32,360 nucleotides of DNA, from positions 1-32,360 of the forward strand of contig JALVQZ010000183.1 in NCBI GenBank assembly GCA_027036355.1. Direction: 5' to 3'. The stretch is from Acidimicrobiia bacterium (GTDB lineage: Bacteria; Actinomycetota; Acidimicrobiia; Spongiisociales; UBA5794). The notes below the pieces were generated by a model. It saw only the letters and a list, made by a program, of their open reading frames with translations. It did not search any database and had not been told where the DNA came from. The position numbers and the translations under genes were made by a program. Positions 1 through 32,360 of this stretch are shown piece after piece. The number at the start of each line of letters is the position of its first letter. Within the stretch, counting starts at the first letter, position 1.

Positions 1-693
1 CCGCTGGAGGGACTCGACGTGGGGGGCGGGACGGACGCCCTCGTCACGTGACACCACCAGCGGTTCCCCCTTGCGTCGGGGCACCGTGACGGGAACGATC
101 TCGTCTTCGACGACCCCGCTGTCCGACGCCGCCGCGGCCCGCCGGTGGCTCTCCGCGGACCAGCGGTCCTGTTCCTCACGGCCGATCCCGAGCTGGGCGT
201 TCTTCCGATCGGAGGACTCGCCCATCAGACACGAGTCGAACGCGCAGAACAGCCCGTCGTGGGTGAGCGAATCGAGCAGGGTCGCATCGCCGTAGCGAAG
301 CCCGAGGCGGGCGCCCGGCAACACGTACGGAGCGTTCGTCATCGATTCCATCCCGCCGGCAACGACGAACGTGGACTCGCCGACGGCGATGTGCATGGCG
401 GCGTCGGCGATCGCCGTCATGCCGCTCAGGCAGACCTTGTTGATCGTCGTCGACGGGACGGTCATCGGCACGCCGCCTCTGACGGCAGCCTGCCGTGACG
501 TGATCTGACCCTGTCCGGCCTGGATGACGTGACCGAACAGCACCTCGTCGACGTCACCGCCGGCCAATCCGGCCCGTCGCAAGGCCCCCTCGATGGCGAT
601 CCCTCCGAGATCCATGGCCGTCAGCGGTGTGAACGCTCCCTGGAACCGCCCGATCGGCGTCCGGGCGATGGCGGTGATGACCGGGTTCTTCAT
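1..693 (-). CDS. acetyl-CoA C-acetyltransferase (thiolase), N-terminal 231 residues, cut by window edge
   Basis: A degradative/biosynthetic thiolase, which joins or cleaves acyl-CoAs such as acetoacetyl-CoA in the cytoplasm. The reading frame opens at ATG 693 (N-terminus MKNPVITAIARTPIGRF) and runs off the left edge without a stop. The thiolase N-terminal signature is clear, with the nucleophilic cysteine in NKVCLSGM and GGMESMTNAPYVLP further on. Family members are about 390 residues, so roughly 160 C-terminal residues, including the second catalytic Cys and His, lie outside the window. GAGGTG sits just before the ATG. It lies 58 bp downstream of the carboxylase epsilon-like gene and the methylmalonyl-CoA epimerase on the same strand, which suggests short-chain acyl-CoA or propionate metabolism. 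Exact substrate length cannot be told. Confidence 0.93.
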   Translation of the reverse strand, partial: MKNPVITAIARTPIGRFQGAFTPLTAMDLGGIAIEGALRRAGLAGGDVDEVLFGHVIQAGQGQITSRQAAVRGGVPMTVPSTTINKVCLSGMTAIADAAMHIAVGESTFVVAGGMESMTNAPYVLPGARLGLRYGDATLLDSLTHDGLFCAFDSCLMGESSDRKNAQLGIGREEQDRWSAESHRRAAAASDSGVVEDEIVPVTVPRRKGEPLVVSRDEGVRPAPHVESLQR

Positions 694-719
694 GGCACCT
701 CGCGATCGACGACACCCCG

Positions 720-725
720 ATGCTA
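720..725 (-). promoter_or_regulatory. candidate -10 hexamer (TAGCAT) for the thiolase gene
   Basis: TAGCAT lies 26 bases before the thiolase ATG, leaving a short leader that contains the GAGGTG ribosome-binding sequence. No convincing -35 element was seen. This would let the thiolase be transcribed separately from the epimerase operon. Confidence 0.4.
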
Positions 726-751
726 CCGGCTGGTCCCGCAGGGGCGAGCGG

Positions 752-976
752 TCAGCTCTCCTCCGTCTCCTCGATGGCCGCCCACGGTCGGGCGTCGTAC
801 ACGTGGGAAGGAAGCGGGGCCTGGACCTCCCTCGGCCGCCACGACTCCACCCAGGCGCTCTGCCGCGGCGGGGCCGGAGGCTTGGCCCGAGCCGCCGCCT
901 CTTCCGCTTCGAGGTGCACGATCACCGCGGCGATGGCGGCAGCGACGTCGGGGCCCGGATCACCCGAGATCTTCAT
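752..976 (-). CDS. acyl-CoA carboxylase epsilon-like small subunit
   Basis: A 74-residue protein resembling the actinobacterial AccE/PccE family, the small epsilon subunit that stabilises acetyl-/propionyl-CoA carboxylase alpha-beta complexes. Visible traits are an N-terminal beta strand and GDPGP turn (MKISGDPGPDVAAAIAAVI), one long Ala/Glu-rich helix, a Pro-rich hinge and a C-terminal SAWVESWRPRE-type tail ending in an acidic stretch. The family is short and poorly conserved, so the call rests on length, layout and context. Its ATG overlaps the epimerase stop by four bases (ATGA), so the two are almost certainly translated together. Carboxylase alpha and beta subunits are not in the window. 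Confidence 0.62.
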   Translation of the reverse strand: MKISGDPGPDVAAAIAAVIVHLEAEEAAARAKPPAPPRQSAWVESWRPREVQAPLPSHVYDARPWAAIEETEES

Positions 977-1389
977 GCGCCGTCGACCTCCACCTCGACG
1001 AGTTCGATCAGCGTACCGGAGAACGACGAGGGATGGACGAAGGCGATCCGATGCCCGCCACCGCCGATACGCGGTTCGTCGTCGATCAGGCGCGCCCCGG
1101 TCGACCGGAGATGCTCCAGCGCGGCCTCGATGTCGAACACGGCGAACGCCACGTGATGGAGCCCCTCCCCGCGCCGGTCGAGGAAGCGGCCGACGGGCGT
1201 GTCGGGAGCCAGGGGAGCGAGGAGCTGAACGTGCGAGCCGCCGATCGCCAGCATCGCCTCTTCGACCCCCTGCTCGGCGACGACCTCCCGGCGCTGCACC
1301 GCGACGCCGTAGAGCTCACCGAACCGCTGCACGGCTTCGTCGAGATCGGCGACGGCGATCGCCACGTGGTCGATGTTGTAGGGGAGCAT
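973..1389 (-). CDS. mce: methylmalonyl-CoA epimerase
   Basis: A 138-residue VOC-fold enzyme that interconverts (S)- and (R)-methylmalonyl-CoA between propionyl-CoA carboxylase and the B12-dependent mutase. The metal ligands expected from the family are present: His8 (DHVAIAV), Gln55 (HVQLL), His79 (LHHVAF) and Glu129 (LIELVEV). Full length for the family. The start at 1389 has no Shine-Dalgarno; a TATCCT hexamer ends six bases before the ATG, so the mRNA is probably leaderless. It is the first gene of a pair with the epsilon-like subunit, with the thiolase further downstream. Confidence 0.92.
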   Translation of the reverse strand: MLPYNIDHVAIAVADLDEAVQRFGELYGVAVQRREVVAEQGVEEAMLAIGGSHVQLLAPLAPDTPVGRFLDRRGEGLHHVAFAVFDIEAALEHLRSTGARLIDDEPRIGGGGHRIAFVHPSSFSGTLIELVEVEVDGA

Positions 1390-1395
1390 CGGGTC

Positions 1396-1401
1396 AGGAT
1401 A
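1396..1401 (-). promoter_or_regulatory. -10 hexamer TATCCT, leaderless promoter of the epimerase operon
   Basis: TATCCT is followed by exactly six bases and then the epimerase ATG at 1389, placing the likely transcription start on the start codon. No ribosome-binding site is present. Confidence 0.6.
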
Positions 1402-1418
1402 GGACCGGCCGCTGCGCC

Positions 1419-2720
1419 CTACGCCCCGACGGACTCCTGATCGGAGACGGCGTCGGCGTCCACCGCCGCCGTCTCGACACGCCGCACCGTGAAACAGAAG
1501 CGGGATCCCACCGGGAACCGAGCCTCGTACCAGAGGTCGCCGCCCATCGCCCGCGCCAGCTTCCTGGCGATCGGCAGGCCCAGCCCGACACCCTGCTGCA
1601 GGCGGGCGTCACCCTTGGAGAGCTGCTCGAAATGCTCGAAGATGCGTTCCGTCGCCTCCTCCGGCACGCCCTTGCCGTTGTCGTTGACGACGATCATGTA
1701 CATGCCCTGGGGCGCGAGCTCTCCCTCGATGAGGATCTGGTCGCCGCCGTACTTGCGTGCGTTCTCCACCAGGTTGCGGAGGATCTGTCGGAGCCGCACC
1801 GGGTCGGCCGCGACGTCGACGTCGCCGGGGAGCTCGATCGAGTACTCCTTCTCCCCCTTGAGGATGGTCTCGCACACCTCCGCCGACACCTCGGCCACGT
1901 TGACCGGTTGAGGCTCCAGACGGAGCTGACCGGCCTCGAGACGCGGGATGACCAAGATGTCCTCGACGAGGTCGGCCAGGTGGTCGGTCTCGCGACGCAT
2001 GATGGACAGGAACTCCTCGACCTCCTCGGGCGGCAGGGACCGCCAGCTCTCCCGCAGCGCCTCGGTGAACCCGGCGATGCCCGTCAAGGGCGTGCGGAGC
2101 TCGTGGCTGACCATCGAGACGAACTCGTTCTTCAGTGCCACGGCCCGCCGTTCGGCCTCGAGCGCATCTTGCTGACGGTCCTGGGCTCGCAACAGGGAAC
2201 GGACGGCGCCGTAGAGGACCACGACGACGACCGTCGTGTATACACCGGCGATGGCTACGTCGGTCCACAGCAGCGCCCCGGCGCTGCGTCCTGGGCCCGC
2301 CAAGAGCCCGTGGGGAGCGAACAACGTGACGAAGAGCTGGGCTCCGGCGGCGTACAGCGCCACCAGGAGCGCCGACGTCCGTGGCAGCAGGAGCAGCGCC
2401 GCCGTCAGGAAGTACAGGAACGACGCCACCTGTGATGCAGGGGCGGTCCCCCACATCAGCAATCCGATCCAACCCAAGGTGATGTCGATCAGCAGCGGAG
2501 GAAGGGCGCTCGAGCCGTGGTTCCGTCGCCGCAGGCCGTCGACGGCGATGACCCCGGACCCGACGATCATGGGCGCGGCCACGTACCCGGTCCGCCACCA
2601 GAGGAAGGCGAAGGCCACCATCGCCGCGAACCCGGCGAGGGCGCGCATGGTGTTGAGCGCCGCGCGGAGCTCTTCGTAGCGGATCGGCGCCCGCCGCTGC
2701 CCTCGTTCTGCCGGGATCAT
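1419..2720 (-). CDS. membrane sensor histidine kinase
   Basis: A 433-residue two-component sensor kinase. Residues about 25-171 contain roughly six hydrophobic segments with almost no extracytoplasmic loops, so sensing is likely within or at the membrane. A short coiled coil (about 172-195) leads into the HisKA domain with phospho-accepting His206 in SHELRTPL. The ATPase domain shows the N box (NLVENARKYG, Asn320), the G1 box (DNGKG) and the G2 box GVGLGL (377-382). GAGGCGAGCGAGG precedes the ATG. No response regulator is adjacent, so the partner is unknown; the nearest receiver is the stand-alone protein at 8431-8790. Confidence 0.93.
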   Translation of the reverse strand: MIPAERGQRRAPIRYEELRAALNTMRALAGFAAMVAFAFLWWRTGYVAAPMIVGSGVIAVDGLRRRNHGSSALPPLLIDITLGWIGLLMWGTAPASQVASFLYFLTAALLLLPRTSALLVALYAAGAQLFVTLFAPHGLLAGPGRSAGALLWTDVAIAGVYTTVVVVVLYGAVRSLLRAQDRQQDALEAERRAVALKNEFVSMVSHELRTPLTGIAGFTEALRESWRSLPPEEVEEFLSIMRRETDHLADLVEDILVIPRLEAGQLRLEPQPVNVAEVSAEVCETILKGEKEYSIELPGDVDVAADPVRLRQILRNLVENARKYGGDQILIEGELAPQGMYMIVVNDNGKGVPEEATERIFEHFEQLSKGDARLQQGVGLGLPIARKLARAMGGDLWYEARFPVGSRFCFTVRRVETAAVDADAVSDQESVGA

Positions 2721-2833
2721 TCGGCCTCGCTCGCCTCGAAGCTTCCCCGTTCATATCGGACCGCGACCGCCGACGGTGAAGGACCTTCTCGCTCCCGACC
2801 CCTTCGTGTGCGGGAACCCGTCGGTTCTCGCCC

Positions 2834-3676
2834 TCACGAGGCGCGACGGGACCGGAGCCGGGCGACGACGTCGTCGGGAACGTTCAGTGAGCCTCTCCCC
2901 CGGCCGACGGCGATCCCCGGCTTGCCCGCTCCGTGGAAGTCCGAGCCTCCGGTGGCGACCAGGCCGAGCGCCCGCGCCACCTCGCCGAGGGTCTCGCGCA
3001 ACGGGAGCGGATGCTCGGGGTACTCCACCTCGATCCCACCCAATCCGAGGGCGGCGAGCTCTTCGAACAGCCTTCGGTAGCTCGCTCGGTTGCCGTCGAT
3101 CGTGTAGGGATGGGCGACGACCGAGACGGCGCCCGAGTCGCGGGCGAGCGAGATCGCTTCGGCTGCCGCCAGGCGAGGGCGCTCCTCGTAGGCGACACCG
3201 CCGTCGTGGAGCAGGTCGGTGAAGACCGCCGACCGGTTCGGGAACAGGCCTCGGGCGACGAGGGCATCGGCGATGTGGGGCCGCCCGACCGCCTCACCGC
3301 CGGCTTGGGCGAGCACGTCGTCGACGGTGATGTCGTAGCCCAGGTCGCGCAGCTTGGCGATGATCCGTCGGTTCCGCGCCGTTCGACCTTCGCGCAGCTC
3401 GGCGAGCCGATCCTGGAGCGGACCGCGACCGGGCTCGAGGAAGTAGACGAGCAGGTGCAGCTTCCGGCCGTCGTGGTCGACCGACAGCTCGACCCCCGGC
3501 ACCAGCTCGACACCCGAACGTTCGGCTGCGGCACGGGCTTCGGGCACCCCCGAGAGGGTGTCGTGGTCCGTCAGCGCCACCGCCGACAGTCCGGCGGCCG
3601 CGGCGAGCTCCACGATCCGCGCCGGGGTCTCCGTCCCGTCCGATGCCGTCGAATGGGTATGGAGGTCGACGCTCAC
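2834..3676 (-). CDS. PHP-domain phosphoesterase (TrpH/RNase AM-like)
   Basis: A 280-residue PHP metallophosphoesterase. Members close to this type (YciV/TrpH) hydrolyse 3',5'-nucleoside bisphosphates or trim RNA 5' ends. Metal ligands are all visible: His6 and His8 in DLHTHS, Asp13, His38 in TDHDT, Glu63 in GVELS, His74, His134 in GRPHIA, His189 in VAHPY, and Asp246 and His248 in SDFHG. Length matches the family. The GTG start overlaps the stop of the upstream 56-residue gene (GTGA), so translation is probably coupled. Substrate assignment is by family only. Confidence 0.9.
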   Translation of the reverse strand: MSVDLHTHSTASDGTETPARIVELAAAAGLSAVALTDHDTLSGVPEARAAAERSGVELVPGVELSVDHDGRKLHLLVYFLEPGRGPLQDRLAELREGRTARNRRIIAKLRDLGYDITVDDVLAQAGGEAVGRPHIADALVARGLFPNRSAVFTDLLHDGGVAYEERPRLAAAEAISLARDSGAVSVVAHPYTIDGNRASYRRLFEELAALGLGGIEVEYPEHPLPLRETLGEVARALGLVATGGSDFHGAGKPGIAVGRGRGSLNVPDDVVARLRSRRAS

Positions 3677-3843
3677 TTCCCGAACAGCACCGTGAAGGCC
3701 ACCAGGATCGCTCCGAACACCAGGGCGAAGGTGGCGTAGCGCTTGATGATGGCGATCGCCTGGCGCTTCCGCTCCTCCCTGGCCCGCTCGGCCCGGCGCA
3801 GCTCGCGGTTGGCCCGCTGACGTTCTCGCTTCTCCGAAGCCAT
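3673..3843 (-). CDS. 56-residue basic single-span membrane protein
   Basis: A short ORF starting MASEKRERQRANRELRRAER. It has a highly charged, mainly basic helical N-terminal half (about residues 4-34) followed by one hydrophobic segment (about 36-54) and a C-terminal FGK. This is the layout of the N-terminal charged-helix-plus-anchor found on many actinobacterial cyclophilins, and the gene sits 24 bp downstream of a cyclophilin that uses a lipoprotein signal instead. A TAGCCT -10 hexamer ends six bases before the ATG, so it probably has its own leaderless mRNA, and the PHP gene starts within its stop. Function unknown; a membrane tether or partner for the cyclophilin is only an inference. 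Confidence 0.75.
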   Translation of the reverse strand: MASEKRERQRANRELRRAERAREERKRQAIAIIKRYATFALVFGAILVAFTVLFGK

Positions 3844-3849
3844 GGTCCG

Positions 3850-3855
3850 AGGCTA
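3850..3855 (-). promoter_or_regulatory. -10 hexamer TAGCCT, leaderless promoter of the small membrane protein/PHP pair
   Basis: TAGCCT, then six bases, then ATG 3843. There is no Shine-Dalgarno sequence. It lies in the gap after the cyclophilin stop. Confidence 0.55.
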
Positions 3856-3867
3856 GTAGCGCACCCG

Positions 3868-4611
3868 TCAGGGGCTCTGCTCGACGCTCGCGGCCTCGAC
3901 GAAGGGGGTCTCGAGGGGGGTCGACGCCACCGGATCCTGCGAGATCCGCGACCGTCCGAGGGGCAAGCCGGCGATCGTGTCGACGACGTCCATGCCCTCG
4001 ACGACGCGGCCGACGACGGTGAACGTCGGCGGGAGGGACGCGTCGTCGAGGAGGATGAAGAACTGCGACCCGGTCGTTCCCGGCCCGGCGTTGGCCATCG
4101 CCACGACGCCCCGCCGGTACACCCCCGAGTCCGTGGGGAACTCGTCGGGCACGGTGAACCCCGGTCCCCCGTAGCCCGACGCGGTCGGGTCGCCGCCCTG
4201 GACCACGAACCCGGGGATGACCCGATGCAGGACCGTCCCGTCGAAGAACCCTTCGTCGGCGAGGAAGGCCAAGGCGTTCGTGGTGGCGGGAGCTTCCGCC
4301 ACGTCCAGCTCGACGGTCACGTCGCCGCAGGAGGTGCGCAGGACCAGCCGGGTGGTTCCCGACGGATCGAGGCCCATGTCGCGAGGCGCATCGAAGGCCC
4401 GGTCGGTGTCTGGCCGGGGCGGCAGGTCGCCGCCGCAGGCGACGGGCTGGGCCCGGAACTCGTCGATGTCGGCGGGAACGACCTTCAACGGCACGGTCGA
4501 CGGCGTCGACGGTGTGGTCGACGGGGCGGTGGATGGCACCGCGGAGGAGGTCCCGCCGCAGGCGGCGGCGAGCAGGCCGAGGGCGACGACGAGGACGGCG
4601 ATCCGTGACAC
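3868..4611 (-). CDS. peptidyl-prolyl cis-trans isomerase (cyclophilin), lipoprotein
   Basis: A 247-residue exported cyclophilin that catalyses proline isomerisation outside the membrane. From GTG 4611 the N-terminus is a short lipoprotein signal ending LLAAAC with the lipidated Cys at 18, then a Ser/Thr/Pro-rich linker (about 20-48). The cyclophilin fold follows, with catalytic motifs [15 protein letters not shown] and SQFFILLDD. The ORF stays open far upstream across aspartokinase, but that is an antisense shadow: GTG 4611 is the only plausible start at the signal peptide, and a TAGCAT hexamer ends eight bases before it. It is divergent from aspartokinase. Confidence 0.9.
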
Positions 4612-4619
4612 GGAACGCG

Positions 4620-4625
4620 ATGCTA
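4620..4625 (-). promoter_or_regulatory. -10 hexamer TAGCAT upstream of cyclophilin
   Basis: Ends eight bases before GTG 4611, giving an almost leaderless transcript and supporting that start codon. Confidence 0.45.
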
Positions 4626-4670
4626 CGGACGTCGCGGCGTAGTCGACACCATCCAAGGTGCGGCGGCTCC

Positions 4671-4676
4671 TACACT
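4671..4676 (+). promoter_or_regulatory. -10 hexamer TACACT upstream of aspartokinase
   Basis: TACACT ends ten bases before ATG 4687. No Shine-Dalgarno is present for the alpha start, so translation would begin within three or four bases of the mRNA 5' end. It shares the 75-bp divergent region with the cyclophilin promoter. Confidence 0.45.
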
Positions 4677-4686
4677 CCCGCGCACG

Positions 4687-5916
4687 ATGGCTCTCGTGGT
4701 ACAGAAGTTCGGCGGAACCTCCGTGGCCGACGCCGACCGCATCAAGAACGTGGCGCGCCGCGTCGTCGAACGCCACGCCGAAGGCAACCAGGTCGTCGTC
4801 GTCGTGTCGGCCATGGGCCACACCACCGACGAGCTCCTCGACCTGGCTTCCGAGGTCGCCACGACGCCGCATCCCCGGGAGCTCGACATGTTGCTCACCG
4901 CTGGCGAGCGCATCTCCATGGCGTTGTGCGCCATGGCCATCGAAGAGCGCGGCGTCCCGGCGATGAGCCTCACCGGGTCCCAGGCCGGCATCCTGACCAC
5001 CGCCCAGCACGGACAGGCCGAGATCGTCGACATCCGCGGCGATCGGGTCCGCAAGGGCCTCGAAGAGGGGAAGGTCGTGATCGTCGCCGGGTTCCAAGGG
5101 GTCGACCCGACCTCCCGCGACGTCACCACCTTGGGTCGCGGCGGCTCCGATGCGACGGCCGTCGCGCTCGCCGCGGTCCTGGGCGCCGACGAATGCGAGA
5201 TCTTCACCGACGTCGACGGCGTCTACACCGCCGACCCTCGGGTCGTGCCGAACGCCAGGAAGCTCCCCGAGGTCTCCTTCGAGGAGATGCTCGAACTGTC
5301 CGGAGCGGGCGCCGGCGTGCTCATGGCGCGCAGCGTCGAGTTCGGCCGTCGCTATCGCATCCCCATCCACGTTCGATCCTCGTTCCACGACGGCCCGGGA
5401 ACCTGGGTCAAGGAGGACACCATGGAAGAAGCCATCATCCGGGGCATCGCCCACGACACCGACGAGACCAAGGTCACGGTCCACGGCGTCCCCGACAAGC
5501 CCGGGGTCGCCGCCGGATTGTTCGAGCCCCTCGCCGACGCCGGGGTGAACGTCGACATGATCGTCCAGAACGTCTCCCGTGAAGGGGTCACCGACATCTC
5601 GTTCACGGTGCCGAAGGCGTCGGCCGACGCGGCTCGCGACATCTCGGCCCGCGTCGCCGAGGATGTCGGCGCCGGCGGCGTCGACATCGACCCGGACATC
5701 GCCAAGGTGTCGCTGGTGGGCGCAGGGATGAAGTCCGAATCGGGCATCGCCGCCAAGATGTTCCGCATCCTGTCGGACCATGGCATCAACATCGAGATGA
5801 TCTCGACGTCGCCGATCAGGATCAGCTGTGTGGTCCGAGGCACCGACACCCTCGAAGCGGTGCGGACCCTCCATGACGGCTTCGGGCTCGGGAGCACCGG
5901 AGGGGACGATGACTGA
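4687..5916 (+). CDS. ask: aspartate kinase, alpha subunit
   Basis: A 409-residue aspartokinase, the first committed step to lysine, threonine, methionine and diaminopimelate. The kinase domain begins [10 protein letters not shown] (residues 4-13) and contains [11 protein letters not shown] and the [13 protein letters not shown] substrate region. Two ACT domains occupy the last 160 residues (for example [11 protein letters not shown] and the ISTSPIRIS allosteric segment), implying feedback control by lysine and/or threonine. Length matches the actinobacterial and Bacillus alpha-beta type. The 3' end overlaps asd by eight bases. A second protein is encoded in the same frame (see the 5422 entry). 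Confidence 0.97.
5422..5916 (+). CDS. aspartate kinase beta subunit from an internal in-frame start
   Basis: Inside the alpha gene, a textbook AAGGAGG (5410-5416) is followed by five bases and ATG 5422. The product is 164 residues ([20 protein letters not shown] at its start) and consists only of the two regulatory ACT domains. This matches the in-frame beta subunit known from Corynebacterium lysC and Bacillus aspartokinase, where alpha and beta assemble as a heterotetramer. The site is striking because the alpha start itself has no Shine-Dalgarno. Confidence 0.82.
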
Positions 5917-6937
5917 CGCACGTCCCACGGTCGCCGTCGTCGGCGCCACCGGAGCGGTGGGAAGAACGATGGTCGAGATCCTCGGCGAGCGTTCGTTCCC
6001 CGCCTCGGGGTTGCGGCTCATGGCGTCGCACCGCTCCGCCGGTTCGGTCGTCGATACGGCCTGGGGTCCGATCGAGGTCGAGGACCTCGCCCAGGCCGAT
6101 CCGGCGGGCATCGACATCGCGCTGTTCTCGGCCGGGGGAGACCGATCCCGCCGCTACGCCCCGGCGTTCGCGGACGCCGGAGCGACCGTGATCGACAACT
6201 CGTCCGCCTTCCGCATGGATCCCGATGTCCCCCTCGTGGTCGCCGGGGTGAACGACGCGGCGATCGCCGACGCTCCCCGCGGCATCGTCGCCAACCCCAA
6301 CTGCACGACGATGGCCCTCCTCATGGCTACCGGGCCGCTCCACGAGCTCGCCGGCCTCCGTCGACTCGTCGCCTCGTCCTATCAGGCCGTCTCGGGAAGC
6401 GGGCAGGCGGGGATCGAGGTCCTCTCCCAGGAGGTGGCGATGCTGTCCGCCGACCGCGAGGCGCTCGTTCGCGGCGGATGGAAGGATCCCGGAAACGCCC
6501 TCTACCAGCGTCCCATCGGCTTCAACGTCGTCCCCCTCGCCGGTTCGATCACCGACGCGGGCTACACCGACGAGGAATGGAAGCTCGTCAACGAGACACG
6601 CAAGATCCTGGGCGCTCCCGACGTCGCCGTCGAACCGACCTGCGTGCGGGTTCCCACGATGGCCGGCCACGGTATCGCGGCCACGATGTGGTTCGATCGG
6701 CCGGTCTCAAGGGCGGAGGCGATCGAGGTACTCGAGGGCTCCCCTGGGGTCGAGATCTGGGACGACGATCGGGTGCCCACTCCGTTGGACTCGGCGGGAC
6801 GCGACGACGTCCTGGTGGGACGGGTCCGAGGAACCCTCGGCGAACCCGGTGGGATCTCCCTGTGGGTGGTGGGCGACAACCTCCGCAAGGGCGCGGCCCT
6901 CAACGCCGTCCAGCTCGCCGAACTGCTGCTCCGCTGA
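5909..6937 (+). CDS. asd: aspartate-semialdehyde dehydrogenase
   Basis: A 342-residue NADPH-dependent dehydrogenase that reduces aspartyl phosphate, the product of the preceding kinase. The Rossmann motif [16 protein letters not shown] is at 10-25, the nucleophile Cys132 in NPNCTTM, Gln159 in [10 protein letters not shown] and the catalytic His254 in [13 protein letters not shown] 5909 was chosen because GGAGGGG lies just before it and it gives the expected N-terminus. It overlaps ask by eight bases, so the two are co-translated. A hairpin follows the stop at 6976. Confidence 0.97.
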
Positions 6938-6975
6938 CGTCGAAGGAGACCCTCGCGGACCCGGGGAACGAACGA

Positions 6976-7000
6976 AGCCGGCGGGAGTACCCCGCCGGCT
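6976..7000. terminator. perfect 10-bp hairpin between asd and tRNA-Pro
   Basis: AGCCGGCGGG and CCCGCCGGCT form a perfect 10-bp stem around a five-base loop. It lies 38 bp after the asd stop and 4 bp beyond the 3' end of the tRNA on the opposite strand, so it can serve both. On the minus strand the stem is followed by a T-rich run (TTCGTTCGTT), which favours it as the tRNA terminator. Confidence 0.6.
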
Positions 7001-7004
7001 CCGG

Positions 7005-7078
7005 TCGGGACGGCCGGATTTGAACCGGCGACCTCATCGTCCCGAACGATGCGCGCTGCCAAACTGCGCCACGTCCCG
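7005..7078 (-). tRNA. tRNA-Pro(CGG)
   Basis: A 74-base cloverleaf on the minus strand. The acceptor stem pairs CGGGACG with CGTCCCG (discriminator A at 7005). The D arm is GCGCAGTTTGGCAGCGC, the anticodon stem is CATCG/CGATG with loop TTCGGGA (anticodon CGG), and the T arm is GCCGG-TTCAAAT-CCGGC. CCA is not encoded (CCG follows). A TAGACT hexamer at 7089-7094 lies ten bases upstream and may be its -10 element, overlapping the stop codon of the next gene. Confidence 0.95.
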
Positions 7079-7091
7079 CTGGGGACGGAGT

Positions 7092-8378
7092 CTACCGAGC
7101 TGTGGAACTGTCCGAAACCGACGGACGGGCGGGGGACCGTTCGACACGGACCCGATCGACGCGGTTGCGATCCATGGTCACGACCTGGAGGACGATCCCG
7201 TCCACGCCGATGGTGTCACCCTCGGAGGGCACCCGGCCCGACACGGCCATGAACAGGCCGGCGACCGTCGAATACGGGCCCTCGGGAAGATCGACGCCGA
7301 CGGCCTCGGCGAGATCCTCCACCGGGAGCCGACCGTCGGCCATCCACACGCCTCGGTCGATCTCCACCACCGACGGCGTGCCGGGGTCGTACTCGTCCTG
7401 CAACTCGCCGACGAGCTCGGCGAGGAGATCCTTGGCGGTCACGAGACCCTCGACGCCGCCGTGCTCGTCGTGGACGACGGCGATGGCGAAGCGGCGCTCC
7501 CGCATCTGCTCGAGGGTGTCGAGGATGGTCGCCGACTCCGGCATGTAGTACGGAGAACGGAGCAACGACGCGATCTGCTCCGTCGTCGGTTCACCGGGGA
7601 TCTGGAGGAGATCCTTCACGTAGAGCATCCCCACGATGTCGTCGAGTTCTCCCGCCACGACGGGGTAGCGGGAATGGCCGGTCGCGGCGACGGCGGCGCG
7701 GACGTCGGCGATGGTGACGGGAGCGGTCAACGCCACGATGTCGACCCGCGGGGTCATGACGTCCCGGATGGGACGGTCCGCCAGGTTGAACAGCGCGTCG
7801 ATGATCTCCCGTTCGACCTCTTCGATGTGTCCGCCTCGCTCGCTCAGCTCGACCAGGGCGCGGATGTCGTCCTCGGTGATGGCGTCGCCGGTCTCGTCGA
7901 TCGGCACCCGCACCAGCCGGAGGAGCCCCCGGGTGATGCCGGCGAACACCCGAGCGACGGGGGCCAGGATCCGCGAGAGCCACCAGATCGTCGGGGCCAC
8001 GGCCAAGGCGTAGCTCTCGGGGTAGCGGGCAGCCAGGGTCTTGGGGGTGATCTCACCGAACACGAGCAGGACGGCGGTGACCGCCGCGGTGGCCAGCCAC
8101 GGACCCCAGTCGGCACCGATCAGCTCGATGAACAGCGTCGTGGCGACGGCCGCGGCGAGAACGTTGACGAGGTTGTTGGCGACCAGCAGCGTCGACAGCA
8201 TCCGCTCCGGGTCGGCTCGGAGCTGCTGGACCCGCCGGCCGCGACGGGAGGTCTCGGCGATGCGATGGACCCGCTCCTGCGGGATCCCGATCAGGGCCGT
8301 CTCCGAGCCGGAGAAGAACCCGGAGGCGACGGTGCACAGCCCGAGGACGACCAGGTAGGCGACCTGCACGGTGGTCAT
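7092..8378 (-). CDS. CNNM/CorC (HlyC) family membrane protein
   Basis: A 428-residue transporter-like protein of the CNNM/CorC family, linked in characterised members to Mg2+/Co2+ movement or resistance. It has an N-terminal DUF21 domain (about 1-185) with four hydrophobic segments and the motif GFFSGSETAL, then a CBS pair (about 200-325, including DVMTPRVDIV and the second CBS with DEHGGVEGLVT), and a C-terminal CorC/HlyC domain (about 345-420). ATG 8378 is used since it begins immediately before the first membrane helix; a longer frame would run into the upstream receiver gene. It is probably transcribed with that receiver (52-bp gap). Confidence 0.92.
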   Translation of the reverse strand: MTTVQVAYLVVLGLCTVASGFFSGSETALIGIPQERVHRIAETSRRGRRVQQLRADPERMLSTLLVANNLVNVLAAAVATTLFIELIGADWGPWLATAAVTAVLLVFGEITPKTLAARYPESYALAVAPTIWWLSRILAPVARVFAGITRGLLRLVRVPIDETGDAITEDDIRALVELSERGGHIEEVEREIIDALFNLADRPIRDVMTPRVDIVALTAPVTIADVRAAVAATGHSRYPVVAGELDDIVGMLYVKDLLQIPGEPTTEQIASLLRSPYYMPESATILDTLEQMRERRFAIAVVHDEHGGVEGLVTAKDLLAELVGELQDEYDPGTPSVVEIDRGVWMADGRLPVEDLAEAVGVDLPEGPYSTVAGLFMAVSGRVPSEGDTIGVDGIVLQVVTMDRNRVDRVRVERSPARPSVSDSSTAR

Positions 8379-8430
8379 CGAACCGACCGACCCAGGTGCG
8401 GGTCGTCCTGACGTTCGGCCTGGGATGCGC

Positions 8431-8790
8431 TCACGGCGCCGCCGCACCCACCGAGCGCACCGCGTCGCGCAGCTCGTGCGCCTCGACGGGTTTGGTGACC
8501 CATGCGCCTGCTCCGGCGCGGTGCGCGATGAACGCGTCGGCCGCCCGGTCCAGGAGCATCACGACCGGGAAGTGCTCGGCCTTCTCGAGGATCGAGCGGG
8601 TCACCGCCATCCCGCCCATCGACCCGATCTGGAGGTCGACCACCACCACGTCGACCGCGTTGTCGACGGCTGCTTCGGCCGCGGTCGACGGGTCGTCGTG
8701 ATCGATCAGCTCGGTGTCGGGGGTGGAGAGGGCGGCGTGGACCTCGTTCCGGACCCACGGTTCGTCGGCGACTACGAGGATGCGCGTCAT
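8431..8790 (-). CDS. stand-alone receiver domain protein
   Basis: A 119-residue CheY-like receiver with no output domain. The phospho-acceptor is Asp52 (VVVVDLQIG) and the conserved Lys is Lys100 (VTKPV). The acidic pocket near residue 9 is ADE rather than the usual DD/DE pair, and the usual Thr/Ser after beta-4 appears to be replaced in MLLDRA, so switching may be altered. A TAACCT hexamer ends six bases before the ATG. It is first in a likely operon with the CNNM-type gene and divergent from the NfeD-class gene. Confidence 0.88.
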   Translation of the reverse strand: MTRILVVADEPWVRNEVHAALSTPDTELIDHDDPSTAAEAAVDNAVDVVVVDLQIGSMGGMAVTRSILEKAEHFPVVMLLDRAADAFIAHRAGAGAWVTKPVEAHELRDAVRSVGAAAP

Positions 8791-8796
8791 GCCATG

Positions 8797-8802
8797 AGGT
8801 TA
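8797..8802 (-). promoter_or_regulatory. -10 hexamer TAACCT, leaderless promoter of the receiver gene
   Basis: TAACCT, six bases, ATG 8790, no Shine-Dalgarno. Confidence 0.55.
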
Positions 8803-8891
8803 TCAGCCCGCTCGAGGCCGATCGCTCGCCGGCCCCCGGACCCTCACCGCGGCGGTGCGTCGAGGGTTCGGCGTTCGTCCCGGACGGGTCA

Positions 8892-8897
8892 TAACAT
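8892..8897 (+). promoter_or_regulatory. -10 hexamer TAACAT, leaderless promoter of the NfeD-class gene
   Basis: TAACAT, six bases, ATG 8904, no Shine-Dalgarno. It is back to back with the receiver promoter across a 113-bp divergent region. Confidence 0.55.
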
Positions 8898-8903
8898 CGG
8901 GTC

Positions 8904-10208
8904 ATGGTCCGCCGTGTCTTCGTCTTCCTCGCGCTCGCCGCCGCCGTGGCATCGCTCCTGGCCGGTACCGCCTTCGCCGCGTCGAACGACCGACCCGTCT
9001 ACGCGGTGGTCGACGTGAACGATCCTCTCGACCAGCGCATGTACGACTACATGACCGCGGCGGTCCGCGACGACACGGCGGACGTCGTGATCTTCCAGAT
9101 CGACTCGCCCGGGATGGCGTCGGGAGATCCCAGCGAGCTGTTCGCGGCGATCCGCTCCGTCGACCGTCCCGTCCTGGCGTGGGTCGGTCCGGCGCCTGCC
9201 GTCGCCCACGGCGGGGTGGCGGCCATCCTGAACCTCGCGGATGTCTCGGGGGCGGCGCCGGGGGTGCGGATCGGCTTCCTCGAGCCGACGGTGGTCGCCG
9301 GGGACCTGGAGCCACCGTTCCGAACCGACCACGGCGACCCGGAGGCTGCGACCGCGGTTCGAGATCGGCTGCGGTCCGCGAGCGTGGAGGTCCGCGAGCC
9401 CGTCGCCGGATACGTCGACGTCGTGTCGCCCACGATCGGTCAGTTCATCGTGGGTCTCGATGACGTCGAGATCGTCAAGAACGGGACGGTCCACGTCCTC
9501 GACACGGCCGCGGTCGAGTCGACCGACGACGGCGCGGTGACCGTCGCCGCAGTGGACGTTCGGTTCTCCAAGCCCGGTCTGTGGGACCGGTTCCTCCGCC
9601 TCGGGGCCAGACCGGAGACGGCCTTCTTCTTCCTCATCGCCGGCATCGCGGTGGCGACCTTCGAGTTCTACGCCGCCGGAGTGGGGGTGTCGGCCGCCGT
9701 GGCGGCGGTCGCCCTGTTCCTGGCGGGCTACGCCATGGCGATCCTGCCGATGCGGTGGTGGGCGGTGGTGGTCACCCTCGTGGGACTGTTCCTGTACACC
9801 TGGGAGTTCCAGCGCAATCAGCTCGGATGGCGTTCCATCGTGGGTACGGCGGCGCTGATCGTCGGGGGCGTGTACTTCGTCGATGCGGCGCCCCAGTTCG
9901 GACCCGTCTGGTGGATCGTGCTGGTGATCGTCGCCGGCACCGCGCTGTTCTACGGCGTGGCGTTGACGACCATCGCTCGGTCCCGCTTCTCGACGGTCAC
10001 CATCGGGCGGGAGGGCCTCATCGGGAAGGTCGGGACGGCCGAGACCGACCTGACGCCCGAGGGGATCGTGTCGGTCGACGGGGCTCGGTGGCGGAGCCGG
10101 TCGCACCGGGCCGCGGGGATCGTCGCCGGCGACACGGTCGAGATCCTGTCGATCGACGGCATCGTCCTCGAGGTCGGCCCGACGGTCGACGGCGACGTTC
10201 GCGGATAG
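8904..10208 (+). CDS. NfeD-family membrane protein with ClpP-class domain lacking the nucleophile
   Basis: A 434-residue protein with a signal peptide (about 1-26), a ClpP/crotonase-like domain (about 30-225), four or five membrane spans (about 240-360) and a C-terminal OB-fold NfeD domain (about 370-432). Active NfeD1b proteases carry a Ser in a GxxAASAG-type motif followed by an MAPGTxIG-type segment. Here the matching stretch is PAPAVAHGGVAA followed by AAPGVRIGF, so His102 or a Gly stands where Ser is expected. IDSPGM keeps the beta-strand motif before it. It is probably a membrane scaffold, possibly with stomatin-type partners, rather than a protease. The start is set by a TAACAT hexamer six bases upstream. 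Confidence 0.85.
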   Translation: MVRRVFVFLALAAAVASLLAGTAFAASNDRPVYAVVDVNDPLDQRMYDYMTAAVRDDTADVVIFQIDSPGMASGDPSELFAAIRSVDRPVLAWVGPAPAVAHGGVAAILNLADVSGAAPGVRIGFLEPTVVAGDLEPPFRTDHGDPEAATAVRDRLRSASVEVREPVAGYVDVVSPTIGQFIVGLDDVEIVKNGTVHVLDTAAVESTDDGAVTVAAVDVRFSKPGLWDRFLRLGARPETAFFFLIAGIAVATFEFYAAGVGVSAAVAAVALFLAGYAMAILPMRWWAVVVTLVGLFLYTWEFQRNQLGWRSIVGTAALIVGGVYFVDAAPQFGPVWWIVLVIVAGTALFYGVALTTIARSRFSTVTIGREGLIGKVGTAETDLTPEGIVSVDGARWRSRSHRAAGIVAGDTVEILSIDGIVLEVGPTVDGDVRG

Positions 10209-10304
10209 CTAGCGGTTTCTTCCAGGATATTCCTGGCGGGCGACGGTCGGCGCGTCTATGTTCCGACGGCTGGAAGCGGAGCACCATGGAGAGGAACCAC
10301 CGCC

Positions 10305-10559
10305 GTGACAACGATCGACCGCACCTGGCAGCCCGTCGCGCTCTGCCGGGGGAACCATTCCCACCTGTTCTTCCCCCCCAGCACGACCGAACGCAAGGAC
10401 GAGCGCGAACGGCGTGAACTGCGAGCCAAGTCGATCTGCCGCGTCTGCCCGGTCGTCGACGAATGTCTGGAGTACGCGATCGCGATCAAAGAGCCCTACG
10501 GCATCTGGGGCGGACTGACCGAATCCGAGCGACGCCAGCGGCTCAGCCGCGCCGTCTGA
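10305..10559 (+). CDS. WhiB-family transcriptional regulator
   Basis: An 84-residue actinobacteria-specific WhiB-like protein, a [4Fe-4S] redox/nitric-oxide-responsive regulator that usually works with the primary sigma factor. The four cluster cysteines are Cys14, Cys45, Cys48 and Cys54 (C-x30-C-x2-C-x5-C), followed by the GIWGG turn (66-70) and a basic C-terminal tail. GTG 10305 is preceded by GAGAGGAA. Length and layout resemble WhiB1/WhiB2-type members, but I cannot assign the class. The 3' end overlaps the convergent selB gene by 17 bases. Confidence 0.95.
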   Translation: MTTIDRTWQPVALCRGNHSHLFFPPSTTERKDERERRELRAKSICRVCPVVDECLEYAIAIKEPYGIWGGLTESERRQRLSRAV

Positions 10560-12330
10560 GCGTCCGCACGTCACCCGACCGACGGGTCCATCCCTGCGCG
10601 TCGAGCCATTCGAGCAACGGCACGGCATGGCGGCGGGACAACCCGAAGTGATCGCGGAACGCCGCCACCGAGAACGGGTCGGGAAGCTCGCTCAGCCGCG
10701 ACGTGATCTCCTCGATGTGTTCGGGGAGGAAGACCTGATCGTCACCGATCGCGACCAGGCGATCGGTCCGCACCAGCGCATGGAGCAACTCGTCGGGCAG
10801 GTCCAGCGACGAGGCCCGCGGAACCGCGGGCGAGGCGGCGAGCACGGTCCGTGCGGCCCGCCAACGGTCCTCGTCCTCGGGGGAGAGACGGACCGCGAAG
10901 CCCGCCGATCGCACGACGGATCCCTCGTCGACCAGTTCGTCGTCGAGGGCGATGATCGCCTCGAGCAACCCCTGCGTGATCCCCATCCGCGAGGCCAGCT
11001 CGGCCTTGGGCATGCCCGGTCGCAGCGGGTAGGCCTCGTGATGACCGGCGACCTGCTCGGCCGCGCTCGCCGCCACGCGTGCAGCCTCCGGCTCGGCCAA
11101 CGCCATCCCGTCGGCCACCACCGCGCCGGGGACCGACCCCCCGCCCGTGGCCGCGGCGAGGTCCGCCGTCGACATCGCGCCGTGCACGGCCAGCAACGCC
11201 GCAGCACGTTCCTCCGGTGAGCCATCCACGGCGGACGCCAGCGCTCGAGCCTCGGCGACGTCGACCCTCCCCGCGAACGGATCGAGCACCCGTCCTCCCG
11301 CCACGACGGCCTGCCTTCCCGTCTCGCGCAGCACGAACCGGTCACCCATCGTCACCGGCAACGGACCCGCAGACGTGACCACACCGAAGGCCCGACCGGA
11401 CTCCCACGGACCGGCCACCCTGAGGCGGACGGGGAAGCCCCCGGTCCCCAGATGCAGGTGATAGGCGCCCCGGTCCCCCGGCGGGACGTCGAGACCCCGC
11501 ACCGACCGCAGCGACACCAGCATCCGCCGCGACCCGACCACCGACCCGGGAGCGACCAGGAGCGTTCCCCGACCCAGCCGCTCCCGATCGACCCCGCCGA
11601 CGTTGATCGCCACCCGGTTCCCCGGCGCGACCGTGTCGATCCCGCGTTCGTGCCGTTGCAGACCCCGAACCCTGACCCGGTCACCCGACGGGGCCAGCTC
11701 CAAGACGTCGTCGACGCCCACCGATCCCCCCACGAGGGTCCCCGTGACCACCGCGCCGACCCCGGTGACCCCGAAGACCCGGTCCACCCACAGCCGAGGC
11801 CGCCCACGATCGGGCGACGGTCCGGCGGCGACGAGCGCCTGGCGCAACGCCGCCCGCAGCTCCTCCAGCCCGTCGCCGGTCGCCCCCGACACGGCGACGA
11901 CCGGCCAGCCCTCCAACACCGTTCCCGCCACCCGCTCCTCCACCTCGAGCACCGCCAGTTCGCGCAGGTCGGCGTCGACGAGATCGACCCGCGTCAACGC
12001 CACCGCCCCATGACGGATCTCGAGGAGATCCAGGATGGCCAGATGCTCCTCGCTCTGGGGCATCCAGCCCGAATCGGCAGCGACCACGAACAGCGCCACG
12101 TCCACCCCCCCGACCCCGGCCAGCATGTTCTTGATGAACCGCTCATGACCGGGAACGTCCACGAACGCGACCTCGTCACCGACGCCCAGATCGGTCCAGG
12201 CGAAACCGAGGTCGATCGTCAACCCCCGTTCCTTCTCCTCGTCCCAGCGGTCGGGGTCACGGCCCGTGAGGGCCAGCACCAACGTCGACTTCCCGTGGTC
12301 GACATGACCTGCGGTACCGACGACGGGCAC
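10543..12330 (-). CDS. selB: selenocysteine-specific translation elongation factor
   Basis: A 595-residue SelB that delivers Sec-tRNA to the ribosome at recoded UGA codons. The GTPase motifs are VGTAGHVDHGKST near the N-terminus, LTIDLGF (switch I region), DVPGHERFIKNM and LTRVD. EF-Tu-like domains II and III follow, and then C-terminal winged-helix repeats that bind the SECIS hairpin, ending WTRRSGDVRTLRRRG. GTG 12330 is four bases after the selA stop, with GGGGAG at the end of selA acting as ribosome-binding site. A longer upstream frame would only overlap selA. The gene implies that selenoproteins and selC/selD exist elsewhere in the genome. Confidence 0.95.
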   Translation of the reverse strand: MPVVGTAGHVDHGKSTLVLALTGRDPDRWDEEKERGLTIDLGFAWTDLGVGDEVAFVDVPGHERFIKNMLAGVGGVDVALFVVAADSGWMPQSEEHLAILDLLEIRHGAVALTRVDLVDADLRELAVLEVEERVAGTVLEGWPVVAVSGATGDGLEELRAALRQALVAAGPSPDRGRPRLWVDRVFGVTGVGAVVTGTLVGGSVGVDDVLELAPSGDRVRVRGLQRHERGIDTVAPGNRVAINVGGVDRERLGRGTLLVAPGSVVGSRRMLVSLRSVRGLDVPPGDRGAYHLHLGTGGFPVRLRVAGPWESGRAFGVVTSAGPLPVTMGDRFVLRETGRQAVVAGGRVLDPFAGRVDVAEARALASAVDGSPEERAAALLAVHGAMSTADLAAATGGGSVPGAVVADGMALAEPEAARVAASAAEQVAGHHEAYPLRPGMPKAELASRMGITQGLLEAIIALDDELVDEGSVVRSAGFAVRLSPEDEDRWRAARTVLAASPAVPRASSLDLPDELLHALVRTDRLVAIGDDQVFLPEHIEEITSRLSELPDPFSVAAFRDHFGLSRRHAVPLLEWLDAQGWTRRSGDVRTLRRRG

Positions 12331-12334
12331 CCGG

Positions 12335-13669
12335 TCACTCCCCGAGCGCGGCGACGACGAGGGCGTCGTCCGCCGGCGCCACCGAACGCAGATCGAGATG
12401 CACCGCGTCGTCACGGATCGACGACACCACGGGCACGTCCGCGTCGAGGAGCCGGCGCCAGACCCGCCGCGCCGGCCCGACGACCTTGAGGACGGGCCCG
12501 GGGATCCCCGCCCCGGGTACCGAACCCGCGCCCGGAAGCGACACCCCGTCGACGATCTCGACCTCGGCTCGCACCGCCCCGGCCACGGCCTCGCCGCGGC
12601 GTCGCAAGACGCCCTCCGGAAGCGAAGCCATCTCCCAGAACGGGATCTTCGCCGCCCGTCCGCCCGCGTACATCTCCAGAACCGCTCCCAACGCCGCCAG
12701 ACGAGGTCCGTCGCACCGCATCGCCCGCGCCAACGGATGGCTCCGCATCGCCTCGATCGCCGCCCTCCTGCCCACCGCCACCCCGGCCTGCGGGCCGCCC
12801 AGCAGCTTGTCGCCGCTGAACAGGGTCACGTCGGCACCCAACTGCACCGTCTGGCGAACCCCCGGCTCGGTGGCGAGCCACGCCGGCGGTCCCCCCTCGA
12901 GCCACGGCGTTCGAGCGTCCAGCAGCCCGCTGCCGACGTCCGCGACGAAGGGTTTGCCCGCCTCGGCGGCCAGTTCGGCCATCTCCGCCCAGGTCACGTC
13001 CTGAGCGAAGCCGGTCACCCGATAGTTCGACGGATGCACCTTGAGGAACATGTCCACGTCCGAGGCGACTGCGGCGAAGTCCGATCGTCTCGTGCGGTTG
13101 GTGGTCCCGACCTCCACCAACGTCGCTCCGGCGGCGGAGATGACCGCGGGGAGCCGGAACGAGCCGCCGATCTCGATGAGCTCCCCCCGCGACACCGCCA
13201 CCCGAGCCGCCGGTCCGGCGACCGCGGCGACCGCCAGCGCCAGCGCGCCGGCGTTGTTGTTGACGACCAGCGCCGCGTCGGCTCCCGACACCGCCGCCGC
13301 CAGCTCGTCGACGAACCGCCCCCGACCGCCTCGACGCCCGGTGGCCAGGTCGAACTCCACGTTGCCGTACGCCTCGGCGGCGGCCTCCCATGCGGTGACC
13401 GCCTCCTCGGGCAGCGGAGCCCGGCCGAGGTTGGTGTGCAACAGGACGCCGGTGGCGTTCACGACCCGGCGTGGACGCGACCAGGCCACCGCCCCGGCGC
13501 GTTCGGACGCCATCTCGGCGACGTCGACTCGACGACCCGAGCGGATGCGGTCCCGCGCCTCGTCGACGACCTCGCGGGCGATCGCCACCGCCAGCACCTC
13601 GGGCAGGTCGTGGGTCCGGGCCACGTCGACGGCCAGCGCGTCGACGGCCGGCAGGTCGCGCAGTTCCAT
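12335..13669 (-). CDS. selA: L-seryl-tRNA(Sec) selenium transferase
   Basis: A 444-residue PLP enzyme that converts seryl-tRNA(Sec) to selenocysteyl-tRNA(Sec) using selenophosphate. Diagnostic motifs are NATGVLLHTNLGRAPL, the VNNNAGA segment (136-142), FVADVGSGLLD and the PLP lysine Lys288 in FSGDKLLGGPQAG. The start was placed at ATG 13669; the open frame continues upstream but loses family similarity and would cover the divergent fxsA gene. A TAATCT hexamer ends seven bases before this ATG. It forms an operon with selB. Confidence 0.95.
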   Translation of the reverse strand: MELRDLPAVDALAVDVARTHDLPEVLAVAIAREVVDEARDRIRSGRRVDVAEMASERAGAVAWSRPRRVVNATGVLLHTNLGRAPLPEEAVTAWEAAAEAYGNVEFDLATGRRGGRGRFVDELAAAVSGADAALVVNNNAGALALAVAAVAGPAARVAVSRGELIEIGGSFRLPAVISAAGATLVEVGTTNRTRRSDFAAVASDVDMFLKVHPSNYRVTGFAQDVTWAEMAELAAEAGKPFVADVGSGLLDARTPWLEGGPPAWLATEPGVRQTVQLGADVTLFSGDKLLGGPQAGVAVGRRAAIEAMRSHPLARAMRCDGPRLAALGAVLEMYAGGRAAKIPFWEMASLPEGVLRRRGEAVAGAVRAEVEIVDGVSLPGAGSVPGAGIPGPVLKVVGPARRVWRRLLDADVPVVSSIRDDAVHLDLRSVAPADDALVVAALGE

Positions 13670-13676
13670 GCCACGC

Positions 13677-13682
13677 AGATTA
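13677..13682 (-). promoter_or_regulatory. -10 hexamer TAATCT, leaderless promoter of selAB
   Basis: TAATCT, seven bases, ATG 13669, no Shine-Dalgarno. It shares a 36-bp gap with the fxsA promoter. Confidence 0.55.
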
Positions 13683-13692
13683 CCGCCGCCGG

Positions 13693-13698
13693 TATCCT
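13693..13698 (+). promoter_or_regulatory. -10 hexamer TATCCT, leaderless promoter of fxsA
   Basis: TATCCT, seven bases, ATG 13706. The fxsA and selA -10 elements are only ten bases apart, so each -35 region would lie inside the opposite gene. Confidence 0.55.
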
Positions 13699-13705
13699 CG
13701 ACCCC

Positions 13706-14086
13706 ATGCGCATCCGCACCTGGTTGTTCCTCGCCTTCCTCACGGTTCCCCTCGTCGAGATCGCGCTGTTCGTCGTGGTGGGTCGACGGATCGGCCTCGG
13801 ATGGACCCTCGCCGTCGTCGTCGTCACCGCCGTGGTCGGATCGACCATGGTCGCACGCCAGGGCCGCGAGACCTGGTTCCGCCTCCAGCGAGAGATCGCC
13901 TCTGGCGTCTTCCCCGGCAGGTCCCTCGCCGACGGCGCCATGATCCTCGTCTCCGGCGCCCTCTTGTTGACCCCGGGGTTCCTGACCGACACCATCGGCT
14001 TCCTCCTCCTCGTCCCGCCGGTCCGCGCCGGTATCCGGGCCTGGGCGCTCCGGCGGTCCCGCGACCGCTGGGTCGTCGTTCCATGA
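13706..14086 (+). CDS. fxsA: FxsA family membrane protein
   Basis: A 126-residue inner-membrane protein of the FxsA family; E. coli FxsA affects exclusion of phage T7 by F plasmids, but its biochemical role is unknown. Hydrophobic segments lie at about 6-26, 31-48 and 77-104. The family motif region VPLVEIALFVVVG and the LLLTPGFLTDTIGFLLLVP segment are clear. It is the first of four plus-strand genes linked by 4-base overlaps. Confidence 0.9.
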   Translation: MRIRTWLFLAFLTVPLVEIALFVVVGRRIGLGWTLAVVVVTAVVGSTMVARQGRETWFRLQREIASGVFPGRSLADGAMILVSGALLLTPGFLTDTIGFLLLVPPVRAGIRAWALRRSRDRWVVVP

Positions 14087-14865
14087 CCGCACCGGCGCAT
14101 CCTGCCGCCACGATCTGCCTCCTCCGGGACGGGTCGGACGGCGTCGAGGTCCTCATGGTGCGCCGGCCAGACACGGCGAGGTTCATGGCGGGCGCCTGGG
14201 TGTTCCCCGGCGGGGCGGTCGACGGCGAGGACGTCGCCCTGGCCGCCCGGTACGGCCGAGGTGATCCCGAGCGTCTCGCCTGGCGGATCGCCGCCCTCCG
14301 CGAACTCGCCGAAGAGGTCGGGATCTGGCTCACCAGGTCCGGCGACCGTACGCGCCGCGTCCCTGCCCGGCACGTCCGCGAGATCATCGCCCGCGAGAGC
14401 CTCGACTTCGACACGGACCGGCTCATCTACTTCTCGCACTGGATCACCCCCGAACCGCTCCCCCTCCGCTTCGACGCCCGGTTCTTCCTGGCCGCCGTCG
14501 GCCCCGACCTCGAGGCGGCCATCGACGGCGAGGAACTGATCGATGCCAAATGGATCCGGCCCGCCTCGGTCCTCGAGCATCAACGCGAGGGACGGTGGTT
14601 GGTCGCGTTCCCGACCCGCAAGACCCTCGAGCGCCTCTCGGAACATCGTCGGTGCGCCGAGGTGATCGACTCGGTCGCGGGATCGTCGGTCGAGCCGATC
14701 ATGCCTCGTCTCCGCCTCGACGGCCGCGACCTGCAGATCGTGATCCCCGGCGATCCCGGCTTCGACGAAGCAGGCGCCGATCAGCGGTCCACCGACTTCC
14801 TCGAACGGATGGCCGACGCGGTCCGCCGGCGGGGGGTCGTGCCCAACGAGTTCAACATCCGATGA
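14083..14865 (+). CDS. NUDIX hydrolase (NUDT19/CoA-diphosphatase-like)
   Basis: A 260-residue NUDIX hydrolase. The N-terminal segment LMVRRPDTARFMAGAWVFPG leads into a Nudix box whose first glycines (43-44) are separated from the RELAEEVG helix (73-80) by an insertion of about 20 residues. That spacing is seen in the RP2p/NUDT19-type CoA or nucleoside diphosphatases. The ATG overlaps the fxsA stop (ATGA). Its true substrate cannot be read from the sequence. Context with an MBL hydrolase suggests metabolite housekeeping. Confidence 0.88.
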   Translation: MTAPAHPAATICLLRDGSDGVEVLMVRRPDTARFMAGAWVFPGGAVDGEDVALAARYGRGDPERLAWRIAALRELAEEVGIWLTRSGDRTRRVPARHVREIIARESLDFDTDRLIYFSHWITPEPLPLRFDARFFLAAVGPDLEAAIDGEELIDAKWIRPASVLEHQREGRWLVAFPTRKTLERLSEHRRCAEVIDSVAGSSVEPIMPRLRLDGRDLQIVIPGDPGFDEAGADQRSTDFLERMADAVRRRGVVPNEFNIR

Positions 14866-15632
14866 GGATCGACCTGGTGCTCGCCCCGAACGCCGGGCCG
14901 TACACGGGCCCGGGAACGAACACCTACGTCATCGTCGACGATGGCCAGGCCCTCGTGCTGGACCCCGGTCCCGTCATCGGCTCCCACGAAGCCAACATCG
15001 TCCAAGCCATCGGTGACGCCACCCCCGTCGGCGTGGTCGTCACCCACACCCACCCCGATCATGCGCCTCTCGCCAACCCGCTGGCTCGTCGCCTCGGCGT
15101 GCCCGCCTACGGCTACGCCGCCGGACCCGAGTTCGTCCCCGACGTCGCCATCGCGGACGCCGACACCGTCACCGTCGGCAACCGTGGATTGGTGGCGGTC
15201 CACACCCCTGGGCACACCCCCGACCATCTCTGCTTCCTCCTCGACGGACGGCTCTTCACCGGCGACCACATCATGGGCGGGTCCACCGTCGTGATCGAGG
15301 ATGCCGCCGACTACCTCGATTCCCTCTACAAGGTGCGTGACCTCGGCGCCCGCACGATCGAGCCCGGCCATGGTCCGCACATCGTCGATGCGGTCGCGAA
15401 GATCGACGAGTACATCGCCCATCGCAGGATGCGGGAACGTCAGGTCCTCGACGCCGTCGAGGCGGGCGCCGGCACCGTCGACGACGTCGTGTCGGTGGTG
15501 TACGCGGCGGTGCCCGCCGACCTCCGGGCGGCGGCCACCCATCAGGTCCGGATCCAGATCAGGAAGCTCCTCGACGACGGCGAGCTCGTCGCCGCCGACG
15601 GACGCCTGTACCGATCGGGGTCGGGTCCGTGA
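14862..15632 (+). CDS. metallo-beta-lactamase-fold hydrolase (LACTB2/glyoxalase II-like)
   Basis: A 256-residue MBL-fold hydrolase. The dizinc motif THTHPDH gives His62, His64, Asp66 and His67; further ligands are His118 (HTPGHTPDH), Asp135 (FTGDHIM) and His170 (EPGHGP). A C-terminal winged-helix-like region (about 185-250) matches the LACTB2-type group rather than classical glyoxalase II, so a thioester or RNA substrate is possible. ATG 14862 overlaps the NUDIX stop by four bases. Confidence 0.9.
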   Translation: MRIDLVLAPNAGPYTGPGTNTYVIVDDGQALVLDPGPVIGSHEANIVQAIGDATPVGVVVTHTHPDHAPLANPLARRLGVPAYGYAAGPEFVPDVAIADADTVTVGNRGLVAVHTPGHTPDHLCFLLDGRLFTGDHIMGGSTVVIEDAADYLDSLYKVRDLGARTIEPGHGPHIVDAVAKIDEYIAHRRMRERQVLDAVEAGAGTVDDVVSVVYAAVPADLRAAATHQVRIQIRKLLDDGELVAADGRLYRSGSGP

Positions 15633-16870
15633 GGTTCGTTGCCGCCGTCGTGGTCGCCGCCTTGGTGCTGTCTCCGTCGGTGAGCTCGGCCCGGACCGGC
15701 GACGAGATCACCGCCGCCGACATCCAGCGTGCCGACGAGGCCCGTCGCAGCGTCGCCCGCGAGCTCGAGTCGGTGGCGGCCCGATACGACGCCGCGTTCG
15801 AAGCGGAGCGTTCGAGCCGCGAGGAGCTGACGGCCATCACCCGGGAGATCCTCGAGACCGAGCAGCGACTCGCCGCCGTCCGCGCCGAAGGCCGCCGGAT
15901 CGTCCTCGAGCTGTACATGGGAGCTGGAACCCCCGGGCTCGACGCCGTGATGACCTCCGGCTCCTTCCTCGACATCCCCCTCGCCGCCGCCTACATGGAG
16001 TTCGCCGGAGCCCGCGACGCCGAGGTCCTCCGCAGCCTCGAGACCCTCGAAGCCGATCGGGTGGACCGCCAACGCCGACTCGCCGAGCGGCGCGCGACCC
16101 AAGCCGCCCTCGTGGAGGAGCTCGACGCGCTCGCGGCGGCGATGACCCGTCGACTCGCCGAGGCCGACGCCGCGTACCGCACGCTGGTGGAGCGGTGGGA
16201 ACGTCAGGAGGAGGAGCGGAAGCGCCTGGAGGAGCAGCGTCGCCGCGAGGCGGCCGCGAGAGCCGCCAGGGAAGCCGCCGAGGCCCGAGCCAAGGAGGCG
16301 GCCGAGCGCGCGGCCAGGGAGGCCACCACGACGACCACCACCACGACCACGACCACTACGGCGACCTCCACGACCACCACCACCCCCGGAGGCGCCGGCG
16401 GCGACACGACCACGACGACCACCACGGCGACCTCCACGACCACCACCACGGTGCCCCCTCCCGAGGGCGAACGGGTGTGTCCCATCGACGGGACGACCAC
16501 CTTCTCCGACACCTGGGGAGCCCCTCGATCGGGAGGCCGCACTCACAAGGGCGTCGACATGATCGCCGCCAGGGGCACCCCGCTGGTCGCCGTCGAAGCC
16601 GGGCGAGTCACCCGACTGAGCAACTCGAGCCTGGGCGGGATCTCGGTCTACCTCACCGGATCGACCGGCTCGCGGTACTACTACGCCCACATGGACGCCT
16701 GGGCCGAGGGGTTGCGCTCCGGGCAGGACGTCGCCCTCGGTCAGTCCCTCGGCACGGTCGGATCGACCGGCAACGCCTCATGGTCCCTCCCCCACCTGCA
16801 CTTCCAGTACGCCCCGCCAGGCTCGGACTGGGTGAACCCCTACCCCCTCGTCGACGACCTCTGCCGCTGA
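15629..16870 (+). CDS. secreted M23-family peptidase with coiled coil and Thr-rich linker
   Basis: A 413-residue exported peptidoglycan peptidase or amidase activator. A signal peptide (about 1-21) is followed by a long coiled coil (about 28-232), as in EnvC/NlpD-like and RipA-type proteins. A threonine linker (233-274) leads to an M23 domain. Its LytM metal and catalytic residues are present: His306 and Asp310 (HKGVD), His354 (YAHMD) and His389/His391 (HLHF). It should therefore be active, unlike many EnvC-like activators. GTG 15629 overlaps the previous stop by four bases. Likely role: cell-wall cleavage at division. Confidence 0.92.
   Translation: MRFVAAVVVAALVLSPSVSSARTGDEITAADIQRADEARRSVARELESVAARYDAAFEAERSSREELTAITREILETEQRLAAVRAEGRRIVLELYMGAGTPGLDAVMTSGSFLDIPLAAAYMEFAGARDAEVLRSLETLEADRVDRQRRLAERRATQAALVEELDALAAAMTRRLAEADAAYRTLVERWERQEEERKRLEEQRRREAAARAAREAAEARAKEAAERAAREATTTTTTTTTTTTATSTTTTTPGGAGGDTTTTTTTATSTTTTTVPPPEGERVCPIDGTTTFSDTWGAPRSGGRTHKGVDMIAARGTPLVAVEAGRVTRLSNSSLGGISVYLTGSTGSRYYYAHMDAWAEGLRSGQDVALGQSLGTVGSTGNASWSLPHLHFQYAPPGSDWVNPYPLVDDLCR
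16325..16450 (+). repeat. Thr-codon low-complexity tract in the M23 peptidase
   Basis: Runs of ACC/ACG codons encode the Thr-rich linker at residues 233-274, interrupted once by a PGGAGGD segment; the block ATSTTTTT occurs twice. The tract is coding, and such linkers are often glycosylated in actinobacteria. Confidence 0.85.
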
Positions 16871-16907
16871 CCGGAGATCCACGGCCCCCACGACCTACCC
16901 GGGACCG

Positions 16908-18047
16908 CTACATCGCGTCGAGCTGCTGGGCGAGAACGGCGATCCGGGCCGTACAGGAATCCGTCGACGCCGGCGGAAGCAGCGCCGTGAGGCGAGTGGC
17001 CGCCGCGGTGATCGCCCGGCCTGCCGGACCCTCCGGATGCTCGAGGACGACCGGGGTCCCTGCGTCCCCACCCTCCACCACGAACGGGTCGATCGGAACC
17101 TCCGCCAGCAACGGGACCCCGAGTTCTTCGGCCAGAGCGGCGCCACCGCCCCGCCCGAAGAGGTCGTAGTGGCGTCCGTCCTCGGTCGTGAACCCCGACA
17201 TGTTCTCGACCACACCCAGCACCGGCATGTGCGACCGACGCGCCATGTCGGCCACTCGCGACGCCACCCGTTGCGCCGCCTTCTGTGGCGTCGTGACGAC
17301 CACCATCTCGGCCTGAGGAAGCAGCCGGGCGAGCGCCATCTGGATGTCGCCCGTCCCCGGCGGCATGTCGATGAACAGGTACCCCAGATCCCGATCCCAC
17401 GCCACGTCGCGCAGGAACTGCTCCAGGGCCTTCGACAGCATCAGGCCGCGCCACATCAGCGCGGTGCCCTCGTCCTCGACGATGAGGCCCGTCGAGACCA
17501 CCTGCATGCCGTGCACCTCGAGAGGATGGATCCGCCGGTCCGGCCCCGCCTCCAACCGCTCGTCGGTGACCCCCAACATCCGCGGAACCGAGAAGCCCCA
17601 GATGTCGGCATCGAGGATCCCGACCCGATGGCCCTGCGCCGCGGTCGCCAGCGCCAGGTTCACCGTCAACGACGACTTCCCGACCCCGCCCTTCCCGCTG
17701 CTGACCGACACGACCCGGGTCTGGGGAGCCACCGCGGTCGGCTCCGCGTCCTCCCGCGCCCAGCGACGTGCCCGGGACATCAACGCCGACCTCTGCTCCT
17801 GATCCATCGCCGAGATGCGCACCGTCACGGTCGTCACCCCCGGGATCGCCTCCACCCGACGGACCACGTCCTGCTCGATCTGCGAACGCAAGGGACAGGC
17901 GGCCACCGTCAGCGCCACATCGATGGTGACCCGATCCCGGTCGATCTCGATCCCCTGGACCATGCCGAGATCCACGATGTCGGCCCCCAACTCGGGATCG
18001 ATCACCCGAGCCAGCGCCGCTTCGACCTCGGAACGTTCGACGGTCAT
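16908..18047 (-). CDS. mrp: Mrp/ApbC-type iron-sulfur cluster carrier ATPase
   Basis: A 379-residue P-loop protein of the Mrp/NBP35 family that assembles and transfers [4Fe-4S] clusters. The N-terminal MIP18/DUF59 domain (about 1-80) has Cys51 in AACPL. The Walker A motif SGKGGVGKSS is at 117-126, followed by DADIWGFSVPR and the MPPGTGD switch. The usual CxxC after NMS in Mrp proteins is absent: the sequence is VENMSGFTTEDGRHYDLFG, as far as I recall a feature of actinobacterial Mrp. A TAGTCT hexamer ends six bases before the ATG. It is divergent from an A-type Fe-S carrier. Confidence 0.93.
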   Translation of the reverse strand: MTVERSEVEAALARVIDPELGADIVDLGMVQGIEIDRDRVTIDVALTVAACPLRSQIEQDVVRRVEAIPGVTTVTVRISAMDQEQRSALMSRARRWAREDAEPTAVAPQTRVVSVSSGKGGVGKSSLTVNLALATAAQGHRVGILDADIWGFSVPRMLGVTDERLEAGPDRRIHPLEVHGMQVVSTGLIVEDEGTALMWRGLMLSKALEQFLRDVAWDRDLGYLFIDMPPGTGDIQMALARLLPQAEMVVVTTPQKAAQRVASRVADMARRSHMPVLGVVENMSGFTTEDGRHYDLFGRGGGAALAEELGVPLLAEVPIDPFVVEGGDAGTPVVLEHPEGPAGRAITAAATRLTALLPPASTDSCTARIAVLAQQLDAM

Positions 18048-18053
18048 GGACCG

Positions 18054-18059
18054 AGACTA
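18054..18059 (-). promoter_or_regulatory. -10 hexamer TAGTCT, leaderless promoter of mrp
   Basis: TAGTCT, six bases, ATG 18047, no Shine-Dalgarno. Confidence 0.55.
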
Positions 18060-18099
18060 CGGGACCGAGGAACCGTATTCCCACGATGGCGATAGGGGA

Positions 18100-18105
18100 T
18101 ATACT
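18100..18105 (+). promoter_or_regulatory. -10 hexamer TATACT for the A-type Fe-S carrier
   Basis: TATACT with a weak TTCCCA -35 match 16 bases upstream (18078-18083). It leaves a leader of about 20 bases containing GAGGAG. Its position excludes the longer ORF start at 18086. Confidence 0.6.
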
Positions 18106-18133
18106 GGCCACCACCACGGCCGAGGAGCTGATG

Positions 18134-18499
18134 ATGACGACGAGCGAAGCAACGGAGAGCACCACCACCCACCGAGGCGCGCTGCTCACCGCGGCTGCCG
18201 CCGCCAAGGTGAAAGAGCTCATCGACGCCGAAGGCGACCCGAACCTCGTCCTTCGGGTCGGTGTCGTCCCCGGCGGATGCTCCGGGTTCACCTACGAGAT
18301 GTACTTCGACTCCACCATCGACCCGACCGACATCGTCAACGAGACCGACGGGGTCCGGGTCGTGGTCGACGCCGCCAGCGCCGACAAGATCGGTGGCGCC
18401 ACCGTCGACTACCGCGACGGAGGCCTGCAAGGCTCCGGCTTCGCCATCAACAACCCCAACCAGACCCGCGGCTGCGGCTGCGGCGAGTCCTTCTGCTGA
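18134..18499 (+). CDS. A-type iron-sulfur cluster carrier (HesB/IscA/ErpA family)
   Basis: A 121-residue A-type carrier that holds an Fe-S cluster and inserts it into client enzymes. The three cluster cysteines are Cys49 (GGCSGF), Cys114 and Cys116 (GCGCGESF), with one more Cys at the very C-terminus. ATG 18134 has GAGGAG (18122-18127) six bases upstream; ATG 18131 is the close alternative, and an ATG at 18086 lies upstream of the TATACT promoter. The N-terminal 13 residues are a Ser/Thr-rich extension. Pairing with mrp supports a cluster-delivery role. Confidence 0.92.
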   Translation: MTTSEATESTTTHRGALLTAAAAAKVKELIDAEGDPNLVLRVGVVPGGCSGFTYEMYFDSTIDPTDIVNETDGVRVVVDAASADKIGGATVDYRDGGLQGSGFAINNPNQTRGCGCGESFC

Positions 18500-18549
18500 C
18501 CGGCCGCCGCCGGAACCGTCGGCCTGCTTCGCGCCCCCTCGCGCCCCGG

Positions 18550-18555
18550 TAGCAT
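18550..18555 (+). promoter_or_regulatory. -10 hexamer TAGCAT upstream of ridA
   Basis: TAGCAT lies 26 bases before GTG 18582, leaving a short leader with GAGGAGG. No clear -35 is visible. Confidence 0.4.
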
Positions 18556-18581
18556 CGGGCGAACACACGAGGAGGCAGCCG

Positions 18582-18962
18582 GTGCCGAAGACCATCCACA
18601 CCGCCCCCAGCGGCCCCGAACCCCTGGGTCCCTATTCCGTCGCGACCGAAGCCAACGGCCTCGTCTTCCTGTCGGGCCAGGTCGCTATCGACCCGTCGAC
18701 CGGCATCCCCGTCGGTGGAGGCGTCGGAGAGCAGACCCACCGGGTCATGCAGAACATCGGCGCCGTCCTCGGAGATCTCGACCTCGGGTTCGACGACATC
18801 GTCAAGACCACGATCTTCCTCGCCTCCATCGACGACTTCGCCGCCGTCAACGAGATCTACGCCCAGTACGTCGGAGGATCGAAGCCCGCCCGCTCGACCG
18901 TCCAGGCCGGCGCGCTGCCGGGCGGGTTCCTCGTCGAGATCGAAGCCATCGCCGCCCGCTGA
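18582..18962 (+). CDS. ridA: RidA family enamine/imine deaminase
   Basis: A 126-residue RidA/YjgF protein, which hydrolyses reactive enamine/imine intermediates released by PLP enzymes. The conserved substrate-binding Arg104 is in KPARSTVQ, with GxLPGGFLVEIEAIA at the C-terminus and LGPYS near the N-terminus. GTG 18582 follows GAGGAGG. The gene is 33 bp upstream of the ALDH7-type dehydrogenase and is probably co-transcribed with it. Confidence 0.95.
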   Translation: MPKTIHTAPSGPEPLGPYSVATEANGLVFLSGQVAIDPSTGIPVGGGVGEQTHRVMQNIGAVLGDLDLGFDDIVKTTIFLASIDDFAAVNEIYAQYVGGSKPARSTVQAGALPGGFLVEIEAIAAR

Positions 18963-18995
18963 CGGCGGCGTCTGACCCCCAAGGAGGGCGCACCC

Positions 18996-20510
18996 ATGCA
19001 GCGTGACGACATCTTCGAATCCCTCGGGCTCGACGACGTGCACACCGGCGTGTTCGCCGGAACCTGGCTCGACGCCGGCGGCGACACGCTCGACGTGGAG
19101 AACCCCGCCACCGGCGACGTGATCGCGTCGGTCGTCCAGGCCACCACCGACGACTACGAGCGGGTGGTCGAGGCCGCCACCGGGATCTTCCCTCGCTGGA
19201 GGATGCTTCCGGCACCCGAGCGAGGGCGGTACGTGCGCCTCATCGGCGACGAGCTGCGCCGCCACAAGGAGCCCCTGGGCGCCCTGGTCGCCCTCGAGAT
19301 GGGCAAGATCAAGGCCGAGGGCGAAGGCGAGGTCCAGGAGATGATCGACATCGCCGACTTCGCCGTCGGCCTCTCCCGTCAGCTCTACGGCCTCACCATG
19401 GCTTCCGAACGTCCTCGCCACCGCATGTACGAGCAGTGGCATCCCCTCGGTCCGGTGGGGGTCATCACGTCGTTCAACTTCCCGGTCGCCGTCTGGGCCT
19501 GGAACGCCATGATCGCCGCCGTCTGCGGCGACCCGGTCATCTGGAAACCGTCGTCGAAGACGCCGCTGAGCGCCATCGCCGTCACCAAGATCGCCCAGCG
19601 CGTCATGGACGGCTCCGGCTTCGAAGCAGTGTTCGACCTCGTAGTCGGACGGGGAGCCACCGTCGGCGATCGCCTCATCAACGACCGCCGCATCCCCCTC
19701 ATCTCCGCCACCGGATCCTGCGGCATGGGCGAGAAGGTGGGCACCGCGGTCGCCAAGCGCCTCGGTCGTTCGCTGCTGGAACTCGGCGGCAACAACGCGA
19801 TCGTGGTGATGGAAGACGCCGACCTCGACCTCGTCACCCGAGCCGCGCTCTTCGCCGCCGTCGGCACCGCCGGTCAGCGCTGCACGAGCCTGCGACGGCT
19901 CATCGTCCAGCGCGGCGTGTCCGACGTCGTCGCCAAACGCCTCGTCGACGCCTACGCGCAGGTCCGCATCGGCGATCCCCTCGCCGACGACACGCTCATG
20001 GGTCCCCTCATCGACGACCGGGCCGTCCAGAACTTCCAGGCGGCGGTCCAGATCGCCCAGGAACAAGGCGGTGAGCTCCTCACCGGTGGTGGCGTCCTCG
20101 ACCGCCCCGGACACTTCGTCGAACCGACGATCCTGAAGATGCCCGTCGACGCCCCCATCTTGGAGATCGAAACGTTCGCCCCCATCTTGTACCTCATCGA
20201 GTTCGACACCATCGAGGAGGCCATCGCCATCAACAACGGCGTCTCCCAGGGGCTGTCGTCGGCCATCTTCACCGATTCGGTGCGCTGGTCCGAGTCGTTC
20301 TTGTCCCACGAGGGTTCCGACTGCGGCATCGCCAACGTCAACATCGGGACGTCCGGGGCAGAGATCGGCGGAGCCTTCGGTGGGGAGAAGGAGACCGGCG
20401 GAGGACGCGAAGCCGGATCGGACGCATGGAAGGCCTACATGCGCCGCCAGACGGTCACGATCAACTGGTCGGGCGAGCTCCCCCTCGCCCAAGGCATCGA
20501 GTTCGGCTGA
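18996..20510 (+). CDS. ALDH7-family aldehyde dehydrogenase (piperideine-6-carboxylate/aminoadipate-semialdehyde type)
   Basis: A 504-residue NAD-dependent dehydrogenase of the antiquitin (ALDH7) family, which oxidises alpha-aminoadipate semialdehyde formed in lysine breakdown. Catalytic Cys296 is in GQRCTSLRR and Glu262 in LELGGNNA. ALDH7 hallmarks are GTSGAEIGGAFGGEKETGGG, the SDAWKAYMRRQT segment and the LPLAQGIEFG C-terminus. AAGGAGG precedes ATG 18996. A lysine aminotransferase is not in the window, so the pathway is inferred from family. RidA next door could handle the cyclic imine form of the substrate. Confidence 0.93.
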   Translation: MQRDDIFESLGLDDVHTGVFAGTWLDAGGDTLDVENPATGDVIASVVQATTDDYERVVEAATGIFPRWRMLPAPERGRYVRLIGDELRRHKEPLGALVALEMGKIKAEGEGEVQEMIDIADFAVGLSRQLYGLTMASERPRHRMYEQWHPLGPVGVITSFNFPVAVWAWNAMIAAVCGDPVIWKPSSKTPLSAIAVTKIAQRVMDGSGFEAVFDLVVGRGATVGDRLINDRRIPLISATGSCGMGEKVGTAVAKRLGRSLLELGGNNAIVVMEDADLDLVTRAALFAAVGTAGQRCTSLRRLIVQRGVSDVVAKRLVDAYAQVRIGDPLADDTLMGPLIDDRAVQNFQAAVQIAQEQGGELLTGGGVLDRPGHFVEPTILKMPVDAPILEIETFAPILYLIEFDTIEEAIAINNGVSQGLSSAIFTDSVRWSESFLSHEGSDCGIANVNIGTSGAEIGGAFGGEKETGGGREAGSDAWKAYMRRQTVTINWSGELPLAQGIEFG

Positions 20511-20582
20511 CCCGACGGCCTCAACCCGGCCCGCGGACTGCCGATAGAGGGACCGAGGGGGAACCGAACCCGCGAGCCGCGC

Positions 20583-22277
20583 ATGATCCCAGTCATCTTC
20601 ATCATGGTCGGAGTCGCCGTCACCGGCGCGCTCTTCACCGCCTTCACGACCCGGCGGCGCCGCGAGCCCGACGACGGTGGACGAACCGCCGAGTACCTGG
20701 CGAAAGTGTCCCACGAGCTCCGAACTCCCCTGACGTCGGTCATCGGGATCCTGTCGGTGCTCGCCGACCGTGACGTCGCCCTCGACGACGCCGAACGGGA
20801 CGAGCTGATCCAGCTCGCCGGCATGGAAGCGGCCCGCCTCAGCCACCTCGTCGAGAACGTCCACTCCGTCTCGAGGGTCGCCAGGAACGTGCTCGAACCG
20901 GCGATCTCGCCGATCCCGATCCTCGACGCGGTGGAACACACCCTGCGCCAGTTCCCCGACGCCGAACGGCGCACCTTCGTGTGGTGCGACCCCGAACTGG
21001 TGGTCGACGCCGACCCCAACCTGCTCGGCCAGATCCTCACCAACCTCCTCCAGAACGCGCAGCGCTACGCCCCCGACGGCGAACTCGAGATCGGATGCGA
21101 GGTGGACGACGGAACGGTCGTTCTGTACGTCTCCGACGACGGCCCCGGGATCCCCGCCGATCGGCGAGAGGCCGTGTTCTCCGGCGTCGACACCTCCAAG
21201 GGTCTCGGCCTCGGCCTCCGGCTGTCCCGCGACCTGGCCCGTGCCATGTCCGGGACCCTCGACATCGTCGCTCCTCGCCGGTCCGGAACGACGTTCGCGC
21301 TTCGCCTCCCGCGTTCCCACGCCGAGCCGGTCGCCCCCGCCGACGACCGGACCGCCGAGGCGCCGGGGCTCGCCTTCTCGCCCAGAGCTCGCATCCTCGT
21401 CGACATCGCCGCGGTGCTCGAGGAGCGATCCTTGGACCGGATGGTGATCAGGCTCCAGGGCCTGTACTCGGACCTCCTCGGCGCCGACAAGGGTGTCCTC
21501 CTGATCCGGCGATCCTCGGGTGTGCTGACCCGTGCCGGCGGCTTCGGTGCCGAGGCCGACGTCTCGGTCGACCTGTCCGATCCCCTCGTCGCCGAGGCCG
21601 CCGCGACCGGCCGTCCCATCACCGTCGGCGACCTCGCGGGCGTCGGCGCCGAGAACTGGGTGTCGATCCTCGGGTGCTCCGCGGCGATCTTGCTGCCAGT
21701 GATCGACGACGGTGACCTGACCGGCATCCTCGCCGTGGGATGGGCGCACAAGCAGGACCTCCCGGGTCCGGCCGCGCTCCAGGTCGCCGCCGCCCTCGCC
21801 GACCTCGCCGGTTTCGCCATCCACCGCCATTCCCTCGCCGTCGACGCCGCCTACGAGCGTCACCTCCGCGCCAGCGTCATGGAGTCGCTCCCCATCGCCA
21901 TCTCCGTCTTCGCCGACGACCCGCCGCGAGTCGTCGACTGGAACGCCAGGGAACGCGAGCTCCTCGGCATCGACAGCGACGTCGAACGGCCCGAGGATCT
22001 CGCCGCCAGCCAAGCGAAGTTCGATGTCCGCTTCGCCGACGGCACCCCGCTGACCGAAGACAACGCACCGGTCCTCGAGGCCATCCGCACCGGGAAAGGC
22101 ATGGGTCCGTTCCTCTTGATGGTCCGGCGAGCCGACGGCAGCCAGGTCACGACCCGCACCTACTGCGCGCCGTTCCGTGACGGATCGGGAACGGTCGTCG
22201 GCGCCGTCGTGACCTCCGAGGAACTCGACGTCATCCCCGGCGGCGCCGCTCCCGGACGATCTCAGCCGAAGCGGTAA
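20583..22277 (+). CDS. histidine kinase with C-terminal GAF and PAS domains
   Basis: A 564-residue kinase with unusual domain order. One hydrophobic segment (about 3-20) is followed directly by HisKA (His44 in SHELRTPL), then the ATPase domain (N box Asn158, DDGPGI 185-190, GLGLGL 207-212). After the catalytic core come a GAF-like domain (about 265-415) and a PAS-like domain (about 425-550). Sensor domains normally precede the core. No Shine-Dalgarno is obvious at ATG 20583. The 3' end overlaps the convergent glnR by 16 bases. That regulator lacks a phospho-acceptor Asp, so it is not an obvious partner. Confidence 0.88.
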   Translation: MIPVIFIMVGVAVTGALFTAFTTRRRREPDDGGRTAEYLAKVSHELRTPLTSVIGILSVLADRDVALDDAERDELIQLAGMEAARLSHLVENVHSVSRVARNVLEPAISPIPILDAVEHTLRQFPDAERRTFVWCDPELVVDADPNLLGQILTNLLQNAQRYAPDGELEIGCEVDDGTVVLYVSDDGPGIPADRREAVFSGVDTSKGLGLGLRLSRDLARAMSGTLDIVAPRRSGTTFALRLPRSHAEPVAPADDRTAEAPGLAFSPRARILVDIAAVLEERSLDRMVIRLQGLYSDLLGADKGVLLIRRSSGVLTRAGGFGAEADVSVDLSDPLVAEAAATGRPITVGDLAGVGAENWVSILGCSAAILLPVIDDGDLTGILAVGWAHKQDLPGPAALQVAAALADLAGFAIHRHSLAVDAAYERHLRASVMESLPIAISVFADDPPRVVDWNARERELLGIDSDVERPEDLAASQAKFDVRFADGTPLTEDNAPVLEAIRTGKGMGPFLLMVRRADGSQVTTRTYCAPFRDGSGTVVGAVVTSEELDVIPGGAAPGRSQPKR

Positions 22278-22915
22278 CCCACCGAACGGACCGTCGTGAT
22301 CCACGACGCCCGCGACTCACCGAGCTTGGCCCGCAACCGTCGCACGTGCACGTCGACGGTACGCGAGCCACCGAAGTAGTCGTAGCCCCACACCTTCGAG
22401 AGGATCTGCTCGCGGGACCACACGCGGTTCGGATGCTCGACGAAGAACCGCAACAGCTCGTACTCCATGTACGTCAAGTCGATCGGGCGAGAACCGACCG
22501 ACGCCTGGTACGTCGACGTGTTGAGCTCCAGGTCGCCGAACCGGAGCACCTCGTCACCCGCCGAGTCGAGGACCGCCTTCGACCCGATCCGACCCAGCCG
22601 GACCCGCAGCTCGGCCACATCGATCGGCGTGAGGACGAAATCGTCGAACCCGTCGAACTCGCCCAGATCGGCCGTCACCGTGCGGTCGGCGACCAACAGC
22701 ACACCGATGCCATGCTCCTCGCGGATCTTGCGGCCGACGAGCGCCCCCAGGCCGACGTCGTCGCCGAGTTCGACCACCGCCGCCACCCAGCCTTGCTCGG
22801 GTTCCCGGGTCCCGACCTGAGCCACGTCGTCGACGGGGACCGGCTGGAACCCCGCGCCGAGCAGCGCCGCGGTCAGGGCGGAGGAAGGAGCCGGAGGGTA
22901 GACCGCAACGAACAT
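22262..22915 (-). CDS. glnR: GlnR-type OmpR-family nitrogen regulator, atypical receiver
   Basis: A 217-residue OmpR-type regulator. The C-terminal winged helix has the GlnR hallmark VWGYDYFGGSRTVDVHV followed by RRLRAKLG, and it ends SVGYRFG. The receiver domain is degenerate: the phospho-acceptor position is Glu49 (AAVVELGDD) and the switch Lys is replaced by Thr (DDFVLTPID). This agrees with the phosphorylation-independent GlnR group that controls ammonium assimilation in actinobacteria. ATG 22915 shares its last base pair with the glnA2 stop (TGATG), so translation is coupled. The longer frame upstream is only glnA2 antiphase. Confidence 0.83.
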   Translation of the reverse strand: MFVAVYPPAPSSALTAALLGAGFQPVPVDDVAQVGTREPEQGWVAAVVELGDDVGLGALVGRKIREEHGIGVLLVADRTVTADLGEFDGFDDFVLTPIDVAELRVRLGRIGSKAVLDSAGDEVLRFGDLELNTSTYQASVGSRPIDLTYMEYELLRFFVEHPNRVWSREQILSKVWGYDYFGGSRTVDVHVRRLRAKLGESRASWITTVRSVGYRFG

Positions 22916-24261
22916 CACAGCACCGGCAGGTACTCCTCGAGCTCGAACCGGGAGACGTGCTGCTGGTAGTCGCGCCATTCCCGGTGCTTGTTGCGCAGGA
23001 ACCACTCGAACACGTGGTCCCCCAAGGCCGCGCGCACCAGCTCGGACGACTCCATCGCCCGCAACGCGTCGGCCAGGTTCGCGGGGAGCCTTCGGATCCC
23101 CGCCGCGGTGCGTTCGCCCGCCGACATCGTCAACACGTCCTCACCCATCTCCGGAGGCAGCTCGTACGCGTTCTCCACCCCCGCCAACCCCGCGGCCAGG
23201 ATCACCGAGAACGCCAGGTACGGGTTGCACGCCGGGTCCGGGGATCGGTACTCGATCCTGGTGGAGTCGATCTTGCCCCGCTTCGTGGTCGGGACCCGCA
23301 CGAGGGCCGTCTGGTCGTTCCTGGCCCAGGTCTCGTAGATGGGCGCATCGAAACCCCCGACGAGACGCTTGTACGAGTTCACCCACTGGTTCGTCACCGC
23401 CGTGATCTCACCTGCATGGTGGAGCAATCCGGCGATGAACCCGCGGGCGACCTTCGACAGCCCGTAGGGGTCCGACCCCTCGTGGAAGGCGTTCTCGTCG
23501 CCCTGGAACAGCGACAGGTGCAGATGCAACCCGGAACCGTCGTACCGCTCCAGGGGCTTCGGCATGAACGTGGCGTAGATGCCGTGCTCCATCGCCACCT
23601 CCTTGACCGCCAGACGGGTGGTGACGAGGTTGTCGGCCATCGTCAGCGCGTCGGTGTATCGCAGGTCCAGCTCGTGTTGGGAGGGCGACACCTCGTGGTG
23701 GGAGAACTCGACGGGGATGCCCAGCTTCTCGAGGGCCAGGATCGTGTCCCTCCGGTATTCCTGGGCGACGTCGAGCGGCGTCAGGTCGAAGTAGCCGCCC
23801 CGATCGAGGACCTTCGGCTCGGGCCCGGCGTCGGCGAAGTAGAAGTACTCCAGCTCGGGACCGACGTAGAACGAGTACCCCAGCTCGGCTGCCCGTTCGA
23901 GGTTGCGACGCAGCACGTGGCGGGGATCCCCGGGGAACGGCGCGCCGTCGGGGGTCACGATGTCGCAGAACATGCGAGCCGTGTCGCCACCCCGGCGCCA
24001 CGGCAGGATCTGGAACGTGGCCGGATCCGGCCGGGCCAGCATGTCGGCCTCCGAGACCCGCGAGAACCCGTCGATCGACGTACCGTCGAAGCTGAGCCCT
24101 TCCGCGAGCGCCACCTCCAACTCGGCGGGGGTGATCGCGAAGGACTTCAGGAACCCTTGCACGTCGGTGAACCACAACCGGACGAACCGGATGCCCCGTT
24201 CCTCGACGGTGCGCAACACGTAGTCCCGTTGACGGTCGGGAGCCGATCGTGACGTGTCCAT
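22915..24261 (-). CDS. glnA2: type I glutamine synthetase, GlnA2-like
   Basis: A 448-residue GSI-family enzyme that ligates ammonia (or, for some actinobacterial GlnA2/A3 proteins, a polyamine) to glutamate using ATP. The N-terminus TVEERGIRFVRLWFTDVQGF, the FDGTSIDGFSRVSEADM segment, GPELEYFYF, HHEVSPSQHELDL and NQWVNSYKRL are all present. Length (about 450) fits GlnA2 rather than the longer adenylylated GlnA1. ATG 24261 has no Shine-Dalgarno but a TACGAT hexamer ends six bases before it. It is co-transcribed with glnR and divergent from glnII across a predicted GlnR operator. Confidence 0.93.
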   Translation of the reverse strand: MDTSRSAPDRQRDYVLRTVEERGIRFVRLWFTDVQGFLKSFAITPAELEVALAEGLSFDGTSIDGFSRVSEADMLARPDPATFQILPWRRGGDTARMFCDIVTPDGAPFPGDPRHVLRRNLERAAELGYSFYVGPELEYFYFADAGPEPKVLDRGGYFDLTPLDVAQEYRRDTILALEKLGIPVEFSHHEVSPSQHELDLRYTDALTMADNLVTTRLAVKEVAMEHGIYATFMPKPLERYDGSGLHLHLSLFQGDENAFHEGSDPYGLSKVARGFIAGLLHHAGEITAVTNQWVNSYKRLVGGFDAPIYETWARNDQTALVRVPTTKRGKIDSTRIEYRSPDPACNPYLAFSVILAAGLAGVENAYELPPEMGEDVLTMSAGERTAAGIRRLPANLADALRAMESSELVRAALGDHVFEWFLRNKHREWRDYQQHVSRFELEEYLPVL

Positions 24262-24267
24262 CCCCGC

Positions 24268-24273
24268 ATCGTA
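24268..24273 (-). promoter_or_regulatory. -10 hexamer TACGAT, leaderless promoter of glnA2-glnR
   Basis: TACGAT, six bases, ATG 24261. The -35 region (TAGGCG at 24291-24296) is poor, which fits dependence on an activator bound just upstream at 24312-24349. Confidence 0.5.
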
Positions 24274-24311
24274 CGATGCCGCCCGCCATTCGCCTACCTC
24301 GGGTCGGCCCC

Positions 24312-24349
24312 GAAACACAGCGTTCACATTGCGGTTACCGCGACGTAAC
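24312..24349. promoter_or_regulatory. predicted GlnR operator: four 5-bp half-sites at 11-bp spacing
   Basis: GAAAC (24312), TTCAC (24323), GTTAC (24334) and GTAAC (24345) each start exactly 11 bp apart. Published actinobacterial GlnR boxes are described as gTnAc-n6-GaAAc-n6-gTnAc-n6-GaAAc, the same 5-plus-6 periodicity. Relative to a leaderless glnA2 start the site spans about -51 to -88, a normal activator position; it lies 81 bp before the glnII ATG. Recognised by eye, not by a matrix scan. Confidence 0.65.
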
Positions 24350-24430
24350 CGCGTCCGGCGACACTGCCGCCGACGGCGGCGCCGCGGCGTCGCCGTGCTC
24401 CGAAGCACATCGGTGAAAGCGAGGAACCAC

Positions 24431-25441
24431 ATGGCGTACCGGGCCGAGTACATCTGGATCGACGGTCAGAAGCCGACCGCCAAGCTCCGTTCGAAGACCA
24501 AGGTCGTCCCCGAGGGTCAGGAGCCGCCCATCTGGGGATTCGACGGCTCCAGCACCGAGCAGGCCCCCGGGAACTCGTCGGACTGCGTCCTGCGGCCCGT
24601 CAAGGTCGTTCCCGACCCGATCCGGGGCGGCCACGACGTTCTCGTGATGTGCGAGGTCCTCACCGTCGACATGGAACCGCACGAGTCGAACACCCGGGCG
24701 CCGCTGCAGGCCGTCGCCGAACGCTACGCCGACCACGAACCCTGGTTCGGGCTCGAGCAGGAGTACACGTTCTTCAAGGACGGACGGCCGCACGGATGGC
24801 CGGTCATGGGTTTCCCCGCTCCCCAGGGCGGCTACTACTGCGGTATCGGCGCCGACGAGATCTGGGGCCGAGACGTCGTCGAGGCCCACACCAAGGCGTG
24901 CATCGACGCCGGGTTGGCGATCTCGGGCACCAACGCCGAGGTCATGATCGGCCAGTGGGAGTTCCAGATCGGGCCGCTGAGTCCCCTCGAGGTCGGCGAC
25001 CAGGTCTGGCTGGCTCGCTGGCTGCTGTACCGGATCGCCGAGGACTTCGACATCTCGGCCCATCTGGACCCGAAGCCCGTCGAAGGCGACTGGAACGGCG
25101 CCGGGATGCACACGAACTTCTCCACCAAGGAGATGCGCGAGTCCTACGACGCCATCATCGCCGCCTGCGAGGCGTTGGGGAAGCGAGCCGACGAGCACAT
25201 CAAGAACTACGGGGCCGGGATCGAGAAGCGGCTCACGGGCCTGCACGAGACCGCCCCGTGGACCGAGTACAGCTACGGCGTGTCCGACCGGGGCGCATCG
25301 GTCCGGATCCCCTGGCAGGTGGCCAAGGAGGGGAAGGGCTACATCGAGGACCGGCGGCCCAACGCCAACGCCGATCCGTACGTCGTCGCCCGGCTCATCA
25401 CCGACACGGTGTGTTCGTACCTGGAGGAGACAGGAGGCTGA
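24431..25441 (+). CDS. glnII: type II (eukaryote-type) glutamine synthetase
   Basis: A 336-residue GSII, the short octameric or decameric glutamine synthetase found in eukaryotes, rhizobia and actinobacteria. Motifs are WGFDGSSTEQAPGNSSD, GPLSPLEVGDQVW, WNGAGMHTNFSTKEMR and NANADPYVVARLITDT. It is unlike the GSI enzyme encoded divergently. The start at ATG 24431 is preceded by GCGAGGAACC and gives the standard N-terminus; the open frame upstream is non-coding. The divergent pairing with glnA2 across a GlnR-like box implies joint nitrogen control. Confidence 0.95.
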   Translation: MAYRAEYIWIDGQKPTAKLRSKTKVVPEGQEPPIWGFDGSSTEQAPGNSSDCVLRPVKVVPDPIRGGHDVLVMCEVLTVDMEPHESNTRAPLQAVAERYADHEPWFGLEQEYTFFKDGRPHGWPVMGFPAPQGGYYCGIGADEIWGRDVVEAHTKACIDAGLAISGTNAEVMIGQWEFQIGPLSPLEVGDQVWLARWLLYRIAEDFDISAHLDPKPVEGDWNGAGMHTNFSTKEMRESYDAIIAACEALGKRADEHIKNYGAGIEKRLTGLHETAPWTEYSYGVSDRGASVRIPWQVAKEGKGYIEDRRPNANADPYVVARLITDTVCSYLEETGG

Positions 25442-25453
25442 TCGCCGGCGCGC

Positions 25454-26035
25454 CTACGGCGTCGCCGCCTTCACGGCGTTGAGCGCCGCCGTCAGCGCCG
25501 CCACCTTGGCGTCGAAGTCCTCCACGGCCTGACGGCGGAGCGTGCCGTCGTCGGGAGCGCGCAGACCGTCGATGACGGCGTCCGATGCGGTGACGAGGTC
25601 GCTCGCGGCCGCCTGCACCGCCGGCCACAGGTCCGGATAGCCGTTGGCGTCGGGAACCGCGGTGGCATCGATCTCCGACGCCAGGGTCTCGGCCCTGGTC
25701 TTGACGTCCTCGAACCCGGCCAGCGCCTGGTCGAAGGTGATGTCCCGCGCCTCCCATGCCTCGTTCGTGGCGTGGAGGTCCGACTGGATCTCGGTGGTGA
25801 CGCCCTGGAACCGCTCCACCTCACCGAGGAAGGCTCGGATGTCGGCCGGGAGCGTCGTCGAGGTGGTGGTGGGCGGCTCGGTGGTGGTCGTCGTCGACGA
25901 CGTCGACGTCGTGGACGCGGCGATGTCGGCGGGCGGCAGGGCGTTCACGAAGACGTACGTGAACCCGAGCAACCCGACGATCACCAGCGGCAGGATCCAC
26001 CGGCCGTGCTTGGGGTCTTCCTTGCTCACGGGCAT
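25454..26035 (-). CDS. membrane-anchored hypothetical protein with helical extracytoplasmic domain
   Basis: A 193-residue protein I do not recognise. The N-terminus is short and charged, followed by one membrane span (about 13-31), a Ser/Thr-rich linker (about 40-62) and a domain rich in Ala, Asp and Glu that looks fully helical (63-193), possibly a three- or four-helix bundle. It converges on glnII with a 12-bp gap. ATG 26035 is preceded by CCTCCTAACCTCC, which is the opposite of a ribosome-binding site, so initiation is unclear; GTG 26029 is an alternative. The 36-bp repeat block lies directly upstream. Confidence 0.7.
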   Translation of the reverse strand: MPVSKEDPKHGRWILPLVIVGLLGFTYVFVNALPPADIAASTTSTSSTTTTTEPPTTTSTTLPADIRAFLGEVERFQGVTTEIQSDLHATNEAWEARDITFDQALAGFEDVKTRAETLASEIDATAVPDANGYPDLWPAVQAAASDLVTASDAVIDGLRAPDDGTLRRQAVEDFDAKVAALTAALNAVKAATP

Positions 26036-26091
26036 GGAGGTTAGGAGGTTCCACCGTGATCGTCGGCATCTCCCCCACCCGGAACCGCGAA

Positions 26092-26323
26092 CCCAGGGTT
26101 CGCCAAGCCCCCACAGGGCGCCCACAGCCCACGGTTCACCGGGTCCACCGTCGCGCCACCGAACTCTGGGCTGGCCAAGCCCTCAGAGGGCGCCCACAAC
26201 CCTGGGTTCGCCAAGCCCCCAGAGGGCGCCCACAACCCTGGGTTCGCCAAGCCCCCAGAGGGCGCCCACAACCCAGGGTTCGCCAAGCCCCCACAGGGCG
26301 CCCACAACCCTGGGTTCGCCGAG
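26092..26323. repeat. 36-bp tandem repeat, about 6.4 copies
   Basis: Units begin at 26092, 26128, 26164, 26200, 26236 and 26272, with a partial seventh at 26308. Copies 4 and 5 are identical, copy 2 is strongly diverged, and copies 1 and 6 share the same two variants (CCCAGGG and CCACAGGG). Each unit carries two small palindromes, AACCCWGGGTT and GGGCGCCC. The block fills most of the 313-bp gap between the membrane protein and the folate operon. On the minus strand it reads as a 12-residue repeat (LWAPSGGLANPG) in an ORF from TTG 26307 to 26041, but without start signals. I treat it as a minisatellite. Confidence 0.93.
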
Positions 26324-26336
26324 TGGTCGTCATCGC

Positions 26337-26342
26337 TAGCCT
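26337..26342 (+). promoter_or_regulatory. -10 hexamer TAGCCT, leaderless promoter of the SDR gene
   Basis: TAGCCT, six bases, ATG 26349. It starts 13 bp after the last partial repeat unit, so the repeats occupy the -35 region and upstream. Confidence 0.55.
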
Positions 26343-26348
26343 GGCGGC

Positions 26349-27077
26349 ATGGAGCTCGCCGGACGCACCGCCATCGTCACCGGTGGCGCGGTCAGGGTCG
26401 GACGGGCCATCACCCTCGCCCTCGCCGCCGCCGGCGTCGACGTGTTCATCCACTACAACCGCTCGGCCGGACCCGCCGAGGACACCGCCGCCGAAGCCCG
26501 GGCCCTCGGCGTCCGAGCCGCCATCGGCTCGGTCGACCTGACCGACCCCGCCACCGCACCCGACCTCGTCGCCAAGGCACGCGACGCCCTCGGCCCGGCG
26601 AGCCTGCTCGTCAACTCGGCCTCCGGCTTCCCCGAAGACACCCTCGCCGACGTCACCCTCGAGCGATGGCGACGGACCCACGACCTGACCCTCACCTCAC
26701 CGGTGTTCCTCACCCAGGCGTTCGCCGCCGCCCTCGGGAACCAGGACGGCGCCGTCGTCAACGTGACCGACGTCAAGACCCACCGTCCCTACACCAAACG
26801 GTTCTCCTACATCGTCGCCAAAGGCGGCATCGACACCTTCACGCGAGCCGCCGCCGTCGCCCTCGCCCCGACCATCCGCGTCAACGCCGTCGCCCTCGGG
26901 GTCATCCTGCCTCCGAACGGTGAAGACGAGTCCTATGCCCGCCGGCTCGCCGACGACCTGCCGCTGCAACGCATCGGAGGGACCGAACCCGTCGCCGACA
27001 CCGTGCTCTTCCTCCTCCGCAACGACTTCATGACCGGCGAGATCGTCCACGTCGACGGCGGAGGACACCTCGTCTGA
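26349..27077 (+). CDS. SDR, pteridine reductase/FolM-like
   Basis: A 242-residue short-chain dehydrogenase. The cofactor motif is TGGAVRVGRAI (11-21). In place of the usual catalytic Ser it has Asp141 in VNVTDVKTH, followed by Tyr154 and Lys158 in YIVAKGG. That Asp-Tyr-Lys set and the VNAVALGVILPP segment are typical of PTR1/FolM pterin reductases. The position at the head of folB and folKE supports a role reducing dihydro- or tetrahydropterins or dihydrofolate. No thymidylate synthase or folA is in the window, so replacement of FolA is only an idea. Confidence 0.82.
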   Translation: MELAGRTAIVTGGAVRVGRAITLALAAAGVDVFIHYNRSAGPAEDTAAEARALGVRAAIGSVDLTDPATAPDLVAKARDALGPASLLVNSASGFPEDTLADVTLERWRRTHDLTLTSPVFLTQAFAAALGNQDGAVVNVTDVKTHRPYTKRFSYIVAKGGIDTFTRAAAVALAPTIRVNAVALGVILPPNGEDESYARRLADDLPLQRIGGTEPVADTVLFLLRNDFMTGEIVHVDGGGHLV

Positions 27078-27103
27078 CCGCCAGACGCGCCGACCTCCGG
27101 CGG

Positions 27104-27109
27104 TAGGGT
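27104..27109 (+). promoter_or_regulatory. -10 hexamer TAGGGT, leaderless promoter of folB
   Basis: TAGGGT, seven bases, ATG 27117, no Shine-Dalgarno. It may add to readthrough from the SDR gene. Confidence 0.45.
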
Positions 27110-27116
27110 TCATGCC

Positions 27117-27479
27117 ATGGAACACGACCGCATCCACATCAAGGACCTCCTGGTCATGGGCATCATCGGGATCAACCCCGAAGAACGCCTCGACCCCCAA
27201 GAGATCCTCGTCAACGTCACCATGTGGGCCGACACACGCGCCGCGGCGGCCTCGGACGACATCGCCGACGCCGTCAACTACCGGACCATCAACAAGGCCC
27301 TCATCGCCCACATCGAGGGCACCCGCCCGATGCTCGTCGAACGCCTCGCCGACGAGCTCGCCAACCTCTGCCTCGAACTCGACCAGCGCATCCACCGGGT
27401 CGAGCTGACCGTCGAGAAGCCCGGAGCCCTCCGCCACGCCCGCTCCGTCGGCGTCACCGTCACCCGGACCCGCGCATGA
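27117..27479 (+). CDS. folB: dihydroneopterin aldolase
   Basis: A 120-residue enzyme that splits 7,8-dihydroneopterin to 6-hydroxymethyl-dihydropterin and glycolaldehyde. Typical features are [19 protein letters not shown] with the active-site Glu, [27 protein letters not shown] and the C-terminal VTVEKPGAL-type strand (here [12 protein letters not shown] with its conserved Lys). Full length. Its stop overlaps the folKE start by four bases. Confidence 0.95.
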
Positions 27480-28600
27480 CCCAGCGGCGAAGCCACGCGC
27501 ACGCGGTCGTGTCGATCGGATCGAACATCGACAAGGAGCGCAACGTCCCCGATGCCATCCGGCGGATGCGACGGGACGCCCACCTGGAACTGCGGGCGGT
27601 GAGTCCCGTCTACCGATCTCCCGCCATCGGCGGACCACCCGGCAGCCCCGACTTCTACAACGCGGCCGCCCTCGTCTGCACCGACCTCGAACCGGCCGAG
27701 TTGCGAGCGCACCTGCGCAGCATCGAAGCGAGCATGGGACGGGTCCGCACCGACGACCCCAACGCCCCCCGCACCATCGACCTCGACATCGTCTACTACG
27801 ACGACCGGGTCGTCGAAGGCGACGGCTGGGAGATCCCCGATCGGAATGCGACCGCATACCCGCACGTTGCCATCCCTACCGCCAACGTGGCGCCCGACCT
27901 GGTCCACCCGACCGACGGCCGGACCGCCACCCAGATCGCGGCCGACCTCGACGATGGGAGCGTGCAACCAGTGAACGCCATCCAACTCTCAGGACCGTAC
28001 GGCAACGACCTCGCCTCGGACTTCGACGCCGTCGAAGACGTCTACGCACCGCGTCTCGAAGCGATCGTCCGGGACCAACTCCTCGAGATCGGCGAGGACC
28101 CCGACCGAGAAGGGCTCCAACGCACCCCCTTGCGGGTCGCCAAGGCCCTCGATTTCCTGACCAGCGGCTACACCACCTCCCTCGACGAGGTCATCAACGA
28201 CGCCATCTTCGACGCCGAGGGCGCCGAAGAGATGGTGCTCGTCAAGGACATCGAGTTCTACTCGATGTGCGAACACCACATGCTGCCGTTCTTCGGCAAG
28301 GCCGCCGTCGCCTACCTACCGAAAGGCAAGATCATCGGGCTCTCCAAGATCGCCAGGCTCGTCGATGTCTTCGCCCGGCGACTCCAGGTCCAAGAACGGC
28401 TCACCAACCAGATCGCCGACGCGTTGACCGAGACGCTCGACCCCCATGGCGTCGCCGTCGTGTTGGAAGGACGCCACCTGTGCATGATGATGCGCGGCGT
28501 CCAGAAGCAGGACTCCGCCATGATCACCTCGGCGATGCGCGGCACCTTCAAGGAGGACGCCCGCACGCGAAGCGAGTTCCTGGACCTGACACGGGGCTGA
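27476..28600 (+). CDS. folKE: bifunctional FolK-FolE (HPPK / GTP cyclohydrolase I)
   Basis: One uninterrupted 374-residue frame holding two folate enzymes. Residues about 9-165 are HPPK ([50 protein letters not shown]), which pyrophosphorylates hydroxymethyl-dihydropterin. Residues about 180-374 are GTP cyclohydrolase I, the first pathway step, with zinc ligands Cys265, His268 and Cys336 ([21 protein letters not shown]). The FolK domain ends at its normal terminus with almost no linker before FolE. A folKE fusion is known in Lactococcus lactis. An internal GTG at the seam (27971) may also yield FolE alone. Confidence 0.93.
27971..28600 (+). CDS. possible internal start giving free GTP cyclohydrolase I
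   Basis: GTG 27971 (codon 166 of the fusion) falls exactly at the FolK/FolE junction and would give a 209-residue FolE ([20 protein letters not shown] at its start), a normal FolE length. GGGAG at 27956-27960 lies ten bases upstream, a slightly long spacing. Evidence is positional only; no expression can be inferred. Confidence 0.4.
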
Positions 28601-28636
28601 CGTCCGCCGCCCGCCGCGTCACTCCGGCGACACCGG

Positions 28637-28642
28637 TAGCCT
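28637..28642 (+). promoter_or_regulatory. -10 hexamer TAGCCT, leaderless promoter of moaA
   Basis: TAGCCT, six bases, ATG 28649, no Shine-Dalgarno. Confidence 0.55.
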
Positions 28643-28648
28643 CGGTCC

Positions 28649-29653
28649 ATGCTCGTCGACACGCTCGGCCGCCCGCTGCAGGACCTCCGCATCTCGGTGA
28701 CGGACCGCTGCAACTTCCGGTGCACCTACTGCATGCCGCGAGACATCTTCGACCACGACTACGAGTTCCTCCCCCGCGAGGACCTGCTGACCTTCGAGGA
28801 GATCGAACGCCTCACCCGCATCTTCGCCGATCTCGGTGTCCGGAAGGTCCGCCTCACCGGCGGAGAGCCACTCCTTCGGCGAGGACTCGAGACCCTGATC
28901 GGCCGCATCGCCGCCATCGACGGCATCGACGACCTCACCCTCACCACCAACGGTTCCCTCCTGGCCAGGAAGGCCGCGGCGCTCGCCGCCGCCGGCCTCG
29001 GGCGGGTCACCGTCAGCCTCGACTCCATCGACGACGAGGTGTTCCGAGCCATGAACGACGCCGACCATTCGGTCGCCGACGTCCTCGAGGCGATCGAGGT
29101 GGCCGCCGCGGCCGGCCTCGCCCCGATCAAGATCAACGCCGTCATCCAGCGCGGCGTGAACGACGGCGGGATCGTGGCGATGGCCGAACGGTTCCGGCAC
29201 ACCGGACACGTCGTTCGGTTCATCGAGTTCATGGACGTCGGAACCGCCAACGGCTGGGTCATGAGCTCGGTGGTGCCGACGTCGGAGATCGTGTCGCGGA
29301 TCCACGCCCGCTGGCCCCTCGAGCCGATCGATCCCGCCTACCGCGGGGAGGTCGCCCACCGCTGGCGCTACGTCGACGGGGCGGGGGAGATCGGGGTCAT
29401 CTCGTCGGTGACGGCGCCGTTCTGCCGCGACTGCAGCCGGCTTCGCCTCTCCGCCGAAGGCGTCATGTACACCTGCCTATTCGCCACCGGCGGCACCGAC
29501 CTCAAGGAGCCGCTCCGCGCCGGCGCCGACGACCAGGCGCTGCGGGACATCGTCGTCTCCACCTGGGAAGCACGGACCGACCGCTACTCGGAACGACGCA
29601 CGGAGGTGTCCCTCGACCTCCCCAAGGTCGAGATGTCCTACATCGGGGGTTGA
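28649..29653 (+). CDS. moaA: GTP 3',8-cyclase (molybdenum cofactor biosynthesis)
   Basis: A 334-residue radical SAM enzyme that converts GTP to 3',8-cyclo-GTP with MoaC in molybdopterin synthesis. The N-terminal [4Fe-4S] motif is Cys21, Cys25, Cys28 (CNFRCTYC); the C-terminal cluster uses Cys259, Cys262 and Cys276 ([15 protein letters not shown]). [12 protein letters not shown] carries the SAM-binding GGEP. The protein ends in the required Gly-Gly (MSYIGG). No other moa/moe gene is in the window. Confidence 0.97.
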
Positions 29654-29791
29654 CGGTTCGGGCGGTCTTCACCGATACCCGTACGTCTTCACCAACGCCT
29701 CGGACGCCGACAACGACTCCAGGGCCGCAGGGACAGACCCTCGATCCTTGAACAGGTCGAAGATGAAGTCCCTCGTCGCCGCACGGACCCC
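29654..29791 (-). other. short region with a protein-like but start-less frame
   Basis: The 173-bp gap between moaA and the LysM gene contains, on the minus strand, about 42 codons ending at a stop at 29669 that read like ordinary protein (for example TRDFIFDLFKDRG and EALVKTYGYR). No start codon lies in the gap in that frame; the frame only opens from an ATG inside the LysM gene. It could be a gene remnant or chance. Confidence 0.2.
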
Positions 29792-29820
29792 TTGAAGCGT
29801 GCCGGGCCGTTGCGTACGTT
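29792..29820 (+). promoter_or_regulatory. promoter TTGAAG-N17-TACGTT of the LysM gene
   Basis: TTGAAG (29792-29797) and TACGTT (29815-29820) are separated by the ideal 17 bases, and six bases follow before GTG 29827. This is the best complete sigma-70-type promoter in the window, giving a leaderless transcript. Confidence 0.65.
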
Positions 29821-29826
29821 CGCACC

Positions 29827-30327
29827 GTGGATGTCGCAACGTGGATCGTCGCCGCCGTCGCCGCCGTCGCCGCCGTCGCCGCCGTCGCCTCCGGTCTCGC
29901 AGCCGCAGCGACCGTTGCACCGGCGATCGCTGCGGTCCGGCGCTTCGAGCTCCCCGATCATCTCGAACGCCTGATCCTGTGGGGCGCTCTGGGCGCCTCG
30001 CTGCTCGGGCGGGTCACCCCCGCGATGGCGGCGCCGCCACCCGCACCGATCCGCGTCCTCCCCGACCCGGCCCCATCCGATCCGACCCGAACGGCACCCG
30101 CACCGACCCAGACCGCGAGCACCGAGCGGGTCCATGTCGTCGTACCGGGCGACACCCTGTGGGACATCGCCGCCGCCGCGCTGGCAACCCGCGACGGGAG
30201 CCGTCCCACGGCGCATCGGATCGCCCGCTACTGGCCCGTCGTCTACGCCGCCAATCGGGAGGTGATCGGCGACGATCCCGACCTGATCCACCCCGGCCAG
30301 CGCCTCCGCATCCCGGAAGAAGGATGA
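29827..30327 (+). CDS. LysM-domain membrane protein
   Basis: A 166-residue protein with a long Ala/Val hydrophobic N-terminus (about 5-36), a second hydrophobic segment (about 48-68, ending AMA, possibly a cleavage or exit point), a Pro/Thr-rich linker (70-100) and a C-terminal LysM module (102-163: HVVVPGDTLWDIAAAAL to HPGQRLRIP). LysM binds the glycan of peptidoglycan, so the protein is probably anchored in the membrane with its tail in the wall. Its stop overlaps the next gene. Confidence 0.85.
   Translation: MDVATWIVAAVAAVAAVAAVASGLAAAATVAPAIAAVRRFELPDHLERLILWGALGASLLGRVTPAMAAPPPAPIRVLPDPAPSDPTRTAPAPTQTASTERVHVVVPGDTLWDIAAAALATRDGSRPTAHRIARYWPVVYAANREVIGDDPDLIHPGQRLRIPEEG
29848..29889 (+). 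repeat. 9-bp in-frame tandem repeat (gtcgccgcc), about 4.7 copies
   Basis: Perfect 9-bp units within the LysM gene encode Val-Ala-Ala steps of the N-terminal hydrophobic segment. Such a tract can expand or contract in frame and change the length of the membrane helix. Confidence 0.85.
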
Positions 30328-31202
30328 CCATGTCCAGCGAACAGTACGAAGAGATCCCGTGGGCTCAGCTACTCGCCGACGATCAGCAACGCCGCCGCCG
30401 CACCCGGTGGATCACGGTCGCGGTCCTGACCATCCTCGCCCTTCTCGCCGTCGCCGCCATACGCCGGAGTGCCGCACCCGAGCCGGCCGCAGCCATGCCG
30501 GCACCGGCATCGACCTCCGCACCCTCGAGCACCACCAGCACCACGGGCACGACCACCAGCCTCGCGAACACGGGCATGGTCGTCTCCGAAGCCGCGCTTC
30601 GGGCGACGACGACGAGTGTCCTCGTCGACGAGATCGTCAAGCTCCGAGCCGAGACGTTCGTCGCCGACTACTTCACCGTCGACGGCGACCCCGCGGTCGT
30701 CGCGGAACTCGAAGCGTCCCTGGCCGCCGGTGTCGACCTTCCCCAGCTCCCGCACGACGACCCGCAACGGCCCGCCGAGCGGATGAGCTTCGTCGAACGG
30801 GCCGACGCCTACTCGTGGTACCAGATCGCCGACGATCGCTGGATCGTCGGTGTGGCCTTCCGCACGCTGTACACCACCGACGGCACCACGTGGACCCGCA
30901 GCCCCGTCCACGCCGTCGCGGTAGGGGTCGTCCTGGACGGGGCAGGGGGTTCCGGGATCGTCGACCTTCCCATGCCGATCGTCGAGCCGCTCCAGCGCAC
31001 CACCGCACAGGTCGAACCGTACGCCGGCTCGCCGACCGGCCCGGCATCGGCGGTGGCGCTCGACTACGCCCGTCTCGTCGACGCAGACGCCACCATCGCC
31101 GAGCTCTCCGGGAGTGACGAGCGCTGGCGAGCGGTCGTCGAGATCACCGATCGTTCGGGCCTGACGTGGCCCCTGTCGATCCGATCGGACCTGCTCCCCT
31201 GA
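30324..31202 (+). CDS. bitopic membrane protein with extracytoplasmic domain, function unknown
   Basis: A 292-residue protein. A cytoplasmic charged N-terminus (QQRRRRTR) precedes one span (about 29-46), then an Ala/Pro/Ser/Thr linker (50-82) and a soluble domain of about 200 residues. Stretches such as AETFVADYFT and WIVGVAFRTLY are faintly reminiscent of NTF2-like domains of TcpC-type conjugation proteins, but there is no transfer gene nearby and I do not assign that function. ATG 30324 overlaps the LysM stop; ATG 30330, with AAGGA five bases upstream, is an equally likely start. It is probably co-translated with the LysM gene. Confidence 0.8.
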   Translation: MTMSSEQYEEIPWAQLLADDQQRRRRTRWITVAVLTILALLAVAAIRRSAAPEPAAAMPAPASTSAPSSTTSTTGTTTSLANTGMVVSEAALRATTTSVLVDEIVKLRAETFVADYFTVDGDPAVVAELEASLAAGVDLPQLPHDDPQRPAERMSFVERADAYSWYQIADDRWIVGVAFRTLYTTDGTTWTRSPVHAVAVGVVLDGAGGSGIVDLPMPIVEPLQRTTAQVEPYAGSPTGPASAVALDYARLVDADATIAELSGSDERWRAVVEITDRSGLTWPLSIRSDLLP

Positions 31203-31218
31203 CCGGCGCCCGCTCCGT

Positions 31219-31246
31219 CGCAGGCGCCGTTCGGCCGGCGCCTGCG
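31219..31246 (+). terminator. 11-bp GC-rich hairpin after the LysM/membrane protein operon
   Basis: CGCAGGCGCCG and CGGCGCCTGCG form a perfect 11-bp stem with the loop TTCGGC, 16 bp after the stop at 31202. There is no T-tract, as is common in high-GC actinobacteria. Confidence 0.6.
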
Positions 31247-31262
31247 GTCGGTTCATAGCCGC

Positions 31263-31268
31263 TACCCT
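31263..31268 (+). promoter_or_regulatory. -10 hexamer TACCCT, leaderless promoter
   Basis: TACCCT, six bases, ATG 31275, no Shine-Dalgarno. Confidence 0.55.
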
Positions 31269-31274
31269 CGCGGC

Positions 31275-31991
31275 ATGCTCACCACACGACGCGCCCCGGC
31301 CACCGAATGGCAACGACTCCTCACCGATCTCGGCATCTCACCTCGGGACCGCATCCTCGTCGTCGGACCATCCTCAGGGTCGCTCGTCGCCCTCCCCGCC
31401 GTCCCGGTCCTCACCGGCCCCCACGGCATGGCGTTGCTCGGGCCACCCCTCGACGTACCCCTGCCCGATGATGCCACCGCCACCGCCACCGGCCTCCCCG
31501 ACGACAGCGTCGACGCCACGTTGATGTTCTCCCCCTGGACCAACGCCGGTCAGGTCGGGGCCGTCGCCAAGGAGGCGATCCGCATCACGCGCCTGGGCGG
31601 ACGGGTCGCCCTCGGAACCCTCGACGCCGACACGCTCCTCGACACCTCACCGTCGGCGTATCCGGCCGCCCTCACCTTCCAGCTCTTCCCCGATCTGGCA
31701 GATCGACTCCGCGCCGCTCACCGCCACGACGCGATGATCGGCATCGAGTTGCTCCGGGCGGGGATCCACGACGTGATGGTGGATCCCTTCGACGTCCCGA
31801 TGGCGTACTACGACTCCCTCGACGACTGCGTCGCCGACATCGAGGCCGGCGCGTGGCCGGGAACCGACACCCTCGACGACGATCGCCGAGCGCTCCTCGC
31901 TCAACAGGTGCGACGTCTGCTCCAGGGGCGGCGTTTCCCCTTCGTCGACGAACTCCCCTGGCTCATCGCTCGAGGAACCAAGGGTTCGTGA
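31275..31991 (+). CDS. class I methyltransferase-like protein
   Basis: A 238-residue protein with the outline of a Rossmann-fold SAM-dependent methyltransferase: ILVVGPSSGSLVAL (27-40) sits where motif I should be, and LPDDSVDATLMFSPWTNAGQ followed by EAIRITRLGGRVALGTLDAD resembles motifs IV-VI. Motif I lacks the usual acidic GxGxG pattern, so SAM binding is uncertain. The C-terminal third is specific to this protein. Its stop abuts the stop of the convergent Nfu-N gene with no gap. Function unknown. Confidence 0.7.
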   Translation: MLTTRRAPATEWQRLLTDLGISPRDRILVVGPSSGSLVALPAVPVLTGPHGMALLGPPLDVPLPDDATATATGLPDDSVDATLMFSPWTNAGQVGAVAKEAIRITRLGGRVALGTLDADTLLDTSPSAYPAALTFQLFPDLADRLRAAHRHDAMIGIELLRAGIHDVMVDPFDVPMAYYDSLDDCVADIEAGAWPGTDTLDDDRRALLAQQVRRLLQGRRFPFVDELPWLIARGTKGS

Positions 31992-32246
31992 TCAGCCGAA
32001 GGTCGCCTCGAGCACGTCGGTGGCCGCAGGGGCGATCGACTCCCACGAAGCATCCGGGGTCTTCGTCAACGTGATGAAGTCCGCCGTCATGAACACGGAC
32101 GTGACCCCTTCGATGCCCAACAGCGCGGCCGCGGTCGGGTCGTCGACCTCGCCGGATGCAGAGAACGTCTTCGGCCCGCCGACGTCGACCCCGACGGTGA
32201 ACTTCAGCGCGTTCGGATTGGGCGTGTTGCTGATCTGGACCGGCAC
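31992..32246 (-). CDS. stand-alone Nfu/NifU N-terminal domain protein
   Basis: An 84-residue protein matching the Nfu N-terminal domain (ISNTPNPNALKFTVG, then VTSVFMTADFITLTK), the part of Nfu proteins that precedes the cluster-binding CxxC domain. It has no cysteine, so it cannot hold a cluster itself and may bind partners in Fe-S delivery. GTG 32246 is preceded by GAGGAAGGAG. It diverges from the hydantoinase-type gene. Confidence 0.82.
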   Translation of the reverse strand: MPVQISNTPNPNALKFTVGVDVGGPKTFSASGEVDDPTAAALLGIEGVTSVFMTADFITLTKTPDASWESIAPAATDVLEATFG

Positions 32247-32269
32247 GGCGACTCCTTCCTCGGCGCCGA

Positions 32270-32275
32270 AGGGTA
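32270..32275 (-). promoter_or_regulatory. -10 hexamer TACCCT of the Nfu-N gene
   Basis: TACCCT lies 23 bases before GTG 32246 with a good ribosome-binding sequence (GAGGAAGGAG) between, so this transcript has a short leader. Confidence 0.45.
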
Positions 32276-32303
32276 GCGACGTCGCCGGGCACCGAGGGGT
32301 CTC

Positions 32304-32360
32304 GTGATCGTCGGGGTCGACGTCGGAGGAACGTTCACCGACGTCGTGGCCGTCGACGGC
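32304..32360 (+). CDS. hydantoinase/oxoprolinase family protein, first 19 codons, cut by window edge
   Basis: GTG 32304, preceded by GAGGGG, opens a frame reading IVGVDVGGTFTDVVAVDG up to the window edge. The VDVGGTFTDVV phosphate-binding strand is the N-terminal signature of HyuA/5-oxoprolinase/N-methylhydantoinase A, ATP-dependent ring-opening amidases of the ASKHA fold. With only 19 residues, other ASKHA members cannot be excluded. Confidence 0.72.
   Translation, partial: MIVGVDVGGTFTDVVAVDG

Follow-up and report, generated by a model that had tools for sequence, protein, structure and literature searches.

The window, i.e., the whole stretch of 32,360 nucleotides analysed here, belongs to the draft assembly (2.99 Mb; 2,991,144 bases) of an uncultured actinobacterium of the class Acidimicrobiia. 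It carries two divergent glutamine synthetase genes: glnII (24431–25441, + strand), coding for a type II enzyme of 336 aa (NF041605, 644.8 bits for a cut-off of 500), and glnA2 (22915–24261, − strand), coding for a type I enzyme of 448 aa (TIGR00653, 449 bits for a cut-off of 429). The synthetase active-site motifs are kept in GlnA2, whose flap has Asp at the place of Glu (GFDAP), a substitution shared with many orthologues. The second gene of the glnA2 operon is glnR (22262–22915, − strand; 217 aa), which encodes an OmpR/PhoB-family regulator with a pseudo-receiver and whose start overlaps the glnA2 stop by 1 nt (TGATG).

A gap of 169 bp (24262–24430) separates the ATG of glnA2 (24261, −) from that of glnII (24431, +). 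It contains a predicted GlnR-type operator of 38 bases (24312–24349, +), made of four 5-bp half-sites in direct orientation: GAAAC, TTCAC, GTTAC, and GTAAC start at 24312, 24323, 24334, and 24345, respectively, in steps of exactly 11 bp. All four have A at the fourth and C at the fifth position, and they are separated by 6-bp spacers. An earlier reading of this DNA from its sequence only had already described the operon, the gap, and the half-sites; the gene coordinates and a fresh reading of the window gave the same layout and positions.

Any one of these half-sites is common by itself, which would favor a chance alignment of four short words devoid of regulatory role. We searched the whole genome with the pattern GWAAC-n6-TTCAC-n6-GTNAC-n6-GWAAC, allowing up to 3 mismatches: the only match in the 2,991,144 bases is the operator itself, with 0 mismatches, and the reversed pattern gave 0 matches in the same genome under the same tolerance. 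A weight matrix trained on relatives, from which near copies of the window's box had been taken out, gave 52.0 bits to the operator, whereas the best of 100 shuffles reached −5.8. As the box is, moreover, kept across families and tracks glnR (see below), we discarded a chance alignment, whose probability is negligible.

The regulator encoded downstream of glnA2

The GlnR-type identity first proposed for the regulator is well founded. Its nearest solved relatives are all GlnR, namely 8hig and 8hml from Saccharopolyspora erythraea and 8hih, attributed to Mycobacterium tuberculosis on the basis of its title in the structure library. The best sequence matches are 8hig (125 bits) and 8hih (120 bits), as compared to 83 bits for MtrA; a profile search gave 176 and 172 bits, respectively, versus 116 for RegX3. 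In the structure model (mean pLDDT 89.5, pTM 0.54), both domains are confident and the linker is uncertain. The best fold match is 8hih, and the C-terminal winged-helix DNA-binding domain is most similar to GlnR, being 56% identical to that of the Saccharopolyspora protein (8hig).

The receiver domain is atypical and independent of Asp phosphorylation: Asp50 of GlnR corresponds to Glu49 in the window regulator, and most orthologues have Glu at this position, the others having Asp, Gln, Ser, Val, or Ala. Since a passage of PMC12632262, citing Lin 2014, states that the conserved Asp is needed for GlnR to form dimers, the presence of Glu49 instead leads us to consider the protein as a diverged GlnR-like regulator rather than a textbook GlnR. 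A gene for a histidine kinase with a GAF domain (20583–22277, +) is convergent with glnR, the two genes sharing 16 bp at the 3′ end of the latter. It adjoins glnR in the nearest relatives only (L115, and as a fragment in L034); we did not retain this kinase as a partner of GlnR, as it is not conserved any further and Glu49 argues against phosphotransfer.

The box and glnR across the order

We scored the DNA upstream of glnII in 70 genomes of the order, the relatives being mostly Acidimicrobiia metagenome assemblies, with the matrix deprived of near copies. The box was found in all 49 genomes carrying glnR (25 to 54 bits) and was absent in 19 of the 21 genomes without a glnR match (all below 0 bits); it is conserved in about 50 relatives. 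The two exceptions are G057, where the contig stops within glnA2, normally the gene ahead of glnR, and G120, which is 89% complete, so that glnR may simply be absent from both assemblies. The sequence-only reading had staked its proposal on the half-sites being retained in those relatives in which the two genes still form a divergent pair, and they are; the box is also retained where glnII sits apart from glnA2–glnR (e.g., G126, G125, G104, G038, G116, and G115). Within single genera, the box has disappeared together with glnR (G097 vs. G098; G082–G086 vs. G081; G018 vs. G016, G017, and G020).

Some of these losses have to be counted with care. In some genomes, glnA2–glnR was deleted in situ beside glnII. 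In G084, for example, a conserved neighbor lies about 100 bp from glnII, and in L050 about 100 bp separate the end of the piperidine-6-carboxylate dehydrogenase gene from glnII. A single event may have removed both the operator and the regulator there; such losses are therefore not independent, and the independent result is the one obtained for amtB (see below). L050, L056, L061, L062, and L066, all of which lost glnA2–glnR, still have this dehydrogenase gene flanking glnII on one side, and L050, L061, and L066 also have the short-chain dehydrogenase gene on the other. The in situ deletion is a clean one, and relatives in the genus of these genomes are also devoid of amtB.

Other arrangements were observed as well. 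In L080, L083, L084, L086, L088, and L091 (Candidatus Actinomarina and related), glnII is preceded by a GlnR-like gene in divergent orientation; the box typical of the order is not recognizable at glnII in these six cases, where the operator has possibly diverged. The genes follow each other in the tandem order glnII-glnA2-glnR in L081 (the cultured Desertimonas flava), L087, and L103, with a similar box ahead in L081 and L087.

The operator precedes the type I synthetase gene glnA (TIGR00653, about 640–670 bits) instead of glnII in families f3, f6, and f7. Among the 125 genomes with either gene, glnA (above 600 bits) was found in 46 and glnII in 79, and none has both; 13 genomes of the order, several of them incomplete, have neither. 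The box is present upstream of glnA in 31 out of 31 glnR-carrying genomes examined (matrix score above 24 bits) and absent in 6 of the 7 without glnR; even in family f8, where glnA sits apart from glnA2–glnR, glnA is boxed (24 to 53 bits with the matrix trained on the boxes upstream of glnII). As glnA and glnII, which code for synthetases of different types, never occur together and yet share this operator, one enzyme seems to have taken the place of the other under a retained switch, the operator being either inherited or convergent. The regulator gene, for its part, follows glnA2 on the same strand, within 140 nt, in 73 of the 74 glnA2-type loci. This near-constant pairing and the glnA/glnII exchange are, in our view, new points.

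The amtB gene of the same genome, located on another contig (C198), is preceded by the box GTAAC-n6-GAAAC-n6-GCGAC-n6-GAAAC, followed by 10 nt and then by TACCTT. This box matches almost exactly the consensus published for Streptomyces, gTnAc-n6-GaAAc-n6-GtnAC-n6-GAAAc and variants (PMC10704036). Across the order, a significant run of four half-sites was found at amtB in 41 of 47 regions from glnR-carrying genomes, versus 2 of 23 from genomes without glnR (G057 and G135); as G135 is boxed at glnA as well as at amtB, glnR may have been missed in its assembly. Being unlinked to glnR and nevertheless tracking it, the amtB box removes the caveat of joint deletion. It also means that the module is not self-contained, as had been supposed initially, since a canonical GlnR box at amtB makes this gene a second target.

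We then turned to the size of the regulon by pattern searches over the whole genome. A looser pattern yielded 18 sites against 13 for its reversed control, too close a yield for a wider regulon to be retained. Among the looser-pattern sites inspected, the amtB site is, besides the operator of the window, the only one upstream of a nitrogen gene; another candidate, C35:9582, was set aside because it lies inside a methyltransferase-like reading frame. The regulon appears small, the amtB box being the only other clear one found.

Across the order, the words at synthetase promoters come in the order GWAAC-TTCAC-GTTAC (or GCAAC)-GAAAC. Nearly all glnII promoters and most glnA promoters have TTCAC(A) as the second half-site (24323–24328 in the window), which is more constant than the other three; amtB boxes carry other words there. 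TTCAC differs from the GAAAC of the Streptomyces b-site, a mismatch that we counted against a GlnR operator. One may wonder whether the site is bound mainly by MtrA or PhoP, OmpR-family regulators with similar half-sites, GlnR being secondary or absent. Indeed, a passage of PMC10704036, citing Zhu 2019, reports that MtrA binds GlnR boxes in Streptomyces. PhoP cross-regulates amtB in the same genus, and MtrA-like regulators are encoded in the present genome. The invariant GTTCACA around the second half-site resembles PhoP/MtrA repeats, which would also speak for these regulators. However, the putative GlnR boxes co-occur with glnR at glnII, glnA, and amtB alike, and G082 and G084, which have no glnR, keep MtrA-like regulators scoring equally well (about 250 bits) whereas the whole box, GTTCACA included, is gone. 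Tracing the MtrA-like genes, thus, did not show the site persisting with them independently of GlnR; we rejected them as main binders and consider it improbable that MtrA or PhoP is the main binder, even if they may compete with GlnR at the same site.

Promoter geometry on both sides of the box

A scan of 22100–25700 for consensus promoters and terminators found nothing; the two −10 elements described here come from the comparison between genomes. The predicted −10 of glnII, GACACT (24360–24365, +), starts 10 nt after the box, which would place the transcription start at about 24372. In the 51 boxed glnII sequences, the hexamer located 10 nt past the box always ends in T and has the form NANNNT in 47 cases. 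Such an offset fits a box standing in for the −35 element in the manner of PhoB-type activators. On the other side, the predicted −10 of the glnA2–glnR operon, TACGAT (24268–24273, −), lies 38 nt from the box; transcription would start at the ATG of glnA2, yielding a leaderless, or nearly leaderless, transcript.

In nearly all family-1 relatives, the glnA2 −10, TAC(G/C)AT, is found 37–39 nt from the first half-site; in G066, the distance is 27 nt, i.e., exactly one 11-bp period shorter. Eight genomes from families f6 and f7 keep 38–39 nt here as well. Identity within the 38-nt spacer itself is only about 34%, and relatives have between about 80 and 140 nt from the box to the glnII start. As the −10 distances are constant on both sides while other lengths drift, length is held at both promoters; we regard this fixed two-promoter geometry as another new point.

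Whether the operator also acts on glnA2–glnR is less straightforward. It could serve glnII (or glnA) alone, the glnA2–glnR promoter being unaffected and the constant distance a mere by-product: the box is oriented towards glnII/glnA, 10 nt from that −10, the distance to the glnA2 −10 differs in families f2 and f3, and, of the seven glnA2–glnR loci located away from the partner synthetase, six are devoid of a significant four-half-site box and the seventh shows two half-sites. This explanation does not easily account for a distance maintained in family 1 (including the one-period step of G066) and in eight genomes of other families despite a poorly conserved spacer and a drifting glnII side. 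We, thus, find it the less probable one, and consider that the operator likely affects the expression of glnA2–glnR, the coupling being argued from the fixed position of the glnA2 −10. Of the shared site and autoregulation proposed in the sequence-only reading, glnII stands as a conserved target, and control of glnA2–glnR is likely, though argued indirectly; the unlinked loci being mostly without a box, autoregulation is not a general property.

Taken on these comparisons, the operator-like character first attributed to the site is upheld by the conservation of the box, its co-occurrence with glnR, the fixed spacings, and the consensus box at amtB. The box is retained almost exactly where glnR is, so that GlnR very probably switches on ammonium capture through it; we are confident in seeing 24312–24349 as the operator of the co-encoded GlnR, taking the place of the −35 element and activating glnII. 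Four GlnR protomers would probably line up head to tail along one face of the DNA, replace the −35 element of the glnII promoter upstream of its −10, and very likely activate glnII, presumably under nitrogen limitation. Once bound, they would also stand at a fixed distance from the −10 of glnA2–glnR and would probably adjust that operon too, GlnR thereby feeding back on its own gene as activator or repressor.

Comparison with known GlnR systems

In Streptomyces, GlnR activates glnII, glnA, and amtB (PMC3087709). The GlnR box of glnA and amtB in Streptomyces coelicolor (a-b-a-b) is similarly made of four direct half-sites with an 11-bp period, upstream of synthetase and ammonium transporter genes; it differs from the present one, where TTCAC is near-invariant as the second half-site at synthetase promoters and where a single operator stands between two promoters at fixed distances. 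Streptomyces GlnR and GlnRII, both atypical OmpR-family response regulators, likewise have a receiver that is not of the phosphorylatable kind, and linkage to glnII is common to the window glnR and to glnRII, which adjoins glnII (PMC3087709). In contrast, the receiver of the window regulator is strongly diverged, with Glu49 at the Asp50 position, its gene forms a two-gene operon with a type I synthetase, and only two clear targets were found. The glnRA operon of Firmicutes, in which the repressor GlnR is co-transcribed with a glutamine synthetase (PMC9249791), also couples regulator and synthetase with a site before the operon; the protein family is unrelated and the operator different, so that the likeness is an analogy only. 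No description of GlnR control in Acidimicrobiia was found in the literature searched, and our results extend it to this class in the form of a very small regulon whose operator is well defined. The GlnR of Firmicutes belongs to the MerR family.

According to PMC10704036, the way in which GlnR senses nitrogen is still unknown. A lineage without the phospho-acceptor Asp and with a near-constant partner gene offers a concrete candidate for it. Because glnR follows glnA2 in nearly all loci and is lost together with it, one could speculate, as a long shot, that GlnR senses nitrogen through GlnA2, which, with glutamine bound, would contact the unphosphorylatable pseudo-receiver and switch GlnR off. 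The model for such a device is the feedback-inhibited synthetase that acts with the unrelated GlnR of Firmicutes. If this were true, the operator between glnII and glnA2–glnR would close a complete feedback loop.
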